Origin: Solidesulfovibrio carbinolicus | GTDB lineage: Bacteria > Desulfobacterota > Desulfovibrionia > Desulfovibrionales > Desulfovibrionaceae | Direction: 5' to 3' | Assembly: GCF_004135975.1 (NCBI RefSeq) | Contig: NZ_CP026538.1 | Span: 310,001 to 374,000, forward strand | DNA length: 64,000 bases | Shown: positions 1-64,000 of the stretch, piece after piece | Numbering within the stretch: position 1 is the first letter of the stretch | Layout of the letters: each line of letters starts with the position of its first letter | Program-made: the position numbers and the translations under genes | Notes under the pieces: generated by a model | The model's database searches: none | The model's input: only the letters and a program-made list of their open reading frames with translations | Told to the model about the DNA's origin: nothing

Positions 1-891
1 GGAGAGCAGGGACAAGGCGATGGTCGGCAGGGCCGGCAGCAGGAGCTTGGGCCGCAGTAGCGGAAAGAAGATCAGGGAGCCAAACAGGAAAAAGAGGTAT
101 TTCCATTTGCCCGGCACGCCGAGCACCACGGCAAGCACCTTGCCGGGCTGGGTGATCAGGGTGACCAGGGCCGCGCCCGGGCTGCCGCCGAGCCAGGAGA
201 AGGCTCCGCTTTGGATGCCAAGGCCGGCGTCGGCGGTGCAAAAGGGCACGATCAAAGACGTCGTCACATAAAAATAGAGCGCCCCGAAAGCGGCCAGGAA
301 CAGCCCCGGACCGCGCCGGCCCTCGCACAGCCACAGATAGGCCCCGCAGCAGATCGTGGTCAGGGCGTAGGGTTCCTTGACCAGGGACGGAGCCAGCCCC
401 AGCACCACGGCCCAGCCGACGCGGCCGGTGGTGGCGGCGGCCAGGAAGCCGTAGAGGATGGGCACGAGCAGATGGTCGAGGTGGAAGTCAAACAGCGCAT
501 TGGTCCAGACCGGGAAAAACAGGACATAGGCCAGGGCGGCCAGGGTCCCGTGGCGGCGGCCGGCGAAAAAGGCCGGCAGGGCCAGGACAAAGGCCTGGGA
601 CACCAAAAGCACAAGGGGCGCGGCCTGATCCGGCACCAGCCGGTAGACCTGGGCGTAGACCGGCAACAGCGGCTGGGCATGGCCGAGAAACGCCCGCCAC
701 CACTGGCCGGCCACATGGAGCGAGTGGAGGTTGGAGAGAAAGACGCCAAGGTCGAAGACCGTGGAATGCAGGGCCAGGTATTTCAGGCACGACATCACGG
801 CCAGCACGCCGAACAGGCCGGCGAAGACCGCGCCGCCGACCTTGCGGGCGGGCGGTTCGGGCAAAAGGGCCGGCGCGTGGTCCTTAAGCAT
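1..891 (-). CDS. DUF2079-type polytopic membrane protein, 3' end outside window
   Basis: The frame stays open from ATG at 891 to base 1, giving about 297 residues with the C-terminus missing. It reads MLKDHAPALLPEPP, then alternating hydrophobic segments (FAGLFGVLAVMSC, FVLALPAFFAG, LAALAYVLFFPVW). A polar stretch FDFHLDHLLVP between helices resembles the D-x-H signature of DUF2079 integral membrane proteins, relatives of GT-C glycosyltransferases. The start codon overlaps the stop of the upstream gene (TAA at 884-886) by 8 bases, so the two are translationally coupled. A role in export or assembly of cell-surface sugars is inferred from the neighbours. The substrate cannot be told. Confidence 0.75.
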   Translation of the reverse strand, partial: MLKDHAPALLPEPPARKVGGAVFAGLFGVLAVMSCLKYLALHSTVFDLGVFLSNLHSLHVAGQWWRAFLGHAQPLLPVYAQVYRLVPDQAAPLVLLVSQAFVLALPAFFAGRRHGTLAALAYVLFFPVWTNALFDFHLDHLLVPILYGFLAAATTGRVGWAVVLGLAPSLVKEPYALTTICCGAYLWLCEGRRGPGLFLAAFGALYFYVTTSLIVPFCTADAGLGIQSGAFSWLGGSPGAALVTLITQPGKVLAVVLGVPGKWKYLFFLFGSLIFFPLLRPKLLLPALPTIALSLLS

Positions 892-3766
892 GGTCGTCCT
901 CCCGGCGGCGCGGGGCGAAAAGCCCACAGGCCATGACGGCCAGGCAGAAGACGTAGGCGGTCGCACTTCCCATAAGCCCGATGAGGTACGAGGTTTGGGG
1001 CGCGAAGAAAAGCAGCAGTTCGTAGTCGATGCCGCCGTCGGCCCGGGCGGCGAAATAGCCGGGCGTATCGGAAGCGGCCTCGGGCAACAGGCGCACCAGT
1101 CCCGGCGGCAGCCACCAGGCGTTGGCGAAGCCATACGCCTCGACATGCAGGGCCTCGGGCAGGGCGACCGGGCCGCCCGGGGCCGGGGCGCTCCAGCCGG
1201 CCGGGTCCTGGGGCCTGGAGACGGCCTGGGGCGTGGCCGGGGCAAAGGCCGACGGGAAAAAGGCTTCGGTGAGGCCCAGCGCCGGCAGATTGTCGTTCTG
1301 GATGGCTCCGGCGGTCAGGGGCGAGACGTAGTCCACGGCGAACCGGGACGCGGTTTCCCCGGTCACCTTGCCGCCCGGGCCGTAGACAAAGGCCTCGCGC
1401 TCCTTATTCGCGCCGTCACCCAAGGTGGAGACCAACCCCTTTTTCAGGTAGCCGGCCAGTTCGACTTGGCCGGCCTGGTCCAGGCCCTGGACCGGGAAGG
1501 GATGGTAGGCGGCGGTGAGCGCGGCCATGTCCCGGCCTTGGCCGGTCAGTTCGCCCAGGGTGCGCGGTACGAGCATCGCCTTCCAGCCGGTGTGGAAGGT
1601 TTCCTGGAAGACCAGGGGAAAGCCGGCTGTGGCCCCGTGGACGCGCACCCGCACGGCCGTTGGCCCCAGGCGGCGAAATTCCACCGTGGGCGCGGCAAGG
1701 CGGTTTTTGGGGCGTACCACGGCGAGCTTTTTCTCGCCCGTGCGGTCGGCCAGCAGCCGGGTGGCGGCCGGGCCGCCGCCCTGCATGGCGGCCACGAATT
1801 CCAGAAAGACCGGATCGGAACCGGCCCGCAGATAGACCGTGCCCGGATCGTAGTCCGGCAGCTCGATCTCCTGGGCCAGGGCGGCGGCCACGGCGTTGCC
1901 GCGATACCCTCCGCCCACGGCCTCCACGGCGGCCACCCGGTCGCCGGGGCGCACCAGGGGCAGGAAGTCTTCGTTTTTATACAGGGCCACGTCGCGGAAA
2001 AGGGGCATGGCGACAAGGCCCTCCTGGCGGGCCAGGTTGGCGTCGAACACCGGCTTGTAGTCCTTGTAGCCGTCCACCATGGCCGGGGGGACGTAGGCGG
2101 GCTGGAAATCGTCGTAGGTGTAGGCGTGGTCGTAGCGCGGGTAGACCAGGAACCGGCAGGAACCCAGGCCCAGCAGCCGGCTGATCTTGGTGCTGGGGCG
2201 CTCGGCATAAAAGCCCGAGAAGACCGGCTCGGCCAGGGGATGGGTCTTAAAGGCCATGAAAAAGGGCTTGGGCGAATAGGCCGAGGTCCACTCGAAGGTG
2301 TAGTCAGTGTCGCCGGGCCAGGTGATGCCGATGGGCGGCAGGTAGCTCACCCGAAAGGCGTCGCGCCGGTCGCGCAAAAAGCCGTAGACCGAGGCCACCT
2401 CGGGGTTGATGGGCGTCTGGTGCAGCGTCAGCGGCTGGGGATCGCGCTGGGTGTCAAAGGGGCGCGTGAGGCCGCCGGCCAAAAAGGGCGAGACAAAAAG
2501 GGCCACGGCCAGGGAACATGCCCCGGCGGCAAGCCTGGGGCGCGGCGCGGCGGCGACCAGTTCCGCCCCGGCCCGGGCCAGGAGCAGGGCATAGGGCAGG
2601 ATCACCAGGGGCAGCCAGCGGGTGGTGTTGGAAAAGGCGGCGAAAAGGATGGGCAGGGTTTTTTTGAGGGCCAGCTGGTAAAAGACCAGCCCGGGCAGGG
2701 TGCGCGAGCCGGCAACGAGCAGCACGCCGCACAGGGCGGTGACGAAGAGGCCGTTCAGCTCCGGGGTTTTACGGCGGCTGAAGGGATAGGCGAAGACGCC
2801 CAGCGTCAGGGCCAGGGCGGCCAGGTTCCAGGGAATCCCCAGGCCCCGGGGCACGGGGTAGACGTATTCGGTGTCCATGCCCGGGCGAAGGCGCAGGAAA
2901 AACGAGGCGTCGGCCGGCTGGCTGGTGGACTCGTGGTAGGCCTCGCGCCGGGGCAGCTCGGAATCCACGGTCACGTCGCCGTCGGCCGAGACCGACAGGC
3001 CCCAACCGTGGCGGATGGCCCCCTTGCCGAAATAGTCGCCGAAAAACGGGGCCATGAAATGGATGTTCATGGCCACGGCCACCGCGCCAAGGCCGACAAA
3101 CGCCGCGACAAGCGCCTTGCGGCGCGGGCAGGACACAAACCGGCAGGCAAAGGCGATAAAGAGCATGGCTGCCGCGCTCATGCCGACGCCCGGATGCAGC
3201 GAGGTGAGCCCGAGGACGAAGCCGGTGGCGACCGTGGCCCGAAAGACCCCGGGTCGGCCGGCCGCGATGCGGTCCAGAAGGGTCAAGGCGGCCAGCATGA
3301 CCACCGGCAGCAGGGCGTAGCCCACCAGCATGGGCATGTGCCCGGCCACCACGCGGCTTAAGGCATAGGGCGAAAAAGCGTAAAAAACGGCGGCCAGGAA
3401 GGCGAAAAAAGGCGGCAGGGCCAGACGGCGGGCAAGGGGCCACATCGCCGTGCCCGAGGCGAAGATAAGGCACAGCGGCAGCCACTTGGACACGGCCTCG
3501 CCGCCAAGGACCGACACCGGCCAAAGCGCCAGCCAATAGAGCAGCTCCAGCTTGAAATAGTGGTAGCGGCCTGTTTCGAAATAGGCGTCCCAGGTGGAGA
3601 AATGATGCCGGGCCATGTCCCGGAACTGCTCGGCGAAATTGGGGATGCCCCAGTCCCAGGTGTGGCCGACGATGCCGGGCCGGGCCAGCACCCCGGCGAA
3701 CGCGACGCAGGTCAGCGCGGCCAGGGCGGCCAGGGCGGCCAGCGCGTACACCGTGTTTCGTCGCAT
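884..3766 (-). CDS. Large polytopic membrane protein, YfhO / GT-C glycosyltransferase-like
   Basis: 960 residues. An N-terminal signal-anchor (VYALAALAALAALTCVAFAG) is followed by an acidic loop with HTWDWGIPNF, as in GT-C and YfhO-like proteins where loop acids bind the lipid-linked sugar donor. About ten hydrophobic helices follow to roughly residue 450, then a long periplasmic C-terminal half. That half carries a YfhO-like motif (FQETFHTGWKAML). One last helix (SATAYVFCLAVMACGLF) ends in a basic tail RRREDDHA. ATG at 3766 has AAGGA 11 bases upstream. It is coupled to the DUF2079 gene by an 8-base overlap. Probably transfers or modifies a surface sugar on the periplasmic side. Acceptor and donor are unknown. 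Confidence 0.7.
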   Translation of the reverse strand: MRRNTVYALAALAALAALTCVAFAGVLARPGIVGHTWDWGIPNFAEQFRDMARHHFSTWDAYFETGRYHYFKLELLYWLALWPVSVLGGEAVSKWLPLCLIFASGTAMWPLARRLALPPFFAFLAAVFYAFSPYALSRVVAGHMPMLVGYALLPVVMLAALTLLDRIAAGRPGVFRATVATGFVLGLTSLHPGVGMSAAAMLFIAFACRFVSCPRRKALVAAFVGLGAVAVAMNIHFMAPFFGDYFGKGAIRHGWGLSVSADGDVTVDSELPRREAYHESTSQPADASFFLRLRPGMDTEYVYPVPRGLGIPWNLAALALTLGVFAYPFSRRKTPELNGLFVTALCGVLLVAGSRTLPGLVFYQLALKKTLPILFAAFSNTTRWLPLVILPYALLLARAGAELVAAAPRPRLAAGACSLAVALFVSPFLAGGLTRPFDTQRDPQPLTLHQTPINPEVASVYGFLRDRRDAFRVSYLPPIGITWPGDTDYTFEWTSAYSPKPFFMAFKTHPLAEPVFSGFYAERPSTKISRLLGLGSCRFLVYPRYDHAYTYDDFQPAYVPPAMVDGYKDYKPVFDANLARQEGLVAMPLFRDVALYKNEDFLPLVRPGDRVAAVEAVGGGYRGNAVAAALAQEIELPDYDPGTVYLRAGSDPVFLEFVAAMQGGGPAATRLLADRTGEKKLAVVRPKNRLAAPTVEFRRLGPTAVRVRVHGATAGFPLVFQETFHTGWKAMLVPRTLGELTGQGRDMAALTAAYHPFPVQGLDQAGQVELAGYLKKGLVSTLGDGANKEREAFVYGPGGKVTGETASRFAVDYVSPLTAGAIQNDNLPALGLTEAFFPSAFAPATPQAVSRPQDPAGWSAPAPGGPVALPEALHVEAYGFANAWWLPPGLVRLLPEAASDTPGYFAARADGGIDYELLLFFAPQTSYLIGLMGSATAYVFCLAVMACGLFAPRRREDDHA

Positions 3767-3952
3767 GACGTCTTGTTCCTTTGCCTTGGCGATGGATGGG
3801 GAAGCGGGCGGCCGTTACGAGGACTCGGCCGGGGGCGGCGGGCGGCCGGCGCGCGTTGCCCGGGGGCTGGTCTTCACGTGGCGGCGATTTTTCGGACGCA
3901 GGCCGCGCCGCCCGGCCTGGCCCGAGAATGCCCTTGTCGAGGCCGCGACCCG

Positions 3953-4060
3953 CTCGTGTCGCGTCCCTTAAAAAATACGATAGTATTTTTTAATAAAAAT
4001 TAATGGTTTTAGTACGTTGACTACAGGGCGCCATATGTGCTTTCGCGGACGCGACACTAG
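3953..4060. repeat. 108-bp AT-cored palindromic element, copy A
   Basis: The arms are GTGTCGCGTCC (3956-3966) and its exact reverse complement (4047-4057). The match extends outward to CCGCTCGTGTCGCGTCC against CCGCTAGTGTCGCGTCC (16 of 17). Inside lies an AT hairpin TTAAAAAATAC-GATA-GTATTTTTTAA (3968-3993), then a segment containing TTAATGGTTTTAG and CGTTGACTACA. The right arm runs directly into the TAG stop (4057-4059) of the glycosyltransferase gene. A second copy of exactly the same length lies at 31048-31155, also at a TAG stop. No target-site duplication is visible. The rest of the 290-base spacer 3767-4056 shows nothing else. Confidence 0.8.
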
Positions 4061-5223
4061 CGGACCGGCGGGGCCAGGGCCGCCTCGAAGGAGGCGTCGA
4101 AGATGGCCGACCAGCGGTAGCGCTGCATGTAGGCCACGGCCGCCTCACGCATGGCCCGCCAGCGCTCCGGGGCCTCGACCATGGCGGCGATGGCCGTAGC
4201 CACCCCGTCCACGGTGTAGGGCGCGACCACCCCGGCCGCGAGGGCGTCCACGTCCTTGGCGATTTCCGGCACGTCGGTGATGACCACCGGCAGGCCGCAG
4301 GCCAGATAGTCCTTGACCCGGCTGGGATCGGCCCAGCGCGACAGGTTGTTGTCCGTGGGGCGGTAGAGCGCGAGGCTGATGTCGAAGGCCGGCAGGGTTT
4401 CCAGCACCTTGTCGTGGTTCATGACGCCGTGCAGGACCACGCTCTCTCCAAGGGCGGTCAGGCGCGGCTCGTAGGGCGCGTAGACCACGCCGTCCTCGAT
4501 GGCGTTGTTGGGCGTCTTGCCGATGACGTGCAGCGTCAGTCCCGGGAAGCGCTGGGTCAGGGCCGGCCAGGCCTCGATGACCAGATCCACGCCCTTGGAC
4601 GGGCTCAGCGCTCCCAGCAGCACGACGTCGCGCGGGGTCTTGGCCGACTTGTCGGGCAGGTCGATCTTTTCAAGATCCACGCCCACGGGCACCAGCACGT
4701 TGCGGTCGTCGGGCAGCCCTTGCTCCCGGCGAATCTCCACGATGCGCGGCGAGATGTTCCAGGCCGCGTCGCAGTTGTCCAGGCAAAAGCGGTCCAGGGC
4801 GTGGTAGAGCTTATTGAGAATCTTGCTGGCGAAGCGCTCAGGCATCCAGTCGATGGTGTAGTAGACCACCCGCCGGATGAGTCCCAGGCGCTTGAGCACC
4901 ATGGCCACCACCCCGTTTAAGGGGTCGCAGGCCACGCAGGTCTCGAAGCGCGAAAAAAAGCCGAGGAAGAAAAAGACCGAGAAAAAGGCGTCCTTGAAAT
5001 AGGTGACCAGCCCCGGCAAGGCCGCGCCGCAACGCTTTTTTTCCGAGACGAGTCGGCCGCCGGCGTATTTTCGGGCGATGGAGCGGCGGTCCGAGCAGTA
5101 GTGGAAGGGGTGGTAGATGATCCCCAAAACGTCGCTTCGGGCCTTGAGGTAGTTCTCCAGGGCTTCCGAAGGGCCGGCCAGATCGGTGATATGGCTGATG
5201 AGCAGGGCTTTGGTGAAGCGCAT
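4057..5223 (-). CDS. Glycosyltransferase, GT4/GT1-like GT-B fold
   Basis: 388 residues from ATG at 5223 (MRFTKALLISHIT), chosen because GGGAG lies just upstream and the frame before it does not look like protein. The N-terminal half is a Rossmann-like acceptor domain. The C-terminal half has GT-B donor-site features: LVPVGVDLEKI, LGALSPSKGVDLVIEAWP (about residues 200-220), and DPSRVKDYLACGLPVVITD with the E/D-x7-E-like region around PEIAKDVDALAAG. Probably cytoplasmic or peripheral, acting in exopolysaccharide or lipopolysaccharide synthesis with the membrane proteins downstream. The nucleotide-sugar cannot be predicted. The stop TAG merges with the 108-bp repeat. Confidence 0.8.
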   Translation of the reverse strand: MRFTKALLISHITDLAGPSEALENYLKARSDVLGIIYHPFHYCSDRRSIARKYAGGRLVSEKKRCGAALPGLVTYFKDAFFSVFFFLGFFSRFETCVACDPLNGVVAMVLKRLGLIRRVVYYTIDWMPERFASKILNKLYHALDRFCLDNCDAAWNISPRIVEIRREQGLPDDRNVLVPVGVDLEKIDLPDKSAKTPRDVVLLGALSPSKGVDLVIEAWPALTQRFPGLTLHVIGKTPNNAIEDGVVYAPYEPRLTALGESVVLHGVMNHDKVLETLPAFDISLALYRPTDNNLSRWADPSRVKDYLACGLPVVITDVPEIAKDVDALAAGVVAPYTVDGVATAIAAMVEAPERWRAMREAAVAYMQRYRWSAIFDASFEAALAPPVR

Positions 5224-5439
5224 GGTTCTCCCGCGCGGCAAACGAGTGGATGGGACCGGCCGATGCGTCCGGTCGGGGCTTGAGGTAGCCGCATCCCTCG
5301 CGGAAATCAAGCCGGCGTCGGGAAAAGGGCGCGCGAGCCGGCTCGCCGCGCCCGTGAAATACGCTGTGGCGTCGTTTTGCACCAATCGGCGGTGTTGGGA
5401 TGGGCCCGGCCCCTGGGAGAGGCTTTTACGGACGCGGCC

Positions 5440-7833
5440 TTAGCCGCGCATCTCCTCGATAAGGCGCATGAGGTCGCCGGCCTGGCCGGCCAGGTCGGAA
5501 ACGGCCCCGGCCGCCTCGTCCATGTCCCGGGCGGTTTCCTCGGCCACCTCGCCGATGGAGTAGACGGCCCGGTTGATCTCGTCGTGGGCCGTGGCCTGGG
5601 TCTTGGCCGAGGCGGCGATCTCGCGCACGGCCCGGGCGGCGTCCTCGCAGCTTTCCACAATGGCGGCCAGGGTGCGGCCCGAGCCGGCCACCAGCCCGTC
5701 GGCCTGGGCCACGGCCGCGGCCGCGCCGGCCGCCTTGGCCGCGCTGTCGTCCACGGCGGCCAGCACGGCATGGACCGAGCTGGAAACCTCGCGGGTGGCC
5801 AGCATGGTTTTTTCGGCCAGCTTGCGGACCTCGTCGGCCACCACGGCAAAGCCGCGCCCGGCCTCGCCGGCCCGGGCCGCCTCGATGGCGGCGTTTAAGG
5901 CCAACAGGTTGGTCTGGTCGGCGATGTCGGAGATGACGGAAATGATGCCGCCGATGGAGGCGGCCCGGTCGCCCAGGGCGTCCATGCTGGCCCGCAGCTC
6001 GCCGGACAGCTCGCGCACCTGGCTGATGGCCCGGGCGGTCTGTTCCACGGCCTCGCGGCCGGCCTTGGCCTGGCCCATGGCCGCCTCGGCCCCGCCGGCC
6101 GCGCCGTCGGCTCCGGCGGCCACGGCGTCCAGGGCCTGGTTGAGCCCGGCGATGGCCCCGACGGTCTCCTGGAGCTGGGCGGTCTGGGTCATGGCCCCGT
6201 CGGACACGGCCACCACCCGGCCGGACAGGGCCTCGGCCCGGGAGGCCACGTGGCGGGCGATGTCCTCGGCCTGGAGGGCGGCCCGGCGCAGGGTTTCGTT
6301 GCGGCTGACCACGAGCGCCTCGGTGGATTTGACGTCGGTCAGGTCCACCACCAGGGCAAAGGCCCCGATGAGGCCCTCGTCGAGGTCGTACAGCGGCGCG
6401 GTGTCCACGCGCACATGGCGCAGGTCGTCCGTGCCGTCGGACAGCAGGGTCTCGACCCCCAGCCGGCAGGCCCGGTCGGTGAGGCAGCCCGTGAGTTGGC
6501 TGGTCAGCTCCGGGTTGCGGCCCAGGACCTCGGCGGCCGGCCGGCCGAGCACGGCCTTGTAGTCGTCGCCGCGCCCGAGCAGGTGGAGCAGGGCCGGGTT
6601 GACGAAGGTCACCCGACCGTCAATGTCGGCGACCAGGCAGGGCAGGGTGATGGCTTTGAGGATGCTGGAGGAAAAGCCGAGCTTGTTTTTGATCTCCGCC
6701 ACCATGGCCAGCAAGCCCTGGCGCAGGCGCTCCATTTCGCCGCGAAGGGTCGCCGGTGGCGCGGCCGCGAAGTCGCCGTGGGTGACGGCGGCCAGATAGT
6801 CGAGGATACCAGCCAGGGGCTTGAGGATTTCCTTGCGTAAAAACAGCGTCACGGCCAGGAGCACCAACCCGGCCGTCACCCCGGCCACGGCCAGGGAGAC
6901 ATGGCGCAGGCCCCGGGCGGCGGCAAAGGCCTCGTCGGCCGGGGTGCGGGCCACCAGGGCAAAGGGCGTTTCGCCAAAGACCACCGGCGCATAAGCGGCC
7001 AGGGTCTCCTGGCCGCCCTCGCCCGGGCCGGTGGCGTCGCCGGTCTGGCCGGCCAGGGCCTTTTGGGCGGTTTCGGCGGACACGCCGGATATGGCGGAAA
7101 TCCCTTGGGTCGAGGCCACGCGCACGCCGCCGTCGGCCCCCACCAGCACGAACTCCCGGGCCATGCCGGCCGCCTCGCCCTGGCCCATGATGCGGGCCAG
7201 CTCGGCACGCGGCACACGCAGCACGGCGGCGGCCTCGATCATGGTGCCGACGTGGTTTTTGATGGGCGCGGCCACGAACGCGGCCGGTTCGCCGCCCAGG
7301 GGGGCGTAGGGCGCGAAATCGGCAAAAGTGATCTTGCCGGCCATGGCCCCTTTCCAGGCGGCGGCCAGGCTCGAATCCTTGAGCGGTCCGGCCTTGAGGT
7401 CCTCGCCGACCTCCTGGCCGCCCTTGGCGCCGAAATAGACCCGGCCGTCGTCGGCCACCACCAGGGCGTCCTCGAACCCGAGCACCTCGGTGAAGGGGGC
7501 AAAGGGCGGGGCCACGTAGTCGCGCAGATCCTTGTATTCGTCGGTGGCCGTCTCCACCCGCGCGCCGGGTTTGCCGAGCATGAAATAGTCCCGCAACATG
7601 CCCACGCCGTTATACACTTCCTTGACCTTGGCCAGGATGGCGGCCTCGCGCAGCCAGGTGGCGGCCGCCGCCTCCAGGGCCTGCTTGCGGCTGTCCCGGG
7701 CGGCTTCCAGGCCGGCGAAAGCTTGTTCGCCGAGGATGCCGCCGGCCTGGCGCATGCTGACCACGGCCGTGACGGCCAGGGGCAGGATGCTGATGGCCAG
7801 ACAAAAAAGGATAAGTTTGTATTTGAGGCTCAT
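5440..7833 (-). CDS. Methyl-accepting chemotaxis protein with periplasmic sensor and PAS domain
   Basis: 797 residues. TM1 is at about 6-28 ([20 protein letters not shown]). A periplasmic region of about 280 residues of dCache type follows, containing [14 protein letters not shown]2 is around 310-335 ([20 protein letters not shown]), with a HAMP-like linker after it. A PAS segment ([24 protein letters not shown]) precedes the signalling domain. The conserved hairpin tip reads [19 protein letters not shown] and is followed by [18 protein letters not shown], which is diagnostic for MCPs that contact CheA and CheW. No CheW-binding pentapeptide or CheR tether is seen at the C-terminus (EEMRG). 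No che genes are nearby. The ligand is unknown. Confidence 0.92.
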
Positions 7834-8208
7834 GGTACGTCTCGGAGGCGGGGGGTTGTCCAGGGCTGACTGGAATTGCCGCCACTGCTACGTGGCGATG
7901 GGCGCGGTCGGGTGAAGGCTTTGCGGCGTTTTCGTGACGACGCGGGCAGGAAAGGGAGGTCGGCGTCACCGATTCGTCGTGTGGAGCCTTTTTTGAGGGC
8001 GCGGCGTCGCCGCCGGGCGGCGTTTGATGAGCCGTACGGATCGGGTAAGCCGCGCCTGGCGCGGCTTTGAACTCGCGTAACCGGATTGTGGGAGCCGGCG
8101 TCTATGCGGCGGGTCGGGCGTCGCACGGCGGCGCGTACCCGGACCGGTCGCCTCGCGGACGGGAGGCCAGGCGTCGCGCCTGGCACGCCGCCCCGGTCGG
8201 GATAGGCT
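7834..8208. other. 375-base divergent spacer
   Basis: Separates the leftward chemoreceptor gene from the rightward membrane-protein gene. I see one hairpin at 8047-8067 (AAGCCGCGCC against GGCGCGGCTT) with only a short T run after it. No convincing promoter, sigma-28 motif or repeat copy was found. Open frames across this stretch are arginine/proline-rich and look like composition artefacts. Confidence 0.5.
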
Positions 8209-9921
8209 ATGTGGCGTACGCGTTTCGTCTCCTGGTTGTCCGAGTTGCCCCGGCCCCGAAGATGGCTGCTCCCCTTGGTCCTGGCGCTGGCCGCCGTGCG
8301 CGTGGTTGCCGTGGCCCAGATCCAGCTGCCCTTTAACGGCTGGGACGAGTTGCCGCATCTGGCCGTGGCCTACCACGTCCACAAGACCGGGGCGATGCCC
8401 ACGCCCCGAACGCCCATGCCGCGCGAGCTCGTGCCCTTCATCACGGCCCATCCCCACCCGACCACGTCGCTGTCCATGTTGCGCGGCATTGCCGCCAAGT
8501 CCTACCCCGGCAGCGATCCGGCCTGTTCCCTGGAGCCGGCCAAGCGTTACGACATGTTTTGCTACCAGGCCCAGCACGGGCCGCTGCTCTATTTTCTGGC
8601 CGCGCCGTTTTTGTCCGGCTCCGACCCGGCAAGCCTGCTGGCCTGGGCCGACGGCGTGCGCCTGATAAACGGGCTGCTGCTGTTGCCCACGCTTGTCCTG
8701 TGGCATCGCCTCCTGCGCCGCGTATTCCCCCGCGACGGCCGGCTGTCCTGGCTGTCCGACGGCGTTGTCCTGCTGATGGCCAACTTTTCCTACGTCTTTT
8801 ATAACTTTGTCCGGTTTTCCAATGACGCGTTGGCCCTTTTCCTCGGCACGTCCGCCCTGGCCCTGTACCTGCTGCATATCGCGCCGCGTCCGCTGGCCGC
8901 GCCCGGCTGGTTATGGCGCTACGCCCTGCTTGGCGGAGTTGTCGGGCTGGCTGTGCTGGCCAAATCCACCACCCTGGCCCTGGTTCCGGCTCTGGGTTTG
9001 TCCGTCCTCTGGCAGGGCCGCCGTCCCGGAAGCCGCCGGGCGGCGCTGGTGTGCGCCGCCGCCCTGGCCGCCGGCTACCTCGCCGTGGCCGGCTGGCATC
9101 ATGCCGTCAATTTTGCCAGGTACGGCCAGCCCACGGCCATGCAGGAGGCGGTGCTAAACACCAAACAAGGCTTCGGCCCGGCCCGTTACCTCGCGGCGGC
9201 GGCCAAGCTGGGCTACGGCGTCTTTCGCAACCCCGTGCTGTACAATGCCATCCCCCACGTGGCCGGCTGGTCCAACCTGCGTTCGCCGGACTGGATGAGC
9301 AGCGCCTTCAAGTTGGCCGTGACGTTTTGCGCCGCCGCCCTGGCCGTGGCCCTGGTCCGGTCCAGGGCACGGCGCGAGGCCGGACGGCTCGGCGGCGGCG
9401 CGGTCTGCCTGGGGCTTTTGTGGGTGTTCACCGTGGCCGCCCTGGGCTACCACGCCGTGCATTCGGCCGCCCGCTGGGGCGTGCCCACCACCGGCGGCTG
9501 GTACGGCATGTTGGCCCTGCCCGTGACCTTGGCCGCACTGCTCGCCGGGCCGGCCCTGTGCGGCCGGCGGGCGGGAAGCCTGGCGCTGCTGCTGCTGGTC
9601 GGGGTGTTTAGCGTCGCCTTTCTCGACGGCACCTACGGCGTGCTGCCGTTTCAGGAAACGGGCGCGGCCGGGCTGGCCGAGGCCGGGCGCGTCTTGGCCG
9701 GCCATCACGCCCTGCCGCGCATTCCCCTGCCGGTATTCCTGGCGGCTGACGTGCTGTGTCTGGCGGGCTGCCTGATCCTGGCCCTCGAGGCGGTCTGGCG
9801 CTCGGAAACAGCCGGCAAAGTCGTGCCCTTGCACGCAATACACGCGAGAGCACGGCGGCGTGTCGCCCCCCTGGAGGCCACCCCGGCCCGGATTGGCGCG
9901 GCGGATAGGGCCTTGCCGTAA
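8209..9921 (+). CDS. Polytopic membrane protein, DUF2142/GT-C glycosyltransferase-like
   Basis: 570 residues from ATG at 8209 (GATAGG before it is a weak ribosome site). A cytoplasmic start MWRTRFVSW precedes helix one (WLLPLVLALAAVRVVAVAQ). The first loop carries GWDELPHLAVAYH, the acidic/His arrangement typical of DUF2142 and ArnT-like transferases. Roughly ten to eleven further helices follow, then a basic cytoplasmic tail (RARRRVAPLEATPAR). It stands alone in its direction, next to the fdhF operon but with no functional link apparent. Likely a lipid-linked sugar transferase for surface glycans. Specificity is unknown. Confidence 0.7.
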   Translation: MWRTRFVSWLSELPRPRRWLLPLVLALAAVRVVAVAQIQLPFNGWDELPHLAVAYHVHKTGAMPTPRTPMPRELVPFITAHPHPTTSLSMLRGIAAKSYPGSDPACSLEPAKRYDMFCYQAQHGPLLYFLAAPFLSGSDPASLLAWADGVRLINGLLLLPTLVLWHRLLRRVFPRDGRLSWLSDGVVLLMANFSYVFYNFVRFSNDALALFLGTSALALYLLHIAPRPLAAPGWLWRYALLGGVVGLAVLAKSTTLALVPALGLSVLWQGRRPGSRRAALVCAAALAAGYLAVAGWHHAVNFARYGQPTAMQEAVLNTKQGFGPARYLAAAAKLGYGVFRNPVLYNAIPHVAGWSNLRSPDWMSSAFKLAVTFCAAALAVALVRSRARREAGRLGGGAVCLGLLWVFTVAALGYHAVHSAARWGVPTTGGWYGMLALPVTLAALLAGPALCGRRAGSLALLLLVGVFSVAFLDGTYGVLPFQETGAAGLAEAGRVLAGHHALPRIPLPVFLAADVLCLAGCLILALEAVWRSETAGKVVPLHAIHARARRRVAPLEATPARIGAADRALP

Positions 9922-9943
9922 CCGCCATGTCCTGGCATGGCCT

Positions 9944-9957
9944 GTGCCTCAAGGCAC
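9944..9957 (+). promoter_or_regulatory. Dyad over the fdhF ribosome-binding site
   Basis: GTGCCT-CA-AGGCAC is a perfect 6-bp inverted repeat ending 4 bases before the fdhF ATG. Its right arm contains AAGG, the only ribosome-site candidate for fdhF. It could be an operator or an RNA hairpin masking the ribosome site. With only 40 bases between the genes, read-through from 8209-9921 is possible. Confidence 0.35.
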
Positions 9958-9961
9958 GCCC

Positions 9962-12079
9962 ATGCAACACATCCCCACTATTTGTCCCTACTGCGGCGTC
10001 GGCTGCTCCCTGACGCTTTGTGTCGAGGACGGCCGCGTCGTTCGGGCCGAACCCGGCCCGTCGCCCTCGGTCAACGGCCCGGCGCTGTGCGCCAAGGGCC
10101 GTTTCGGCTTCGATTTCATCACCCATCCCGACCGGCTGCGCGCGCCGCTCATTCGCTCGCGCGGCCGGCTGCTCCCTGCCTCCTGGGACGACGCCCTGGC
10201 CCTGGTCGCCGGCCGGCTGGCCGAGGCCGCCGCGGCCGGCGGCCCGTCGGCCGTGGGCGGCTTTAGCAGCGCGCGCTGCACCAACGAGGAAAATTACCTC
10301 TTCCAGAAGCTGTTCCGGGCCGGGCTTGGCAGCAACAACATCGACCACTGCGCCCGGCTCTGACACGCCCCCACCGTGGCCGGTCTGGCCACCACCCTGG
10401 GCAGCGGCTCCATGACCAACGCTATCGGCGAAATCGCCGCCATGGGGCCGGGCGACGCCTTGTGCGTCATCGGCTCCAACACCACCGAATGCCATCCGGT
10501 CATGGGACTTTCCATGCTCGAAGCCAAGCGCCGGGGGGCGGCACTCGTGGTCATCGACCCGCGCGAGATCGATCTGGCCACACGGGCCGACGTCTGGCTG
10601 CGCTTGACCCCGGGCACGGACGTGACGCTGCTGTCGGCCATGGCCCGGGTGATCGTGGACGAAGGTTTGGCTGACGAAGACTTCATTGCCGCCCGCACCG
10701 AGGGCTTCGAGGCCTTCCACCAGGGCCTAGCCGCCTTTGCTCCCGAGGACGCGGCCGGGGTCTGCGGCGTGCCGGCCGAGGCCATCCGCCGGGCCGCGCG
10801 CCTTTTGGGCAAGGCCGCCAACGCCGCCTTCTACTACACCATGGGCGTCACCCAGCACGTCACCGGCACGGACAACGTCCTGGCCGTGTCCAACCTGGCC
10901 CTGGCCACCGGCAACCTGGGCCGGCCCAAGACCGGGGTGAACCCGCTGCGCGGGCAAAACAACGTCCAAGGCTCCTGCGACATGGGCGCGCTGCCAAACG
11001 TCCTGACCGGCTATAGGCCTGTCGGCGACGCGACGGCCCGGGCCGCCTTCGAGGCCGCCTGGGGCGTGCGGCTGCCGGCCGAGTCCGGGATGACCATCCC
11101 CAAAATGCTCGACGCCGCCCACCACGGCACGCTTCGCGCCATCTACGTCTTTGGCGAAAATCCCATGCGCAGCGACCCGGACGTGGCCCATGTGGCCCAT
11201 TGCCTGAAGGCGCTGGATTTTCTGGTGGTCCAGGACATCTTCTTGACCGAAACGGCCGAGCTGGCCGACGTGGTGCTGCCCGGGGCGAGCTTCGCCGAAA
11301 AGGACGGCACGTTCACCAACACCGAACGCCGGGTGCAGCGGGTGCGCCGGGCCGTGGCTCCCATCGGCCGCAGCCGCCCGGACTGGATGATCCTGGCCGA
11401 GCTGCTGGCCCGGCTGGGCCGGCCCGAACGCTACGCCGACGCCGAGGCCGTCTTTGACGAGATGCGCCGGCTGACCCCCAGCCACGCCGGCATGACCTAC
11501 GCCCGGCTGGAACGCGGCGGCCTGCAATGGCCCTGCCCGGACGAAACCCATCCCGGCACGCCCATCCTCCACGTGGGCCGCTTTGCCCGGGGCCTGGGCC
11601 GGTTCGTGCCGCTGACGGCGCGCTCCCGGGCCGAGCCGCCGGATGACGCCTATCCATTGACCCTGTCCACCGGCCGGGTGTCGCCCCACTACCATACCGC
11701 CACCATGACCCGGCGCTGCTTCGGCCTGGCCGGCGCGGCCCCCGAGGAACTGGCCGAGGTGCACCCCGACGACGCCACTCGCTACGGCATCGCGGACGGC
11801 GGCCTCATGCGCCTGCGTTCGCGCCGGGGCGAGGCCACGGCCCGGGCGCGCGTCACCCGCCGCGTGCCGCCCGGCCTGGTCTTCATGACCTTCCATTTCA
11901 CCGAATCCCCGGCCAACGCCCTGACCACGGCCGAGGCCGACCCCGTGGCCGGCACGCCGTCGTTCAAGGCTTGCGCGGTGGCTATTGCGGGGAGAGAAGA
12001 TGCCTCCGGCGGCCGGGGGGATGATCCCCCCGGACCCCCCGAAAGGGGGAAGGGGGTAAGCGAGGTTGGATGTGAATAG
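9962..12079 (+). CDS. fdhF: Selenocysteine formate dehydrogenase, catalytic subunit
   Basis: The gene is read through an in-frame TGA at 10361-10363 as selenocysteine 134, giving 705 residues. The context NNIDHCARL-U-HAPTVAGL matches the FdhF active site. An N-terminal [4Fe-4S] motif uses C8, C11, C15 and C43. Molybdopterin-binding motifs follow (NPLRGQNNVQGSCDMGALPN, VFGENPMRSDPD, ADVVLPGASFAEKDGTFTNTERR) and then a C-terminal dinucleotide-binding barrel. It interconverts formate and CO2 at a Mo or W bis-MGD centre in the cytoplasm (no Tat signal). It is first in an operon with two polyferredoxins and an [FeFe] hydrogenase. Oddity: about the last 34 residues are encoded by a dispersed hairpin repeat, beyond the usual end near CAVAIAG. 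Confidence 0.93.
10376..10392 (+). promoter_or_regulatory. SECIS hairpin for selenocysteine insertion
   Basis: GTGGCC-GGTCT-GGCCAC is a perfect 6-bp stem with a five-base loop. The loop begins 18 bases after the TGA. The GGTCT loop is the same as the SelB-recognised loop of the E. coli fdhF SECIS. This supports genuine selenocysteine insertion at 10361-10363 rather than a broken gene. Confidence 0.85.
12001..12050 (+). repeat. 3'-end box/hairpin repeat lying within the end of fdhF
   Basis: A purine tract (GGGGAGAGAAGA) leads into TGCCTCCGGCGGCC, then the hairpin GGGGGG-ATGAT-CCCCCC, then GGACCCCCC. This is the same module found after many genes in the window, but here it is read in frame as the fdhF tail (DASGGRGDDPPGPPERGKG). 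Confidence 0.8.
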
Positions 12080-12080
12080 T

Positions 12081-12668
12081 ATGGGATTACGACCTTTTGT
12101 GAGTGTGACGCCTGGGGCCTGCATTGGCTGCCGGGCTTGTGAATTGGCTTGCGCCGCCGCCCATATGGCGGCCGGGGCCACCGTGGGCAGCATGACGCGG
12201 CCCCCGGTCCCCAGGCTCTACCTCGTGCGCGAGGGAGGAACCGCGGCCCCGGTGGCCTGCCGCCACTGCGAGGCCGCGCCCTGCGCCGCCGTGTGCCCCA
12301 CCGCCGCTGTGCGCTGCGACGCCTCGGGGGTGGTGGTCGAACCCGCCCGCTGCATCGGCTGCAAGGCCTGCCTGGCCGTGTGCCCGGTCGGGGCCATGGC
12401 CCTGGCCGAGGTCCAGGACCACGGCCGGCCCGTGCTGCGCCGCGTGCCCGATCCGGCCGCGCCGGGCGGCTTTGTCGAGGAACCGGCCTGGCTGGCCAGC
12501 AAATGCGACCTGTGCCGGGAGCGGCCGGCCGGCCCGGCCTGCGTGGGGGCCTGTCCGGTCGGGGCCCTGTCCCTGGTCGTGCCGGGCGAGGTGCGCCGTG
12601 TTCGGCTCTTGGCCGCCGCCCGGGCCATGGCCGCCGCCGCATCAGGGGCACGGGAGGAAGGAAGATGA
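12081..12668 (+). CDS. Four-cluster polyferredoxin subunit, HycB/HydN-like (first copy)
   Basis: 195 residues from ATG at 12081. A TTG at 12066 in the same frame is an alternative start. Four [4Fe-4S] motifs are present: CIGCRACELAC, CRHCEAAPCAAVC, CIGCKACLAVC, and CDLC with CVGAC. This is the electron-wire family of HycB, HydN and CooF. It ends in an alanine-rich helix (RLLAAARAMAAAASGAREE). The gene starts 2 bases after fdhF, and its stop overlaps the hydrogenase start (ATGA). It should pass electrons between FdhF and the hydrogenase. In the characterised HDCR such subunits also form the filament core. No membrane anchor is present. Confidence 0.88.
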   Translation: MGLRPFVSVTPGACIGCRACELACAAAHMAAGATVGSMTRPPVPRLYLVREGGTAAPVACRHCEAAPCAAVCPTAAVRCDASGVVVEPARCIGCKACLAVCPVGAMALAEVQDHGRPVLRRVPDPAAPGGFVEEPAWLASKCDLCRERPAGPACVGACPVGALSLVVPGEVRRVRLLAAARAMAAAASGAREEGR

Positions 12669-14080
12669 GCGCCCGTCCCGGCATCGCCCCCGTTATTGCC
12701 ATTGACCCGAACCTGTGCACGGGTTGCCGCCGTTGCGCCGAGGTGTGTCCTGTGGGGGCCGTCTCGGGGCCGCAAGGCCAGCCCCAGGCCATCGACGCCG
12801 AGCGCTGTGTGCTGTGCGGCCAGTGCGTGCAGGCCTGCTACGCCTTTGCCGCGCCCTTTGACGAGCCGGCCCACGATCCGGCCGCCATCCGCCGGCAGCG
12901 CGGCGCGTCCGAGGCGGCCGGCCCGGTCTTCGCCGCCCATGCCCGGTGCGATCTCGATGCGGCCAAGGCCTTGGTCGCCGATCCCTCGCGGGTGGCCATG
13001 GTCCAGTGCGCCCCGGCCGTGCGGGTGACCCTGGCCGAGGAATTCGGGCTGGCTCCGGGCTCGCTTACCCCGGGCAAACTGGCCGCCGGCCTGCGCCGCC
13101 TGGGCTTTGCCGTGGTCTACGACACCACCTTTGCCGCCGACGTCACGGTGATGGAGGAAAGCGCCGAACTGCTGGCCCGCATCGCCGAGGGCGGCCGGCT
13201 GCCGCTTTTCACCTCCTGCTGCCCGGCCTGGGTGCGCCATGTGGAAACGGCCTGGCCGGAATTGACCCCCCACCTGTCGTCCTGCAAGTCGCCCCAACAG
13301 ATGGCCGGGGCGCTTTTCAAGAGCTACGCCGCTTCGTTGGATGGTTTCGATCCGGCCGCCGTGGCCAGTGTTTCGGTCATGCCCTGCACGGCCAAGAAGC
13401 ACGAGGCAGCCCGGCCGGAGCTGCGCTCGGGGCCGGCGGACCTCCCCGACGTGGACGCGGTGGTCACCGTGGCCGAGCTGGCCGCCTGGCTCAAGGAGGC
13501 CGGCATCGACTTCGCCGCCCTGCCAGGCGAACCCTTTGACGCGCCCCTGGGCCGCTATTCCGGGGCCGGCGTCATCTTCGGGGCCACGGGCGGGGTCATG
13601 GAAGCGGCCCTGCGCACGGCCGTGGCCCTTTGCGGGGAAGGGCGGGAAACGGCCGGCCCGGAATCGGGCATCGTCTTTTCCCCGGCCGGTCCCGGCGTCG
13701 CCCGGGCCGAGTTCGAGCTGGCCGGGAGCAAGCTGGCCGCCGTCACGGTTTCGGGGCTGGCCAACGTGGGGCCGCTGCTGGAAGCCGTGGCCGCTGGCAC
13801 GGCCGATTTCCAGTTCATGGAAGTGATGTGCTGCCCGGGCGGCTGCGTGGCCGGCGGCGGCACGCCCAAGCTCTTGCCCGGCCTGGACGTGGCCGCCGCC
13901 GTGGCCGCCAGGCGGCAGGCGCTTTGCGACCACGACCGGGCGCTGCCCGTGCGTGCCGCCCACGCCAACCCGGCCGTCACGGAACTCTATGCCGCCTTTC
14001 TGGAGCGGCCGTTGTCCCACCGTTCCCACGAGCTGCTGCACACGGTCTACGGTGGGGCGGCCAAGGGGGGGCACGACTGA
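12665..14080 (+). CDS. [FeFe] hydrogenase, HydA2-like
   Basis: 471 residues from ATG at 12665 (GGAAGGAAG before it). Two N-terminal [4Fe-4S] motifs, CTGCRRCAEVC and CVLCGQCVQAC, occupy about residues 18-60. H-cluster motifs are complete: L1 TSCCPAW, L2 MPCTAKKHEA, L3 EVMCCPGGCVAGGG. The C-terminus (HANPAVTELYAAFLERP, SHELLHTVYGG) resembles the hydrogenase small-subunit domain fused on. The N-terminal [2Fe-2S] domain of long monomeric enzymes is absent, and there is no export signal, so it is cytoplasmic. It makes or oxidises H2. With FdhF and two polyferredoxins on either side, H2 oxidation coupled to CO2 reduction (HDCR) or the reverse is the likely role. HydEFG maturases are not in the window. 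Confidence 0.92.
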   Translation: MSARPGIAPVIAIDPNLCTGCRRCAEVCPVGAVSGPQGQPQAIDAERCVLCGQCVQACYAFAAPFDEPAHDPAAIRRQRGASEAAGPVFAAHARCDLDAAKALVADPSRVAMVQCAPAVRVTLAEEFGLAPGSLTPGKLAAGLRRLGFAVVYDTTFAADVTVMEESAELLARIAEGGRLPLFTSCCPAWVRHVETAWPELTPHLSSCKSPQQMAGALFKSYAASLDGFDPAAVASVSVMPCTAKKHEAARPELRSGPADLPDVDAVVTVAELAAWLKEAGIDFAALPGEPFDAPLGRYSGAGVIFGATGGVMEAALRTAVALCGEGRETAGPESGIVFSPAGPGVARAEFELAGSKLAAVTVSGLANVGPLLEAVAAGTADFQFMEVMCCPGGCVAGGGTPKLLPGLDVAAAVAARRQALCDHDRALPVRAAHANPAVTELYAAFLERPLSHRSHELLHTVYGGAAKGGHD

Positions 14081-14601
14081 TGCACGCCATGGTTTTGGCC
14101 GACGCCGAGCGCTGCATCGGCTGCCGGGCCTGCGAGATCGCCTGCACCCTGGCCCACGCCGCCACTGGGGAAGACCCGGGCCGGGCGGCCGAGGCCGGCG
14201 CGGCCTTTGCCCCGCGCCTGACCGTGGTGCGCGACGGTGGGCTGGCCGTGCCCGTCCAGTGCCGCCAGTGCGAGGCCGCGCCCTGCGCCGCCGCCTGTCC
14301 TACCGGGGCGCTGTATTCCGACGGCCGGGCCGTGGTCGTCGATACGGCCGCCTGCACCGGTTGCAAGGCCTGCCTGGCCGCCTGTCCGGTGGGGGCCATG
14401 GACATGCTGCCGCTGGCCTCCCTGCCCGGGCGCAAGGTTGCCGGCAAGTGCGACCTGTGCGCCGGCCGGCCGGCCGGTCCGGCCTGCCTGGCCGTGTGCC
14501 CGGCCGGAGCGCTGTTTCTCCATGACCCACAGGCGCTTGGTCAACTCTGCGCGGCCAGGCGTCGCCGGGCCGCCCTGGCCTGTGCCGGGTCCGCGCCCTG
14601 A
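14080..14601 (+). CDS. Four-cluster polyferredoxin subunit, HycB-like (second copy)
   Basis: 173 residues. ATG at 14080 overlaps the hydrogenase stop (TGATG), which indicates coupled translation. A second ATG at 14089 is possible. Four cluster motifs are present: CIGCRACEIAC, CRQCEAAPCAAAC, CTGCKACLAAC, and CDLC with CLAVC. The spacing matches the first polyferredoxin, so the pair looks like an ancient duplication kept as two distinct subunits. It ends in a basic, helical tail (LGQLCAARRRRAALACAG). It is the last gene of the fdhF operon. Confidence 0.88.
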   Translation: MHAMVLADAERCIGCRACEIACTLAHAATGEDPGRAAEAGAAFAPRLTVVRDGGLAVPVQCRQCEAAPCAAACPTGALYSDGRAVVVDTAACTGCKACLAACPVGAMDMLPLASLPGRKVAGKCDLCAGRPAGPACLAVCPAGALFLHDPQALGQLCAARRRRAALACAGSAP

Positions 14602-14660
14602 CTGCGGTCGCCTGAGCAACGATATTCCCCGCCCCCCAGAACGCCAATTTCCACCCTAGC

Positions 14661-14750
14661 CCCCTTTACCCATTTGGGGGGTCCGGGGGCCTCAGGCCCC
14701 CGGCGGAGAGGGTAAGGCAGAGGCAGCGCCTCTCCTGGCCGCCGGAGGCA
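14661..14750. repeat. 3'-end box/hairpin repeat with an added hairpin
   Basis: Read leftward from the substrate-binding-like gene (stop 14763) it is GGGGGGGAATGCCTCCGGCGGCC. An extra hairpin (GAGAGGCGCTGCCTCTGCC region) comes next, then GGGGGCCTGAGGCCCCC and GGACCCCCC. The box sits 12 bases from the stop. This copy carries about 40 bases between box and main hairpin, unlike the others. It separates two convergent operons and probably ends transcription of one or both. Confidence 0.7.
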
Positions 14751-14762
14751 TTCCCCCCCCGC

Positions 14763-15983
14763 TTACCGATGCCGCTCGTAGTACGCCGTGGCGAAGGCCG
14801 CGCCGGATTCGGCGATGAGCGGTCCGAGGTCGCGGCTTTCCAGCACGTCCCAGCCTATAAACCGCAGGCGTTTGCCGGCCGGCATGCCGCCTCCCGTGGC
14901 GGGCAGCGTCGGCGGCAGGGCCGCACCGGCGCAGATGGCCGCCGCTTCCCGGCCCAGGAACAGATCCAGCAGGGGCGTGACGGCTTTATTGGCCGTGGCC
15001 TTGACCATGACGAAGAGCGGCGACACCAGGGCTCCGTCCTCGGGCCAGATGATCTCCACATCCCCTTGGCGCGGGGCGGCGTTGGCGAAAAAGGCCGGCA
15101 TGACGGCGATGGGGGGCGCGTCGGTGCCAGGGGCCGGCCGGAAGACCTGGGCAGGGTGGGTGTCGCAGACCATGGCCCGTCCCAGGGCGGCCAGGGCGTC
15201 CAGGCCGTGGCGCAGGCGGATATGCAGCAGCAAGGTGGAGTCGCCGGCCGTCTCGGGCGGGCCGCACAGGCCGATCTTGCCGGCATAGGCCGGATTGAGC
15301 AGGTCGTCGAAGGAGCGCGGCACGGGGAGCTTGCCCAGGCGCGAGGGCACGGCCACCATCACCAGCGGATTGACGGCGTAGATGCGGCATACGCCGCGCG
15401 GATCGGCCAGCCCGGCCTCGGCCAGGGTCGGGTTGACGTCCTGGGGCAGCCGGGCCAGCAGGTCGCCAGCGGCGAAGCGGTCGCGGAAGCTTTTGGAAAG
15501 AAAGCCGTTTAGGCCGGCCGACACGATCATGTCCGGCACTTCTTCGGGGCGCGTGAGTTCCGAGGCCAGATCGTTAAGGGTGTGCTTGCCGCAGCTGTCC
15601 ATGAAGATGCGTGGCCAGGGGGCGCTTGGCGGCAGGGATTCGCGCAGGTTTTCGAGCGCTATGCCCATGGGGGCCTTGAGCGGGCAGGGCAGGCTCAAAA
15701 ACAGGCGCAGGCCCGGGGAGAGCGGATTCCAGCCGTCGCAAAATAGCGGCGTCATGCCGGGCGCGGGCCGGTCGGCGGCGGCGTGGAGCGCCTCGGCGAA
15801 AAGCGGGGCGGACAGGCCCGAGACGGACAGCAGCGAAGCCATGGACAGAAAGGGCGCGGCGCTGGCCAGGAATTCGGCGTCGGTGGCGGCCGTGATGCCC
15901 AGTTCGGCCAGCACGCCTCGGGCGGCGGGATGAGCGGCCAGGAAGCGGGTCACGGGCAGGGCGAGGTCGGGAAGCTGGGGCAT
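14763..15983 (-). CDS. Cytoplasmic substrate-binding-protein homologue
   Basis: 406 residues from ATG at 15983 (MPQLPDLALP), 8 bases after AGGAG. The core is a periplasmic-binding-protein type II fold of the ferric/polyamine kind: IYAVNPLVMVAVPSRLG, PRSFDDLLNPAYAGKIGLCG, then PPIAVMPAFFAN and SPLFVMVKATANKA. There is no signal peptide or lipobox. The start is a helical segment (RFLAAHPAARGVLAELGI) that resembles DUF1858 domains. It is the last gene of a three-gene unit with an ABC-type ATPase 2 bases upstream and a GTPase. No permease is encoded. It may bind a cofactor or metal complex inside the cell. Function unknown. Confidence 0.75.
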   Translation of the reverse strand: MPQLPDLALPVTRFLAAHPAARGVLAELGITAATDAEFLASAAPFLSMASLLSVSGLSAPLFAEALHAAADRPAPGMTPLFCDGWNPLSPGLRLFLSLPCPLKAPMGIALENLRESLPPSAPWPRIFMDSCGKHTLNDLASELTRPEEVPDMIVSAGLNGFLSKSFRDRFAAGDLLARLPQDVNPTLAEAGLADPRGVCRIYAVNPLVMVAVPSRLGKLPVPRSFDDLLNPAYAGKIGLCGPPETAGDSTLLLHIRLRHGLDALAALGRAMVCDTHPAQVFRPAPGTDAPPIAVMPAFFANAAPRQGDVEIIWPEDGALVSPLFVMVKATANKAVTPLLDLFLGREAAAICAGAALPPTLPATGGGMPAGKRLRFIGWDVLESRDLGPLIAESGAAFATAYYERHR

Positions 15984-15985
15984 GG

Positions 15986-16984
15986 TCATTTCTCCTGGGA
16001 AAAACACAGGGAACCGCCCCGGCGCAGGGAGTCGCGCAGGGCGGCGAGTTTGGCGTCGGCCTCGGCCAGGGCGGCCAGGGACGCGTGTTCCTCGGGGCTG
16101 GTTTCGATGACGGCGGCCACGGCTCCGGCGGCAAAGACCAGCCGGCGGCCGGCGGTCAGGGCCAGGAGCGGATCGTGGGTGGCCATGAGCACGATCTTGC
16201 CGCTGCCGGTAAGGAGTGAAATGGCTTTTCGCCGGTCGATGCCGGCGTTTTCGATCTCATCCACCAGCACGATGGGCGAGGCGCACAGCCGGGCCACGTC
16301 GGCGATCATGAGCGCCCGGCTCTGGCCGCCGGAAAGGGCGGTGAGCGCCGTGTCCGGGCCGAAGGGCTCGCCGGCCAGCGCGTTGGCGAGGCCCTCCACC
16401 GCCTCGGCGGCGGCCGGAGCGTCGGCCAGAAGCCGGCTTTCGGCGTGGGCGATGAGAAATTCGCGTACGGTCAGGTCCATGACGAAATGCATGTTCTGGG
16501 ACAGCTGGGCAACGAGCCGCCCCGAGGCGGCCAGCCGGCCGGCGGCGTCGGCGGTCTTGCCGTCCAGGAGCACCCGGCGGCCCGTTGGTGTGTCGCCGTC
16601 GGCCAGCCATTCGACGTCGGCCAGAAAGCGGCTCTTGCCCGAGCCGGTGGGACCGACCAGGGCAACCACATCGCCGGGGACAAGGGTCAGGTCGAGGCGC
16701 TCGGGCCGGCCGTCCTTGCCCGTGCCGCCGCGCACGGTGAGGGAGGCGACGCGCGGCGCGTCGGCCCGAAGGCGCGGCAGGGCGGCGAGAAAATCCGCGA
16801 ACCGGGCGAAGAGTGTGGCGGCGTCCGTGCCGACCTCGGCCAGGGCGTCCGGGGTCAGGGCGGCGAAGTAGTCGGCCGGGGCGGCTTCGGGGGCGGGCAT
16901 GGGCAGGCCCTGGGCGGCGAAGAAATCCCGGGCCGGGGGCAGGGCCTCCCAGATGGCGGCAAAGGTCGGGTACTTCCTGGTCAT
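15986..16984 (-). CDS. Soluble ABC-type ATPase with N-terminal helical domain
   Basis: 332 residues from ATG at 16984. The first ~70 residues (TFAAIWEALPPARDFFAAQG) look like the N-terminal segment of the substrate-binding homologue next door. A complete ABC domain follows: Walker A GPTGSGKS (111-118), Q-loop LVAQLSQNMHF, signature LSGGQS, Walker B IVLVDEIE, H-loop MATHD. The signature and Walker B are intact, so ATP hydrolysis is expected. No membrane segment or permease partner is encoded. Its start overlaps the GTPase stop by 4 bases. Likely works with the two neighbours as a cytoplasmic ATP/GTP-driven device. Ordinary importer function is unlikely unless a distant permease is shared. Confidence 0.8.
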   Translation of the reverse strand: MTRKYPTFAAIWEALPPARDFFAAQGLPMPAPEAAPADYFAALTPDALAEVGTDAATLFARFADFLAALPRLRADAPRVASLTVRGGTGKDGRPERLDLTLVPGDVVALVGPTGSGKSRFLADVEWLADGDTPTGRRVLLDGKTADAAGRLAASGRLVAQLSQNMHFVMDLTVREFLIAHAESRLLADAPAAAEAVEGLANALAGEPFGPDTALTALSGGQSRALMIADVARLCASPIVLVDEIENAGIDRRKAISLLTGSGKIVLMATHDPLLALTAGRRLVFAAGAVAAVIETSPEEHASLAALAEADAKLAALRDSLRRGGSLCFSQEK

Positions 16985-17679
16985 GCCGGCTCCCGGGGAA
17001 AGTCCATTTTGCGCACGTTGCCCATCTGGTGGTCGGTGCCGATCTTGCGCTGGCCCAGGCAGTAGGAGCACACGGCGGCGGGCATGGTGAAGCGCAGGCT
17101 GGCCCCGTCGAGGGTCGGCGTGGCCGGCGCGCCGGCGACGACGTGGGCCAGGGCTTCGGCCCCCTGGCCGGTCAGGCCGCTGACGAAAAGCACCGTGGCC
17201 CGGGGATTGGCCCGGCGCACGCGGAAGGCGAAGACCTCGCGCTCGGCCTGGGAGACCACGTCGCCCTTGGTGACGGCCACCACGTCGGCCAGGCGCAGCA
17301 TGGGGCCGATCTTGGCCGGGGTGTCGATGCCCGAGAGGTTGTCGACGACGCACACGGCCAGGGCTCCTTCGACGTGGGGGGCGCAGCGGTTGCACAGGCC
17401 GGCGCTTTCGACGGCCAGGACGTCGAGGCCCCGGGACAGGCCCCAGGCGTGGGCATCGGATGCGTTGCACACGAAAAAATGGTCCGGGCACAGCGCCCCG
17501 GACTGGCCGGCGGCGCAGGGGATGCCGGCGGCGTCGAAGACGTCCTTGTCGCGGCCGGTCAGGCAGTCGAACTTGACCACGCCCAGGCGTTTGCCCTGGC
17601 GGCCCAGCACGGCGGCGAGCTTGAGCAATACGGACGTCTTGCCCGATGACGGCGGGCCGGCCACGGTGACAAGTTGCAT
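16981..17679 (-). CDS. HypB/UreG/CobW-like GTPase with cysteine pairs
   Basis: 232 residues from ATG at 17679, preceded by AGGAGCGAG. P-loop GPPSSGKTS is at 9-17, a switch/Walker B-like segment VLAVESAGLC follows, and the base-specificity motif is TKGD. Cysteines cluster as CAAGQSGALCPDHFFVC, CNRC and a C-terminal CSYC, suggesting metal or Fe-S binding. The family contains metallochaperone GTPases that deliver nickel or cobalt to enzymes. First gene of the three-gene unit, with a 4-base overlap to the ATPase. Position facing the formate dehydrogenase/hydrogenase operon suggests, but does not prove, a role in metalloenzyme assembly. Confidence 0.8.
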   Translation of the reverse strand: MQLVTVAGPPSSGKTSVLLKLAAVLGRQGKRLGVVKFDCLTGRDKDVFDAAGIPCAAGQSGALCPDHFFVCNASDAHAWGLSRGLDVLAVESAGLCNRCAPHVEGALAVCVVDNLSGIDTPAKIGPMLRLADVVAVTKGDVVSQAEREVFAFRVRRANPRATVLFVSGLTGQGAEALAHVVAGAPATPTLDGASLRFTMPAAVCSYCLGQRKIGTDHQMGNVRKMDFPREPA

Positions 17680-17764
17680 GGGGAATCTCGCTCCTTGTTG
17701 CCTCGCCGACTTGTGATCGGCCAGAAAGCCCCCTCCGTCAACGTGGCGCGGGCGGACGGGACGC

Positions 17765-18952
17765 TCAGGAGACGCGGGAACCGGGCGGGCAGTCGATGGC
17801 GGTTTCGGCCTGGCGCACGCAGTTGCGGGCCTCGTCCTTGGCGGCGAGCAGGGCCATGTCGGCCAGGCGCAGGAAGTCCGCGCCGGAGTCGTCCAGGCTG
17901 CCCCGGCGGCTGGAGACGCCGATGGTGGCTGTGAGCGGCTCGGGCAGGCCGTAGCTTTCCCAGTCGTGGCAGGCGATGGCGGCGCGCAGGTTTTCGGCCA
18001 GCCCGGCGGCGCGGTCCGGGGGGGTGCCGGCCATGACGACGCAGAATTCGTCGCCGCCGATGCGGGCCACGAAGCCGAACGCTCCGACCTCGCGGATGAG
18101 GATGCGGCCCAGCTCCACCAGCACCACGTCGCCGGCGGCATGGCCCAGGCGGTCGTTGACGGTCTTGAAATGGTCGAGGTCGATAAGCGCCAGGCTGGTC
18201 CAGTCGTTTCGGGCGGCGGCCCGGGCCAGGGCGTCGGTGAAAGCGGCTTCGAACCCGCGCCGGTTGGCCAGGCCGGTCAGGTGGTCGATGTCGGCCAGGC
18301 GGCGGATTTCGGCTTCGGAGCGTTCCCGATGCAGCAGCACGAAGCCCAGGGTGCAGGCGATGAGGCTGGGGGCGGAAATGAGCAGGGAATAGGTTTGGAC
18401 GGGACCCGAGGCAAAGGGGTTGACGCTGGGGTTGTCGCTTAAGTAGGCAGCCGCGCCACGCAGCAGGCAGGCTCCGGCTCCCAGGACATAGCCCAGGGCG
18501 AAGATGACGATGACGCGCAGGCGGTACTGGTTGCGCCGGGCCAGGAGCACCCCGGCCAGCATGAGGCATTGCACGGTGTAGAGGGCGTTGGCGAAGATGG
18601 TGCGGGTCCGGGCGGCGTCCATCCAGGCCGTGAAGATGCAAAGGGCCAGAAGCAGCGGCAGGGCATAGGCCAACCGGCTGCGCCGGTTGCCGAAAAAAAC
18701 GTCCAGGGAGGCGAGGTAGCAGGTCCAGGAGGCCGTGAAGAGGAGATTGGCCAACAGGATGGAGGCGATGTTCGGAATTTGGCCTCGCAACATGAAGAGC
18801 GGCCCTGCGGTCAGTTGCGCCGCCATGCCGGCAATCCAGAGCCAGGCTCCCTTGGCCCGGGAATCGGAAAAGGCCACTGCAAGCATGACGGCAATGCAGA
18901 GGTTGGTGACGAAGTAGAGCGTGATGGTAGTGGGGAAGTCCAGGACCGGCAT
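17765..18952 (-). CDS. Membrane-anchored diguanylate cyclase (GGDEF)
   Basis: 395 residues. Six hydrophobic segments lie between about residues 8 and 210, with short loops and no large periplasmic sensor. A GGDEF domain follows (about 225-385): DHLTGLANRRGFEAAF, DLDHFKTVNDRLGHAAGD, and the active-site signature RIGGDEF, which is intact. No upstream RxxD inhibitory site is obvious. It makes cyclic di-GMP from two GTP. No EAL domain is present. It stands alone between the GTPase unit and ahcY. The membrane part may sense an unknown signal. Confidence 0.88.
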   Translation of the reverse strand: MPVLDFPTTITLYFVTNLCIAVMLAVAFSDSRAKGAWLWIAGMAAQLTAGPLFMLRGQIPNIASILLANLLFTASWTCYLASLDVFFGNRRSRLAYALPLLLALCIFTAWMDAARTRTIFANALYTVQCLMLAGVLLARRNQYRLRVIVIFALGYVLGAGACLLRGAAAYLSDNPSVNPFASGPVQTYSLLISAPSLIACTLGFVLLHRERSEAEIRRLADIDHLTGLANRRGFEAAFTDALARAAARNDWTSLALIDLDHFKTVNDRLGHAAGDVVLVELGRILIREVGAFGFVARIGGDEFCVVMAGTPPDRAAGLAENLRAAIACHDWESYGLPEPLTATIGVSSRRGSLDDSGADFLRLADMALLAAKDEARNCVRQAETAIDCPPGSRVS

Positions 18953-19020
18953 GGGCGGTGGGTAATATGAAACCCTATCCCGCGCAAGGGTTGTTGCGGT
19001 TTTTTGCTTCCCGCGTTGCG

Positions 19021-19059
19021 AAAAATCGGGGCCGCCGCGACGGGCGTCGCGGCGGCCCC
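19021..19059 (-). terminator. Rho-independent terminator of the sahR-ahcY operon
   Basis: A perfect 14-bp stem GGGGCCGCCGCGAC / GTCGCGGCGGCCCC (19028-19041 and 19046-19059) has a 4-base loop. On the minus strand it is followed by GATTTTTCGC. It lies about 50 bases after the ahcY stop. Confidence 0.85.
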
Positions 19060-19107
19060 GGGCCGAAACGGGAGGGCAATCCCTATTCGGAAAGGATAGC
19101 GTGTCGC

Positions 19108-20532
19108 CTAGTAGCGGTAGTGGTCGGGCTTGTAGGGGCCGGCCGCGTCGATGTTGAGGTAGGCGGCCTGGGCCGGGGTCAGGGTTTCGAGCTTGGCCCC
19201 GAGGCGCTCAAGGTGCAGGCGGGCCACTTCCTCGTCGAGGAGCTTGGGCAGGGTGTAGACGCCGATCTTGTAGTCCTTGGTGGCCAGCTCGATCTGGGCC
19301 AGGGCCTGGTTGGTGAAGGAGTTGGACATGACGAAGCTCGGGTGGCCGGTGGCGCAGCCGAGGTTCACCAGACGCCCTTCGGCCAGCATGAGGATGGAAT
19401 TGCCCGAAGCCATGGTCCATTTGTCGACCAGGGGCTTGATCGTGTTCTTTTTGCAGTGCGGGGTGGTCTCCAGGTAGGCCACGGCGATTTCGGAGTCGAA
19501 ATGGCCGATGTTGCAGACAATGGCCCCGTCGCGCATCTTTTCCATGTGCGCGCCGGTGATGACGTCGCAGCAGCCGGTGGCGGTGACGAAGATGTCGCCC
19601 TGGGAGCAAGCGTCTTCCATGGTGGTGACTTCATAGCCTTCCATGGCCGCCTGCAAGGCGCAGATGGGGTCGATCTCGGTGACCAACACGCGCGCGCCAA
19701 AGCCCTTCATGGAGTGGGCGCAGCCCTTGCCCACGTCGCCGTAGCCGGCCACGACCACGACCTTGCCGGCCACCATGACGTCGGTGGCCCGCTTGATGCC
19801 GTCGGCCAGGGATTCGCGGCAGCCGTAGAGGTTGTCGAACTTCGACTTGGTGACCGAGTCGTTGACGTTAATCGCCGGGAACAGCAGTTCGCCGGCCTGC
19901 ATCATCTGATAGAGGCGATGCACGCCGGTGGTGGTCTCTTCGGACACGCCGCGAATCTTCTTGGCCATGCGCTCGAACCGGCCGGCGTCGGCGGCCACAA
20001 CCGCCTTGATGCGGTCCATGATGATGGCCATTTCCTTATTGTCGGTCGGGGCGTTCAGGACCTTGGCGTCCTTGGCGCATTTGACGCCGTGGTGAATAAA
20101 CAGCGTCGCGTCGCCGCCGTCGTCCACGATGAGGTCCGGGCCGGTGCCGTCGGGCCAGGTCAGCGCCATCTCGGTGCACCACCAGTAGTCTTCCAGGGTC
20201 TCGCCCTTCCAGGCGTAGACGGCGGCCAGGCCGTCGGCGGCGATGGCGGCGGCGGCGTGGTCCTGGGTCGAGTAGATGTTGCACGAGGCCCAGCGCAGGT
20301 CCGCGCCCAGAGCGTGGAGGCACTTAATCAGCATGGCGGTCTGGATGGTCATGTGCAGCGAGCCGGTGACGCGAAGGCCGGCGAGCGGCTTTTTGTCGCC
20401 GTACTTGGCGATGACGGCCATAAGGCCCGGCATCTCGTTTTCGGACAGCTGCATTTCCTTGCGGCCCCAATCGGCCTGGGCCATGTCGGCGACCATGTAG
20501 GGCAGGGAGAGATCAAGGGGTTTGACGCTCAT
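19108..20532 (-). CDS. ahcY: Adenosylhomocysteinase
   Basis: 474 residues, full length for the bacterial long form, ending in the conserved PDHYRY. It splits S-adenosylhomocysteine to adenosine and homocysteine using bound NAD, clearing the inhibitor of methylation. Visible landmarks are [20 protein letters not shown] (catalytic Lys/Asp region), the NAD site [12 protein letters not shown], and [11 protein letters not shown] with [15 protein letters not shown] strong ribosome site AAGGAG precedes the ATG. It is second in the operon, 15 bases after the SahR-type regulator, so control by the operator at 21478-21499 is expected. Confidence 0.97.
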
Positions 20533-20547
20533 GGGCGGCTCCTTTGT

Positions 20548-21480
20548 CTAAGCGGGTTGGCGGGGCGTCGCCACGGCGCGGGCGGCGACGAGCCCGTTGT
20601 TGACGGGATGTTCGGACCAGTCGGCCAGGCTAAAGCCGGCGCGGTCCAGCCATTCGGCCAGTTTTTCACGGGAAAAGCCCAGCCAGCGGTCGCCGAAGCG
20701 ACGGCGCATGGCTTCGTCCTCGTGGGGCGCGAAATCGATGACCACCAGCCGTCCGTCCGGGGCCAGCACGCGCCGGGCCTCGGCCAGGGCGGCGGCCGGA
20801 TCGGGCAGATGGTGCAGGGTCAGGCAGATGACGGCAAAGGCGGCCTCGCCGTCGGCCATGGGCAGGTGTTCCAGTTCGCCCATGCGCACGCTGACCGGCA
20901 GTCCGTGGGTGCGGCGTTCGGCCAGGGCCAGCATGGAGGGCGAGCTGTCCACGCCGATGACGGCCCCGGCGCGTTCGGCCAGCACCGGGAGCAGATCGCC
21001 CGGGCCGCAGCCCAGGTCGGCGGCGGCGGCCATCCGGTCGGGCATGACCTCGCGCACCAAGGCGGCGGGGTCGAGATCGCCCAGCACCTCGCGGCGAAGG
21101 GCAGCCCAATCGGCGGCGATGTCGTTGAAAAAGCGGCGCGTTTCCAACCGGCGCTCGCGCAGCACGGCGTCCACGGCGGCCAGATCGGCGTCGTGGCCGG
21201 CGGCGTCGAGAAACGGGGCCAAGCAACCGAGAAACGCGGCGGCCGGGCCGGCGGTCACGGCGCTGTAAAAGGTCCAGGCCCCTTCGCGCCGGCTGCAAAG
21301 CAGCCCGCAGCCGACAAGGATGGCGAGGTGTCGCGACACGCGGGACTGCCCCATATCGAGGACGGCGGTGATTTCGCCCACGGACAGTTCATGGCGCGAG
21401 AGCACGCGGACGAGGCGCAGACGCGTTTCGTCGGCCAAGGCCTTGAACCAGGGGAGGGGAGTGGCGTCGCTTTTGAGCAT
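20548..21480 (-). CDS. sahR: ArsR-type regulator fused to SAM methyltransferase domain (SahR)
   Basis: 310 residues. An N-terminal ArsR winged helix occupies about 10-85 (ALADETRLRLVRVL, MGQSRVSRHLAIL). A class I methyltransferase domain begins near residue 140 with motif I AADLGCGPGDLLPVL and motif VICLTLHHLPDP. The same fusion, adjacent to ahcY, was described in Proteobacteria as SahR, which senses S-adenosylhomocysteine and controls the methionine cycle. The methyltransferase fold is thought to be the ligand sensor, and catalysis need not occur. The gene starts inside its own palindromic operator, so autoregulation is likely. It forms an operon with ahcY. Confidence 0.9.
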   Translation of the reverse strand: MLKSDATPLPWFKALADETRLRLVRVLSRHELSVGEITAVLDMGQSRVSRHLAILVGCGLLCSRREGAWTFYSAVTAGPAAAFLGCLAPFLDAAGHDADLAAVDAVLRERRLETRRFFNDIAADWAALRREVLGDLDPAALVREVMPDRMAAAADLGCGPGDLLPVLAERAGAVIGVDSSPSMLALAERRTHGLPVSVRMGELEHLPMADGEAAFAVICLTLHHLPDPAAALAEARRVLAPDGRLVVIDFAPHEDEAMRRRFGDRWLGFSREKLAEWLDRAGFSLADWSEHPVNNGLVAARAVATPRQPA

Positions 21481-21499
21481 ATCAAGATATCCTGATATG
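21478..21499 (-). promoter_or_regulatory. SahR operator overlapping the sahR start
   Basis: A 22-base near-perfect palindrome with arms CATATCA and TGATATG around an AGATATCC centre. On the minus strand it includes the ATG of sahR and the AGGA ribosome site. Bound regulator would block both transcription entry and translation initiation. It is the only such palindrome seen near the operon. Confidence 0.75.
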
Positions 21500-21554
21500 C
21501 GGGTCTAGTGATTTTTTGGGGGGAGGTCAAGGGGGGGGCAAAATGCCTAGACAG

Positions 21555-22547
21555 CTATTTGATGTCAGATTGTTCTTTGGTCAAAATGTCAGTAACGACA
21601 GCGTCTCCGAATTTGGCTCTCAGAGCTTCGCGAGCAAGGCCAACGTGAGTAAAAAAAACGCCTCTATTAACTCTGTCTTTACTTGTTCCGATATAGTTGT
21701 GGCTTCTTGCATAGGATAGCCTTTCTTCTTCACTTTCAATGATTGCTTTGTTGTTTTCCTTGATAAGTTTTTTTAGTTTTTCAGGTGTGTCAACGTTTAA
21801 TTCCATTAGATTTGAAAGAAGTTTTGAGTAATTTTCTGATTCGCTTTTGTTGCCTTTTGGTAGCAACTCGTCTAATATCCTAGCAAGTGTGTCGACGTTT
21901 AGTATTTCAGATGTATCTAAGTCGGAGCGTATGGACTCCTTGTACTTGGCACGCTCTATGAGGATTCTATCAAATTCCATGTCGACAATTTCGAGGAGTG
22001 CAGAGATTCTGTGGATAGATCTTCTAAGCTGCTTGGGAACGTTTGATTCAATTTTATATTGCAATTTATGAGATGACGTTGCCCAGATGTGTTGCGATAA
22101 AGTTCTGAGCTGTATCTCGATATTAATTCCTTTGAAGTCTCTCCATGTAGGAACGTTTAGCCAGTCTTCTTGGATTTGTACTATGTAGTGTTGTGATTTG
22201 TATCCAAACTGAGATTCGTCAAGCCTGTCCGAGGTGTCTTCGGTCCCGCTAATATTGAAATTCTTACGAATGATGTTGTCGACAGTCGCAATGTCTTTGA
22301 TGAAAAGCAAGATGATTCTAATGCCGACTAGATCGTGTAAGTCGGTTATTTTGTCTATGTCCAAGCTCTTTCGATCAATTTTTTCGACAATTGAAGACCA
22401 TGATTTGACTCTTCCTTCTAGTGGAACGCCAAGGGTTAACTCATGTTTTTCAAAAAGTCGTACAAGCTGATCTAGAGTATTTTGTTTAAGCTCTTCTGCT
22501 CGCCTTATGTTTGCGCGATAATCAGCTTCAAGAGAGTCAATGTTCAT
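21555..22547 (-). CDS. RelA/SpoT-type nucleotide synthetase, stand-alone
   Basis: 330 residues, with strongly AT-rich codons unlike every neighbour. The synthetase domain spans about residues 40-190. It has the ATP site RVKSWSSIVEKI, the DLHDLVGIRIIL motif, FGYKSQHYIVQ, and INIEIQLRTLSQHIWATSSH, all with key residues kept. No HD hydrolase, TGS or ACT domain is present. The C-terminal half is helical and charged. ATG at 22547 follows AGGA by 6 bases, with a possible promoter upstream (TTGACT-N17-TAAATA, 22614-22642). It could be a (p)ppGpp synthetase or a toxic small-alarmone-synthetase-like enzyme. No obvious antitoxin adjoins. Recent transfer is likely. Confidence 0.82.
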   Translation of the reverse strand: MNIDSLEADYRANIRRAEELKQNTLDQLVRLFEKHELTLGVPLEGRVKSWSSIVEKIDRKSLDIDKITDLHDLVGIRIILLFIKDIATVDNIIRKNFNISGTEDTSDRLDESQFGYKSQHYIVQIQEDWLNVPTWRDFKGINIEIQLRTLSQHIWATSSHKLQYKIESNVPKQLRRSIHRISALLEIVDMEFDRILIERAKYKESIRSDLDTSEILNVDTLARILDELLPKGNKSESENYSKLLSNLMELNVDTPEKLKKLIKENNKAIIESEEERLSYARSHNYIGTSKDRVNRGVFFTHVGLAREALRAKFGDAVVTDILTKEQSDIK

Positions 22548-22674
22548 AACGTTCCTGGCGGTGAAGGGATATGTAGAGGTTATAGAGGTATTGTTTTGAA
22601 AAAATTGATATAATATTTAACCTTGTATTATTGCTGAGTCAAGAGGTTATACTCTTTAATCGATTGCTCTCCCC

Positions 22675-23007
22675 TCACCCCACAATCACCCCCACCCTCC
22701 CCAAAACCTCCGCCATGACGCCCGGCGGCACGCTCTCCAGCTTCCGGCCGCCGCGCGCCGCCACATCCAGGGCGCGGGGCTGGTCGCAGCGCACCACGCC
22801 GGTGGTCCGCGTGCCGGCTCCTTCCAGGGACACGGCGAAGCCGGCCGTGCGGGCGAAATTGCCGCCGGTGGTGATGGGCAAGACGACAGGCGTGCCGGTG
22901 AGGCGATTAAACGCGCCGGGCGAGATGATCAGCACCGGCCGCGTGCCTTGCTGCTCATGGCCGGCCGTCGGGTCCAGGGACACGAGATAAATGTCGCCGC
23001 GCTCCAT
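22675..23007 (-). CDS. MazF/PemK-type mRNA interferase toxin
   Basis: 110 residues. MERGDIYLVSLDPTAGHEQQ, TRPVLIISPGAFN and LPITTGGNFARTAGFAV match the MazF/ChpB fold. The VVRCDQPRALDV segment holds the usual dimer/active-site strand. Its ATG shares a base with the stop of the antitoxin gene, so translation is coupled. Toxins of this family cleave single-stranded mRNA at short sequences. The site recognised here cannot be read from the sequence. Confidence 0.9.
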   Translation of the reverse strand: MERGDIYLVSLDPTAGHEQQGTRPVLIISPGAFNRLTGTPVVLPITTGGNFARTAGFAVSLEGAGTRTTGVVRCDQPRALDVAARGGRKLESVPPGVMAEVLGRVGVIVG

Positions 23008-23264
23008 TACAAAAGCTCATTGCCGGTCGGCCGGCCGTCCAGCCACTGCCGGTCTTCGTCGCTGACGGCGGCCGAGGCGTCGCACTGGGCCAGCAGCTCG
23101 TCCAGGGTGTAGCGCGGCGGCCGGATCGGCTCGATCACCAGCCGGCCGTCGGCCACGGCCAGCCCGACGCTGGAGCCGGCCTGCAACGCCAGCAGTTCGA
23201 GGATGGCCGGCGGCACGGCCAGCATGACCGATCCCCCGACTTTGCGCAGATTGGTGGTGTGCAT
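23007..23264 (-). CDS. MazE/ChpS-type antitoxin (AbrB fold)
   Basis: 85 residues. The N-terminal swapped-hairpin DNA-binding domain reads NLRKVGGSVMLAVPPAILELL with VIEPIRPPRYTLDELL. The C-terminal part (CDASAAVSDEDRQWLDGRP) is acidic and would bind the toxin. First gene of the pair, preceded by the palindrome at 23283-23298, so autorepression by the MazEF complex is expected. Confidence 0.9.
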   Translation of the reverse strand: MHTTNLRKVGGSVMLAVPPAILELLALQAGSSVGLAVADGRLVIEPIRPPRYTLDELLAQCDASAAVSDEDRQWLDGRPTGNELL

Positions 23265-23282
23265 GGCGGGTCTCCTGAAGGG

Positions 23283-23298
23283 TTATACAAATGTATAA
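23283..23298 (-). promoter_or_regulatory. mazEF operator/promoter palindrome
   Basis: TTATACAAATGTATAA has perfect 7-base arms around AA, 18 bases before the mazE start. On the minus strand it reads TTATACATTTGTATAA, so the operator also contains a -10-like TATACA/TATAAC. Confidence 0.65.
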
Positions 23299-23490
23299 TC
23301 TCCCGATGCCGGCCTGGCAAGCGGCCGGCCGTCGCCCGACCGCCGTGGTTTTGCGGCTCGGCCGCGCCCGCGTCCCTATTCGCCTGCGCGCCATGTCCGC
23401 GCTCTGTCCCGCGCCGTTTGACGCTGGCGGCTCCCTCGTCGTATAGTGTTCGTTCTCCACCAAGGCTGCGAAGCCGCAGAGGGCGCTTTC

Positions 23491-23871
23491 ATGGGCAATG
23501 CCGGAAAAATTCTGGTCGCGGACGATTCCGCGGTCATGCAAAACGTGCTGAAGAAGATTCTTCTCGGCATCGGCTGCCGGGACGTGCGCACCGTGGCCAA
23601 CGGGCAGGCGGCCTGGGAGCTGCTGGAAAGCGAGAAGGACTTCGAGCTGGTGTTCGCCGACCTGCGCATGCCCCGGCTGTCCGGCCTGGCGCTTTTGGAC
23701 AGGATTCGCCAGACACCGGCCATGCAGGCCCTGCCCGTGGTCATCATCAGCAGCGAGGCCGATCCGGCCCGCATCCTGGAAGCCGGCCAGCACAACGCCA
23801 CGGCCTATGTGGTCAAGCCGTTTTCCGTCGAAAAAATCTCCGGCGTCGTCAAAAGCATCCTGGGGCGGTAG
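23491..23871 (+). CDS. Stand-alone CheY-like response regulator
   Basis: 126 residues from ATG at 23491 (GAGGG upstream). It consists only of a receiver domain: acid pocket ILVADDS, phospho-accepting Asp in ELVFADLRMP, Ser in VVIISSEAD, Lys in AYVVKPFS. No output domain is present, so it acts by protein contact, as CheY or Spo0F do. It ends head to head with the hybrid kinase gene (convergent, 63 bases apart). That kinase is a plausible but unproven partner. Confidence 0.88.
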   Translation: MGNAGKILVADDSAVMQNVLKKILLGIGCRDVRTVANGQAAWELLESEKDFELVFADLRMPRLSGLALLDRIRQTPAMQALPVVIISSEADPARILEAGQHNATAYVVKPFSVEKISGVVKSILGR

Positions 23872-23934
23872 CCGGTCTCCCGGCTTGGGCGGGGCGTGGC
23901 GAGACGTCGGCTCGGCCGGCCGCTGTCGGCGCGG

Positions 23935-26682
23935 TCAGTCCGCCTTGGGCCGTGCGCGCGCCAGATAGTCCGTGACGGCCTGCTCGGTTTCCCGGGCGGC
24001 GTCCAGCAAGCGGACAAAGGCGGCGTCCTCGCAGGGTTCCTGATTCTTGAGCGCCTTTTCCATGGTCGTTGCCACGGCGCAGAGCTTTTCCGCCCCGAGC
24101 TGCTGGGCGAGCCCCTTGAGCGAGTGGATTTCAAAGCCCAGTGTTTCCGCCTCGGGCCGCGCTTGCACCAGGGTGATGTCGATCCTTTCCGCATTGTATT
24201 TTTCGAGATACCCCTCGCAGACTTCCCGATACAGTTCGACGTCGCCGCCAAGTTTGAGCAGGGCCAGTTCGCTGTTAAGCGTCCGGGCGTTGCCCTGGCC
24301 GTCTTGTGGCGTGTCCGTTTCCGGCTGGCCCGACGCGCCGTGTTCGTAGCGGCACAGTCCGGTCATGTTTTGGTGCAGCAGCAAAATCTTCTCATAGAGC
24401 ACCTGCGGATCCAGTGGCTTGGTGATGAAGTCGTCCATGCCGCAGGCCAGGCATTCATCCCGGATGGTGTCCAGGGAATAGGCCGTCATGGCGGTGATGG
24501 GGACGTCTTTGTTGAGCGGCGTGGCGACGCCGTCCCGGATCAGGCGGCACAGTTCGATGCCGTTAATTTCCGGCATTTCGATGTCCAGGAAGACCATGTC
24601 GAACAGGGCGGTCTTGAGAAATGTCAAGGCTTCCTGAGCGCCCTGGGCCAGGATGGGTTCCTGGTTGAGCAGCGAAAACACCTTCTGGGCCACGCGCAGG
24701 TTCATGGGGTTGTCGTCCACGACCAGGATCATCAGGCGGTCGAGGGGGGCCTCCCGCGTCTTGGCGGCGTCGGGTTTGGCGTAAATGGCGTTGTAGTCGC
24801 CTTGGGGCAGGGGCAGGCGCACGGTGAAGCTGCTGCCTTGGCCCGGCGTGCTGGCCACGGTGATTTCGCCGTGCATGAGGCTGACGAGCTGCTTGCAGAC
24901 CGACAACCCCAGGCCGGTGCCGCCGAACTTGCGCGAGGTCGAGTTGTCGCCCTGGGTGAAGGGCTCGAAGATGGTGTCGAGGCGGGCGTGTTCGATGCCC
25001 ACGCCGGTGTCGCTGACGGTGATGCTCGCCTCGTAGCCGCCGGCCGCCGTGTCCTTGATCGTCGTGGCGTTGACGGCAATGCCGCCGAGCTTGGTGAATT
25101 TGAGCGCGTTGTTGGTCAGGTTGAGCAGGATTTGCCGCAGCCGGGCCGGATCGCCCCGGACCACGACGTCGGCGCCGTCGTCGAGGTGCGTGACGAGTTC
25201 GATGTTTTTCTTGTTGGCCAGGGGAGCCATGAGCCGGGTGGTGGATTCGATGACGCTTCTCAGGTTGAAGTCGATGCTCTCCAGAACGATCTTGCCGGCT
25301 TCGATTTTGGACAGATCAAGCAGATCGTTGACGATGGTCAACAGGTGGTCGGAAGATTCCTTGACGGCCGTCAGGCAGTCGCGCTGGTCGTCGGTGACGG
25401 ATGTGCTCAGAAGATAGTCGTTCATGCCCTTGATGGCGTTCATGGGCGTGCGGATTTCGTGGGTCACCTTGGCCAGGAAATCCGTCTTGGTCTTGTTGGC
25501 CTGTTCCGCGACGACCTTGGCTTCTTCGAGCTTCTGGCGGATTTTCTCGTTCTCGACGTTTTTTTCCTGCAAACGTCTGGTGCGTTCCTCGACAAGGTTC
25601 TCCAGATTGAGTTTGTAGTTGGTGATTTCGGAAATATAGAGGCTGATGTAGCGGGCCAGCTCGCTGATCTCGTCGTTGCCGGAGATGGTGATGTCTTTTT
25701 TTGCGCCGAAGACGTTGATGGTCTTGTTGATCTCGGTGATCTGTGACTTGATGCTTAATATGCGGCGCAGGACTTTGCGTTCGATGAGAAACAGGATGCA
25801 ACCGATCAGCGCGATGCCGCCGCAGATGAGCAGGATGGAAGACTTTAGCGAGGCGCTCTGCCCCAGTTTGAGGATTTCCTTGTCTCCGGAAACGATCAGA
25901 TCAAGCGCTTGCGCTCCGGTGATGTCCTTGAGCTTGACGTGGCCGGACAAGGTGGATTCGTTGGTGTCGTAGATGTGAACGGCCAGATCCGAGGCTTCGG
26001 TTTGCAGATGTTCCGTGCGCACCTGCCGGCCCAGGGGCGCGCTGTCGAAATGGTCGGCCAGGGTGAAGCGCAGCCGGGTCTTTTCCTCGATTTTTTCGAT
26101 GATGGGTTCGGTCAGGGCGCGGCCCATGACCAGGGTCCCCAGCTTGGGCGCTTCGCCTTCGCTGTCGGAAATGGGACAGCTGGCGATGATGGTGAAGGTG
26201 TCGTGCAGTCTGGCGATGCCGCGTATACGACCCTCCTGGTCGTCGGGCCGCAGCATTGTCGTTTGACGGAGGATGATATCCCGGACGGCCTCGTCGAGCT
26301 GGGGCGCAAAGCCTCCGTCCTTTTTGTGGCTGGCCGACCAGGCGATCCGGCCTTCGTTGTCCACGAAGGCGATGAAGGCCAAATCCAGGGAGCCAAGCGT
26401 CCTGTCGTTGAGGTTGGAGCGCACGAAGTCGGGCTCTTTTTTCTGCATGAACTGGTAGCTGTCATCCCAGACGGCCCAATCGACGATGATGTCGTCGAGC
26501 TTTTGCACCTCTTCATCCAGGAAATTGGCCACGCGCACGGTGTTGTTGGCCAGGGTTTCGTAGGCAAAGCCGGAAAAGGTCTGGGTCAACAACAGGCTGT
26601 TGAGCAGGATGTAAAAGGCGATGAGGACGGCGGACCCCAGGCAGATCCAGATCAGGGTGAATTTTCGTATGGAAACGGCCAT
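23935..26682 (-). CDS. Hybrid sensor histidine kinase: CHASE4-HK-REC-HPt
   Basis: 915 residues from ATG at 26682 (GGAG 7 bases upstream). TM1 is at about 9-31 and a CHASE4-like periplasmic domain at about 40-265 ([17 protein letters not shown]). TM2 is at about 281-300, followed by a HAMP-like segment and a coiled coil near 360-400. The kinase core has His408 in [16 protein letters not shown]-box [10 protein letters not shown]1 DTGVGI and G2 GGTGLGLSV. The receiver (about 650-770) has Asp700 in [10 protein letters not shown] and K in FITKPL. The C-terminal HPt has His853 in [10 protein letters not shown]. All phosphorelay residues are present. No output regulator is adjacent apart from the convergent single receiver protein. 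Confidence 0.92.
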
Positions 26683-26853
26683 GTCGCGACTCCGCGCGCA
26701 GCGAGGGTTGCAGGTCGGTTCGGGGCAGCGGGCGCTGCCCACAAACTGTCGCATATTCCGAGGCGCGATTGAATCGGTTTTTGGCGCTTTCGTGGGCGGA
26801 GAAGACGGGAATTCCGGTCGTTGAAACCGATTCCCGGGCCGAGCGGCGCGTCT

Positions 26854-26867
26854 CTCGTGTCGCGTCC
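26854..26867. repeat. Single arm of the 108-bp element (copy C)
   Basis: CTCGTGTCGCGTCC is identical over 14 of 14 bases (16 of 16 counting the following CT) to the left arm of the elements at 3953 and 31048. Here the element core and second arm are missing. The arm abuts the TAG stop (26868-26870) of the radical-SAM-like gene. Confidence 0.6.
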
Positions 26868-27881
26868 CTAGGCCACATCCACCCAGAACGACCGCCAGCA
26901 GCCGGCGCAGCCCTCGGGCGGCGTGTCGGTGTCGTGGCAGTAGCGAAACTCCCGGTACTCCGTCGCGTTCCAGACGGCGGGCAGGGCATCGACGTGCAGA
27001 TTGCCGCGCACGTCGCGGGGGAAGGGCAGGGTCGCGCCGTGGAACCGGTAGCTGGCCGGGTCGGCGATGGGCACGTTTCGCAGGGCGCACGGGCTGACCG
27101 CGCCGTCGGCGGCGATGAAAAGGGTGCTGGCCGGCCGGTCCGGGCAGCGAAAGCGGGTCAGTCCGCCGTGCACCAGCCGGCTGTCCAGGCGCAGACCCAG
27201 CCCGGCCGCTTCCTCGGATGCGGCCCGAAGCCGGGCGGCCAGGGCGTCGAAGGCAGCCTGATCGGCCGGCACCAGGGCGTCGTACTCCGTCTCCGGGCCG
27301 GTGGCGTAGGACAGCGGCCGCACATGGACCACGCCCACCCCAAGCCCGGCCAGAAAGCGCGGCAGGGCCTCAAGCTCCCCCTGCTCCAGCCCGGTGCGGG
27401 TCAGGGCGTAGCGCACCTCGACTTCCGGCAGTTTGGACTCGTGCACGGCCTTGACGGCGGTGAGCCGGTCGATGGCGGCCAGGGCCGCGTACAGGCTCGT
27501 GCCGCGCCGCCGGAAATTGGCGTCCTCCACCAGTCCGGCCAGGGGCAGCACCACCGCGTCGATGTCGTCGCGCGTCAGGGCCGAGGCGTGCTCGTCGGCC
27601 AGACGCACGCCGTCGGTGACAAGCACCGTGCGCGCCCCGGCGTGCTTGGCCGCGGCCAGCATGGCCAGGATGTCCGGGTTGGCCAGGGGATCGCCCCAGC
27701 CGTGGAACCGGACCTCGGTGACGGCGTCGATCTCGCGCAGGGCCTTTTCGAACAGCGCCAACGGCAGGTCATGGTCCAGCCAGCGTTTCTTGTGGCCGGC
27801 CCGGATGGTGAACCCGATTTCGGCCCGACTGCGGGACGAGGCTTCGACGATGAGCCGGTCAAGGACGATGGGCGCGCTCAT
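26868..27881 (-). CDS. Radical-SAM/SPASM-like protein lacking the cluster cysteines
   Basis: 337 residues from ATG at 27881, overlapping the Memo gene stop (ATGA). It has the TIM-barrel pattern of radical SAM proteins: [20 protein letters not shown] (SAM-contact glycine motif) and [13 protein letters not shown], plus a SPASM-like end with AVSPCALRN and EGCAGCW. Where the C-x3-C-x2-C motif should be, the sequence is [20 protein letters not shown] with no cysteine. It probably cannot hold the radical-SAM [4Fe-4S] cluster, so it may be a pseudoenzyme or bind something else. It is coupled to the Memo gene. Radical SAM and Memo proteins co-occur elsewhere (AmmeMemoRadiSam). No frameshift was seen. 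Confidence 0.78.
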
Positions 27882-29104
27882 TTGGGGCAAAAAGCGGCGG
27901 CGGCAAAGCTCACGGCCGAAAGGGTCGGGGTTTCGCGCATGATGTCGTGGGAGAGCAGCGTCATGGACGACGGCGGCAGGATCTCGGCCAGAGTGGCCAG
28001 GGCGGACAGGCCGCAGACGTTGTAGGCGTCGCCGACCCGGGCCGACTCGGCCCAGAAGGCGTCCCCGTCGCCGGCCCCCAGGGCGGCCAACAGCGCCCGT
28101 TCGTGGGCCAGGGCCGCCGCTTCCAGGGCCTCGGCCGGCTCGGCATGGCCGAACTTGCCGCCGATGTGGCAGAAATCCACGCCGGCCACGATGAGCGTGT
28201 CGGGCTGGGATGCCAGCTCGGCCAGGGCGTCGAGGAACGGGCCGGCGCAGTCGCGGAAGGCCTGCCGCGTGGGCGCGTCCATCACCCCGGCCGGCGAGCC
28301 GCACAGGATGGGGACCATGGCAAAGGGCGCGTCGCCCAGAAGGTGGCGCAGGAACACGGCCTGAAATTCCACGGAATGCTCGGCCTTGTGGGGCAGGCTT
28401 GAGGCGTCAACGGACCGGCCGCCGGCGGCGCGCAGCCTGGCCACGGCCTCGGCGTCGGCGGCCACGTCGCCGAGCGGCGTGGCAAAGGCCTTGTCCGTGA
28501 GGCAGAAAAGCCCGTCAATGATCTGGTGGCCGACGCCAAGGACGATGACGCGCTTGGGCGCGGCGGCCTTGATGGCCGCGCCCAGGGCGGCGTAGGCGGC
28601 GGCGTAGGCGGCCCGGCCGGCCTCGGGGTCGATGTGCGGCGCGATGACGGCCTTTATGAGGCCAGGGGCGTGGCTCGCCTCGGGGGCCTCGGCCAGCACG
28701 GCGTCGAGATAGGCGGCCAGCTCGTCCCTGGCGTCGGGGTAGGCCTGGCCGGCAAAGACCGTCTCGCGCCGGGGGGCGGCCTCGAAGGCGGCGGCGATGG
28801 CCGCCTTGCGCTCCCGGTAGCCGGGCGAATCCATGAGCCCGGCCGCGTCGAGCTGTTTGACGAGGCCGGCTACGTCGTCGGCAGTCACTTCCCGGCCGCC
28901 CTGGGCCTCGGTGACGGCGGCGGCCACCTCGGCCAGGCTGCGCCGGCCGTCCATGAGGGCCATGACCGGCAGCAGCCCCTGGGGGATGCCGGTGCCCCAG
29001 GGCACGATTTCCAGGCGGTCGCGCACCAGGATGGTGGGCTGGCCTTCGTGGTCAAAGGGAATGAATTCGAGGTCGTGCCGGGCACGGGGAGTGTCGTGTG
29101 TCAT
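27878..29104 (-). CDS. Memo-family protein (AmmeMemoRadiSam system protein B) with PqqD-like N-terminus
   Basis: 408 residues from ATG at 29104. The Memo fold covers about residues 130-408, with conserved metal-site signatures APHIDPEAG, VLGVGHQ, HSVEFQAVFL and GVDFCHIGGKFG (His, His and Cys ligands present). The first ~100 residues (LVRDRLEIVPWGTGIPQGLL, VAGLVKQLDAAGLMDSPGY) look like a PqqD-type winged helix, the kind of domain that presents peptides to radical SAM enzymes. Memo proteins bind iron or copper. Bacterial function is not known. The next gene is a degenerate radical-SAM protein. No strong ribosome site is visible. Confidence 0.83.
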   Translation of the reverse strand: MTHDTPRARHDLEFIPFDHEGQPTILVRDRLEIVPWGTGIPQGLLPVMALMDGRRSLAEVAAAVTEAQGGREVTADDVAGLVKQLDAAGLMDSPGYRERKAAIAAAFEAAPRRETVFAGQAYPDARDELAAYLDAVLAEAPEASHAPGLIKAVIAPHIDPEAGRAAYAAAYAALGAAIKAAAPKRVIVLGVGHQIIDGLFCLTDKAFATPLGDVAADAEAVARLRAAGGRSVDASSLPHKAEHSVEFQAVFLRHLLGDAPFAMVPILCGSPAGVMDAPTRQAFRDCAGPFLDALAELASQPDTLIVAGVDFCHIGGKFGHAEPAEALEAAALAHERALLAALGAGDGDAFWAESARVGDAYNVCGLSALATLAEILPPSSMTLLSHDIMRETPTLSAVSFAAAAFCPK

Positions 29105-29221
29105 GGCCGGGCAAGGTAGCCCAGGCAGCCGGCCTTGGCAACGCGGCACGCGGCCGGCCAAGGACTGGCCCGGCCGCGTGTCGGCCAACAACAATGATCG
29201 TCTTATTGCAGGGACGGTCCG

Positions 29222-30841
29222 CTAGGCCGTGGCGTCGGCGCACTCCCGGGTGGCCTCGAACCGGATGGATTTCCAGCGTTCCACGGTGCGTTCCATCATC
29301 CAGTCGCTGGTAAACAGCATGACCCGATGGCCGCCGGCGTCGGTGGCCAGGGCGTCGGATTCCTCATGGACAAGCTTGTCCAAGGCTTCCTTGCTCTCGG
29401 CGAACAGCCAGCGGGCGGCGTTGAACTTCGTGCCGACCAGATCGACGTCCACGTCGTATTCCGAGGCCAGACGCTGGGCGATGACCTCGAACTGCAAGGC
29501 CCCCACGGCCCCCAGCAACATGCCGCCGCCGTTTAGGGGCCGGAAGAACTGGATGGCCCCTTCCTCGGACAGCTGGGTCAGGCCCTTGTCCAGCTGCTTG
29601 GCCTTGAACGGGTTTTTGAGCAGCACCCGGCGGAAATGCTCGGGCGCGAAATGCGGGATGCCCAGGAATTTGAGCGGCTCGCCCGTGGACAGGGAGTCGC
29701 CAACGTTAAGCGTGCCGTGGTTGGGGATGCCGATGATGTCCCCGGGCCAGGCTTCTTCCACGCCGCTGCGTTCCTGGGCCATAAAAAGGATGGCGTTGGA
29801 GGCCTTGATGTCCTTGCCCAGGCGATGATGGCGCAGCTTCATGCCCCGGTTGAAGCGGCCGGAGCAGATGCGGACAAAGGCCACCCGATCGCGGTGGGCG
29901 GCGTCCATGTTGGCCTGGACCTTGAAGACCAGGCCGGTGAACTCCTCTTCCAGGGGGGAGATTTCCCGGGGCGCGGCCGCCCGGGGACGCGGCCCCGGGG
30001 CGAGGTCCACCACGGCTTCCAGCAGTTCCCGAACGCCGAAGTTGTTGATGGCGCTGCCGAAAAAGACCGGCGTCTGCTTGCCGGTCAGATAGCGCTCCAT
30101 GGAAAAAGGGTAGCCCGCGCCGTCGAGCAGCTCCACGTCGTGGCGCAGGCCGGCGGCTCCCGCGTCGCCAAGCAGTTCGTCCAGGGCCGGATCGTCCAGA
30201 CCCTGAACGATCACGCCCTCCCGGGGGCGGGCGCCCTTGTCGGCGGCCTCGAAAAAGCGCAGCCGGGCTTGGCGCAGATCGTAGACTCCCTGAAATCCCT
30301 TGCCCATGCCGATGGGCCAGGACAGGGGCGCGGCCTCGATGCCCAGACTCTGCTCGATGTCGTCGAGGAGTTCCAGGGGCGAGCGGCCCTCGCGGTCGAG
30401 CTTGTTGATGAAGGTGATGATGGGCGTGTCGCGCAGGCGGCAGACGTCCATGAGCTTTTTGGTCTGGGTCTCGACGCCCTTGGCGCTGTCGATGACCATG
30501 AGCGCCGAGTCGGCGGCGGTGAGCACCCGGTAGGTGTCCTCGGAAAAGTCCTGGTGGCCCGGGGTGTCCAGAAGATTGACGGCATGGCCGTTGAACTCGA
30601 AATTCATGACCGAGGAGGTCACGGAAATGCCGCGTTCGCGTTCGATGGCCATCCAGTCCGAGGTGGCGTGGCGACCGGCCTTTTTGGCCTTGATGGCTCC
30701 GGCCATGGCGATGGCCCCGCCGAAAAGCAGGAGCTTTTCGGTAAGGGTGGTCTTGCCGGCGTCGGGGTGGCTGATGATGGCAAAGGTGCGGCGGCGGGCC
30801 GCCTCGCGGGTAAGTTCCTTGAGAAAGAGCTGGTTTTGCAT
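29222..30841 (-). CDS. prfC: Peptide chain release factor 3
   Basis: 539 residues, typical RF3 length. GTPase domain: [16 protein letters not shown] (G1), the GISVTSSVM switch I region, [16 protein letters not shown] (G3), [13 protein letters not shown] (G4, NKLD). EF-Tu-like domain II begins near [19 protein letters not shown]. The C-terminal RF3 domain has [15 protein letters not shown]. It removes RF1/RF2 from the ribosome after peptide release. Monocistronic, reading away from the porin. Confidence 0.97.
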
Positions 30842-30990
30842 GGTAAAGTCGCTTTGAGCGTTCTGGCGTGGTTCCTTGTGGTATTGGGCAGGCCACGGCG
30901 TAGCCCATCGCGGGGCCGCTGTCCATGCGGCGTCGTCGTCGGCGCGGCGGCTGCGGCCAGGTGGGGCGGACGCGGCTGGTCCGGGGCGAC

Positions 30991-31024
30991 AAAAAACCGC
31001 CGGAGCCTTGTCGGGCTCCGGCGG
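30991..31024 (-). terminator. Rho-independent terminator after the porin gene
   Basis: The minus strand reads CCGCCGGAGCC-CGACAA-GGCTCCGGCGG then TTTTTTG. It lies about 130 bases after the porin stop, past the 108-bp element. Between here and prfC (30842-30990) I see no gene or repeat. Confidence 0.88.
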
Positions 31025-31047
31025 TCGCGTCGTCGGCGCGGGCGGTC

Positions 31048-31155
31048 CTCGTGTCGCGTCCCTTAAAAAATACGAGAGTATTTTTTAAGAATAATACATG
31101 GTTTTAGCTCGTTGACTACAAACACCATAGGCGTTTTTCGCGGACGTGACACTAG
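31048..31155. repeat. 108-bp AT-cored palindromic element, copy B
   Basis: Arms are GTGTCGCGTCC (31051-31061) and GGACGTGACAC (31142-31152, one change). The inner hairpin TTAAAAAATAC-GAGA-GTATTTTTTAA (31063-31088) has the same stem as copy A but a different loop. Also shared with copy A are ATGGTTTTAG, CGTTGACTACA and TTTCGCGGACG. The outer end coincides with the TAG stop of the porin gene (31152-31154), as in copy A. Confidence 0.8.
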
Positions 31156-32648
31156 AAGGTGTACTTGAAGCCGAAGGAGACTTTCCAGGCGTCTTCGGCC
31201 TTGTTGGCCAGGCGGCGGCCCCAGACGCTCTGCTGGAAGGCGCTGGGATGGGCCCAGCCGGTTTCCATGATGAGCGCCAGGTTTTCATACAGCATGTACT
31301 TGCTGTCGAAGTTGAGCCCCATGACCCATTCGCTGGCGGTCAGGTCGCGGCCCATGACGAAGATGGGGTTGGAACCCAGCACCTCGTTGGCGTAGCGGAT
31401 GGCCTTGGACGAGTTGTTGCCGTGGACGTAGGCAAAGGTCAGGCGCTGGGTGAGCTTTTCAATGAAGCTCACGTTATTGAGCGACGCGCCAAAGCCCCAG
31501 GCGCCCACAGGGGAGATGCCCATGTTGGAGCCTTTGACCAGTTCCTGGCCGCCGTCGAAGAGGAAGCTGTTGCCGGCGTTCCAGGACTGGGTGCCGCCGT
31601 TGTGCTCGCCGCCGCGGCCGGAGCCGGGGAAGAAGTTGGGCATGCGCTCGGAACCGTTTCTGGTGGAGCTGTCCTCGCCCGTGGACCAGAAGCCGAAGGC
31701 CTGGGGGGTGAGCATGTTCAGGCCAGTGTATTCCACGGCGGCGTCGATGAACCAGCCGTTGCGGACGTTTTTCTGGTATTCGTTCATGCCGTGCTGGCCC
31801 CAGATGACGTCGGCGTAGAACTTCAGCGGATCAAGGGCCGTGACTTCCAGGGTGGTGCCGGCCCACAGGGCGGTGATGAAGTTGTTTTTCCAGCCCACCG
31901 GGGAGACGGCGAACAGGCCGGCGGAAATGAGGCCTTCGGCCCAGCCGGCTTCGGTGAGGTAGTGCCCGCCCTTGCCGCCGACGCCAAAAAGGGCCCACGG
32001 GGTGGCCTTGAAGCCCTCGACGGTGATGGGCAGGGCCAGCATGTAGCCTTCTTCGTTGGAATAGATCGAGGTGGTGGTGGGGGCGTAGGTGCGGTCGCTG
32101 GCGATGGTGCGCACGTAGGCCAGGATCATGCTCAGGTGGTCTTCAATCAGCGGCGTGCTGATGATCAGCGAGGCCACGTCTTCGTCGAAGATGATGCTGC
32201 CGGCGAAGAAGGAACTTTGGGGAATGGACGCGGGCTGCAGGCCGGCGCTGATGGCAACGTCGGTGCCGGGCCATTTGAACGACAGATAGGCCTGATAGAC
32301 TTCAAGGGCCACCTGGGGATTGGCGGCGGTCAGGGTGCCATGGCCCCAGACGTCCTCGACCTTGATGCCCAGGCGGAACTTGACGGCTTCATTGGCGATG
32401 AAGTCCGAGCGCAGGCGAAAGCGCTCCCAGATTTCGAAGCGGTCCTCGGTCCTGGTGCCGGCGCGCTGGATGGTGCCGGCCTCGTTGATCCATTTGGCGC
32501 TGTTCCAGCCGGTGAAGTTGCGGTTGGCAAAAAAGTTGCCGTAGACCAGGGCGTCTCCGGTCATCCGCACTTCGGTGGCTGCCTCGGCGCGGACGGCGGC
32601 GGTCGTGACCAGAACGGCGGCCAGGATCGTCAGCAGTAAGCGTTTCAT
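31152..32648 (-). CDS. Outer-membrane homotrimeric porin, Desulfovibrio type
   Basis: 498 residues from ATG at 32648 (GGAGGGAATC upstream). A Sec signal peptide MKRLLLTILAAVLVTTAAVRAEA is likely cleaved after AEA. The mature part has amphipathic strands alternating aromatic and polar residues (FEIWERFRLRSDFIAN, LEVYQAYLSFKWPGTD). It ends VSFGFKYTF with a C-terminal Phe, as outer-membrane barrels require for BamA recognition. No SLH domain is seen. It lies 110 bases downstream of the UreI/AmiS-like channel gene, with a hairpin between them, so the two are probably cotranscribed. Substrate specificity is unknown. Confidence 0.88.
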   Translation of the reverse strand: MKRLLLTILAAVLVTTAAVRAEAATEVRMTGDALVYGNFFANRNFTGWNSAKWINEAGTIQRAGTRTEDRFEIWERFRLRSDFIANEAVKFRLGIKVEDVWGHGTLTAANPQVALEVYQAYLSFKWPGTDVAISAGLQPASIPQSSFFAGSIIFDEDVASLIISTPLIEDHLSMILAYVRTIASDRTYAPTTTSIYSNEEGYMLALPITVEGFKATPWALFGVGGKGGHYLTEAGWAEGLISAGLFAVSPVGWKNNFITALWAGTTLEVTALDPLKFYADVIWGQHGMNEYQKNVRNGWFIDAAVEYTGLNMLTPQAFGFWSTGEDSSTRNGSERMPNFFPGSGRGGEHNGGTQSWNAGNSFLFDGGQELVKGSNMGISPVGAWGFGASLNNVSFIEKLTQRLTFAYVHGNNSSKAIRYANEVLGSNPIFVMGRDLTASEWVMGLNFDSKYMLYENLALIMETGWAHPSAFQQSVWGRRLANKAEDAWKVSFGFKYTF

Positions 32649-32715
32649 GATTCCCTCCTCCAAAGGTCGTGACAAAAACAACAAAAACCGAAACCGACGG
32701 ACGCGATATCGGACA

Positions 32716-32745
32716 GGCCCGGATCGCGGCGAAGCGATCCGGGCC
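32716..32745 (-). other. Intercistronic hairpin between amiS-like gene and porin
   Basis: GGCCCGGATCGC and GCGATCCGGGCC form a perfect 12-bp stem with a 6-base loop. No T run follows on the minus strand (TGTCCGATATC), so it is not a standard terminator. It could stabilise or attenuate the transcript between the two genes. Confidence 0.55.
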
Positions 32746-32758
32746 CTGGGCCGCGAGG

Positions 32759-33253
32759 CTAGAAAGGCAGCGGCTTGCCCGAGAGCAACAGGAAGGCGGG
32801 GATGTACAGCCCCACCGGAACCCAGAGGATGAGCGACCAGGCAAGAACCTTGGCCGAGAGCTTGTTGTAGGCGTTCAGCCACACTTCGAGGGTGAGCACG
32901 GTGTAGCCGGCGCAGGCCAGGGTGAAATAGCCGCTGCCTTTCACGTGGTAGTACAGTAGCATGTAGATAAAGGAGATGATGGCGACGGTGAGGCTCACGT
33001 TGCCCACGGAGCGCAGGTTGTCCAGGCCGGCCAGCAGCGCATAGGCCACCACGCAGTAGAGCAGGCCATGGGCAAAAAGCAGCCCGGCCGTGAAAGCGTC
33101 GTTTTGGATGGCGTTGATAAATGCCCCAAGCACCACGCAAATGCCGACAAAGGCGCAGATGGCCCCCGTGCCCTTGGCTTCGCCGTAGCCGAGAAACAAC
33201 AAAGCCACGGGCAGCCACATCAAGGAAATGGCGATCAAGATAGCCAGCGTCAT
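32759..33253 (-). CDS. AmiS/UreI-family small-amide or urea channel
   Basis: 164 residues with six hydrophobic helices and almost no soluble part. LMWLPVALLFLGYGEAKGTG, AFINAIQNDAFTAGLLFAHG and YFTLACAGYTVLTLEVWLNA match the AmiS/UreI fold of inner-membrane urea/acetamide channels. No urease or amidase gene is in the window. With the porin it could form an inner plus outer membrane route for a small amide or other uncharged solute. A candidate sigma-54 promoter lies about 200 bases upstream. Confidence 0.87.
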   Translation of the reverse strand: MTLAILIAISLMWLPVALLFLGYGEAKGTGAICAFVGICVVLGAFINAIQNDAFTAGLLFAHGLLYCVVAYALLAGLDNLRSVGNVSLTVAIISFIYMLLYYHVKGSGYFTLACAGYTVLTLEVWLNAYNKLSAKVLAWSLILWVPVGLYIPAFLLLSGKPLPF

Positions 33254-33855
33254 CGAAACCCCCTCCGTTACGTTGTGTGTAAAACCCCGCTTGAAACCTC
33301 CCGCCGAATAAACCGTTTACGCCAAGGCCGCGCCTCCTGGTCCAGGGGAGGCGGGCACGCCGGAACCCACGGCCGGACAGCGGCAAAGACCGCATGGTCA
33401 TGCGACGGCATGGGGAAACCGTGCGTCTCCCCGATGGCTGTGGGTTGCCGGGGCATAGCAAGTATCGGCCCCTTGTAAAACTGTAGGCATTCTAGTGTCT
33501 TAAGAATTCATGACAAGCGCAACGCCGGGCTTGTGGGACTCCTGCACACAGTCGGCCGGGGGGCGCAGACGCGCCAGGGCTGGAATTGTTACGATTTGGT
33601 AAGTGATGTCGGCAGGTTGTCGCCTTGACGACATTTTGTCCTTTGGGAAGGGGTAAGCGGGTCAAAATTTCCCGGCCAGACGCGGCGGGTCACTTTGACT
33701 CGTTCGCATTTTCCGGCCGGCTTGGCCGCGCGCGGTTGCAACACGGGCCAAGCCGGGCTAGATACGCCACAGCACGGCGAGGTTTCGCGGTCGGCCAGGG
33801 CGGCCGGTCCCGGCCGCCGTTCCAGCTTGCGCCCGGCGCGCCAGGAGAGCCTATT
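33254..33855. other. 602-base divergent regulatory spacer
   Basis: Separates the leftward amiS-like gene from the rightward glmS. It holds a candidate sigma-54 site (33457-33472), a leader hairpin GCCTCC/GGAGGC near 33332-33352, and a weak TTGCAA-N17-TAGATA on the plus strand near 33736-33765 that could serve glmS. No glmS ribozyme or known riboswitch pattern was recognised. No credible gene is present. Confidence 0.5.
33457..33472 (-). promoter_or_regulatory. Candidate sigma-54 promoter for the amiS-porin unit
   Basis: The minus strand reads GGGGCCGATACTTGCT. The GG and GC are 10 bases apart and the -12 element is TTGC, as for sigma-54. The -24 element matches only partly. A start near 33445 would give a leader of about 190 bases. 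Sigma-54 control would suit a nitrogen-related channel. Confidence 0.33.
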
Positions 33856-35679
<1,824 letters not shown>

Positions 35680-35687
35680 GCGGCGGC

Positions 35688-37598
35688 GTGGCGGGCACGA
35701 GCGTTTCGATCCGGGCCTGGACGGTCCTTGGCGTCGTCCTGGCGCTTGTCCTGGGGCTGTCCCTGGCTCCGGGACAGGCCGGGGAGGCCCTGGCGGCCAA
35801 GACCCGGGCCAAGGCCGCCGGCCAGGTCCCGGAGAGTGCCTACGACAAGGCCGTGGGGCGTTTCGATGCTCTGCGCAAGGACCCGGCCTCGGCCGGCCGG
35901 CGCGACCTGTGGAAGGAACTCGACGCTGATTTCGCTGCCCTGGCCAAGGCCGGCGGCAACACGGGTCAAGGGGCCAAGGCATTGTATTATCAGGCCTGGA
36001 CCAATGCCGAGCTGGCCAAGCGGTCGGTCCTGGACGCCGATTTCGAAGCCGCCGCCAGCCTCTACGGCCGGCTCGCCCAGTCCTTCCCCACCCATGCCTG
36101 GGCCGATGACGCGCTGTTGCGCCGGGCCGTGATCCTGGCCGAGAACCTCAAGCGTCCCCTGGAGGCCAAGGCCGACCTGGAGACCCTGGTCCGCAAATAT
36201 CCCAAGGGCGACATGGCCGCTCAGGCCCGGAAATTTCTGGCCGCCTTCGGCGACGCGCCGGCCGCCAAACCGGCCGAGCCGGCCAAGTCCGCCGAGGCTC
36301 CGACCGCCAAACCCGCCGCTGTGCCGACCCCGGCCAAGCCGGCCGCCGAGCTGGCCACGCCGGCCAAGCCCGCCTTTCTCAACAAAGCCGAGGTCGAGGA
36401 GACGCCGGGCGGCAGCCGGATCACCCTGACGCTGACTCGGGAGACCGCCTACCGCTACCAGATCCTCGATCAGAAGCGTTCCGACGGCGGGGCCGTCAAA
36501 CGCCTCTACATCGACCTCGACAACGCCCGCACCGGCCCCAGGCTGGCTTCGGAGAAGCGTTACAAGAAAGGTCCGGTGTCCCGGGTGCGGGCCGGCTATT
36601 TCACGCCGGAAACCGTGCGCGTGGTGTTGGAGCTGGAGAGCCTTTCCGGCTACGAAATTCGCTCCGAAACCGGCCCCTTCCGGGTGGTCCTGGACGTGGC
36701 CGGCGACAAGGGCCGCGCCGCGCCCGAGCCGACCCGGGCCGAGACCCCGGCCAAGGCCGCGCCGCCGCCGGCCAAGGAAACGCCGGTCCAGACCGCCGCC
36801 CGGGAGGGCAAGGCTCCGGCAACGCCGCCGCCTCTGCCCTCGGCCCCGGCCGCCAACCTGCGGCCGCCCGAACAGGCCCGCAAAAACGCCGGCAGCCTCA
36901 TCGAACAGTTCGGCCTGACCCTGCGCACGGTCATGATCGACCCCGGCCACGGCGGCAAGGACCCCGGGGCCCAGGGGCTGTCCGGGCTGACCGAAAAGGA
37001 CGTGAACCTGCGGTTCGCCAAGTTTCTGGGCGAGGCGCTCCAGAAAAAGGGCTTGAGCGTCATCTATACGCGCACCACTGATGTCTTCATCCCCCTGGAA
37101 ACACGCACCGAGCTGGCCAATTCCAAGGGGGCCGACCTCTTTGTCTCCGTCCACTGCAACTCCCACACCGACAAATCCTCGGCCGGCATGGAAACCTATT
37201 CCTTAAACCTCGCCACCACCCAGGAAGCCGTCCGTGTGGCCGCCCGGGAAAACGCCGCTTCCCAGAAGAAAATCAGCGACCTGCAAGCCATCCTCACCGA
37301 CCTCATGCTCTCGGCCAAGACCGCCGAGTCCCGCGACCTGGCGAAATTCGTGCAAAAACGCTCCATCGCCGCCGTGCGCGGCGACTATCCCACCCGCGAC
37401 CGGGGCCCCCACGAAGCGCCGTTTTTCGTGCTCATCGGGGCCAACATGCCGGCCGTGCTGGTGGAGCTGGGCTACGTCACCAATCCCGCCGACGCCCAGC
37501 GCCTGGGTTCCGACGCCTATCTGCGCGCCCTGGCCCAGGGCATGACCGAGGGCATCCTGGCCTATAAAAAACGCCTGGAACGCTACGCCAACCTCTAA
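35688..37598 (+). CDS. N-acetylmuramoyl-L-alanine amidase with AMIN domain
   Basis: 636 residues from GTG at 35688. No ATG is available before the signal peptide (VLGVVLALVLGLSLAPGQA). Order: signal peptide, a TPR-like helical region (about 45-180) with paired repeats of ADDALLRRAVILAEN type, and a Pro/Ala-rich linker (KPAEPAKSAEAPTAKPAA). An AMIN domain (about 235-345) precedes a second linker. The C-terminal Amidase_3 domain has zinc ligands in MIDPGHGGKDPG and SVHCNSH and a catalytic Glu in VLVELGYVTN. It cleaves the peptide stem from glycan in the periplasm, as AmiC does in cell separation. It follows glmS by 8 bases. Confidence 0.92.
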   Translation: MAGTSVSIRAWTVLGVVLALVLGLSLAPGQAGEALAAKTRAKAAGQVPESAYDKAVGRFDALRKDPASAGRRDLWKELDADFAALAKAGGNTGQGAKALYYQAWTNAELAKRSVLDADFEAAASLYGRLAQSFPTHAWADDALLRRAVILAENLKRPLEAKADLETLVRKYPKGDMAAQARKFLAAFGDAPAAKPAEPAKSAEAPTAKPAAVPTPAKPAAELATPAKPAFLNKAEVEETPGGSRITLTLTRETAYRYQILDQKRSDGGAVKRLYIDLDNARTGPRLASEKRYKKGPVSRVRAGYFTPETVRVVLELESLSGYEIRSETGPFRVVLDVAGDKGRAAPEPTRAETPAKAAPPPAKETPVQTAAREGKAPATPPPLPSAPAANLRPPEQARKNAGSLIEQFGLTLRTVMIDPGHGGKDPGAQGLSGLTEKDVNLRFAKFLGEALQKKGLSVIYTRTTDVFIPLETRTELANSKGADLFVSVHCNSHTDKSSAGMETYSLNLATTQEAVRVAARENAASQKKISDLQAILTDLMLSAKTAESRDLAKFVQKRSIAAVRGDYPTRDRGPHEAPFFVLIGANMPAVLVELGYVTNPADAQRLGSDAYLRALAQGMTEGILAYKKRLERYANL

Positions 37599-37615
37599 TC
37601 CACCGCGTGAGCCCC

Positions 37616-38302
37616 ATGACCGCACCATCCGCCGACCGTCGCCTCATCGTCGCTCTGGACGTCCCCACCGCAGCCCAGGCTCTGGAGCTGGCCGACCGCC
37701 TGTCGCCCCAGGTCAATTTCTTCAAGGTCGGGCTGCAGCTTTTCCTCGACGCCGGCTTTGCCGTGTGCGACGCGCTGGTCAAGCGCGGCCATGAGGTCAT
37801 GCTCGACCTCAAATTTCACGACATCCCCCAGACCGTGGCCCTGGCCACGGCCCAGCTGGCCAACCACGACATCGCCCTGGCCACGGTGCACGGCTATCCG
37901 CAGGTGGTGGCCGCCGCCGCCAAGGCCAAGGGAAAGACGAAGATCCTGGCCGTCACGGTGCTGACGAGCCTGGGGCCGGAAGAGTTGGAGCAGTCGGGCT
38001 TTGCCGGCACGCTTGCCGATCTGGTGCGGCTGCGGGCCGAGACGTCCTTGGCCGCCGGAGCCGACGGCATCGTCTGCTCGCCCCTGGAGACGGCGTTTTT
38101 GCGCAAGGCGCTCGGGGGCAAGCCCATCATCGCCACGCCGGGCATCCGGCCGCTGGACAGCGTGGCCGACGACCAGACCCGCACGGCCACGCCCAAAGCC
38201 GCCATCGTCGCCGGCGCGACCCACATCATCATCGGCCGCCCCATCACCAAAGCCCCCGACCCGGCGGCGGCGGCGCGGGAGATTTTGGCGGAGATTGGCT
38301 AG
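37616..38302 (+). CDS. pyrF: Orotidine 5'-phosphate decarboxylase
   Basis: 228 residues from ATG at 37616. A GTG at 37607 in frame is an alternative start. IVALDVPTAAQALELADRL, the catalytic DLKFHDIPQTV (Lys/Asp tetrad), ATVHGYPQ, CSPLETAFLR, TPGIRPLDSVADDQTRTATP and IIGRPITKAPDP cover all family signatures of the bacterial group I enzyme. It makes UMP, the last step of pyrimidine synthesis. It is the final gene of the glmS-amidase-pyrF run and is followed by a long hairpin repeat. Confidence 0.97.
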   Translation: MTAPSADRRLIVALDVPTAAQALELADRLSPQVNFFKVGLQLFLDAGFAVCDALVKRGHEVMLDLKFHDIPQTVALATAQLANHDIALATVHGYPQVVAAAAKAKGKTKILAVTVLTSLGPEELEQSGFAGTLADLVRLRAETSLAAGADGIVCSPLETAFLRKALGGKPIIATPGIRPLDSVADDQTRTATPKAAIVAGATHIIIGRPITKAPDPAAAAREILAEIG

Positions 38303-38311
38303 CGCGAGTGC

Positions 38312-38391
38312 GGGGGGAGAGGGAACCCCTTTTTGAAAAAAGGGGTTCCCTCTCCCCCCGCGCCCCCCTCTCCTTCCCCAAAAACTTTTCA
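38312..38391 (+). repeat. Long hairpin plus C-rich tract repeat (type 2), copy 1
   Basis: A stem of about 22 bp, GGGGGGAGAGGGAACCCC then TTTTT, folds back at GA onto its exact complement. It is followed by a C-rich run and TTCCCCAAAAACTTTT. The same arrangement occurs at 57955-58025. It lies 9 bases after the pyrF stop and probably acts as transcript end. Confidence 0.78.
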
Positions 38392-38453
38392 AGGGGGTGG
38401 GGAGCGGCTTGCTGACTGCGATAGCGAGAGCTTGTTTGTATTGGCTTTCCTTA

Positions 38454-38481
38454 TTGACTTTGGTCCCGCCTGCGATACCAT
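38454..38481 (+). promoter_or_regulatory. Promoter of hicAB
   Basis: TTGACT, 16 bases, TACCAT. The predicted start of transcription (about 38487-38489) falls on the hicA ATG, so the message may have little or no leader. Confidence 0.45.
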
Positions 38482-38487
38482 CTATCC

Positions 38488-38730
38488 ATGACTTCGGCTG
38501 ACAGGACATTGGCCAAGATGCGCCAGAATCCACGTGATTGGCGTATTGATGACCTCAAGGCCGTGGCTGATCGGTTGGGCATTGATTGGGATCACAGCGG
38601 CACGAGCCACTGTGTCTTTCGCCACCCTGGGGCCAGCCATCTGAGCGTGCCGGCCCATCGCCCCATCCTGCCCATTTACATCCGCCGCTTCCTGGCCCTT
38701 GTCGATGCCGTGACCAAAGGAGCCAGCTGA
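38488..38730 (+). CDS. hicA: HicA-type mRNA interferase toxin
   Basis: 80 residues. NPRDWRIDDLKAVADRLGI and SGTSHCVFRHPGAS with VPAHRPILPIYIRRFLALVD match the HicA double-stranded-RNA-binding fold. The His in GTSH is the catalytic residue of the family. No ribosome site precedes ATG 38488. ATG 38518, 11 bases after AGGA, is an alternative, but homologous toxins as I know them include the TLAKMRQNP segment. The stop overlaps the hicB start (TGATG). It cleaves mRNA and is neutralised by HicB. Confidence 0.85.
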   Translation: MTSADRTLAKMRQNPRDWRIDDLKAVADRLGIDWDHSGTSHCVFRHPGASHLSVPAHRPILPIYIRRFLALVDAVTKGAS

Positions 38731-39089
38731 TGGAAACTCCTCGTTATCCTTTTGAAATAACATTGCTTGATGAAGACGACGGCCCGGGCTACCTCATCAT
38801 TTTTCCTGATCTGCCCGGCTGCATGTCCGATGGCGCGACTGTCGAAGAAGCCATTGCCAACGGCGCGGACGCTGAAAAGGCCTGGATCGATGCTGCCCGA
38901 AAATGGGGCGACGCCGTGCCCGAACCGGGGCAGGGGCCGAACAAGACCGGCGAGTTTCGCACCCGCGTGCCCAAGAGCCTTCATGCCCGGTTGGCCCGGC
39001 AGGCCGCCGTGGAGGGAGTCAGCATGAACACCCTGGCCGTGGCGCTGCTGGCCGAAGGCCTCGGCCGCCGGCAGGCCGGGGGGCAATAG
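38730..39089 (+). CDS. hicB: HicB-type antitoxin
   Basis: 119 residues. An N-terminal HicB partial RNase-H-like fold (YPFEITLLDEDDGPGYLIIF, PGCMSDGATVEEAIANGADA) is followed by a C-terminal ribbon-helix-helix DNA-binding segment (RTRVPKSLHARLARQAAVEG then SMNTLAVALLAEGL). Translationally coupled to hicA by a TGATG overlap. It should bind toxin and repress the promoter at 38454-38481. A terminator follows. Confidence 0.9.
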   Translation: METPRYPFEITLLDEDDGPGYLIIFPDLPGCMSDGATVEEAIANGADAEKAWIDAARKWGDAVPEPGQGPNKTGEFRTRVPKSLHARLARQAAVEGVSMNTLAVALLAEGLGRRQAGGQ

Positions 39090-39104
39090 GCTCGTCGCCC
39101 ATAC

Positions 39105-39136
39105 AAAAGGCGGCCCCGTCAGGGAGCCGCCTTTTT
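39105..39136 (+). terminator. Rho-independent terminator after hicAB
   Basis: AAAAGGCGGC and GCCGCCTTTTT pair around an inner CCC-GTCA-GGG hairpin, with a T5 run on the plus strand 16 bases after the hicB stop. Confidence 0.85.
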
Positions 39137-39201
39137 CCGGGGCCTTTCCGGCCCCGCACCATCCTCAAGTAGATCGCAATAACTCACCACCGTCCTTCCC
39201 C

Positions 39202-39246
39202 ATTCGGGGTTTCCAAAGGGGGTCACCCCCTTTGGCCGCCGGAGGC
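39202..39246 (-). repeat. 3'-end box/hairpin repeat running into the acetyltransferase gene
   Basis: Leftward it reads a purine tract GGAGGAGAA, GCCTCCGGCGGCC, and the hairpin AAAGGG-GGTGA-CCCCCTTT, then GGAAACCCC. The box and half the hairpin are in the reading frame of the acetyltransferase gene, whose TGA is the hairpin loop. Confidence 0.8.
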
Positions 39247-39897
39247 TTCTCCTCCAAACACCCTCTCAGGCTCGGCCAGCACCGCCTCAATCCCCCCGAA
39301 AAACTCCCCCACATGGCGGCCGTCCACGAAGCTGTGCAGGGCTTCCAGGGCCACGGGCATGGTCATCCGGTCCGGGTCGATCTTGCCGAAGGCCACGCGC
39401 GGCACGGAGTCGCGCCAGGGATCGTCCCAGGGATTGGAGACGGCCGTGAAGGCTACGCCTGGCAGATTGGTCATATAGACGAGCCCCTGGCTTTCGCCGC
39501 CGGCGGGCGTCAGGGTCGGGGCGGCGTCGGCCGCCTGGCGGGACGCCTCCATGGTCTGGCGGAAGCGCGCGAAGGATGCGTCGTAGGCGGCGACGCAGTT
39601 GGCGTGCAGGTCGCGGCCCTTGGGTTGGTAGGTGAAGGCGGCGTCCACGCGGGCGAATTCCACGGGGCGCAAGTCCACCAACCGCTGGCGCAGCTCCGGC
39701 ACGGCGTTGGCGCTGCGCATGATGGCGTAATAGACGCAGTCCGACAGGCGCGGCTTGCCTTCGCCGCATTGCTGGCGAAAGCGCAGCAACTTCTCGACGG
39801 AGATCGGCGCGGTGACCGCCAAGCAAGGATTTCGCCGGGACTGGAAAAAGGCGAAATGCTCGCGGCGGGGCCAGGTGTTCAGATCGATCAGTTTCAT
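39223..39897 (-). CDS. Chloramphenicol-acetyltransferase-like protein
   Basis: 224 residues from ATG at 39897 (MKLIDLNTWPRREHF). CAT-fold signatures are PRLSDCVYYAIMRSANAVPE, VYMTNLPGVAFTAVSNP and, near the C-terminus, ALHSFVDGRHVGEFF with catalytic His and the HxxxDG motif. The family transfers acetyl groups from acetyl-CoA to chloramphenicol or other alcohols. Chromosomal relatives are often not resistance enzymes, so drug inactivation is not shown. Oddity: the last residues (GGEASGGQRG) come from a dispersed repeat, and the stop lies in the repeat's hairpin loop. Confidence 0.85.
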   Translation of the reverse strand: MKLIDLNTWPRREHFAFFQSRRNPCLAVTAPISVEKLLRFRQQCGEGKPRLSDCVYYAIMRSANAVPELRQRLVDLRPVEFARVDAAFTYQPKGRDLHANCVAAYDASFARFRQTMEASRQAADAAPTLTPAGGESQGLVYMTNLPGVAFTAVSNPWDDPWRDSVPRVAFGKIDPDRMTMPVALEALHSFVDGRHVGEFFGGIEAVLAEPERVFGGEASGGQRG

Positions 39898-39969
39898 GGG
39901 ACACCATCCAGTCGTCTGGGAATTGCGTTGCGTATCCGGCGATAACGCTGCCACGAATCAGCCAAAACG

Positions 39970-40001
39970 AAAAGGCGGCCCCTTGCGAAGCCGCCTTTTT
40001 T
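39970..40001 (-). terminator. Rho-independent terminator after alaS
   Basis: The minus strand reads AAAAAAGGCGGC-loop-GCCGCCTTTTCGTTTT with an 8 to 9 bp stem. It lies past the box/hairpin repeat that follows alaS, and upstream of the acetyltransferase gene. Confidence 0.8.
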
Positions 40002-40034
40002 GGCCAACTGGCCTCAAACTATCCACTTCCCCCG

Positions 40035-40078
40035 GTGGGGTTTCCAAAGGGGCTCAGCCCCTTTGGCCGCCGGAGGCA
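40035..40078 (-). repeat. 3'-end box/hairpin repeat after alaS
   Basis: From the alaS stop, leftward: the purine tract GAGAGATAAGAGGAAAGAA, TGCCTCCGGCGGCC, hairpin AAAGGGG-CTGAG-CCCCTTT, then GGAAACCCC. The box is 33 bases after the stop. Confidence 0.8.
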
Positions 40079-40111
40079 TTCTTTCCTCTTATCTCTCTTT
40101 CTCTCCCTCAC

Positions 40112-42754
40112 CTACCCCGCGATCGCCGCCTTGACCTTGGCCAAGGCTTCGTCGATGCCGGCCGGGTTCGTGCCGCCGGCCTGGGCCATGTCGGGACGGC
40201 CGCCGCCGGAGCCGCCGACCGCCGCCGCGGCGTCCTTGATGAGCGTCGGGGCGGTGAAGCGGTCGTGCAGGTCCTTGCTGACGGCCACGATCAGGCTCAC
40301 CTTGCCGCCTTCCTGCTCCGAGGCGATGGCCACGACGCCGGAGGGCAGTTTGCTGCGCAGATCGTCCATGGCCTCGCGCATGGCCTTGACGCTGGGGGCG
40401 TCCACCCGGGCGCACAGGACTTTGACGCCGCCGATCTCCTCAAGGCCGGCCATGAGGTCGCGGCCCTGGCCCGAGGCCAGTTTGGCGGCCAGCTGTTCCT
40501 TGTCCTTGCCCAGGGCCTTGATCTCATCCAGCAGCTTTTTGACGCGCGCGCCGAGTTCGCCCGGCTTGGCCTTGACGGTTTTGAGCGCGTCATCGAGTTC
40601 GCCGCGCATCTCGCGCACATGGCGCAGGGCGTTTACGCCCGTGACCGCCTCAATGCGGCGGGTGCCGGCCGCGACGCCGGACTCCGAGAGAATGTAGAAG
40701 CTGCCGGCCTGGCCGGTGGCGCCGATGTGGGTGCCGCCGCACAGTTCCATGGACACGCCCGGCACTTCGACCACGCGCACCACGTCGCCGTATTTCTCGC
40801 CGAAAAGGGCGGTGGCCCCCTTGGCCCGGGCGGCTTCGATGCCGAGTTCCTCGACAACAACCGGTGCGTCCAGCAGGATGGCGGCGTTGACCTCGTCCTC
40901 GACCTTGGCCAGTTCCTCGGCGGTCATGGCCGAGACGTGGGAGAAGTCGAAGCGCAGGCGGTCCGGGGTGACCAGCGAACCGGCCTGGTTGACGTGGCCG
41001 CCAAGGACGTTTTTCAGCGCCTTGTGGAGCAGGTGGGTGCAGGTATGGTTGCGGGCGGTGGCGGCGCGGGTGGCGGCGTCCACGGCCAGCTCGGCTTCCT
41101 GATCGAGCAGGATCTCGCCTTTTTGGACTTGGATGTGGTGGGCGGTCAGCTCCGGGCCGGCTTTGAGCGTGCCCAGCACGGCCACGTCGCCGGTCAGCGT
41201 CGTCACCGTGCCCAGGTCGCCGGCCTGGCCGCCGGATTCGCCGTAGAAGGGGGTCACGGCCGAGACCATGTAGCCGGTCTCGCCGGCAATGAGGCGCTCA
41301 ACAGCTTGGCCTTCGGCCGAAATGAGCGCGTTGACGCGGCTTTTGGCGGTCAGTTCGGTGTAGCCCGTGAAACGGGACTTCATGCCGGATTCGAGCAGCT
41401 CCAGGAACAGCACGGCCGGGTCGGTCTCGCCCGAACCCTTCCAGGCTTTCTTGGCCCGGGCCTTCTGTTCGGCCATGCAGACCCGATACCCGTCCTCGTC
41501 GGCGGCCATGCCGCGCTTGCCGGCCACGTCGTTGACGATGTCCAGCGGGAATCCGTAGGTGTCGTAGAGCTTGAAGGCGAATTCGCCGGTGATGACGGTT
41601 TCGCCGGCCGCAGCCATGCGGTCGAGTTCCTCGGCCAGGATGGCCAGGCCCTTGTCGAGGGTGACGCCGAAGCGTTCTTCTTCCTCGCGCACCACGCGTT
41701 CCATGAATTCGCGGCTGGCGACCAGTTCGGGGTAGGCCGGTCCCATGACGTCCACCACCACGCCGGCGGTCTTGTAGAGGAAGGGATCGGACAGGCCGAT
41801 GAGCTTCCCGAACCGCAAGGCCCGGCGGATCAGGCGGCGCAGCACGTAGCCCCGGCCCTCGTTGGAGGGCATGACGCCGTCGGCCAGCAGGAAAGCCACC
41901 GAGCGGCTGTGGTCGCCGATGACGCGCAGGGCGGTGTCGTGCTCGTCGTTGTCGCCGTAGGTCACCCCGGCGATCCGGGCGGCCGAGCTGATGATGGTCT
42001 GGAACAGGTCGATGTCGAAATTGGAGTGCACGCCCTGGACGACGGCCGCGATGCGTTCCAGGCCCATGCCGGTGTCGATGCTCGGCCGGGGCAGGGCCAC
42101 GCGGTTGCCGGGCTCGATCTGGTCGAACTGCATGAACACGAGGTTCCAGATTTCGAGGTAGCGGTCGCAGTCGCAGGTCCCGATGCCGCAGTTCGGACCG
42201 CAGCCCACTTCCTCGCCCCGGTCGTACATGATTTCCGAGCAGGGGCCGCAGGGGCCGGTGTCGCCCATGGACCAGAAGTTGTCCTTCTCGCCCAGGCGGA
42301 AGATGCGCTCGTCGGACAGGCCGGCGATCTTTTTCCACAGCCCGTGGGCCTCGTCGTCGTCGAGGTAGACCGTGGCGTAGAGGCGCGATTTGTCGAGGCC
42401 AATCACTTCGGTGAGAAATTCCCAGGCGAACGTGATGGCGTCTTCCTTGAAATAGTCGCCAAAGGAGAAGTTGCCGAGCATCTCGAAAAAGGTGTGGTGG
42501 CGGGCGGTGCGGCCGACGTTTTCCAGGTCGTTGTGCTTGCCGCCCACGCGCAGGCACTTCTGGGAGGTGGTGGCGCGGGAGTAGCCCGGCTTGTCCTGGC
42601 CCAGGAACACCTTCTTGAACTGCACCATGCCGGCGTTGGTGAAAAGCAGCGTGGGGTCTTCGCGCGGCACCAGCGGCGAGGACGCCACGACCTGATGGCC
42701 CTTGGACGCGAAATATTCCAGAAACTTGGCGCGAATCTCGGTTGCCGTCATCAT
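40112..42754 (-). CDS. alaS: Alanyl-tRNA synthetase
   Basis: 880 residues from the first of two adjacent ATGs (42754), 10 bases after GGAGG. Class II catalytic domain: [38 protein letters not shown], and motif 3 [10 protein letters not shown]. The editing domain has zinc ligands [10 protein letters not shown] (HxxxH) and CGGTHIG. The C-terminal DHHA1 domain ends [11 protein letters not shown]. It charges tRNA-Ala and hydrolyses mischarged Ser/Gly. It reads in the same direction as recA, 360 bases away. Its ribosome site sits in a partial copy of the box motif (GCCTCCG). Confidence 0.97.
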
Positions 42755-43114
42755 GTTGTATATGCCTCCGCATGGGGATGGAAGACCAAAGGACAACATC
42801 CCCCGCATCTTCCTCGATAGCTTTGTTGTCAGCTGCAAGACGAAGAGCCAGGAGGGGCTTTGCCCCTCCCGGACCCTCCCCATCGGGGGGATGATCCCCC
42901 CGAACCCCCGCAAAGGGGTGAAATATGTGCGCGCCCGCCGTTGGTAATCGACCGGCTTTAGAACCAACCGGCCTTCAGACCCGACCAGCCTTTAACGTGT
43001 CCGGCCGCCAACGCCGCAACGCCCGCCCCCTTTACCCATTTGGGGGGTCCGGGGGCCTCAGGCCCCCGGCCGCCGGAGGCACTCTTCTCTTGTCTTGTCT
43101 TCTCGTCTCTTCCT
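42755..43114. other. Spacer with two hairpin repeats between alaS and recA
   Basis: No gene. At 43026-43080 is a full module oriented from recA: a purine-rich tract ending GAAGAG, TGCCTCCGGCGGCC, GGGGGCCTGAGGCCCCC, GGACCCCCC. The box is 34 bases from the recA stop. At 42850-42918 are two hairpins without the box (GGAGGGG-CTTTG-CCCCTCC and GGGGGG-ATGAT-CCCCCC). An alaS promoter must lie in the rest, but none is clear. Confidence 0.7.
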
Positions 43115-44182
43115 CTACATCCCGTCTTCTTCTTCCATCACTTCGGGCGAAGGCGGCGGCACGTATTCGGCGAAGCCGAGGTGTTCGCGCAGTTTGCCTT
43201 CGATCTGGTCGCGGATGTCGGTGTGTTCCTGCAGGAAGGCCCGCACGTTGTCGCGGCCCTGGCCCAGGCGTTCGGAGCCAAACGCGAACCAGGCCCCGGA
43301 CTTGTCCACGATGCCGGCTTCGACGCCCATGTCGATGAGCTCGCCTTCGCGGGACACGCCGGTGCCGTAGAGGATATCGAACAGCGCCTCGCGGAAGGGC
43401 GGCGCGACCTTGTTCTTGACGACCTTGACCCGGCAGCGGCTGCCGTAGGTTTCTTCCTTGTCCTTGAGCGTCTGGATACGGCGGATGTCCAGGCGCACGC
43501 TGGCGTAGAATTTGAGCGCGTTGCCGCCGGTGGTGGTTTCCGGGCTGCCGTAGCCGGTCATGCCGATCTTCATGCGGATCTGGTTGATGAAGATGACCGA
43601 GGTCTGCGACTTGTGGATGGTGCCGGTGAGTTTGCGCATGGCATGGGACATGAGCCGGGCCTGTCCGCCGACCTGCGTTTCGCCCATTTCGCCTTCGAGT
43701 TCGGCCTGGGGGATCAGCGCGGCCACGGAGTCGATGACGACCACGTCCACGGCGCTGGAGCGCACGAGGAGATCGGCGATGTCCAGGGCCTGTTCGCCGA
43801 AGTCGGGCTGGGAGATGAGCAGTTCCGGGGTGTTGACGCCCAGGCGGCGGGCGTAGTTGACGTCGAGGGCGTGTTCGGCGTCGATGAAGGCGGCGGTGCC
43901 GCCGAGTTTTTGGGATTCGGCGATGATATGCAGGGCCAGCGTGGTCTTGCCCGAGGATTCCGGGCCGTAAATTTCGGTGATGCGGCCCTTGGGGATGCCG
44001 CCGATGCCCAGGGCCAGATCGAGGCCGATGGAGCCGGTGGGGATGGCCGGGATTTTCACATGGGCGGAATCTTCCAGGCGCATGACGGCGCCCTGGCCGT
44101 GTTTGCGCTCGATGGTGGTGAGCGCGGTGGCGAGGGCTTCGCTGCGGAACTCTTGGGGGCTCAAGGCGGGCTTTTTAGCCAT
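43115..44182 (-). CDS. recA: Recombinase A
   Basis: 355 residues from ATG at 44182 (AGGAG upstream). Walker [11 protein letters not shown], Walker [12 protein letters not shown]1/L2 regions ([40 protein letters not shown]), and the acidic C-terminal tail [12 protein letters not shown]. All RecA family landmarks are intact. It catalyses strand exchange and LexA cleavage. No LexA box was recognised in the 220 bases upstream. Monocistronic, followed by a box/hairpin repeat. Confidence 0.98.
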
Positions 44183-44405
44183 GTTGCCATGCTCCTGGCA
44201 TTGGTGTTTGGGCGTAAGAGCGACCTAGTAGCAAAAAGCCTGCCGCCCGGCAACCAAGGCGGCGCGGGCGGCAGGGGGCAAGGGAGCGGCGGCGTGCCCG
44301 GCCGGGACAATGAGCCGGGAGCGCTGGCGGCGGATCAAAAGCCGCGTTCTCGAGAAGCAGGCATCCTGTTTCCCGGGGAACGCGCCAATGCCGTGTTGTT
44401 AAATG

Positions 44406-44729
44406 CTATCGCACTGCTGAAGGGATGTGGCGCGAGGATTGCCCAGCCAGGGCGGCCGCGATCTCGGGACGACGCGGCGGCAACGGCAGGCGCGGCGGCC
44501 GGGCTGCGCGAACGGTGCGGCGGCTTCCGGCCAGTTCGGCTTTATCCCGGCCCAGGCTGGCGACAATGGTCTGGAAATCGGCCAGTCCGTTGTCGAGCCG
44601 GACAAACCGCAGCTTGATCTCTTCGAGTAATTCACGGAGATAGTGGAGGTTTTTTTCCTGGTCCCGATGGGTGGCCCGAAGCGACCCGAGGTTTTCGGCG
44701 GTGTCGGAGAAATAGACGGGGTCAAGCAT
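44406..44729 (-). CDS. Small hypothetical protein with helical start
   Basis: 107 residues from ATG at 44729, 8 bases after GGGAG. The first ~65 residues (HRDQEKNLHYLRELLEEIKL, FVRLDNGLADFQTIVASLG) form a probable amphipathic helix or coiled coil. The rest is Arg/Pro-rich (ARPPRLPLPPRRP) and may be disordered or past the true functional part. No recognised family. The good ribosome site and the normal composition of the first half argue that it is real. Lies between recA and the PP-loop gene. Confidence 0.55.
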   Translation of the reverse strand: MLDPVYFSDTAENLGSLRATHRDQEKNLHYLRELLEEIKLRFVRLDNGLADFQTIVASLGRDKAELAGSRRTVRAARPPRLPLPPRRPEIAAALAGQSSRHIPSAVR

Positions 44730-44908
44730 GGCGTGTCTCCCGTTGGCGGCGTGAGCCTGCCATTTCCGGGATGCGTGGTTCGCACCCCGCTCGATGCTGC
44801 ATCTAGCCCGCCAATGTTTCGGCTCGAAGGCGATTGCAGGAAATCGGCGCGCTCACCCCCGCCGCCGCGCCCCTTGCCTTCCTTCCGGCGAGGCTTTAGC
44901 TACGCCCC

Positions 44909-45976
44909 ATGAAATCCTACCACGCCCTGGCCCTTTTCTCCGGGGGCCTCGACAGCATACTGGCCGCCAAGACCATCGTTGCCCAAGGCCTCGACGTCCT
45001 GTGCCTGCATTTCGTCAGCCCTTTTTTCGGCAAGCCCCACAAAATCGACCACTGGCGCGCCATCTACGGCTTGGACATCATCCCGGTGGACGTTGCCGAA
45101 GAGTACGTCGCCATGCTCTCGGCCGGCCCGGTCCACGGCCTGGGCAAGTTCCTCAATCCCTGCGTGGACTGCAAGATCCTCATGCTGCGCCGGGCCAAGG
45201 CCATGCTCGCCGACTACGGCGCGAGCTTCATCATCTCCGGCGAGGTGGTGGGCCAGCGCCCCATGTCCCAACGCATCGACGCGCTCAACATCATCATTCG
45301 CGATTCCGGCGCCAAGGGCATTCTGCTGCGGCCGCTGTGCGCCAAACGCCTGCCCGAATCCGACGCCGAAAAAAGCGGCCTGGTCGACCGCGAAAAACTC
45401 TTTTCCATGAACGGTCGCGGCCGCAAGGACCAGATGGCCCTGGCCGAACACTTCGGGCTGACCGAAATCCCCACCCCGGCCGGCGGCTGCCTGCTCACCG
45501 AGCAGCCCTCGGCCAAACGGTTTTTCCCGCTTTTTATGCACAGCACCACGCCCCGGCCCACCGACTTCGATCTGGCCAACATCGGTCGCCAGTTCTGGGC
45601 CGGCGACCACTGGCTGGCCATTGGCCGCAACCAGGCCGACAACACGGCCCTGGAGCGCGAGGCCGGCCCCGACGATCTGCTCTTCAAGGTGCGCGACCTG
45701 CCCGGTCCCCTGGGCGTGGCCCGCAAACTGCCCGGCGCGGTCTGGGACGACGGGGCCGTGGCCGCCGCCGCCGCCTTCCTGGCCTCCTTCAACCCCAAGG
45801 CCCGCAACAGCGACGGCCCGGTGCGCGTGGACGTGGCCGGCTACGCGGGCGGCCACGTCATCGTCAGGCCGTCGCGCCAGACCGCCATCCCCTGGCAGGA
45901 GCCGACCTGGGAAGAAGTGAAAGAGAAAAAACGCCTGCGCTTCACCATCTGCGGCGACGGGCGTGGCGACGGGTAA
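44909..45976 (+). CDS. PP-loop ATPase, tRNA-thiolation (MnmA/ThiI-like) family
   Basis: 355 residues. A PP-loop motif FSGGLDSILA is near the start, so ATP is used to adenylate a substrate. FLNPCVDCKILMLRRAKAML gives a Cys pair, and IPTPAGGCLLTEQPSAKRFF a further conserved Cys, as in tRNA thiolation enzymes that activate sulfur. The C-terminal ~120 residues (WAGDHWLAIGRNQADN, GYAGGHVIVRPS) resemble the NFACT-R/DUF814 RNA-binding region. Likely modifies tRNA. The exact base is unknown. Annotation as a methyltransferase, common for this family, is not supported by any SAM motif here. Confidence 0.78.
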   Translation: MKSYHALALFSGGLDSILAAKTIVAQGLDVLCLHFVSPFFGKPHKIDHWRAIYGLDIIPVDVAEEYVAMLSAGPVHGLGKFLNPCVDCKILMLRRAKAMLADYGASFIISGEVVGQRPMSQRIDALNIIIRDSGAKGILLRPLCAKRLPESDAEKSGLVDREKLFSMNGRGRKDQMALAEHFGLTEIPTPAGGCLLTEQPSAKRFFPLFMHSTTPRPTDFDLANIGRQFWAGDHWLAIGRNQADNTALEREAGPDDLLFKVRDLPGPLGVARKLPGAVWDDGAVAAAAAFLASFNPKARNSDGPVRVDVAGYAGGHVIVRPSRQTAIPWQEPTWEEVKEKKRLRFTICGDGRGDG

Positions 45977-46010
45977 TTCGCGGAGAAGATAAGACAAAAG
46001 AAGATGAAAA

Positions 46011-46134
46011 TGCCTCCGGCGGCCGGGGGCCTGAGGCCCCCGGACCCCCCATATAGAAAAGGGGTAAAGGGGGGGCGGTACGGCTCCGGCGGCCGGGAGG
46101 GGCTCAGCCCCTCCCGGACCCTCCCGATAGGGGG
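46011..46134 (+). repeat. Two tandem 3'-end box/hairpin repeats
   Basis: First copy: after the purine tract AAAGAAGATGAAAA comes TGCCTCCGGCGGCC, GGGGGCCTGAGGCCCCC, GGACCCCCC (46011-46050). Its box is 34 bases after the PP-loop gene stop. Second copy from 46083: CTCCGGCGGCC, GGGAGGGG-CTCAG-CCCCTCCC, GGACCCTCCC. Both point the same way. The stems differ in sequence but pair fully. Confidence 0.82.
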
Positions 46135-46170
46135 AATGCGGTCTGATGGAACGGCGTCGGCGGGCGGTGG

Positions 46171-47346
46171 TTAGATGGCCGGGCCTTTGGCGCGGCGCAG
46201 CAGGAAACGGTAGGACCGGATGCCGTGCACCATCTCGGCGAGGAGCTTGCCGCCGCCGCGCACGAAACACAAAAGCGGCATGAAACCCCAGGACTGGCTG
46301 GCGTAGAGCACCCGGCGCAGTTTGCGCGACCAGACCAGCTCCGGCAAAATGTCGCGGTCAAGCCCCTTGGCGTAGAGGGCGTGGGGATCGGCCTGCCGGG
46401 TCAGCGCCGCCAGGGCCGCTTCGGCGGCCAGCTCGCCGCTGCGCAGGGCGTAGTAGATGCCCTCGCCAAAAAGCGTTTCGACAAGCCCCGCCGCGTCGCC
46501 GGCCAGCATCACCCGGCCATGCCACGGCTTTTCGATGTAGTTGCCGTACGGCAGCCCATGCCCCTTGGCCGCGTCGGCCAGCTCGGGCGGCAGCCCCAGA
46601 AAGCTCACGAACTCCCGGAACTTGGCCCGAAACTCCCGGCCATGCCGGGCGCTATGGCCGCCGATGCCGATGGCCAGCCGGTCGGCATGGGGAAACACCC
46701 AGCCGTAGCCCGCCCGCAAGAATCCGGCGTAGACCGTGGGATGCTCGGCCCGCAGATCGGCATGGGCCGGCGCGGCCAGACGCGGATCGTCGCGGTCGAT
46801 GTAAAATTCCAGCGCCCCGCCCATGCCGGCCTTCCAGTTGGCCCCGTCAAAAGGACAAGCCCGCCGGACCACGCTGGCCACGCCGTCGCAGCCCAGCACA
46901 AACCGGCCGCGAAACTCCCGCCCGTCGGCCGTTTGCACCGTGCCCGTGGCCGGATCGACACGGGAGACGGCCAGGCCCAGGCGCACGTCGGCCCCGGCCT
47001 TGATCGCCCGGTCGGCCAAATGCTTGTCGAACACCCGCCGCTTGGTCAGATGAAACGGATAAAACATCTCGCCCTGGGCGATGATGTGGTCGCGGAAGCG
47101 GATGCAGTAGCCGGCCGGGGCAGCGTTGAACACGCCCGAGGCGAGCAGGCCCTCGGGCGCGTCGCCGAAAACGCGCTCCAGCACGTCCACGGCCTTCCAT
47201 GTCAGCAGCCCGGCGCACAGCTTGTCCCGGGGAAATTCGGCCTTGTCGAGGACCAGGACGCTTGCGCCCCGGGAAGCCAGCACATGGGCGGCGGTGGAGC
47301 CGGCCGGCCCCGCGCCGACGATGACGACGTCGTGTGTAGGAGTCAT
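46171..47346 (-). CDS. Geranylgeranyl-reductase-family flavoprotein
   Basis: 391 residues from ATG at 47346 (TAGGAGTC upstream). FAD Rossmann motif VVIVGAGPAGSTAAHVLA is at 7-24, then LDKAEFPRDKLCAGLL with the Cys conserved in this family. A second FAD motif is VMLAGDAAGLVETLFGEGIY, after GYGWVFPHADRLAIGIG. It belongs to the FixC/geranylgeranyl-reductase group that saturates isoprenoid chains or acts as an electron-transfer dehydrogenase. Substrate unknown. In sulfate reducers menaquinone or lipid saturation is plausible. Monocistronic, divergent from the HAD gene. Confidence 0.85.
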   Translation of the reverse strand: MTPTHDVVIVGAGPAGSTAAHVLASRGASVLVLDKAEFPRDKLCAGLLTWKAVDVLERVFGDAPEGLLASGVFNAAPAGYCIRFRDHIIAQGEMFYPFHLTKRRVFDKHLADRAIKAGADVRLGLAVSRVDPATGTVQTADGREFRGRFVLGCDGVASVVRRACPFDGANWKAGMGGALEFYIDRDDPRLAAPAHADLRAEHPTVYAGFLRAGYGWVFPHADRLAIGIGGHSARHGREFRAKFREFVSFLGLPPELADAAKGHGLPYGNYIEKPWHGRVMLAGDAAGLVETLFGEGIYYALRSGELAAEAALAALTRQADPHALYAKGLDRDILPELVWSRKLRRVLYASQSWGFMPLLCFVRGGGKLLAEMVHGIRSYRFLLRRAKGPAI

Positions 47347-47486
47347 GGTGGATCGCAGGCAAAAGGTTGGGGCGCGCCCGGCAATCCCGCCGCCGGGTTG
47401 CCAAGGGACGCCGCCCGGGCGTAAAACCGGGCGGAGCATACCCGCGACACGCCCGGCGGGCAATCCGCCGGCAAGGCAAAATCCTC

Positions 47487-48149
47487 ATGCCCAACACCAT
47501 TTTCGATGCCGCCGTGTTCGACTTCGACGGCACCCTGGCCGAGTTGGTCCTGGATTTCACGGCCATGAAACAGCTCGTGGCTCGGCAGGCGGCCGCGTTT
47601 TTGCCCGACGTGCCGCCGGCCAACGGCCTGCCGGCCCTGGAATACGCCGCGAAGCTCACCGCCGCCATCGCCCGGACCAATCCCGAAGCGTCCCGGCGCT
47701 TCGCCGCCCAGGCCGCCCAGGGCATCGAAGCCATGGAAACCGACGGAGCCGCCCGGGCCGGCCTTTTCCCCGAAACCCGGGCCGCCCTTGCCGCCCTGGC
47801 CGGGCGCGGCGTCAAGGTCGGCGTCATCACCCGCAACTGCCGCCGGGCCGTGTTGACGGTCTTTCCCGATTTGCACGATTTCGCCGGTGTGCTCCTGGCC
47901 CGCGACGACACGCCGCGCGTCAAACCCGATCCCGGGCATCTGCTGGCCGCGCTCCAGGCCCTGGGCGCTTCGCCGGCCCGGTCGCTCATGGTCGGCGACC
48001 ATCCCATGGACCTGGCCGTGGGCAAGGCCGCCGGCACGCGCACCGCCGCAGTGGCCAGCGGCCACGCCAGCCGCGACGAACTGGCCCGCCACGGGCCGGA
48101 TTATCTGGCGGCCGACGTGGGGGAGTTGGTGGCGAAGTTGATGGGGTGA
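47487..48149 (+). CDS. HAD-superfamily phosphatase
   Basis: 220 residues from ATG at 47487. Motif I FDFDGTLAEL (both Asp), motif II GVITRNCRRA (Thr/Arg variant), motif III around RVKPDPGHLL (Lys), motif IV MVGDHPMDLAVGK. An inserted helical cap of about 90 residues makes it subfamily I, like phosphoglycolate phosphatase. Cytoplasmic phosphomonoesterase. The substrate cannot be assigned. It is followed by a box/hairpin repeat 33 bases after its stop. Confidence 0.87.
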   Translation: MPNTIFDAAVFDFDGTLAELVLDFTAMKQLVARQAAAFLPDVPPANGLPALEYAAKLTAAIARTNPEASRRFAAQAAQGIEAMETDGAARAGLFPETRAALAALAGRGVKVGVITRNCRRAVLTVFPDLHDFAGVLLARDDTPRVKPDPGHLLAALQALGASPARSLMVGDHPMDLAVGKAAGTRTAAVASGHASRDELARHGPDYLAADVGELVAKLMG

Positions 48150-48182
48150 TGGAAGCGATAGAGAAGAAAAGAGAAGAAAAGA

Positions 48183-48230
48183 ATGCCTCCGGCGGCCAAA
48201 GGGCTGAGCCCTTTGGAATCCCACTTGGGG
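48183..48230 (+). repeat. 3'-end box/hairpin repeat after the HAD gene
   Basis: Purine tract AGAAAAGAGAAGAAAAGAA, then TGCCTCCGGCGGCC, hairpin AAAGGG-CTGAG-CCCTTT, then GGAATCCCACTTGGGG. Same layout as at 40035, but this copy faces right. Confidence 0.82.
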
Positions 48231-48304
48231 TGGCGGTCGGCGGGGGCGTTGTGGAGGGATGGCGTATGGTCCACGGCGCGCGTGTGGTCGAGAGGAAGAG
48301 GCGT

Positions 48305-49027
48305 ATGCCGAAGATGGCGGCGTTGTGCTTCGCGCTTGTGGCGGCCCTGTGTCTGCTGGCCGGTTGCGGCGGTAAAAAAACCAAGGCCGAGCCGGGCAAG
48401 CCGTCGGGGTTCGCCTCGGCCGATGCGAAAAACATTCACGAATTCATCGTCCGCTTCCCGGATATGGCCGCAAGCGGCGACGCCGGGGCCATGCTGCGCC
48501 TTTTCACCGAAGACGCCCGCTACGTGCCGCTTCTGGGCAAGGACGTGCGCCCCATCCGGGGGAGCGGCGAACTGGAGCGCCAGCTTCCCGCCTCCCTGGC
48601 CGAACAGCGCCGCATGGGACTCGCCATGCAGTGGCGCGAACCCATGAACATCCAGGTCAAGGGCGAGCGGGCCAGCGTGCGGGCCGTGGCCGACCTGCGC
48701 TGGAACGAAAACGGCCAAGCCAAACAGGCTGTGATGAGCTGTTATTTCGGCCTGTCGCGCGACGACAACTACCTGTGGCGCATCCGGGAGTTCCACGGCG
48801 AACCGGTCGGCCCGAGCTTCAAGGCGCCGCCCCAGACCCAGCCGGCCAAGGCCCCGGCCAAAAAGCCCGTGCGCAAGGAAAAGATCGTCATCCAGGGCGA
48901 ACCGCCAAAGCCCGCCGCCAAACAGCCCGCCGCCACGCCCGCGCCCCAGCCAACCCCGCCGCCAGCCCAGGAAAAACCGCCCCATGACGGGCCGCTAGTG
49001 GAAGACTCGCCGAAGCCATTTTTTTAG
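48305..49027 (+). CDS. Lipoprotein with NTF2/SnoaL-like domain
   Basis: 240 residues from ATG at 48305 (GAGG upstream). Lipoprotein signal MPKMAALCFALVAALCLLAG then Cys (lipobox LLAGC). Residues about 45-165 have an NTF2/SnoaL-like pattern (FIVRFPDMAASGDAGAMLRL, DVRPIRGSGELE, FGLSRDDNYLWRIREFHGEP), a cone fold often used for binding. The tail of about 70 residues is Pro/Ala/Lys-rich (PPKPAAKQPAATPAP) and probably unstructured. Envelope location. Function unknown. Convergent with rdgB. Confidence 0.75.
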   Translation: MPKMAALCFALVAALCLLAGCGGKKTKAEPGKPSGFASADAKNIHEFIVRFPDMAASGDAGAMLRLFTEDARYVPLLGKDVRPIRGSGELERQLPASLAEQRRMGLAMQWREPMNIQVKGERASVRAVADLRWNENGQAKQAVMSCYFGLSRDDNYLWRIREFHGEPVGPSFKAPPQTQPAKAPAKKPVRKEKIVIQGEPPKPAAKQPAATPAPQPTPPPAQEKPPHDGPLVEDSPKPFF

Positions 49028-49029
49028 GA

Positions 49030-49069
49030 GGCCTCCGGCGGCCGGGGGCTCAGCCCCCCGGACCCCCGA
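49030..49069 (+). repeat. 3'-end box/hairpin repeat after the lipoprotein gene
   Basis: It begins 2 bases after the stop: GGAG, GCCTCCGGCGGCC, hairpin GGGGG-CTCAG-CCCCC, GGACCCCC. The purine tract is shortened to GGAG. Confidence 0.78.
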
Positions 49070-49113
49070 CATGGTCTGCGCCCAGCGGTGCTTTCGCCGG
49101 TCTCCTTTCTGTT

Positions 49114-49167
49114 TGGGGATGCGTTTTTCGGTTCGGGCTTTCGCCCGAACCGAAAAACGCATCCCCA
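49114..49167. repeat. Perfect 25-bp inverted repeat with 4-base loop
   Basis: TGGGGATGCGTTTTTCGG through TTCGGGC (49114-49138) is the exact reverse complement of 49143-49167, loop TTTC. It sits midway between two convergent genes and between two box/hairpin repeats. It is probably a two-way transcript end or a cruciform-forming site, and differs from the other repeats in sequence. Confidence 0.85.
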
Positions 49168-49169
49168 GA

Positions 49170-49216
49170 TAGGGAGGGTCCGGGAGGGGCTTAGCCCCTC
49201 CCGGCCGCCGGAGGCA
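49170..49216 (-). repeat. 3'-end box/hairpin repeat after rdgB
   Basis: Leftward from the rdgB stop: the purine-rich tract GAATAAGATGAAGA, TGCCTCCGGCGGCC, hairpin GGGAGGGG-CTAAG-CCCCTCCC, GGACCCTCCC. The box is 14 bases from the stop. Confidence 0.8.
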
Positions 49217-49230
49217 TCTTCATCTTATTC

Positions 49231-49857
49231 TTATTCTTTTCCCCGCCAATCTTCCCATTTCTCCACCAATTTCGCCAACGCCTGGCCGCGATGGCTGCGG
49301 GCGTTTTTTTCGGTGGGCGTGAGTTCGGCGGCGGTTTTGCCGGCAAGGGCGTCGAAAAAGAGCGGATCGTAGCCGAAGCCGCCGTCGCCGGCGGGCGCGA
49401 AGGCCACCCGGCCTTCCCAGGAGCCTTCGGCCGTGAGTTCCCGGCCGTCGGGATCGGCCGCCACCACCACCGAGACGAACCGGCAGGTGCGGTCGCCCTC
49501 GGGCACATGGGCCATGACGGTCAGCAACTTGTCGTTGTTGGCGGCGTCGGTGGCGTTTTCGCCGGCGTAGCGGGCCGAATAGACGCCCGGCGCGCCGGAC
49601 AGGGCGTCCACGCACAGGCCGGAATCGTCGGCCAGGCTCACCAGCCCCGTGGCCTTGGCCACGGCCCAGGCCTTGATACGGGCGTTTTCCAGAAACGTCG
49701 TCCCGGTTTCGGGGATTTCGCCGATTTCCGGGAATTCCCCGAGTCCGACCACGGTGACGCCAAGTCCGGCCAGCAGAGCGTTTAATTCCTTGATCTTCCC
49801 GGCGTTGCGGGTGGCCAGCACGACCTTGAGGCCGTCTTGCTTCGTCTGGGTATCCAT
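49231..49857 (-). CDS. rdgB: XTP/dITP diphosphatase (RdgB/HAM1)
   Basis: 208 residues. VVLATRNAGKIKELNALL at the N-terminus is the HAM1 nucleotide-binding motif. FLENARIKAWAVAKATG, ADDSGLCVDALSGAPGVYSA and GDGGFGYDPLFF complete the family pattern, with SHRGQALAKLVE at the end. It hydrolyses dITP, XTP and other non-canonical purine triphosphates, keeping them out of DNA and RNA. Soluble, single gene, divergent from rimO, convergent with the lipoprotein gene. Confidence 0.95.
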   Translation of the reverse strand: MDTQTKQDGLKVVLATRNAGKIKELNALLAGLGVTVVGLGEFPEIGEIPETGTTFLENARIKAWAVAKATGLVSLADDSGLCVDALSGAPGVYSARYAGENATDAANNDKLLTVMAHVPEGDRTCRFVSVVVAADPDGRELTAEGSWEGRVAFAPAGDGGFGYDPLFFDALAGKTAAELTPTEKNARSHRGQALAKLVEKWEDWRGKE

Positions 49858-49958
49858 CGGGACTCCTACAGCTTTTTGCCGCCCCGGCCGGCTTTTGCCA
49901 TCCGGGACAAGCCATGGTAGCCCGGCCCCACATTGCCTGCAAGGATGGAACGAAACCC

Positions 49959-51257
49959 ATGTCCAAGATATATCGCGTCCACACCATAAGCCTTGGCTGC
50001 CCCAAAAACCGGGTGGACACCGAAAACGTGCTGGGCGGCCTGCCCTTTGCCACGACGCCCGCAGCCACGCCCGAGGCGGCCGATCTGGTCGTGGTCAACA
50101 CCTGCTCGTTTATTGCCCCGGCGGTTGAGGAGTCCGTGGCCGCCATCCTGGAAGCCTCCGAGGCCATCCGGGAGCTGTCGCCGCGCCCGGTGCTGGCCGT
50201 GCTCGGCTGCCTGCCCTCGCGCTTTGGCCAGGAACTGCGCGAGGGCCTGCCCGAGGTTGACATCTGGGGCCTGCCCTCGGAGCTGGACCTCATCCCGGGC
50301 CGGCTGGCCAAGGCGCTGTCGGCTGAATCGGCCGCGCCCACCGGCCGTCTGGCCAGCACCCCGCCGTCCTATGCCTACCTCAAAATCGCCGAAGGCTGTG
50401 ACCATGCCTGCCGCTATTGCACCATTCCGTCGATTCGCGGGCCGCTTGTGAGCAAGCCCCTGGACGCCCTGGTGGAGGAGTCCCGGCGGCTTCTGGACAA
50501 GGGCGCGTCGGAGCTCGTTGTGGTGGCCCAGGACGTGGCCGCCTACGGCCGCGATCTGGGCATGAAAGAGGGCCTCAAGGCGCTGCTGGGCAAGCTCCTG
50601 CCGCTTTCGGGGCTCAAGTGGCTGCGCCTGCTTTATCTCTATCCGTCCGGGGTGACGGACGATCTGCTGGCTTTCCTGGCCGGGGCCGGCCGGCCCTTCG
50701 TGCCGTATTTCGACATCCCGTTCCAGCACATCCACCCGGACATGCTGGCCGCCATGGGCCGTCCCAAGGCGGCCTCGGCCGAGACGGTGGTGGCCCGGGT
50801 GCGCCGCCATTTCCCGGACGCCGCCCTGCGCTCGACGTTTATCGTGGGGCTTCCCGGCGAAAAGAAAGAACATTTCGAGACGCTGCTGCGCTTTGTCAAC
50901 GAAGCCAGGCTCAACCATGTCGGCGTCTTCCCCTACCACCGCGAGGACGGCACCCCGGCGGCGGCCATGGCCGGACAGGTGCGCAGCGACGTCAAGGCCC
51001 GGCGGGTGGAGGCGGTCATGGCCGCCCAGCGCGAGATCAGCGCCGATTTGCTGGAAGAGTGGGTCGGCCGGGACACGGAAGTGCTGGTGGACAGCGTCCA
51101 TCCCGAATGGCCGGGGCTGCATGTGGGGCGCACCTGGTTCCAGGCCCCGGAGATCGACGGGGTGACGTATGTCAGCGGCCCGGGCGTCGCGCCGGGCAAC
51201 ATGGTTACGGCGACCATCGAGGAAGCAAAGGACTATGATCTCGTAGGGCTGGCCTGA
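49959..51257 (+). CDS. rimO: Ribosomal protein S12 methylthiotransferase
   Basis: 432 residues from ATG at 49959. N-terminal domain with three auxiliary-cluster Cys: ISLGCPKNRVDTE, VVVNTCSFIAPA, VLGCLPSR. The radical SAM core has CDHACRYCTIP (C-x3-C-x2-C), DVAAYGRDLG and STFIVGLPGE. The C-terminal TRAM domain (EVLVDSVHPEWPGLHVGRTW) suits S12 binding. The PKNRVDTE signature and IPSIRGPL favour RimO over MiaB. It adds a methylthio group to an S12 aspartate. A T run 17-22 bases after the stop (GGGGCCTTTTTTG) may end transcription before rpsA. Confidence 0.93.
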   Translation: MSKIYRVHTISLGCPKNRVDTENVLGGLPFATTPAATPEAADLVVVNTCSFIAPAVEESVAAILEASEAIRELSPRPVLAVLGCLPSRFGQELREGLPEVDIWGLPSELDLIPGRLAKALSAESAAPTGRLASTPPSYAYLKIAEGCDHACRYCTIPSIRGPLVSKPLDALVEESRRLLDKGASELVVVAQDVAAYGRDLGMKEGLKALLGKLLPLSGLKWLRLLYLYPSGVTDDLLAFLAGAGRPFVPYFDIPFQHIHPDMLAAMGRPKAASAETVVARVRRHFPDAALRSTFIVGLPGEKKEHFETLLRFVNEARLNHVGVFPYHREDGTPAAAMAGQVRSDVKARRVEAVMAAQREISADLLEEWVGRDTEVLVDSVHPEWPGLHVGRTWFQAPEIDGVTYVSGPGVAPGNMVTATIEEAKDYDLVGLA

Positions 51258-51353
51258 CGGGTCGGGCGGGGCCTTTTTTGTTGTGTGTTCGAGGGGTTTC
51301 TGCTATGACCCGAAATCCTTTTCGAAGGGATAGATCGCGTTGGAGGTCAACTC

Positions 51354-53084
51354 ATGGACAAAACCACGGAAATGAAAAACAACCTTAACTCGGAAATGGA
51401 AGTCAACTTCGAGGCCGCGCTGGAAAATTACCTCAATGAGGATTTCGGCGACCTGGAAGAAGGTTCCATCACTCAGGGCGTCGTGGTCCGCATCGGCAAG
51501 GAGCACGTCCTCGTGGACGTCAACTTCAAGTCCGAGGGCCAGATTCCGGTCGGCGAATTCCTGGACCCGCTGGGGGAAATGGAAGTCAAAGTCGGCGACC
51601 AGATCGACGTCTACGTCGTCTCCAAGAACGAATCCGAAGGCACCATCATCATGTCCCGCGAGCGGGCCAAGAGGATGCAGCTTTTTGATAAGCTCGAGGA
51701 AATCCAGGAAAAAGATGACGTCATCAGCGGTAAGATCGTGCGCCGCATCAAGGGTGGCTACACCGTCGATCTCGGCGGCGTCGAAGCCTTCCTGCCCGGT
51801 TCCCACGTCGACCTGCGCCCCGTGCCCGACATGGACGCCCTGGTCGGCCAGGAATTCGAATTCCGCGTGCTCAAGATCAACCGCCGCCGCAGCAACGTCA
51901 TCGTTTCCCGCCGCGTGCTCCTGGAAGAGCGCCGGGATTCCATGCGCAAAGACCTCCTCAAGACCCTCGAAGAGGGCCAGACCGTCACCGGTCGGGTCAA
52001 GAACATCACCGAGTACGGCGTTTTCGTCGACCTCGGCGGCCTCGACGGCCTCATGCACATCACCGACATGTCCTGGAAGCGCATCAAGCATCCCAAAGAG
52101 CTGGTGCATCTGGGCGACGAGCTGGAACTGAAGGTCCTTTCCTTCGACCAGGACAAGCAGAAAGTGTCGCTTGGCATGAAGCAGCTCATCGCCGATCCCT
52201 GGGAAAACATCGCCGGCAAGTACCCCGAAGACACCCGCATGTCCGGTAAGGTCACCAACCTGGTCGACTACGGCGCGTTTGTCGAGCTGGAGCCCGGCGT
52301 CGAAGGGCTGGTCCACATCTCCGAGATGTCCTGGACCCGCAAGCTGCGCCACCCGAGCCAGATGGTCCACGTCGGCGACGAAGTCGAAGTGGTCGTGCTG
52401 TCCGTTGATCCGGACAAGAAGCGCATTTCGCTCGGCATGAAGCAGGTTCGCCCGAATCCGTGGGATATCGTGGCCGAGAAGTACCCCGAGGGCACCATCC
52501 TTGAGGGTTCGGTCAAAAACATCACCGAGTTCGGCATCTTCATCGGCATCGAGGACGGCATTGACGGCCTGATCCACGTCTCCGACATCTCCTGGACCAA
52601 AAAGGTCCGCCACCCCGGCGAGATGTTCAAGAGCGGCGACATCGTCATGGCCAAGGTCCTCACCGTCGACAAAGAGAACGAGAAGTTCACCCTGGGCATC
52701 AAGCAGCTCTCCGAAGATCCCTGGACCCGCGTGCCCGACACCTACCCGGTCGGCGCCATGGTCAAGGGCACGGTAACCAACATCACCGACTTCGGCCTGT
52801 TCGTGGAAGTGGAAGAAGGCATCGAAGGCTTGGTCCACGTTTCCGAGATCAGCCGCAAGAAGGTCAAGACGCCTGCCGAGATCTACAAGGAAGGCGACGA
52901 GATCGAAGCCAAGGTCATCCACGTCTCCGCCGACGAGCGCCGCCTGGGCCTGTCCATCAAGTCCATCAAGGACGAAGAGGACAAGAAAAAGGCCAAGGAA
53001 TTCCGCACCGCCGGTCCTTCCGACACCGGAAGCAATCTGGGCGAGCTCCTGCGCCAGAAACTGGAAGAGGATGCCCAGCGCTAA
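51354..53084 (+). CDS. rpsA: 30S ribosomal protein S1
   Basis: 576 residues, with six S1 (OB-fold) repeats. The first two, for ribosome binding, are degenerate. Domains 3-6 are regular, with repeated GRVKNITEYGVFVDLGGLDG, GLVHISEMSW and GLIHVSDISWTKKVRHP units. The acidic end (DEEDKKKAKEF) leads to LGELLRQKLEEDAQR. A strong ribosome site GGAGG precedes ATG. It binds mRNA leaders and unfolds them on the small subunit. It overlaps sppA by 14 bases, so the two are coupled. Confidence 0.97.
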   Translation: MDKTTEMKNNLNSEMEVNFEAALENYLNEDFGDLEEGSITQGVVVRIGKEHVLVDVNFKSEGQIPVGEFLDPLGEMEVKVGDQIDVYVVSKNESEGTIIMSRERAKRMQLFDKLEEIQEKDDVISGKIVRRIKGGYTVDLGGVEAFLPGSHVDLRPVPDMDALVGQEFEFRVLKINRRRSNVIVSRRVLLEERRDSMRKDLLKTLEEGQTVTGRVKNITEYGVFVDLGGLDGLMHITDMSWKRIKHPKELVHLGDELELKVLSFDQDKQKVSLGMKQLIADPWENIAGKYPEDTRMSGKVTNLVDYGAFVELEPGVEGLVHISEMSWTRKLRHPSQMVHVGDEVEVVVLSVDPDKKRISLGMKQVRPNPWDIVAEKYPEGTILEGSVKNITEFGIFIGIEDGIDGLIHVSDISWTKKVRHPGEMFKSGDIVMAKVLTVDKENEKFTLGIKQLSEDPWTRVPDTYPVGAMVKGTVTNITDFGLFVEVEEGIEGLVHVSEISRKKVKTPAEIYKEGDEIEAKVIHVSADERRLGLSIKSIKDEEDKKKAKEFRTAGPSDTGSNLGELLRQKLEEDAQR

Positions 53085-54009
53085 TCAACCGCTCTCTGTC
53101 AGGCGTCCGGCCCTGTTCGGATGCCTGATTGCCGTCGCGGCCGTGATCCTGGTTTTCGGGATCGCGGCCGCGTTTGGCGTTTTCGGCCACGACGAGGAGG
53201 GCGAATCCCTGCTCGGGCTGGCCGAGGCCCGCATCGGCGTGGTGCGCGTCGAAGGCCCGATAAACGACGCCGAAGAGGTCGTGGCCTTTATCCGCAAACT
53301 GCGCGAGGACGATACCGTCAAGGGCGTCATTTTACGCATCAATTCCCCTGGCGGAGCCTTTGGACCGTCCCAGGAAATGTACATGGCCGTCAAGCGCCTG
53401 CGAGCCAAAAAGCCCGTCGTGGCCTCCTTTTCCGCCGTGGCCGCCTCGGGCGGGTATTACGCCGCCTGCGCGGCTGACCGCATCTTTTCCAACCCCGGCT
53501 CCATCACCGGCAGCATCGGCGTCATCACCCAGCTGGCCAACGCCCGGGAGCTCATGCAAAAGCTGGGACTGAGCATGGACTCGCTGACCACCGGCAAGCT
53601 CAAGGATGCCGGCAGCCCCTTCAAGCAGCTCTCCGACGAGCAACGCGCCTACCTCGAAGGCCTGATAAACGACCTCAACGCCCAGTTCAGCGGCGATGTG
53701 GCCAAGGAGCGCAAGCTCTCCCCTGAGGCCATCGCGCTCATCGCTGACGGTCGGGCCATGACCGGCGCGCGCGCCCAGGCCATTGGCCTTGTGGACGACC
53801 TCGGCGGCCAGGAAGAGGCCGTGGGCTACCTTAAAAAAGAGCTCGGCCTCAAGGGCGAGGTGCCGCTTTTCAAGGGGCCCAAGAAAAAGAACAGCTTTTT
53901 CGAGAAGCTGTCCTCCTCCCTGCCCCTGGTCGATCCGCGCGGCGCGGCCGCGCTTGCCGCCCTGGCCGACGCCCTGGAAGGTCGCCAAAGCCTGCCCGAA
54001 CTTCGTTGA
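53071..54009 (+). CDS. sppA: Signal peptide peptidase SppA
   Basis: 312 residues. N-terminal membrane anchor LFGCLIAVAAVILVFGIAAAF (about 14-36). The ClpP-like domain has LRINSPGGAFGPSQEMYMAV and the nucleophile Ser in SAVAASGGYYAACAAD. The general-base Lys is in LTTGKLKDAGSPF, the arrangement of the short bacterial SppA. It degrades leftover signal peptides in the membrane. The start lies inside rpsA, directly after AAGAGG. The ORF ends QSLPELR. No terminator is evident. Confidence 0.93.
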   Translation: MPSANQPLSVRRPALFGCLIAVAAVILVFGIAAAFGVFGHDEEGESLLGLAEARIGVVRVEGPINDAEEVVAFIRKLREDDTVKGVILRINSPGGAFGPSQEMYMAVKRLRAKKPVVASFSAVAASGGYYAACAADRIFSNPGSITGSIGVITQLANARELMQKLGLSMDSLTTGKLKDAGSPFKQLSDEQRAYLEGLINDLNAQFSGDVAKERKLSPEAIALIADGRAMTGARAQAIGLVDDLGGQEEAVGYLKKELGLKGEVPLFKGPKKKNSFFEKLSSSLPLVDPRGAAALAALADALEGRQSLPELR

Positions 54010-54166
54010 TTCCCGCACCGGCAGTCTCGCCGCCTTCGGTTTCCCTTCGTCCTGCCTTTACCTCCTCGCGTGCATGAGAAAACCGTCATGGCCCCTGCGC
54101 TTTGGCGTCTTGACGATAAAGCGCCTGTGCTCCTAGGGTTGTCATCGTAGCAACCAAGGAGTGCCC

Positions 54167-55042
54167 ATGCGTCTCGTTTCCTTCGCCCAAAACGACGGAC
54201 CTCGCCTGGGCGTACGCCTGGGCGATGTGCTCATCGACCTTTCCCAGGTTGACGACAGCCTCCCGAGCGACATGATCGCCTTCCTGGCCGGCGGCCAGGA
54301 CGCGTTCGACGCCGTACGGAAGGCCGCTCAAAATGCGCCTACGGCGGCCCAGATGCGCTTTTCGTCGGTCAAACTGCTGCCCGTCGTGCCGCGCCCCGGC
54401 AAAATTGTCTGCGTAGGCCTCAACTACGTGGACCATGCCGTGGAAATCAGTCCGCGCAACCTGCCCGATCACCCGACCTTTTTCGCCCGCCTGGCCTCGA
54501 CCCTGATCGCCCACAACGAACCGCTCCTGCGGCCGGCTGTCTCGACCAAACTCGATTTCGAGGGCGAACTGGCCGTCATCATCGGCAAGCCCGGCCGCCT
54601 GATCCCCAAAAGCCAGGCCCTGGCCCACGTGGGCGGCTATGCGCTTTTTAACGAAGGTTCCGTGCGTGACTACCAGTTCCGCACCTCCCAGTGGTTTCTC
54701 GGCAAAAATTTCGACGCCACCGGCGCGTTCGGCCCGGAACTGTGCACCCCCGACGAACTGCCGCCCGGAGCAAACGGCCTGCTTTTGTGCACCCGCGTCA
54801 ACGGCGAACTGGTCCAGGAAGCCGCCACCTCGGACATGCTGTTCCCCGTGCCGGCCCTTATCGCCGCCCTGTCCGAGGCCATGACGCTCAATCCCGGCGA
54901 CGTCATCGTCACCGGCACTCCGTCGGGCGTGGGCTTTGCCCGCAAACCGCCGCGCTATCTCAAGCCCGGCGATGTCTGCGAGATAGAACTCGAAGGCTAC
55001 GGCGTACTGCGCAATCCCGTGGGCGATGCCCTCGGCGAGTAG
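54167..55042 (+). CDS. Fumarylacetoacetate-hydrolase-family protein
   Basis: 291 residues from ATG at 54167, 5 bases after AAGGAG. FAH C-terminal-domain landmarks: CVGLNYVDHAVE, HPTFFARLAS (Phe-Phe pocket), KLDFEGELAVIIGK (metal-binding Glu pair), NEGSVRDYQ (metal Asp) and TGTPSGVGFARKPPRYLKPG. The family hydrolyses or decarboxylates beta-diketo acids with Mg2+, for example acylpyruvase or oxaloacetate decarboxylase activities. No tyrosine-degradation genes are near, so the substrate is undetermined. An N-terminal ~60-residue domain (LVSFAQNDGPRLGVRLGD) is typical of the ~290-residue class. Confidence 0.88.
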   Translation: MRLVSFAQNDGPRLGVRLGDVLIDLSQVDDSLPSDMIAFLAGGQDAFDAVRKAAQNAPTAAQMRFSSVKLLPVVPRPGKIVCVGLNYVDHAVEISPRNLPDHPTFFARLASTLIAHNEPLLRPAVSTKLDFEGELAVIIGKPGRLIPKSQALAHVGGYALFNEGSVRDYQFRTSQWFLGKNFDATGAFGPELCTPDELPPGANGLLLCTRVNGELVQEAATSDMLFPVPALIAALSEAMTLNPGDVIVTGTPSGVGFARKPPRYLKPGDVCEIELEGYGVLRNPVGDALGE

Positions 55043-55168
55043 GAAACGGCAAGAAGGGATGAGGCCGCCTGGGACCGGGCCGAACGCTCCCTGGTCCGAT
55101 CATTTGGGCACCGGTGACAGTGAGATGGCGTCGGTGGAAGTGCTATGCTTTTGCAAAGGAGGCGTTTG

Positions 55169-56044
55169 ATGTTGACCCAAGACCGTGCTTCCGTGGGGCT
55201 GATCGATGTTCCCGGCGGCCGGGTGTTCTACCGTATCGTCGGCCAGGACGCGCCCGGCACGCCGCTTCTTGTCGTCCATGGCGGCCCGGGCCTGCCCCAC
55301 GACTATCTGGAGCCTCTGGAAGCCCTGGCCAACGCCCGGCCGGTGGTTTTCTACGACCAGCTCGGCTGCGGCCGATCCGACCGGCCAGACGACCTGTCGC
55401 TTTTTGCCCTGCCGCGTTACGTCGAAGAACTCGACGCCGTGCGCCGGGCCTTGGGGCTTACGCAGCTGGCGCTTTTGGGGCAATCCTTTGGCGCGCTTTT
55501 GTGCGTGGAATATCTGCTGCGGCGCGGCCAGGAAGGGGTTACCCGGCTTGTGCTCTCCGGGCCGTGCCTGAGCGCCGCCCGGTTCGCCGCCGATCAGCGG
55601 GCGCATCTCACCGCCATGCCCCAAGGGGTGCAAGACGCCGTGGCCGCCGCCGAAGCGGCCGGCGATTACGACAGCGACGCCTATCAGGCGGCCGTGGGCG
55701 TGTTTTACGCCAAACACGTCTGCCGCCTCGATCCCTGGCCGGAATGCCTCACGCGGGCCATCGAGGGAATGAGCCTGCCCTGCTACCTGCACATGTGGGG
55801 GCCAAGCGAATTTACTCTGACCGGGAACCTGGCCGGCTACGATGCCACGCCTGAGCTGGGGACGATCACCGTGCCGACGCTTTTCACCTGCGGCCGCTAC
55901 GACGAAGCCACGCCCGAGACCACGGCGGACTTCGCCGCCCGCATCCCGGGCGCGCGGCTGACCGTCATTGAAGACGCCAGCCACAGCCACCACCTGGAGC
56001 AGCCGGCGCGCTACCTGGAAACCGTCGAGGCGTTTCTCGCTTAG
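55169..56044 (+). CDS. Alpha/beta hydrolase, proline-iminopeptidase-like
   Basis: 291 residues from ATG at 55169, after a strong AAGGAGG. Oxyanion-hole motif VVHGGPGLPHDYL, then VVFYDQLGCGRSDRP, nucleophile Ser in LLGQSFGALLCVEYL, Asp in FTCGRYDEATPET and His in DASHSHHLEQ complete the triad. HGGPG and DQLGCGRS are hallmarks of family S33 proline iminopeptidases, which remove N-terminal proline from small peptides. Cytoplasmic. Monocistronic, stopping 10 bases before a convergent small gene. Confidence 0.88.
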   Translation: MLTQDRASVGLIDVPGGRVFYRIVGQDAPGTPLLVVHGGPGLPHDYLEPLEALANARPVVFYDQLGCGRSDRPDDLSLFALPRYVEELDAVRRALGLTQLALLGQSFGALLCVEYLLRRGQEGVTRLVLSGPCLSAARFAADQRAHLTAMPQGVQDAVAAAEAAGDYDSDAYQAAVGVFYAKHVCRLDPWPECLTRAIEGMSLPCYLHMWGPSEFTLTGNLAGYDATPELGTITVPTLFTCGRYDEATPETTADFAARIPGARLTVIEDASHSHHLEQPARYLETVEAFLA

Positions 56045-56053
56045 GGTCGGGGC

Positions 56054-56302
56054 TTACCCGCCGACCGACTGGGAGGCGGCCATGGCATTGACCGCCGCGT
56101 CCCAATCGGCCGGGTCGCAGACGTCTTTTTCGATGATCTCGAAAAATTCACCCTCGGCCAGCCGCAGCGCGGCCATGTCCGGGTGCTTGCGCTTAAGCCA
56201 GGTGGGCGCTTCCCGGGCTTCGTCCACGTTGTCGGCGGTAAAGGTCGCCAGCGGCGTGCGCCCCGTCGTCCCGCACTTGAAGAGCAGATAGGATTTCGTC
56301 AT
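56054..56302 (-). CDS. Small conserved-looking hypothetical protein
   Basis: 82 residues from ATG at 56302, preceded by GGGAGGCTGGC. It reads MTKSYLLFKCGTTGRTPL, then a mixed alpha/beta pattern with LRLAEGEFFEIIEKDVCDPADW. Single domain, slightly acidic, no signal peptide. No family recognised. The ribosome site, balanced composition and codon pattern support a real gene. Convergent with the S33 hydrolase. Confidence 0.65.
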   Translation of the reverse strand: MTKSYLLFKCGTTGRTPLATFTADNVDEAREAPTWLKRKHPDMAALRLAEGEFFEIIEKDVCDPADWDAAVNAMAASQSVGG

Positions 56303-56360
56303 GCCAGCCTCCCGTCCCTAAACGGTTCGCCCCTAGCGCCACCGGCCCTTGTAACCCGGT

Positions 56361-56402
56361 TGGGGGTCCGGGGGACTAAGGCCCCCGGCCGCCGGAGGCA
56401 TC
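56361..56402 (-). repeat. 3'-end box/hairpin repeat after malQ
   Basis: Leftward from the malQ stop: GAGGGAAGAAGAGGAGA, TGCCTCCGGCGGCC, hairpin GGGGG-CCTTAGT-CCCCC, GGACCCCCAA. The box is 13 bases from the stop. Confidence 0.8.
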
Positions 56403-56415
56403 TCCTCTTCTTCCC

Positions 56416-57921
56416 TCAATGATTCCGACCAAATATCTCGGTCATCCCCCTCAGCCGCGCGGCAATGGCAGCGTCGAAGTGGTCGTCCACGGCGCGCCAG
56501 GACCAGTTGCCCTTGGCCACGGACGGCATGTTCATGCGCGCGCCTTCGCCCAGGCACAGGATATCCTGCATGGGCGCGATGACCTTGGAGGCGGCGCTTT
56601 GCATGATTAGCCGCAGCAGTTCCCAGGGCACCTCCTCGTGGGGCACGCGCCGGCCGAGGTAGGCGTAGAGCGATTCCAGGGCCTCGCCGCCGGATTCGCC
56701 GCGCGCCCAGCCGAGCGTCGTGTTGTTGTCGTGGGTGCCGGTGTAGGCCACGTGGTTGCGTTCGTAGTTGTGGGGCGCGTCGCGGTTTTCGGCGATGCCC
56801 GGACCGAAGGCGAACTGGAGCACGCGCATGCCGGGGAAGCTGAAGGCGGCCATGAGTTCGCGCACTTCGGCGGTGATGACGCCAAGGTCCTCGGCGATGA
56901 TGGGCAGGGCCGGAAAACGCCGGGTCAGGGTCTTGAAAAGCGCGTGTCCCGGGGCCTTGACCCAGGTTCCGTTGACGGCCGTCTCTTCGCTGGCCGCGAT
57001 CTCCCAGTAGGCCTCAAATCCCCGGAAGTGGTCCAGGCGCACGATGTCGTAGAGTTCCAGCGTCCGCTCCATGCGCCGTAGCCACCAAGCGAAGCCCTCG
57101 GCCTCGTGGGCCGGCCAGTCGTAGACCGGATTGCCCCAGCGCTGGCCGGTGGCGCTGAAATAATCCGGCGGCACTCCGGCCACCCAGACCGGCCGCTTGT
57201 CCGGGCCGAGCTTGAACAGCTCCGGATTGGCCCAGACGTCGGCGCTGTCCTCGGTGACGTAGATGGGCATGTCGCCGATGACCTGGATGTCGGCCTGGCG
57301 CAGCTGCGCCCGCAGGGCCTTCCACTGGCTGTGGGCCAGGTACTGCACGAACCGCACGTAGTCGATCTCCTCGGCCATGCGAATCTTCAGCGCGTCCACG
57401 GCCGCCGGCTCGCGGTCGCGCAGTCCGGCCGGCCACGAGGCAAACCCGGCCTCATGCTGCTCACGCTTGGCCGCCCGGAACAGGGCGTAATCGTCCAGCC
57501 AGCCGGTCGCCTCGCGGCAAAAGACGACATAGGCGGCGTCACAGGCCAGCCGCTGGCGGCCGGCGGCAAAAGCCGCGCGACAAAGCGCTTCTTTTTTGGC
57601 CTGCGCCTGCTCGAAATCCGCCACGGCCGGATCGCCGTCCACTACGGCCGCCTCCAGAGCCGCCGCGTCCAGCCAGCCGTCCTCGACCATGGCTTCGGGA
57701 CTTATGAGCAGCGGACTTACGGCAAAGGCCGAGTCGCTGCTGTAGGGCGAGTTGCCGATAAAGGTCGACGTCGGCGACAGGGGCAATATCTGCCAATAGG
57801 ACTGGGAAGCCTGGCGCAAGAAGCGGGCAAAGCGCCGCGCGCCGGGGCCGAAATCGCCGATGCCGAACCGGGAGGGAAGCGAGGTGACGTGCATGAGCAC
57901 GCCGCTGGCTCTGCGCAGCAT
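56416..57921 (-). CDS. malQ: 4-alpha-glucanotransferase (amylomaltase)
   Basis: 501 residues from ATG at 57921 (AAGGAGCTTCC upstream). MalQ/GH77 landmarks: RASGVLMHVTSLPSRFGIGD, SPYSSDSAFAVSPLLI, GDMPIYVTEDSADVWANPEL, catalytic nucleophile in IVRLDHFRGFEAYW, acid/base in IIAEDLGVIT, and YTGTHDNNTTLGW. It transfers alpha-1,4-glucan segments between chains. It reads in the same direction as glgB, with a 303-base spacer full of hairpins between them, so the two glycogen genes may be separate transcripts. Full length. Confidence 0.96.
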   Translation of the reverse strand: MLRRASGVLMHVTSLPSRFGIGDFGPGARRFARFLRQASQSYWQILPLSPTSTFIGNSPYSSDSAFAVSPLLISPEAMVEDGWLDAAALEAAVVDGDPAVADFEQAQAKKEALCRAAFAAGRQRLACDAAYVVFCREATGWLDDYALFRAAKREQHEAGFASWPAGLRDREPAAVDALKIRMAEEIDYVRFVQYLAHSQWKALRAQLRQADIQVIGDMPIYVTEDSADVWANPELFKLGPDKRPVWVAGVPPDYFSATGQRWGNPVYDWPAHEAEGFAWWLRRMERTLELYDIVRLDHFRGFEAYWEIAASEETAVNGTWVKAPGHALFKTLTRRFPALPIIAEDLGVITAEVRELMAAFSFPGMRVLQFAFGPGIAENRDAPHNYERNHVAYTGTHDNNTTLGWARGESGGEALESLYAYLGRRVPHEEVPWELLRLIMQSAASKVIAPMQDILCLGEGARMNMPSVAKGNWSWRAVDDHFDAAIAARLRGMTEIFGRNH

Positions 57922-57954
57922 GGAAGCTCCTTGCGGGGTGGAAGGGAGGAATGT

Positions 57955-58025
57955 GGGGGGAGGAAACCCCTTTTTGAAAAAAGGGGTTTCCTCCCCCCAC
58001 GCCCCCCCCTTCCCCAAAAACTTTT
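57955..58025 (-). repeat. Long hairpin plus C-rich tract repeat (type 2), copy 2
   Basis: GGGGGG-AGGAAACCCC-TTTTT folds at GA onto its exact complement (21-bp stem), followed by a C-rich run and TTCCCCAAAAACTTTT. It matches the copy at 38312. It lies in the malQ 5' region, between glgB and malQ. Confidence 0.78.
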
Positions 58026-58128
58026 CTCTGGATAGGGATGCCACGGAAGGGTGGCAGGGGCAAGGGGGCCAACAGGGCACACACCCCACTCCGCCTGCTT
58101 GTGGATCCCCCGCCCGCCACAGACGGCC

Positions 58129-58220
58129 AGGGGGTCCGGGGGGATAATCCCCCCGGCGGGTGCAGGGCAGCGCCCTGCCGGGTCACGGGCAGCGCCCGTG
58201 CGGGTGCAGGGCAGAGCCCT
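58129..58220 (-). repeat. Stacked hairpins after glgB
   Basis: Leftward from the glgB stop come TGCAGGGCTCTGCCCTGCA-type, CACGGGCGCTGCCCGTG-type and GGCAGGGCGCTGCCCTGC-type hairpins. These are three related GGGC-GCT-GCCC units. A last hairpin GGGGGG-ATTAT-CCCCCC with GGACCCCC follows. Together they make a compound transcript end. The units look like duplications of each other. The rest of the spacer 57922-58224 holds only the type 2 repeat. Confidence 0.7.
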
Positions 58221-58224
58221 GCAA

Positions 58225-60147
<1,923 letters not shown>

Positions 60148-60241
60148 GAAAAGCTCCTTGGACGGCCCTGGGGCCGTGCGGGGGTGATAAGCGAAAGGCG
60201 GGCGCGGGGCAACGCGCCAGGCGCGGGCGGCGCGAGGACGA

Positions 60242-61081
60242 TCAGGAGAAGGTCAGGCGCAGGCCGCAGCCAACTTCGTGGACGGGCAGGGTGCGGGACA
60301 GGGCGATCTTGGCGGCAAGCGACGTGCAATGGCCGGGGTAAATGGCGGCCAGACCGATGCGGCGGAAATAGTCGGCCGTGGCCTCGAAGCGGGCCGGGTC
60401 GGGCTTGCGCAGGTGCAGGCCGCCCACCACGGCGGCCACCCGGCGCTGTCCGGTGGCCCGGCGGGCGTGCTCCACGATGTTGCAGATGCCGGCGTGGGAA
60501 CAGCCGGTGATGACCACCAGACCGTCGTCGCCGTGGTAAGCCAGGGCGGTGTCGTCGGGCAGGTCGTCGGGCACGGGGCCGTCCGGCTCCAGGCGCTGCC
60601 CGATGGGGGCGACGTTTTCGAAGGGAAAAAGGCGTGGAATTTCACCGAGAAAGAGCAGTCTGTCGGTGATGGGGACCGGCTCGCGCGAAAGGACCAAGTC
60701 AAAACACTGGGCCAGGGCGTCGTAGCCAAGGAGCGAACCGATGGGTTCGCCGTGCTCCAGGCGGCGCGGGGTCAGCGCCTGGGGATGGGCGGTGAGCCTT
60801 GGCCGATGCGTCCTGCCGGCGTTGGCGGCGTGCTCGGCCAGACAGGCCATGAGGGGCACGATCCCCCAGGTGTGGTCGTTGTGGCCGTGGGAGAGCACCA
60901 CCTGGTCCAGGTCGGCCAGATCAAGGCCCAGCGTGGCCGCGTTGCGGCGCAACACGTCGGAATAGCCGCAGTCGAAGAGCACCTGCGTGTCGCCGTCGCG
61001 CAGATGGAGGGACAGCCCGGGTTCAGCCAGCAGGTAGCAGTCGATGAGGGTGTTGTTGTCCACCAGGACGGTTACTTCCAT
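60242..61081 (-). CDS. Metallo-beta-lactamase-fold hydrolase
   Basis: 279 residues from ATG at 61081 ([20 protein letters not shown]). Metal motif [14 protein letters not shown] (HxHxDH), further ligands in [20 protein letters not shown] and near the end IYPGHCTS. The DNNT and GCSHAGI signatures match the group annotated as dihydropterin/RFA-P-synthase-like MBL proteins. Cytoplasmic. The reaction is unknown, and the pterin name should not be taken literally. Monocistronic, divergent from a small lipoprotein gene. Confidence 0.85.
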
Positions 61082-61184
61082 GGTGCAGTTTGTGCCCTGG
61101 GGCGAACAAAAGTCAAGGAATACCTGGACAGTCAGACCGTAGGCAGGCATATTTGATCCCAAAAAGGCTTTCAAGGGGGAGACC

Positions 61185-61490
61185 ATGAACAAGCGCCTGC
61201 TGCCAGCTTTGACCCTGCTGCTCCTGCTCGCCGCCGCCATCGGCGGCTGCAGCGTGTCAATCGGCGTGCCGCCGCCGCCGCCGCCGGCCGGCTACGTCCG
61301 GGTGACCGCCGTCGAATCCGTGTATATCCGGGCGTGTCCGTCCACCTCCTGCGACGTGCGCACCGTGGCCTACCGGGGCCAGGCCGTGCGGGTGTGGGAA
61401 TACGACGCCAACGGCTGGGCCCGCGTGACCCTGGTCGACAGCGGGGCCACGGGCTGGATGTACGCCCGCTATCTGGCCTTGCCGCGCTAA
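61185..61490 (+). CDS. Small SH3-domain lipoprotein
   Basis: 101 residues. A lipoprotein signal (LTLLLLLAAAIGGC, Cys about 22) and a proline string (PPPPPPA) precede one bacterial SH3 (SH3b) domain: VESVYIRACPSTSCDVRTVA, then RVWEYDANGWARVTLVD and TGWMYARYL. GGGGGAGACC precedes the ATG. Such domains bind peptidoglycan or peptide ligands, so a cell-wall-associated role is likely. Two Cys in the domain (ACPSTSC) could form a disulfide. Followed by a strong two-way terminator. Confidence 0.83.
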   Translation: MNKRLLPALTLLLLLAAAIGGCSVSIGVPPPPPPAGYVRVTAVESVYIRACPSTSCDVRTVAYRGQAVRVWEYDANGWARVTLVDSGATGWMYARYLALPR

Positions 61491-61505
61491 ACGCGCCCAT
61501 GCTGC

Positions 61506-61546
61506 AAAAAAGCGCCGGACGGCCGAGGGGGCCGTCCGGCGCTTTT
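61506..61546. terminator. Bidirectional terminator
   Basis: A perfect 17-bp stem AAAAGCGCCGGACGGCC / GGCCGTCCGGCGCTTTT with a 5-base loop, A6 on the left and T4 on the right. It serves the SH3 lipoprotein gene and the convergent protease gene. Confidence 0.9.
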
Positions 61547-61576
61547 GCGTTATGGGAGGCGCGACAGCTTCCAGAA

Positions 61577-64000
61577 CTAGAGAACGTCGAGGCGGGCCAG
61601 GCCGGGCACGGACGCGGCCAGGGCGTCCAGGGAGGCCGACGGCCCCAGGACCACCACAGCCGCGTTGGCGGCGGCCGCGTCCAGGGCCTCGCCGTAAGCC
61701 CTAAACCGGGCCGGGCCGGCGGCCAGCACTTCGGCGCGAAGCTTCGCCCGCCGTTCGGCCGTGTCGCCGGTCAGCCGCCTGGCCAGGGCGACATGGCCCT
61801 TGGCGTCGGGCAGCATGTGGGCGTCGATGTCGCCGATGGCCCCGATGACGGCCCGGGTCATCTCTTCTTCCGAGAAGCTCGTGTCCATCAGATAGCGGCC
61901 GGCCTTGCGGAAGGCCTCGATGGTGGCCTCGGTGTTGGGGTCGCGGTAGGACACGAACACGGCCTGGCCGGCGATGCGGTCCAGGGAGCAAAACGCGCCA
62001 TAAGCCCCGCCGCGCACCCGCACCCGGTCCCAGAGATAGGCCATGCGCAGGTAGCGGCTGGCCACCAGATCCGCGCCGTCAAAGCTCCAGCCGGTGGTGG
62101 TCAGGTCCAGTCCCAGGCCGACGTAGTGGACCTGGGCCGGGATGGCCAGGCCTTCGGCGGCGGGCAGGCCGGGGCGGGACCAGGCCTGGGGCGCGGGGGC
62201 GGCCCCGGGCAGGCCGGTGAGGAAATCGGCCAGGGCCGTTTCCTGGGAGGCCATGGCCGCCTCGGACACGGTCAGCCCGGCCAGGGTTCCGGCCTGGGTC
62301 AGGACGAGATCGCGCAGGGTTTCCAGGTCGGCCCGCACGCCGTCGTAGTCGGCTTCCAGGCGCGTGGCGAGTTCGCGCAGATACAGCAACTGGGACACGC
62401 CGCGCAGGCGTTCGGCCGTGGCCCCGGCCAGGGTGTAGCGGGCGCGCAGGCGCGAGCCGGCCGTGGCATGACCGGCCGGAGCCAGCCGGCGCTCCAGGCG
62501 CGAACGAGCCTCGGTGGCCATCTGGACAAACCGTTCGCGGTTGCCGAAATCGGTTTGGGTGAGGATTTCACCCAGGATTTCATAGAGATCGGGCATCTTG
62601 TCCAGGGTCGCCTTGGCCCGCAGCACAAGTTTGGCCGCCACGGCGTCCGGGCCGGCGTCCACCACCCCGGCCACCATGGCCTCGCGGGTGATGCCGCCGG
62701 TCTTGGCCGCGATGCGCCGGGTCAGGGTCACGGCGTCGAAACGCGGCGTGCCCAGTTCCAAAAGCGCCCGGCCAAACAGCGGAACCAGCGGAACAAGGCG
62801 GTCGGGCAGGCCGGCTAAGGGGAAGGCCAGATCGACGTAGGCGATGCCGGCCGTTTCTATGGGATGGAGCAACAGTTCGGCCTGGCCGGCTTGGGCGGCG
62901 CGCTCGGGGATGGGCGTTTCGTCGCGGGGCAGATCGGCCAGGGCCAGGGACGGGATGCGGGCCAGATCCTCGGGCGTGTCCGGGGTGTCCTGGAACTGAC
63001 GCAGGATGTCGAGATCCGCGGCGATGGCGGCCTTGGCGGCCTCGTCCAGGGCGGCGGCCACGGCGGCCAGCTCGGCTTTCTCCTCGGCGGCGCGCCGGGC
63101 GTCCAGCTCGGTGTCCGGGGTGAGCGTCAAGGTCACGCGGTGGGGATTATCCAGCAACCACAGGCGCATGGCGTCTTCGAGAACCTGCTCGCCGGCGGCC
63201 AGTCGGGCCTTGAGCCGGCCCAGGGGACCGGAAAAACGCAACGGGGACAAGGGGTCGCCGTCGTGCAGCCAGGTGGTCAGGGAGCGCAGCCACAAGGACA
63301 GTCCGCGCGGGAACGAGCCGGTGTTGTTTTCGCGCAGGGAAAATTCCAGGGCGTTGACCCCGGCTTCCACGGCGTCGGCCGGCAGGCCCTCGGCAGCCAG
63401 CTGGGTCAGGGTTTCGAGGATGAGCGTCTCCACCTGCCCCGTGGCCTCGGGAGCCACGCCCTTTAAGCCCACCGAGAAAAACATCTGGCGCAGTTCGCTC
63501 TCCAGTCCGCCGCCGGTCAAGTCCTCGCCCAGGCCGCTGTCGAGGAGCGCCTTGCGCAGGGGCGAGGTGGGCAGGCCGATGAGCACATGCTCCAGCACGT
63601 CGAAAACCATGACCAGATCCTGGTCGGCCACGTCGGGCAGCAGCCAGTTGCAGGCAACAAAGGCGCGCCCGGCCTGGCCCGGGGCGGCGGCGTAGGGCAT
63701 CTCGATTTTTTTCGGCGCGGCAAAGGGCTGCTGCCGGGCCACGGACGAGGCAGCCGGCCGGGCCTCGAAGCGGTCGAGGTAGGCCCCAAGCAGGCGCAGG
63801 CGCTCATCGGGATCGTCGTTGCCGGCAAAGAAGAAACGGCCGTTGCCGGGATGGTAGTAGGTCTCGTGGAAATTCTTGAAAGCATCAAAGGTCAGCGTCG
63901 GGATCACCTTGGGGTCGCCGCCGGAGTCCACGCCGTAGGTAGTGTCGGGAAACAGGGTGCGCTGGCAGAATTCGCCGAGCACGGAATCGGGCGAGGAGTA
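61577..64000 (-). CDS. M16C-family zinc metalloprotease (presequence-protease-like), 5' end outside window
   Basis: The frame is open to base 64000, giving about 807 residues and lacking the N-terminus, where the HxxEH zinc motif should lie. The visible start reads SPDSVLGEFCQRTLFPDTTY, then GVDSGGDPKVIPTLTFDAF and FHETYYHPGNGRFFFAGN, typical of PreP/Cym1-type M16C enzymes. Two further M16 repeats follow, the last containing RVRVRGGAYGAFCSLDRIAG. Such proteases clear small peptides in a closed chamber. Expected full length is near 970 residues. The catalytic site cannot be checked here. Confidence 0.88.
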   Translation of the reverse strand, partial: YSSPDSVLGEFCQRTLFPDTTYGVDSGGDPKVIPTLTFDAFKNFHETYYHPGNGRFFFAGNDDPDERLRLLGAYLDRFEARPAASSVARQQPFAAPKKIEMPYAAAPGQAGRAFVACNWLLPDVADQDLVMVFDVLEHVLIGLPTSPLRKALLDSGLGEDLTGGGLESELRQMFFSVGLKGVAPEATGQVETLILETLTQLAAEGLPADAVEAGVNALEFSLRENNTGSFPRGLSLWLRSLTTWLHDGDPLSPLRFSGPLGRLKARLAAGEQVLEDAMRLWLLDNPHRVTLTLTPDTELDARRAAEEKAELAAVAAALDEAAKAAIAADLDILRQFQDTPDTPEDLARIPSLALADLPRDETPIPERAAQAGQAELLLHPIETAGIAYVDLAFPLAGLPDRLVPLVPLFGRALLELGTPRFDAVTLTRRIAAKTGGITREAMVAGVVDAGPDAVAAKLVLRAKATLDKMPDLYEILGEILTQTDFGNRERFVQMATEARSRLERRLAPAGHATAGSRLRARYTLAGATAERLRGVSQLLYLRELATRLEADYDGVRADLETLRDLVLTQAGTLAGLTVSEAAMASQETALADFLTGLPGAAPAPQAWSRPGLPAAEGLAIPAQVHYVGLGLDLTTTGWSFDGADLVASRYLRMAYLWDRVRVRGGAYGAFCSLDRIAGQAVFVSYRDPNTEATIEAFRKAGRYLMDTSFSEEEMTRAVIGAIGDIDAHMLPDAKGHVALARRLTGDTAERRAKLRAEVLAAGPARFRAYGEALDAAAANAAVVVLGPSASLDALAASVPGLARLDVL

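Follow-up and report, generated by a model that had tools for sequence, protein, structure and literature searches.

What would a formate dehydrogenase (FDH) and an [FeFe] hydrogenase accomplish together when they share a single operon with two polyferredoxins, as they do at 9962–14601 of the window, the 64,000-nucleotide stretch of Solidesulfovibrio carbinolicus DNA analysed here? Taken as a whole, our data are best explained by a four-subunit cytoplasmic complex of group-A4 [FeFe] hydrogenase and FDH, of the hydrogen-dependent CO2 reductase (HDCR) type, which likely equilibrates the H2 and formate pools; we put the probability of this reading at roughly 0.88. Complexes of the HDCR type are also called soluble formate:hydrogen lyases.

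Read directly from the sequence, the operon contains four genes on the forward strand. The first, fdhF (9962–12079), encodes the catalytic subunit of a cytoplasmic selenocysteine (Sec) formate dehydrogenase with Mo/W-bis-PGD and one [4Fe-4S] cluster, and is followed by genes for a HycB4-type polyferredoxin (12081–12668; P0002), a HydA2-type group A4 [FeFe] hydrogenase with an H-cluster domain and two N-terminal [4Fe-4S] motifs (12665–14080), and a second polyferredoxin (14080–14601; P0004), labelled HycB3-type by its position and C-terminal motif. A single base separates the fdhF stop from the start of the first polyferredoxin gene, which overlaps hydA by four bases (ATGA), and hydA overlaps the second polyferredoxin gene by one (TGATG), as expected from the tight packing that a preliminary description of this DNA had claimed. 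The subunit set which it named, FdhF, HycB-like, HydA2-like and HycB-like, likewise agrees with the protein families and the best solved matches. Of the 25 family genomes inspected, the window's own among them, 22 have the four genes in this order, and the arrangement is therefore not due to chance.

No NiFe, NAD-binding or membrane-complex families were found in the flanking ORFs tested, and neither these ORFs nor the operon contain the group-4 [NiFe] and membrane subunits of formate hydrogenlyase, consistent with the earlier claim that such subunits are missing. The upstream ORF (8209–9918) gave no family in a family search; downstream, on the opposite strand, lie SBP_bac_6, ABC ATPase and CobW/HypB-like ORFs. 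This gene content bears on whether the operon could encode an electron-bifurcating FDH/hydrogenase, also exchanging electrons with NADP and ferredoxin, the Hyt type. Heptameric complexes of this type are described from Clostridium (PMC12905484), and the nearest FdhF copies found beyond the family come from clostridia (59% identity), but neither the operon nor any of the flanking ORFs tested encodes a subunit that binds flavin or NAD(P), which leaves bifurcation as the least probable of the explanations considered.

The hydrogenase provides the clearest link to HDCR. HydA carries PF02906 and PF02256, and its best solved match is the HDCR of Thermoanaerobacter kivui (PDB 7qv7) at 494 bits, with the next chain at 340. 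In a tree of 54 of the 114 collected rows, with a hand-picked outgroup and without the long rows L004 and L005, HydA groups with T. kivui HydA2 (35 rows, 100/100) against 19 other [FeFe] hydrogenases, and this group was recovered in 100% of 200 bootstrap trees; an earlier quick tree, which included L004 and L005 and used another outgroup sample, supported the HDCR group at only 71. The preliminary description would have been undermined by a placement of both catalytic subunits with unrelated soluble enzymes, and for HydA the outcome is the opposite. A gene for HydG lies at another place in the genome (TIGR03955), and the HydG copy of a related locus (L133) matches that place too. In relatives, HydG/HydE-like genes lie downstream of the operon at 8 loci and a PAS kinase/NtrC-type regulator pair at 10; the regulator pair and HydE were named by eye from translations, as was IS110. 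A search of the window genome for the relatives' PAS kinase returned only generic kinases (best 34% identity).

For FdhF the phylogeny is mixed. The protein matches TIGR01591 at 828 bits, the cut-off being 666, no signal peptide is visible at its N-terminus when read by eye, and its best solved match is again 7qv7, at 721 bits with the next chain at 692. In the tree, T. kivui FdhF falls in another group (100/98), with an AU p of 0.0009 against the window FdhF joining it, this group having been named after a quick first FdhF tree had been seen. The careful tree keeps the split of the quick one, with support for the window lineage of only 66/90, and by both identity and path the rows nearest to T. 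kivui FdhF belong to the window's lineage (54%). In the tree, FdhF does not belong to the T. kivui HDCR lineage; of the two catalytic subunits that the earlier proposal would check by phylogeny, the hydrogenase groups with its HDCR counterpart and FdhF does not. The window FdhF is nevertheless not an unrelated soluble enzyme, because its kin, within the family as well as in Clostridium magnum and C. ragsdalei, are copies adjoining hydrogenases of the HDCR type. In C. magnum (L046), both FdhF lineages stand beside one hydrogenase, and therefore FdhF lineage does not define the HDCR kind. With FdhF outside the T. kivui group, FDH partners seem to have been exchanged around a stable hydrogenase/polyferredoxin core. 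The last ~25 FdhF residues sit in a GC-rich palindromic (REP-like) repeat at about 12005–12060 on the forward strand, which extends the C-terminus, is unmatched in the nearest relative and lies outside the conserved enzyme.

The same divergence could mean that the two halves form no single complex and that a soluble FDH and a ferredoxin hydrogenase do no more than share an operon; in favour of this, FdhF is of another lineage than T. kivui FdhF, and assembly of the window proteins is itself deduced from relatives. We consider this very improbable, as the two polyferredoxin genes hold fixed positions in 22 of the 25 family genomes and the C. beijerinckii enzyme is described as a stable four-subunit complex (PMC12905484).

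Several signals show how FdhF is decoded. An in-frame TGA at 10361–10363 (forward strand) specifies selenocysteine at residue 134; TGA stands at the equivalent residue in all 21 family FdhF copies passing the length filter, and tRNA-Sec is present in the genome. Twelve bases after the UGA lies a SECIS-like hairpin (10376–10392, forward strand) with a 6-bp stem and a GGUCU loop, similar to the loop of E. coli fdhF. In an alignment of 17 of the 23 FdhF sequences, 102 of 102 cells are paired, four of the six pairs have changed on both sides, and none of 500 shuffles reached covariation as high. Single-sequence folding did not pick out the hairpin, whose energy was not unusual (z −0.17), and the window contained no Rfam match at gathering thresholds.

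The operon is probably sigma54-controlled, judging from a conserved sigma54-like −24/−12 element, TGGCATGGCCTGTGCC, at 9933–9948 on the forward strand, the GC of which lies 14 bases before the fdhF ATG; with the usual sigma54 spacing, the predicted transcription start would fall on the fdhF ATG or no more than a few bases away. All 15 loci of the window FdhF clade carry GG-N10-GC plus 10–11 of 12 consensus positions at −27 to −29, on a home-made consensus score set after the sequences were seen, against none of 8 loci outside the clade at that place. The Desulfovibrio sigma54 consensus is given as tGGcacg/tTGCt (PMC4641369).

In both polyferredoxins, 16 cysteines are invariant across an alignment of 21 sequences made for each (P0002 has 17 in total), enough for the four [4Fe-4S] clusters predicted in each, as the preliminary description proposed. 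P0002 and P0004 both match HycB4 of 7qv7 best among solved structures (165 and 115 bits); we assigned the HycB3 and HycB4 labels by position, by scores and by motifs at the C-terminus. The two proteins belong to separate lineages: in a tree that carries a long-branch warning, the downstream polyferredoxins form one group of 32 rows (98/97), the window upstream HycB and T. kivui HycB4 fall in no single supported group, and T. kivui HycB3 is unplaced (30/0). The C-terminal helices claimed earlier for both HycB-like proteins are indeed predicted, at residues 168–193 of P0002 (block pLDDT 76–85, 59 at the very end) and 150–170 of P0004 (pLDDT 82 falling to 68), in models that are weak overall (mean pLDDT 59 and 62).

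Through these helices the complex may polymerise. The helix Asn of T. kivui HycB4 is Leu (Leu176) in the window, and across all 34 upstream copies plus T. kivui it is kept in 0 of 5 copies of the operon from the window genus versus 25 of 30 others (0 of 4 versus 16 of 17 in a first count of 21 copies only), and filaments are therefore no more than putative here. A rewired copy in a member of the same genus (G167) keeps the Asn. With its HycB4 helix altered by nature, the window operon could be set against the other copies to see how filaments relate to activity.

By analogy with the T. kivui, A. woodii and C. beijerinckii enzymes, the four subunits would assemble into a reversible enzyme. FdhF would reduce CO2 or oxidise formate at its Sec-Mo/W site, electrons would run between its [4Fe-4S] cluster and HydA2 by way of the HycB3-type and then the HycB4-type polyferredoxin, and HydA2 would oxidise H2 or reduce protons.

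The rest of the genome, which is rated 100% complete, bears on where the formate would go. Acetogen-style fixation, in which H2 reduces CO2 to formate to feed the folate branch of the Wood-Ljungdahl pathway, is the role described for A. woodii and T. kivui (PMC12905484) and suggested for sulfate reducers too in a review (PMC6288185). However, the genome gave no match to formyl-THF synthetase (FTHFS; positive in 4 of 14 control genomes) or to a CdhC-type acetyl-CoA synthase (positive in only two controls, both archaeal). FTHFS exceeds the cut-off in none of 14 genomes of the genus, and in 3 of 26 HydA2-bearing versus 53 of 173 other family genomes (Fisher p 0.06, kinship ignored). Acetogen-pathway use of formate, as proposed in print, is not supported by the gene content of this genome, and we regard fixation as very unlikely. 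The most likely role would instead be that of an equilibrator of cytoplasmic H2 and formate pools, because the searches for FTHFS and a CdhC-type acetyl-CoA synthase revealed no route for formate into the acetyl-CoA pathway; with no match to an FNT transporter either, an H2/formate exchanger would fit this genome better than acetogen-style fixation. Counting against the preferred reading, D. alaskensis mutants in a putative fhl grew normally on both formate and lactate (PMC4215793).

A more serious contender, if still unlikely, is a complex that works chiefly as a soluble formate hydrogenlyase and splits formate in the cytoplasm into H2 and CO2. The C. beijerinckii Fdh/Hyd is reported to work in both directions (PMC12905484), and the putative fhl of D. 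alaskensis takes its name from the formate-splitting direction (PMC4215793), but direction is set by concentrations and is unreadable from sequence, and neither a clear pyruvate formate-lyase nor an FNT transporter was found as a source of cytoplasmic formate, other transporters being possible. The genome does encode one PFL-superfamily protein (PF02901), below every cut-off and with an incomplete translation. Its active-site loop, read by eye, is GCVEP, and from this loop we judged the protein, a truncated and ambiguous member, unlikely to be a pyruvate formate-lyase.

In G167, the same HydA2 core is clustered with genes for two FDHs and for a membrane arm that is complex-I-like and NiFe-less (Ehr-type). 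The HydA, HycB-like and first FdhF genes of this cluster were identified by tblastn, PF00146, PF00329 and PF00346 by family, and the rest by eye. The cluster could make an ion-pumping [FeFe] formate/H2 machine. Across the family, it is conceivable, though doubtful, that the HDCR-type complex is a sigma54-switched valve in the cytoplasm, keeping H2 and formate pools in equilibrium, instead of a carbon-fixation enzyme, its hydrogenase/polyferredoxin core a plug-in module rewired in evolution with exchanged FdhF partners. HDCRs convert CO2 to formate rapidly, which makes them interesting for storing hydrogen; an HDCR with Sec in a host seemingly without the acetyl-CoA pathway would uncouple the enzyme from acetogenesis, and its physiological role would become testable there by deletion.

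Among known systems, E. coli FHL-1, the FdhF of which is also a Sec enzyme, has HycB-like polyferredoxins in common with the window (7z0s_B is the third-best match of both), whereas it has [NiFe] and membrane subunits and the window an [FeFe] hydrogenase in their place. The 80 loci that we collected include neither T. kivui nor A. woodii, the former entering through PDB rows and the latter being absent. T. kivui HDCR has the same four subunit types and is the best solved match of all four window proteins; its FdhF, in a different group, carries Cys where the window has Sec (PMC13397495). Compared by description, A. woodii HDCR, with an FdhF2 that is also a Sec enzyme (PMC6288185, PMC12905484), and the group A4 C. 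beijerinckii Fdh/Hyd (PMC12905484) have the same subunit composition, whereas the window has one compact operon without fdhD or a second fdhF alongside. The putative HDCR/formate:hydrogen lyase clusters published for Desulfovibrio magneticus, D. alaskensis and D. salexigens (PMC6288185; for D. alaskensis also PMC4215793) are of the same kind, and with such clusters in sulfate reducers, D. magneticus among them, already in print (PMC6288185), the HDCR reading of the operon is not new. With its subunits encoded together, a hydrogenase of the HydA2 (A4) group, predicted C-terminal helices and, as far as it and the flanking ORFs tested go, neither NiFe nor membrane nor NAD(P)/flavin subunits, the operon is supported as a good further member of the HDCR type.

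The operon is a further, well-supported HDCR-type (hydrogen-dependent CO2 reductase) example; such clusters of sulfate reducers, D. magneticus included, are already in print, as the available portion of PMC6288185 shows. All four genes lie on the plus strand where the preliminary description had placed them: fdhF (9962–12079, residue 134 being encoded by an in-frame TGA), the first HycB-like gene (P0002, 12081–12668), hydA (12665–14080) and the second HycB-like gene (P0004, 14080–14601). Read from the sequence, a single base separates fdhF from the first HycB-like gene, which overlaps hydA by 4 bases; hydA in turn overlaps the second HycB-like gene by 1 base. The proposed subunit set of FdhF, HycB-like, HydA2-like and HycB-like proteins was likewise borne out, with family assignments in agreement and the Thermoanaerobacter kivui HDCR as best solved match of all four. 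The flanking ORFs examined by family search are unrelated to the operon, and the upstream ORF (8209–9918) had no family match in that search. Downstream of the operon and facing it, minus-strand ORFs at 14763–18141 were assigned as SBP_bac_6 solute-binding protein, ABC ATPase and CobW/HypB-like GTPase, possibly a metal-handling set.

The best solved match of HydA is the T. kivui HDCR chain (494 bits; next 340), and in a careful tree of 54 of the 114 collected rows the window protein groups with T. kivui HydA2, 35 HDCR candidates separating from 19 others with branch support of 100/100. The HDCR side comprises the window, T. kivui, 23 of 24 family stretches and 10 named loci drawn from the genome collection (best 80 of 596 confirmed relatives), 8 of which had FdhF inside the fetched stretch; locus L127 dropped out on account of a broken reading frame. 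Support was 71 in an initial, quick tree, whose 62 rows included two long ones.

By our own reading of a gap in the scores, 26 of 199 family genomes have a HydA2-type hydrogenase (25 at at least 494 bits, plus the broken copy of G143), as do 7 of 14 genomes of the genus, broken and rewired copies counted. Neighbourhoods were taken for 24 of the 25 relatives, G179 being left out. The four-gene order is found in 22 of 25 family genomes, window included; two exceptions run into contig ends (G160, G097), and in G167 the arrangement differs. Among the ordered loci, hydA2 is broken in L127 (G143:C101) and fdhF in L138 (G151:C3), in operons otherwise complete, reflecting decay or assembly error, and in L124 an insertion of ~1.2 kb separates fdhF and hycB. 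A repeat search located a GC-rich repeat at 12005–12060 (plus strand) that extends the fdhF reading frame; matches with at most 3 mismatches number 10 versus 1.28 expected, and further matches in the window lie at 14676, 18009, 38352, 42894, 43042, 46034, 49052, 56361 and 58129. Next to this repeat in G133, the closest relative, fdhF and hycB are separated by an element identified by eye as IS110-like.

The comparison of FdhF with the acetogen subunit had a mixed outcome. The T. kivui HDCR chain is its best solved match (721 bits; next 692), and T. kivui FdhF is nearest to the window lineage by identity (54%) and path, but the window protein does not fall in the T. kivui FdhF group. A careful tree of 35 rows places it with family copies, C. 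magnum f1 and C. ragsdalei (24 rows, 66/90), the latter two having 59% identity to it; the other group (100/98) unites T. kivui FdhF with two FDHs of methanogens and with seven further copies found at HDCR-type loci. Forcing T. kivui FdhF into the window lineage was rejected (AU p 0.0009, for a group chosen after a first tree). At a C. magnum locus, L046, both FdhF lineages adjoin one hydrogenase. The simplest reading of these sequences would be that the FDH partner was exchanged while the hydrogenase/polyferredoxin core was retained.

TGA stands at the same FdhF residue in 21 of 21 family copies passing the length filter, with a 6-bp stem and GGUCU loop on its 3' side. In the hairpin alignment (17 of 23 sequences aligned), 102 of 102 cells pair, 4 of 6 pairs have changes on both sides, and none of 500 shuffles scored as high; single-sequence folding of the region gave nothing unusual. 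The genome contains a tRNA-Sec at 83 bits, with three further matches barely above the 47-bit cut-off, in a search that matched in 14 of 14 control genomes and exceeded the cut-off in 5.

Of the two polyferredoxins, P0002 matches T. kivui HycB4 at 165 bits and HycB3 at 117, P0004 at 115 and 106. In a 69-row tree, 32 downstream copies, the window's second HycB among them, form one group (98/97). The other 37 rows are 35 upstream copies (T. kivui HycB4 being one of them), the second G167 copy and T. kivui HycB3, whose placement has support of 30/0. They include no single supported group of upstream copies, and the tree program flagged long branches; the HycB4 and HycB3 labels are therefore based on gene position, match scores and motifs at the C-terminus. 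Structure models predict the C-terminal helix that the preliminary description saw on both proteins, at residues 168–193 (P0002) and 150–170 (P0004). For both, the top Foldseek match was 7qv7_B, with TM-scores of ~0.4, as expected from weak models. These helices mediate filamentation of the T. kivui HDCR, according to the available portion of PMC10413684. Downstream copies keep an invariant Arg (R161, 21/21). An Asn of the upstream helix, present in 25 of 30 other upstream copies (T. kivui and the rewired G167 copy included), is replaced by Leu or Ile in all five window-genus copies of the operon, which, judged from sequence, weakens the claim of filaments.

A sigma54-like -24/-12 element, GG-N10-GC, lies at 9933–9948 (plus strand), 5' of fdhF. 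By our own consensus score, fixed after the sequences were seen, it occurs 27–29 bases 5' of the fdhF ATG in 15 of 15 loci of the window's FdhF clade (window and 14 relatives) and at that place in 0 of 8 others; a palindromic operator instead of a sigma54 element is the alternative reading of this site. Ten relatives have a PAS kinase and NtrC-type regulator 3' of the operon, and eight a HydG/HydE-like gene. With the usual sigma54 spacing, transcription would start on the fdhF ATG or a few bases from it; if the sigma54-like element sets the start, the predicted transcript would have little or no 5' leader.

In G167, a member of the same genus (L158/L159, C200:11000–39000, minus strand), the HydA2 core and polyferredoxins share one cluster with a membrane arm, alongside FocA-, MobA-, HyfB/C/E/F- and NuoB-like genes, FdhD, two FdhFs and more HycBs. 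Its 30/49-kDa subunit has no NiFe ligands, and the arm is complex-I-like, Ehr-type. At E ≤ 1e-90 this subunit occurs in 17 of 395 phylum genomes, G167 included; the NiFe motif is also missing in 15 of the 16 others and kept in G154, and HydA2 was not found in the stretches around the subunit in those 16, 5 of which end at contig ends. FDH-Ehr complexes have been proposed (PMC6349859); no cluster of that kind with an [FeFe] hydrogenase is mentioned in the available portion of that source. Given the 5% contamination of G167, its contig may be foreign or misassembled. Within the same family, L190 (G154:C4:211000–230500) resembles a membrane formate hydrogenlyase locus: it retains the NiFe ligand motifs and also has two FdhF copies and a gene like focA.

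Sulfate-reducer HDCRs have been suggested to feed the acetyl-CoA pathway (PMC6288185, available portion). Genome-wide searches of the window genome (completeness rating 100%) gave no match for FTHFS, FNT or CdhC, the CdhC controls matching in archaea only. Across the family, 3 of 26 HydA2-bearing genomes have FTHFS above cut-off, against 53 of 173 among the rest (p 0.06 by Fisher's test, kinship ignored). Together, these results do not support such feeding by the putative HDCR in the window genome. The single PFL-superfamily protein has a translation cut short, but it contains YGIIGCVEP and reaches none of the cut-offs, making a PFL unlikely. Beyond the published clusters, the operon adds a different FdhF group, missing acetyl-CoA-pathway genes, a shared sigma54-like element and an altered HycB4 helix, none of which we found in a limited search of partly available literature. 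From gene content, a role as H2/formate exchanger would fit the window genome better than feeding the acetyl-CoA pathway. An exchanger reading of the window operon is in line with what the available portion of PMC4215793 describes as a putative formate:hydrogen lyase of D. alaskensis, even though mutants of it grow there about as the parent does on formate and lactate.
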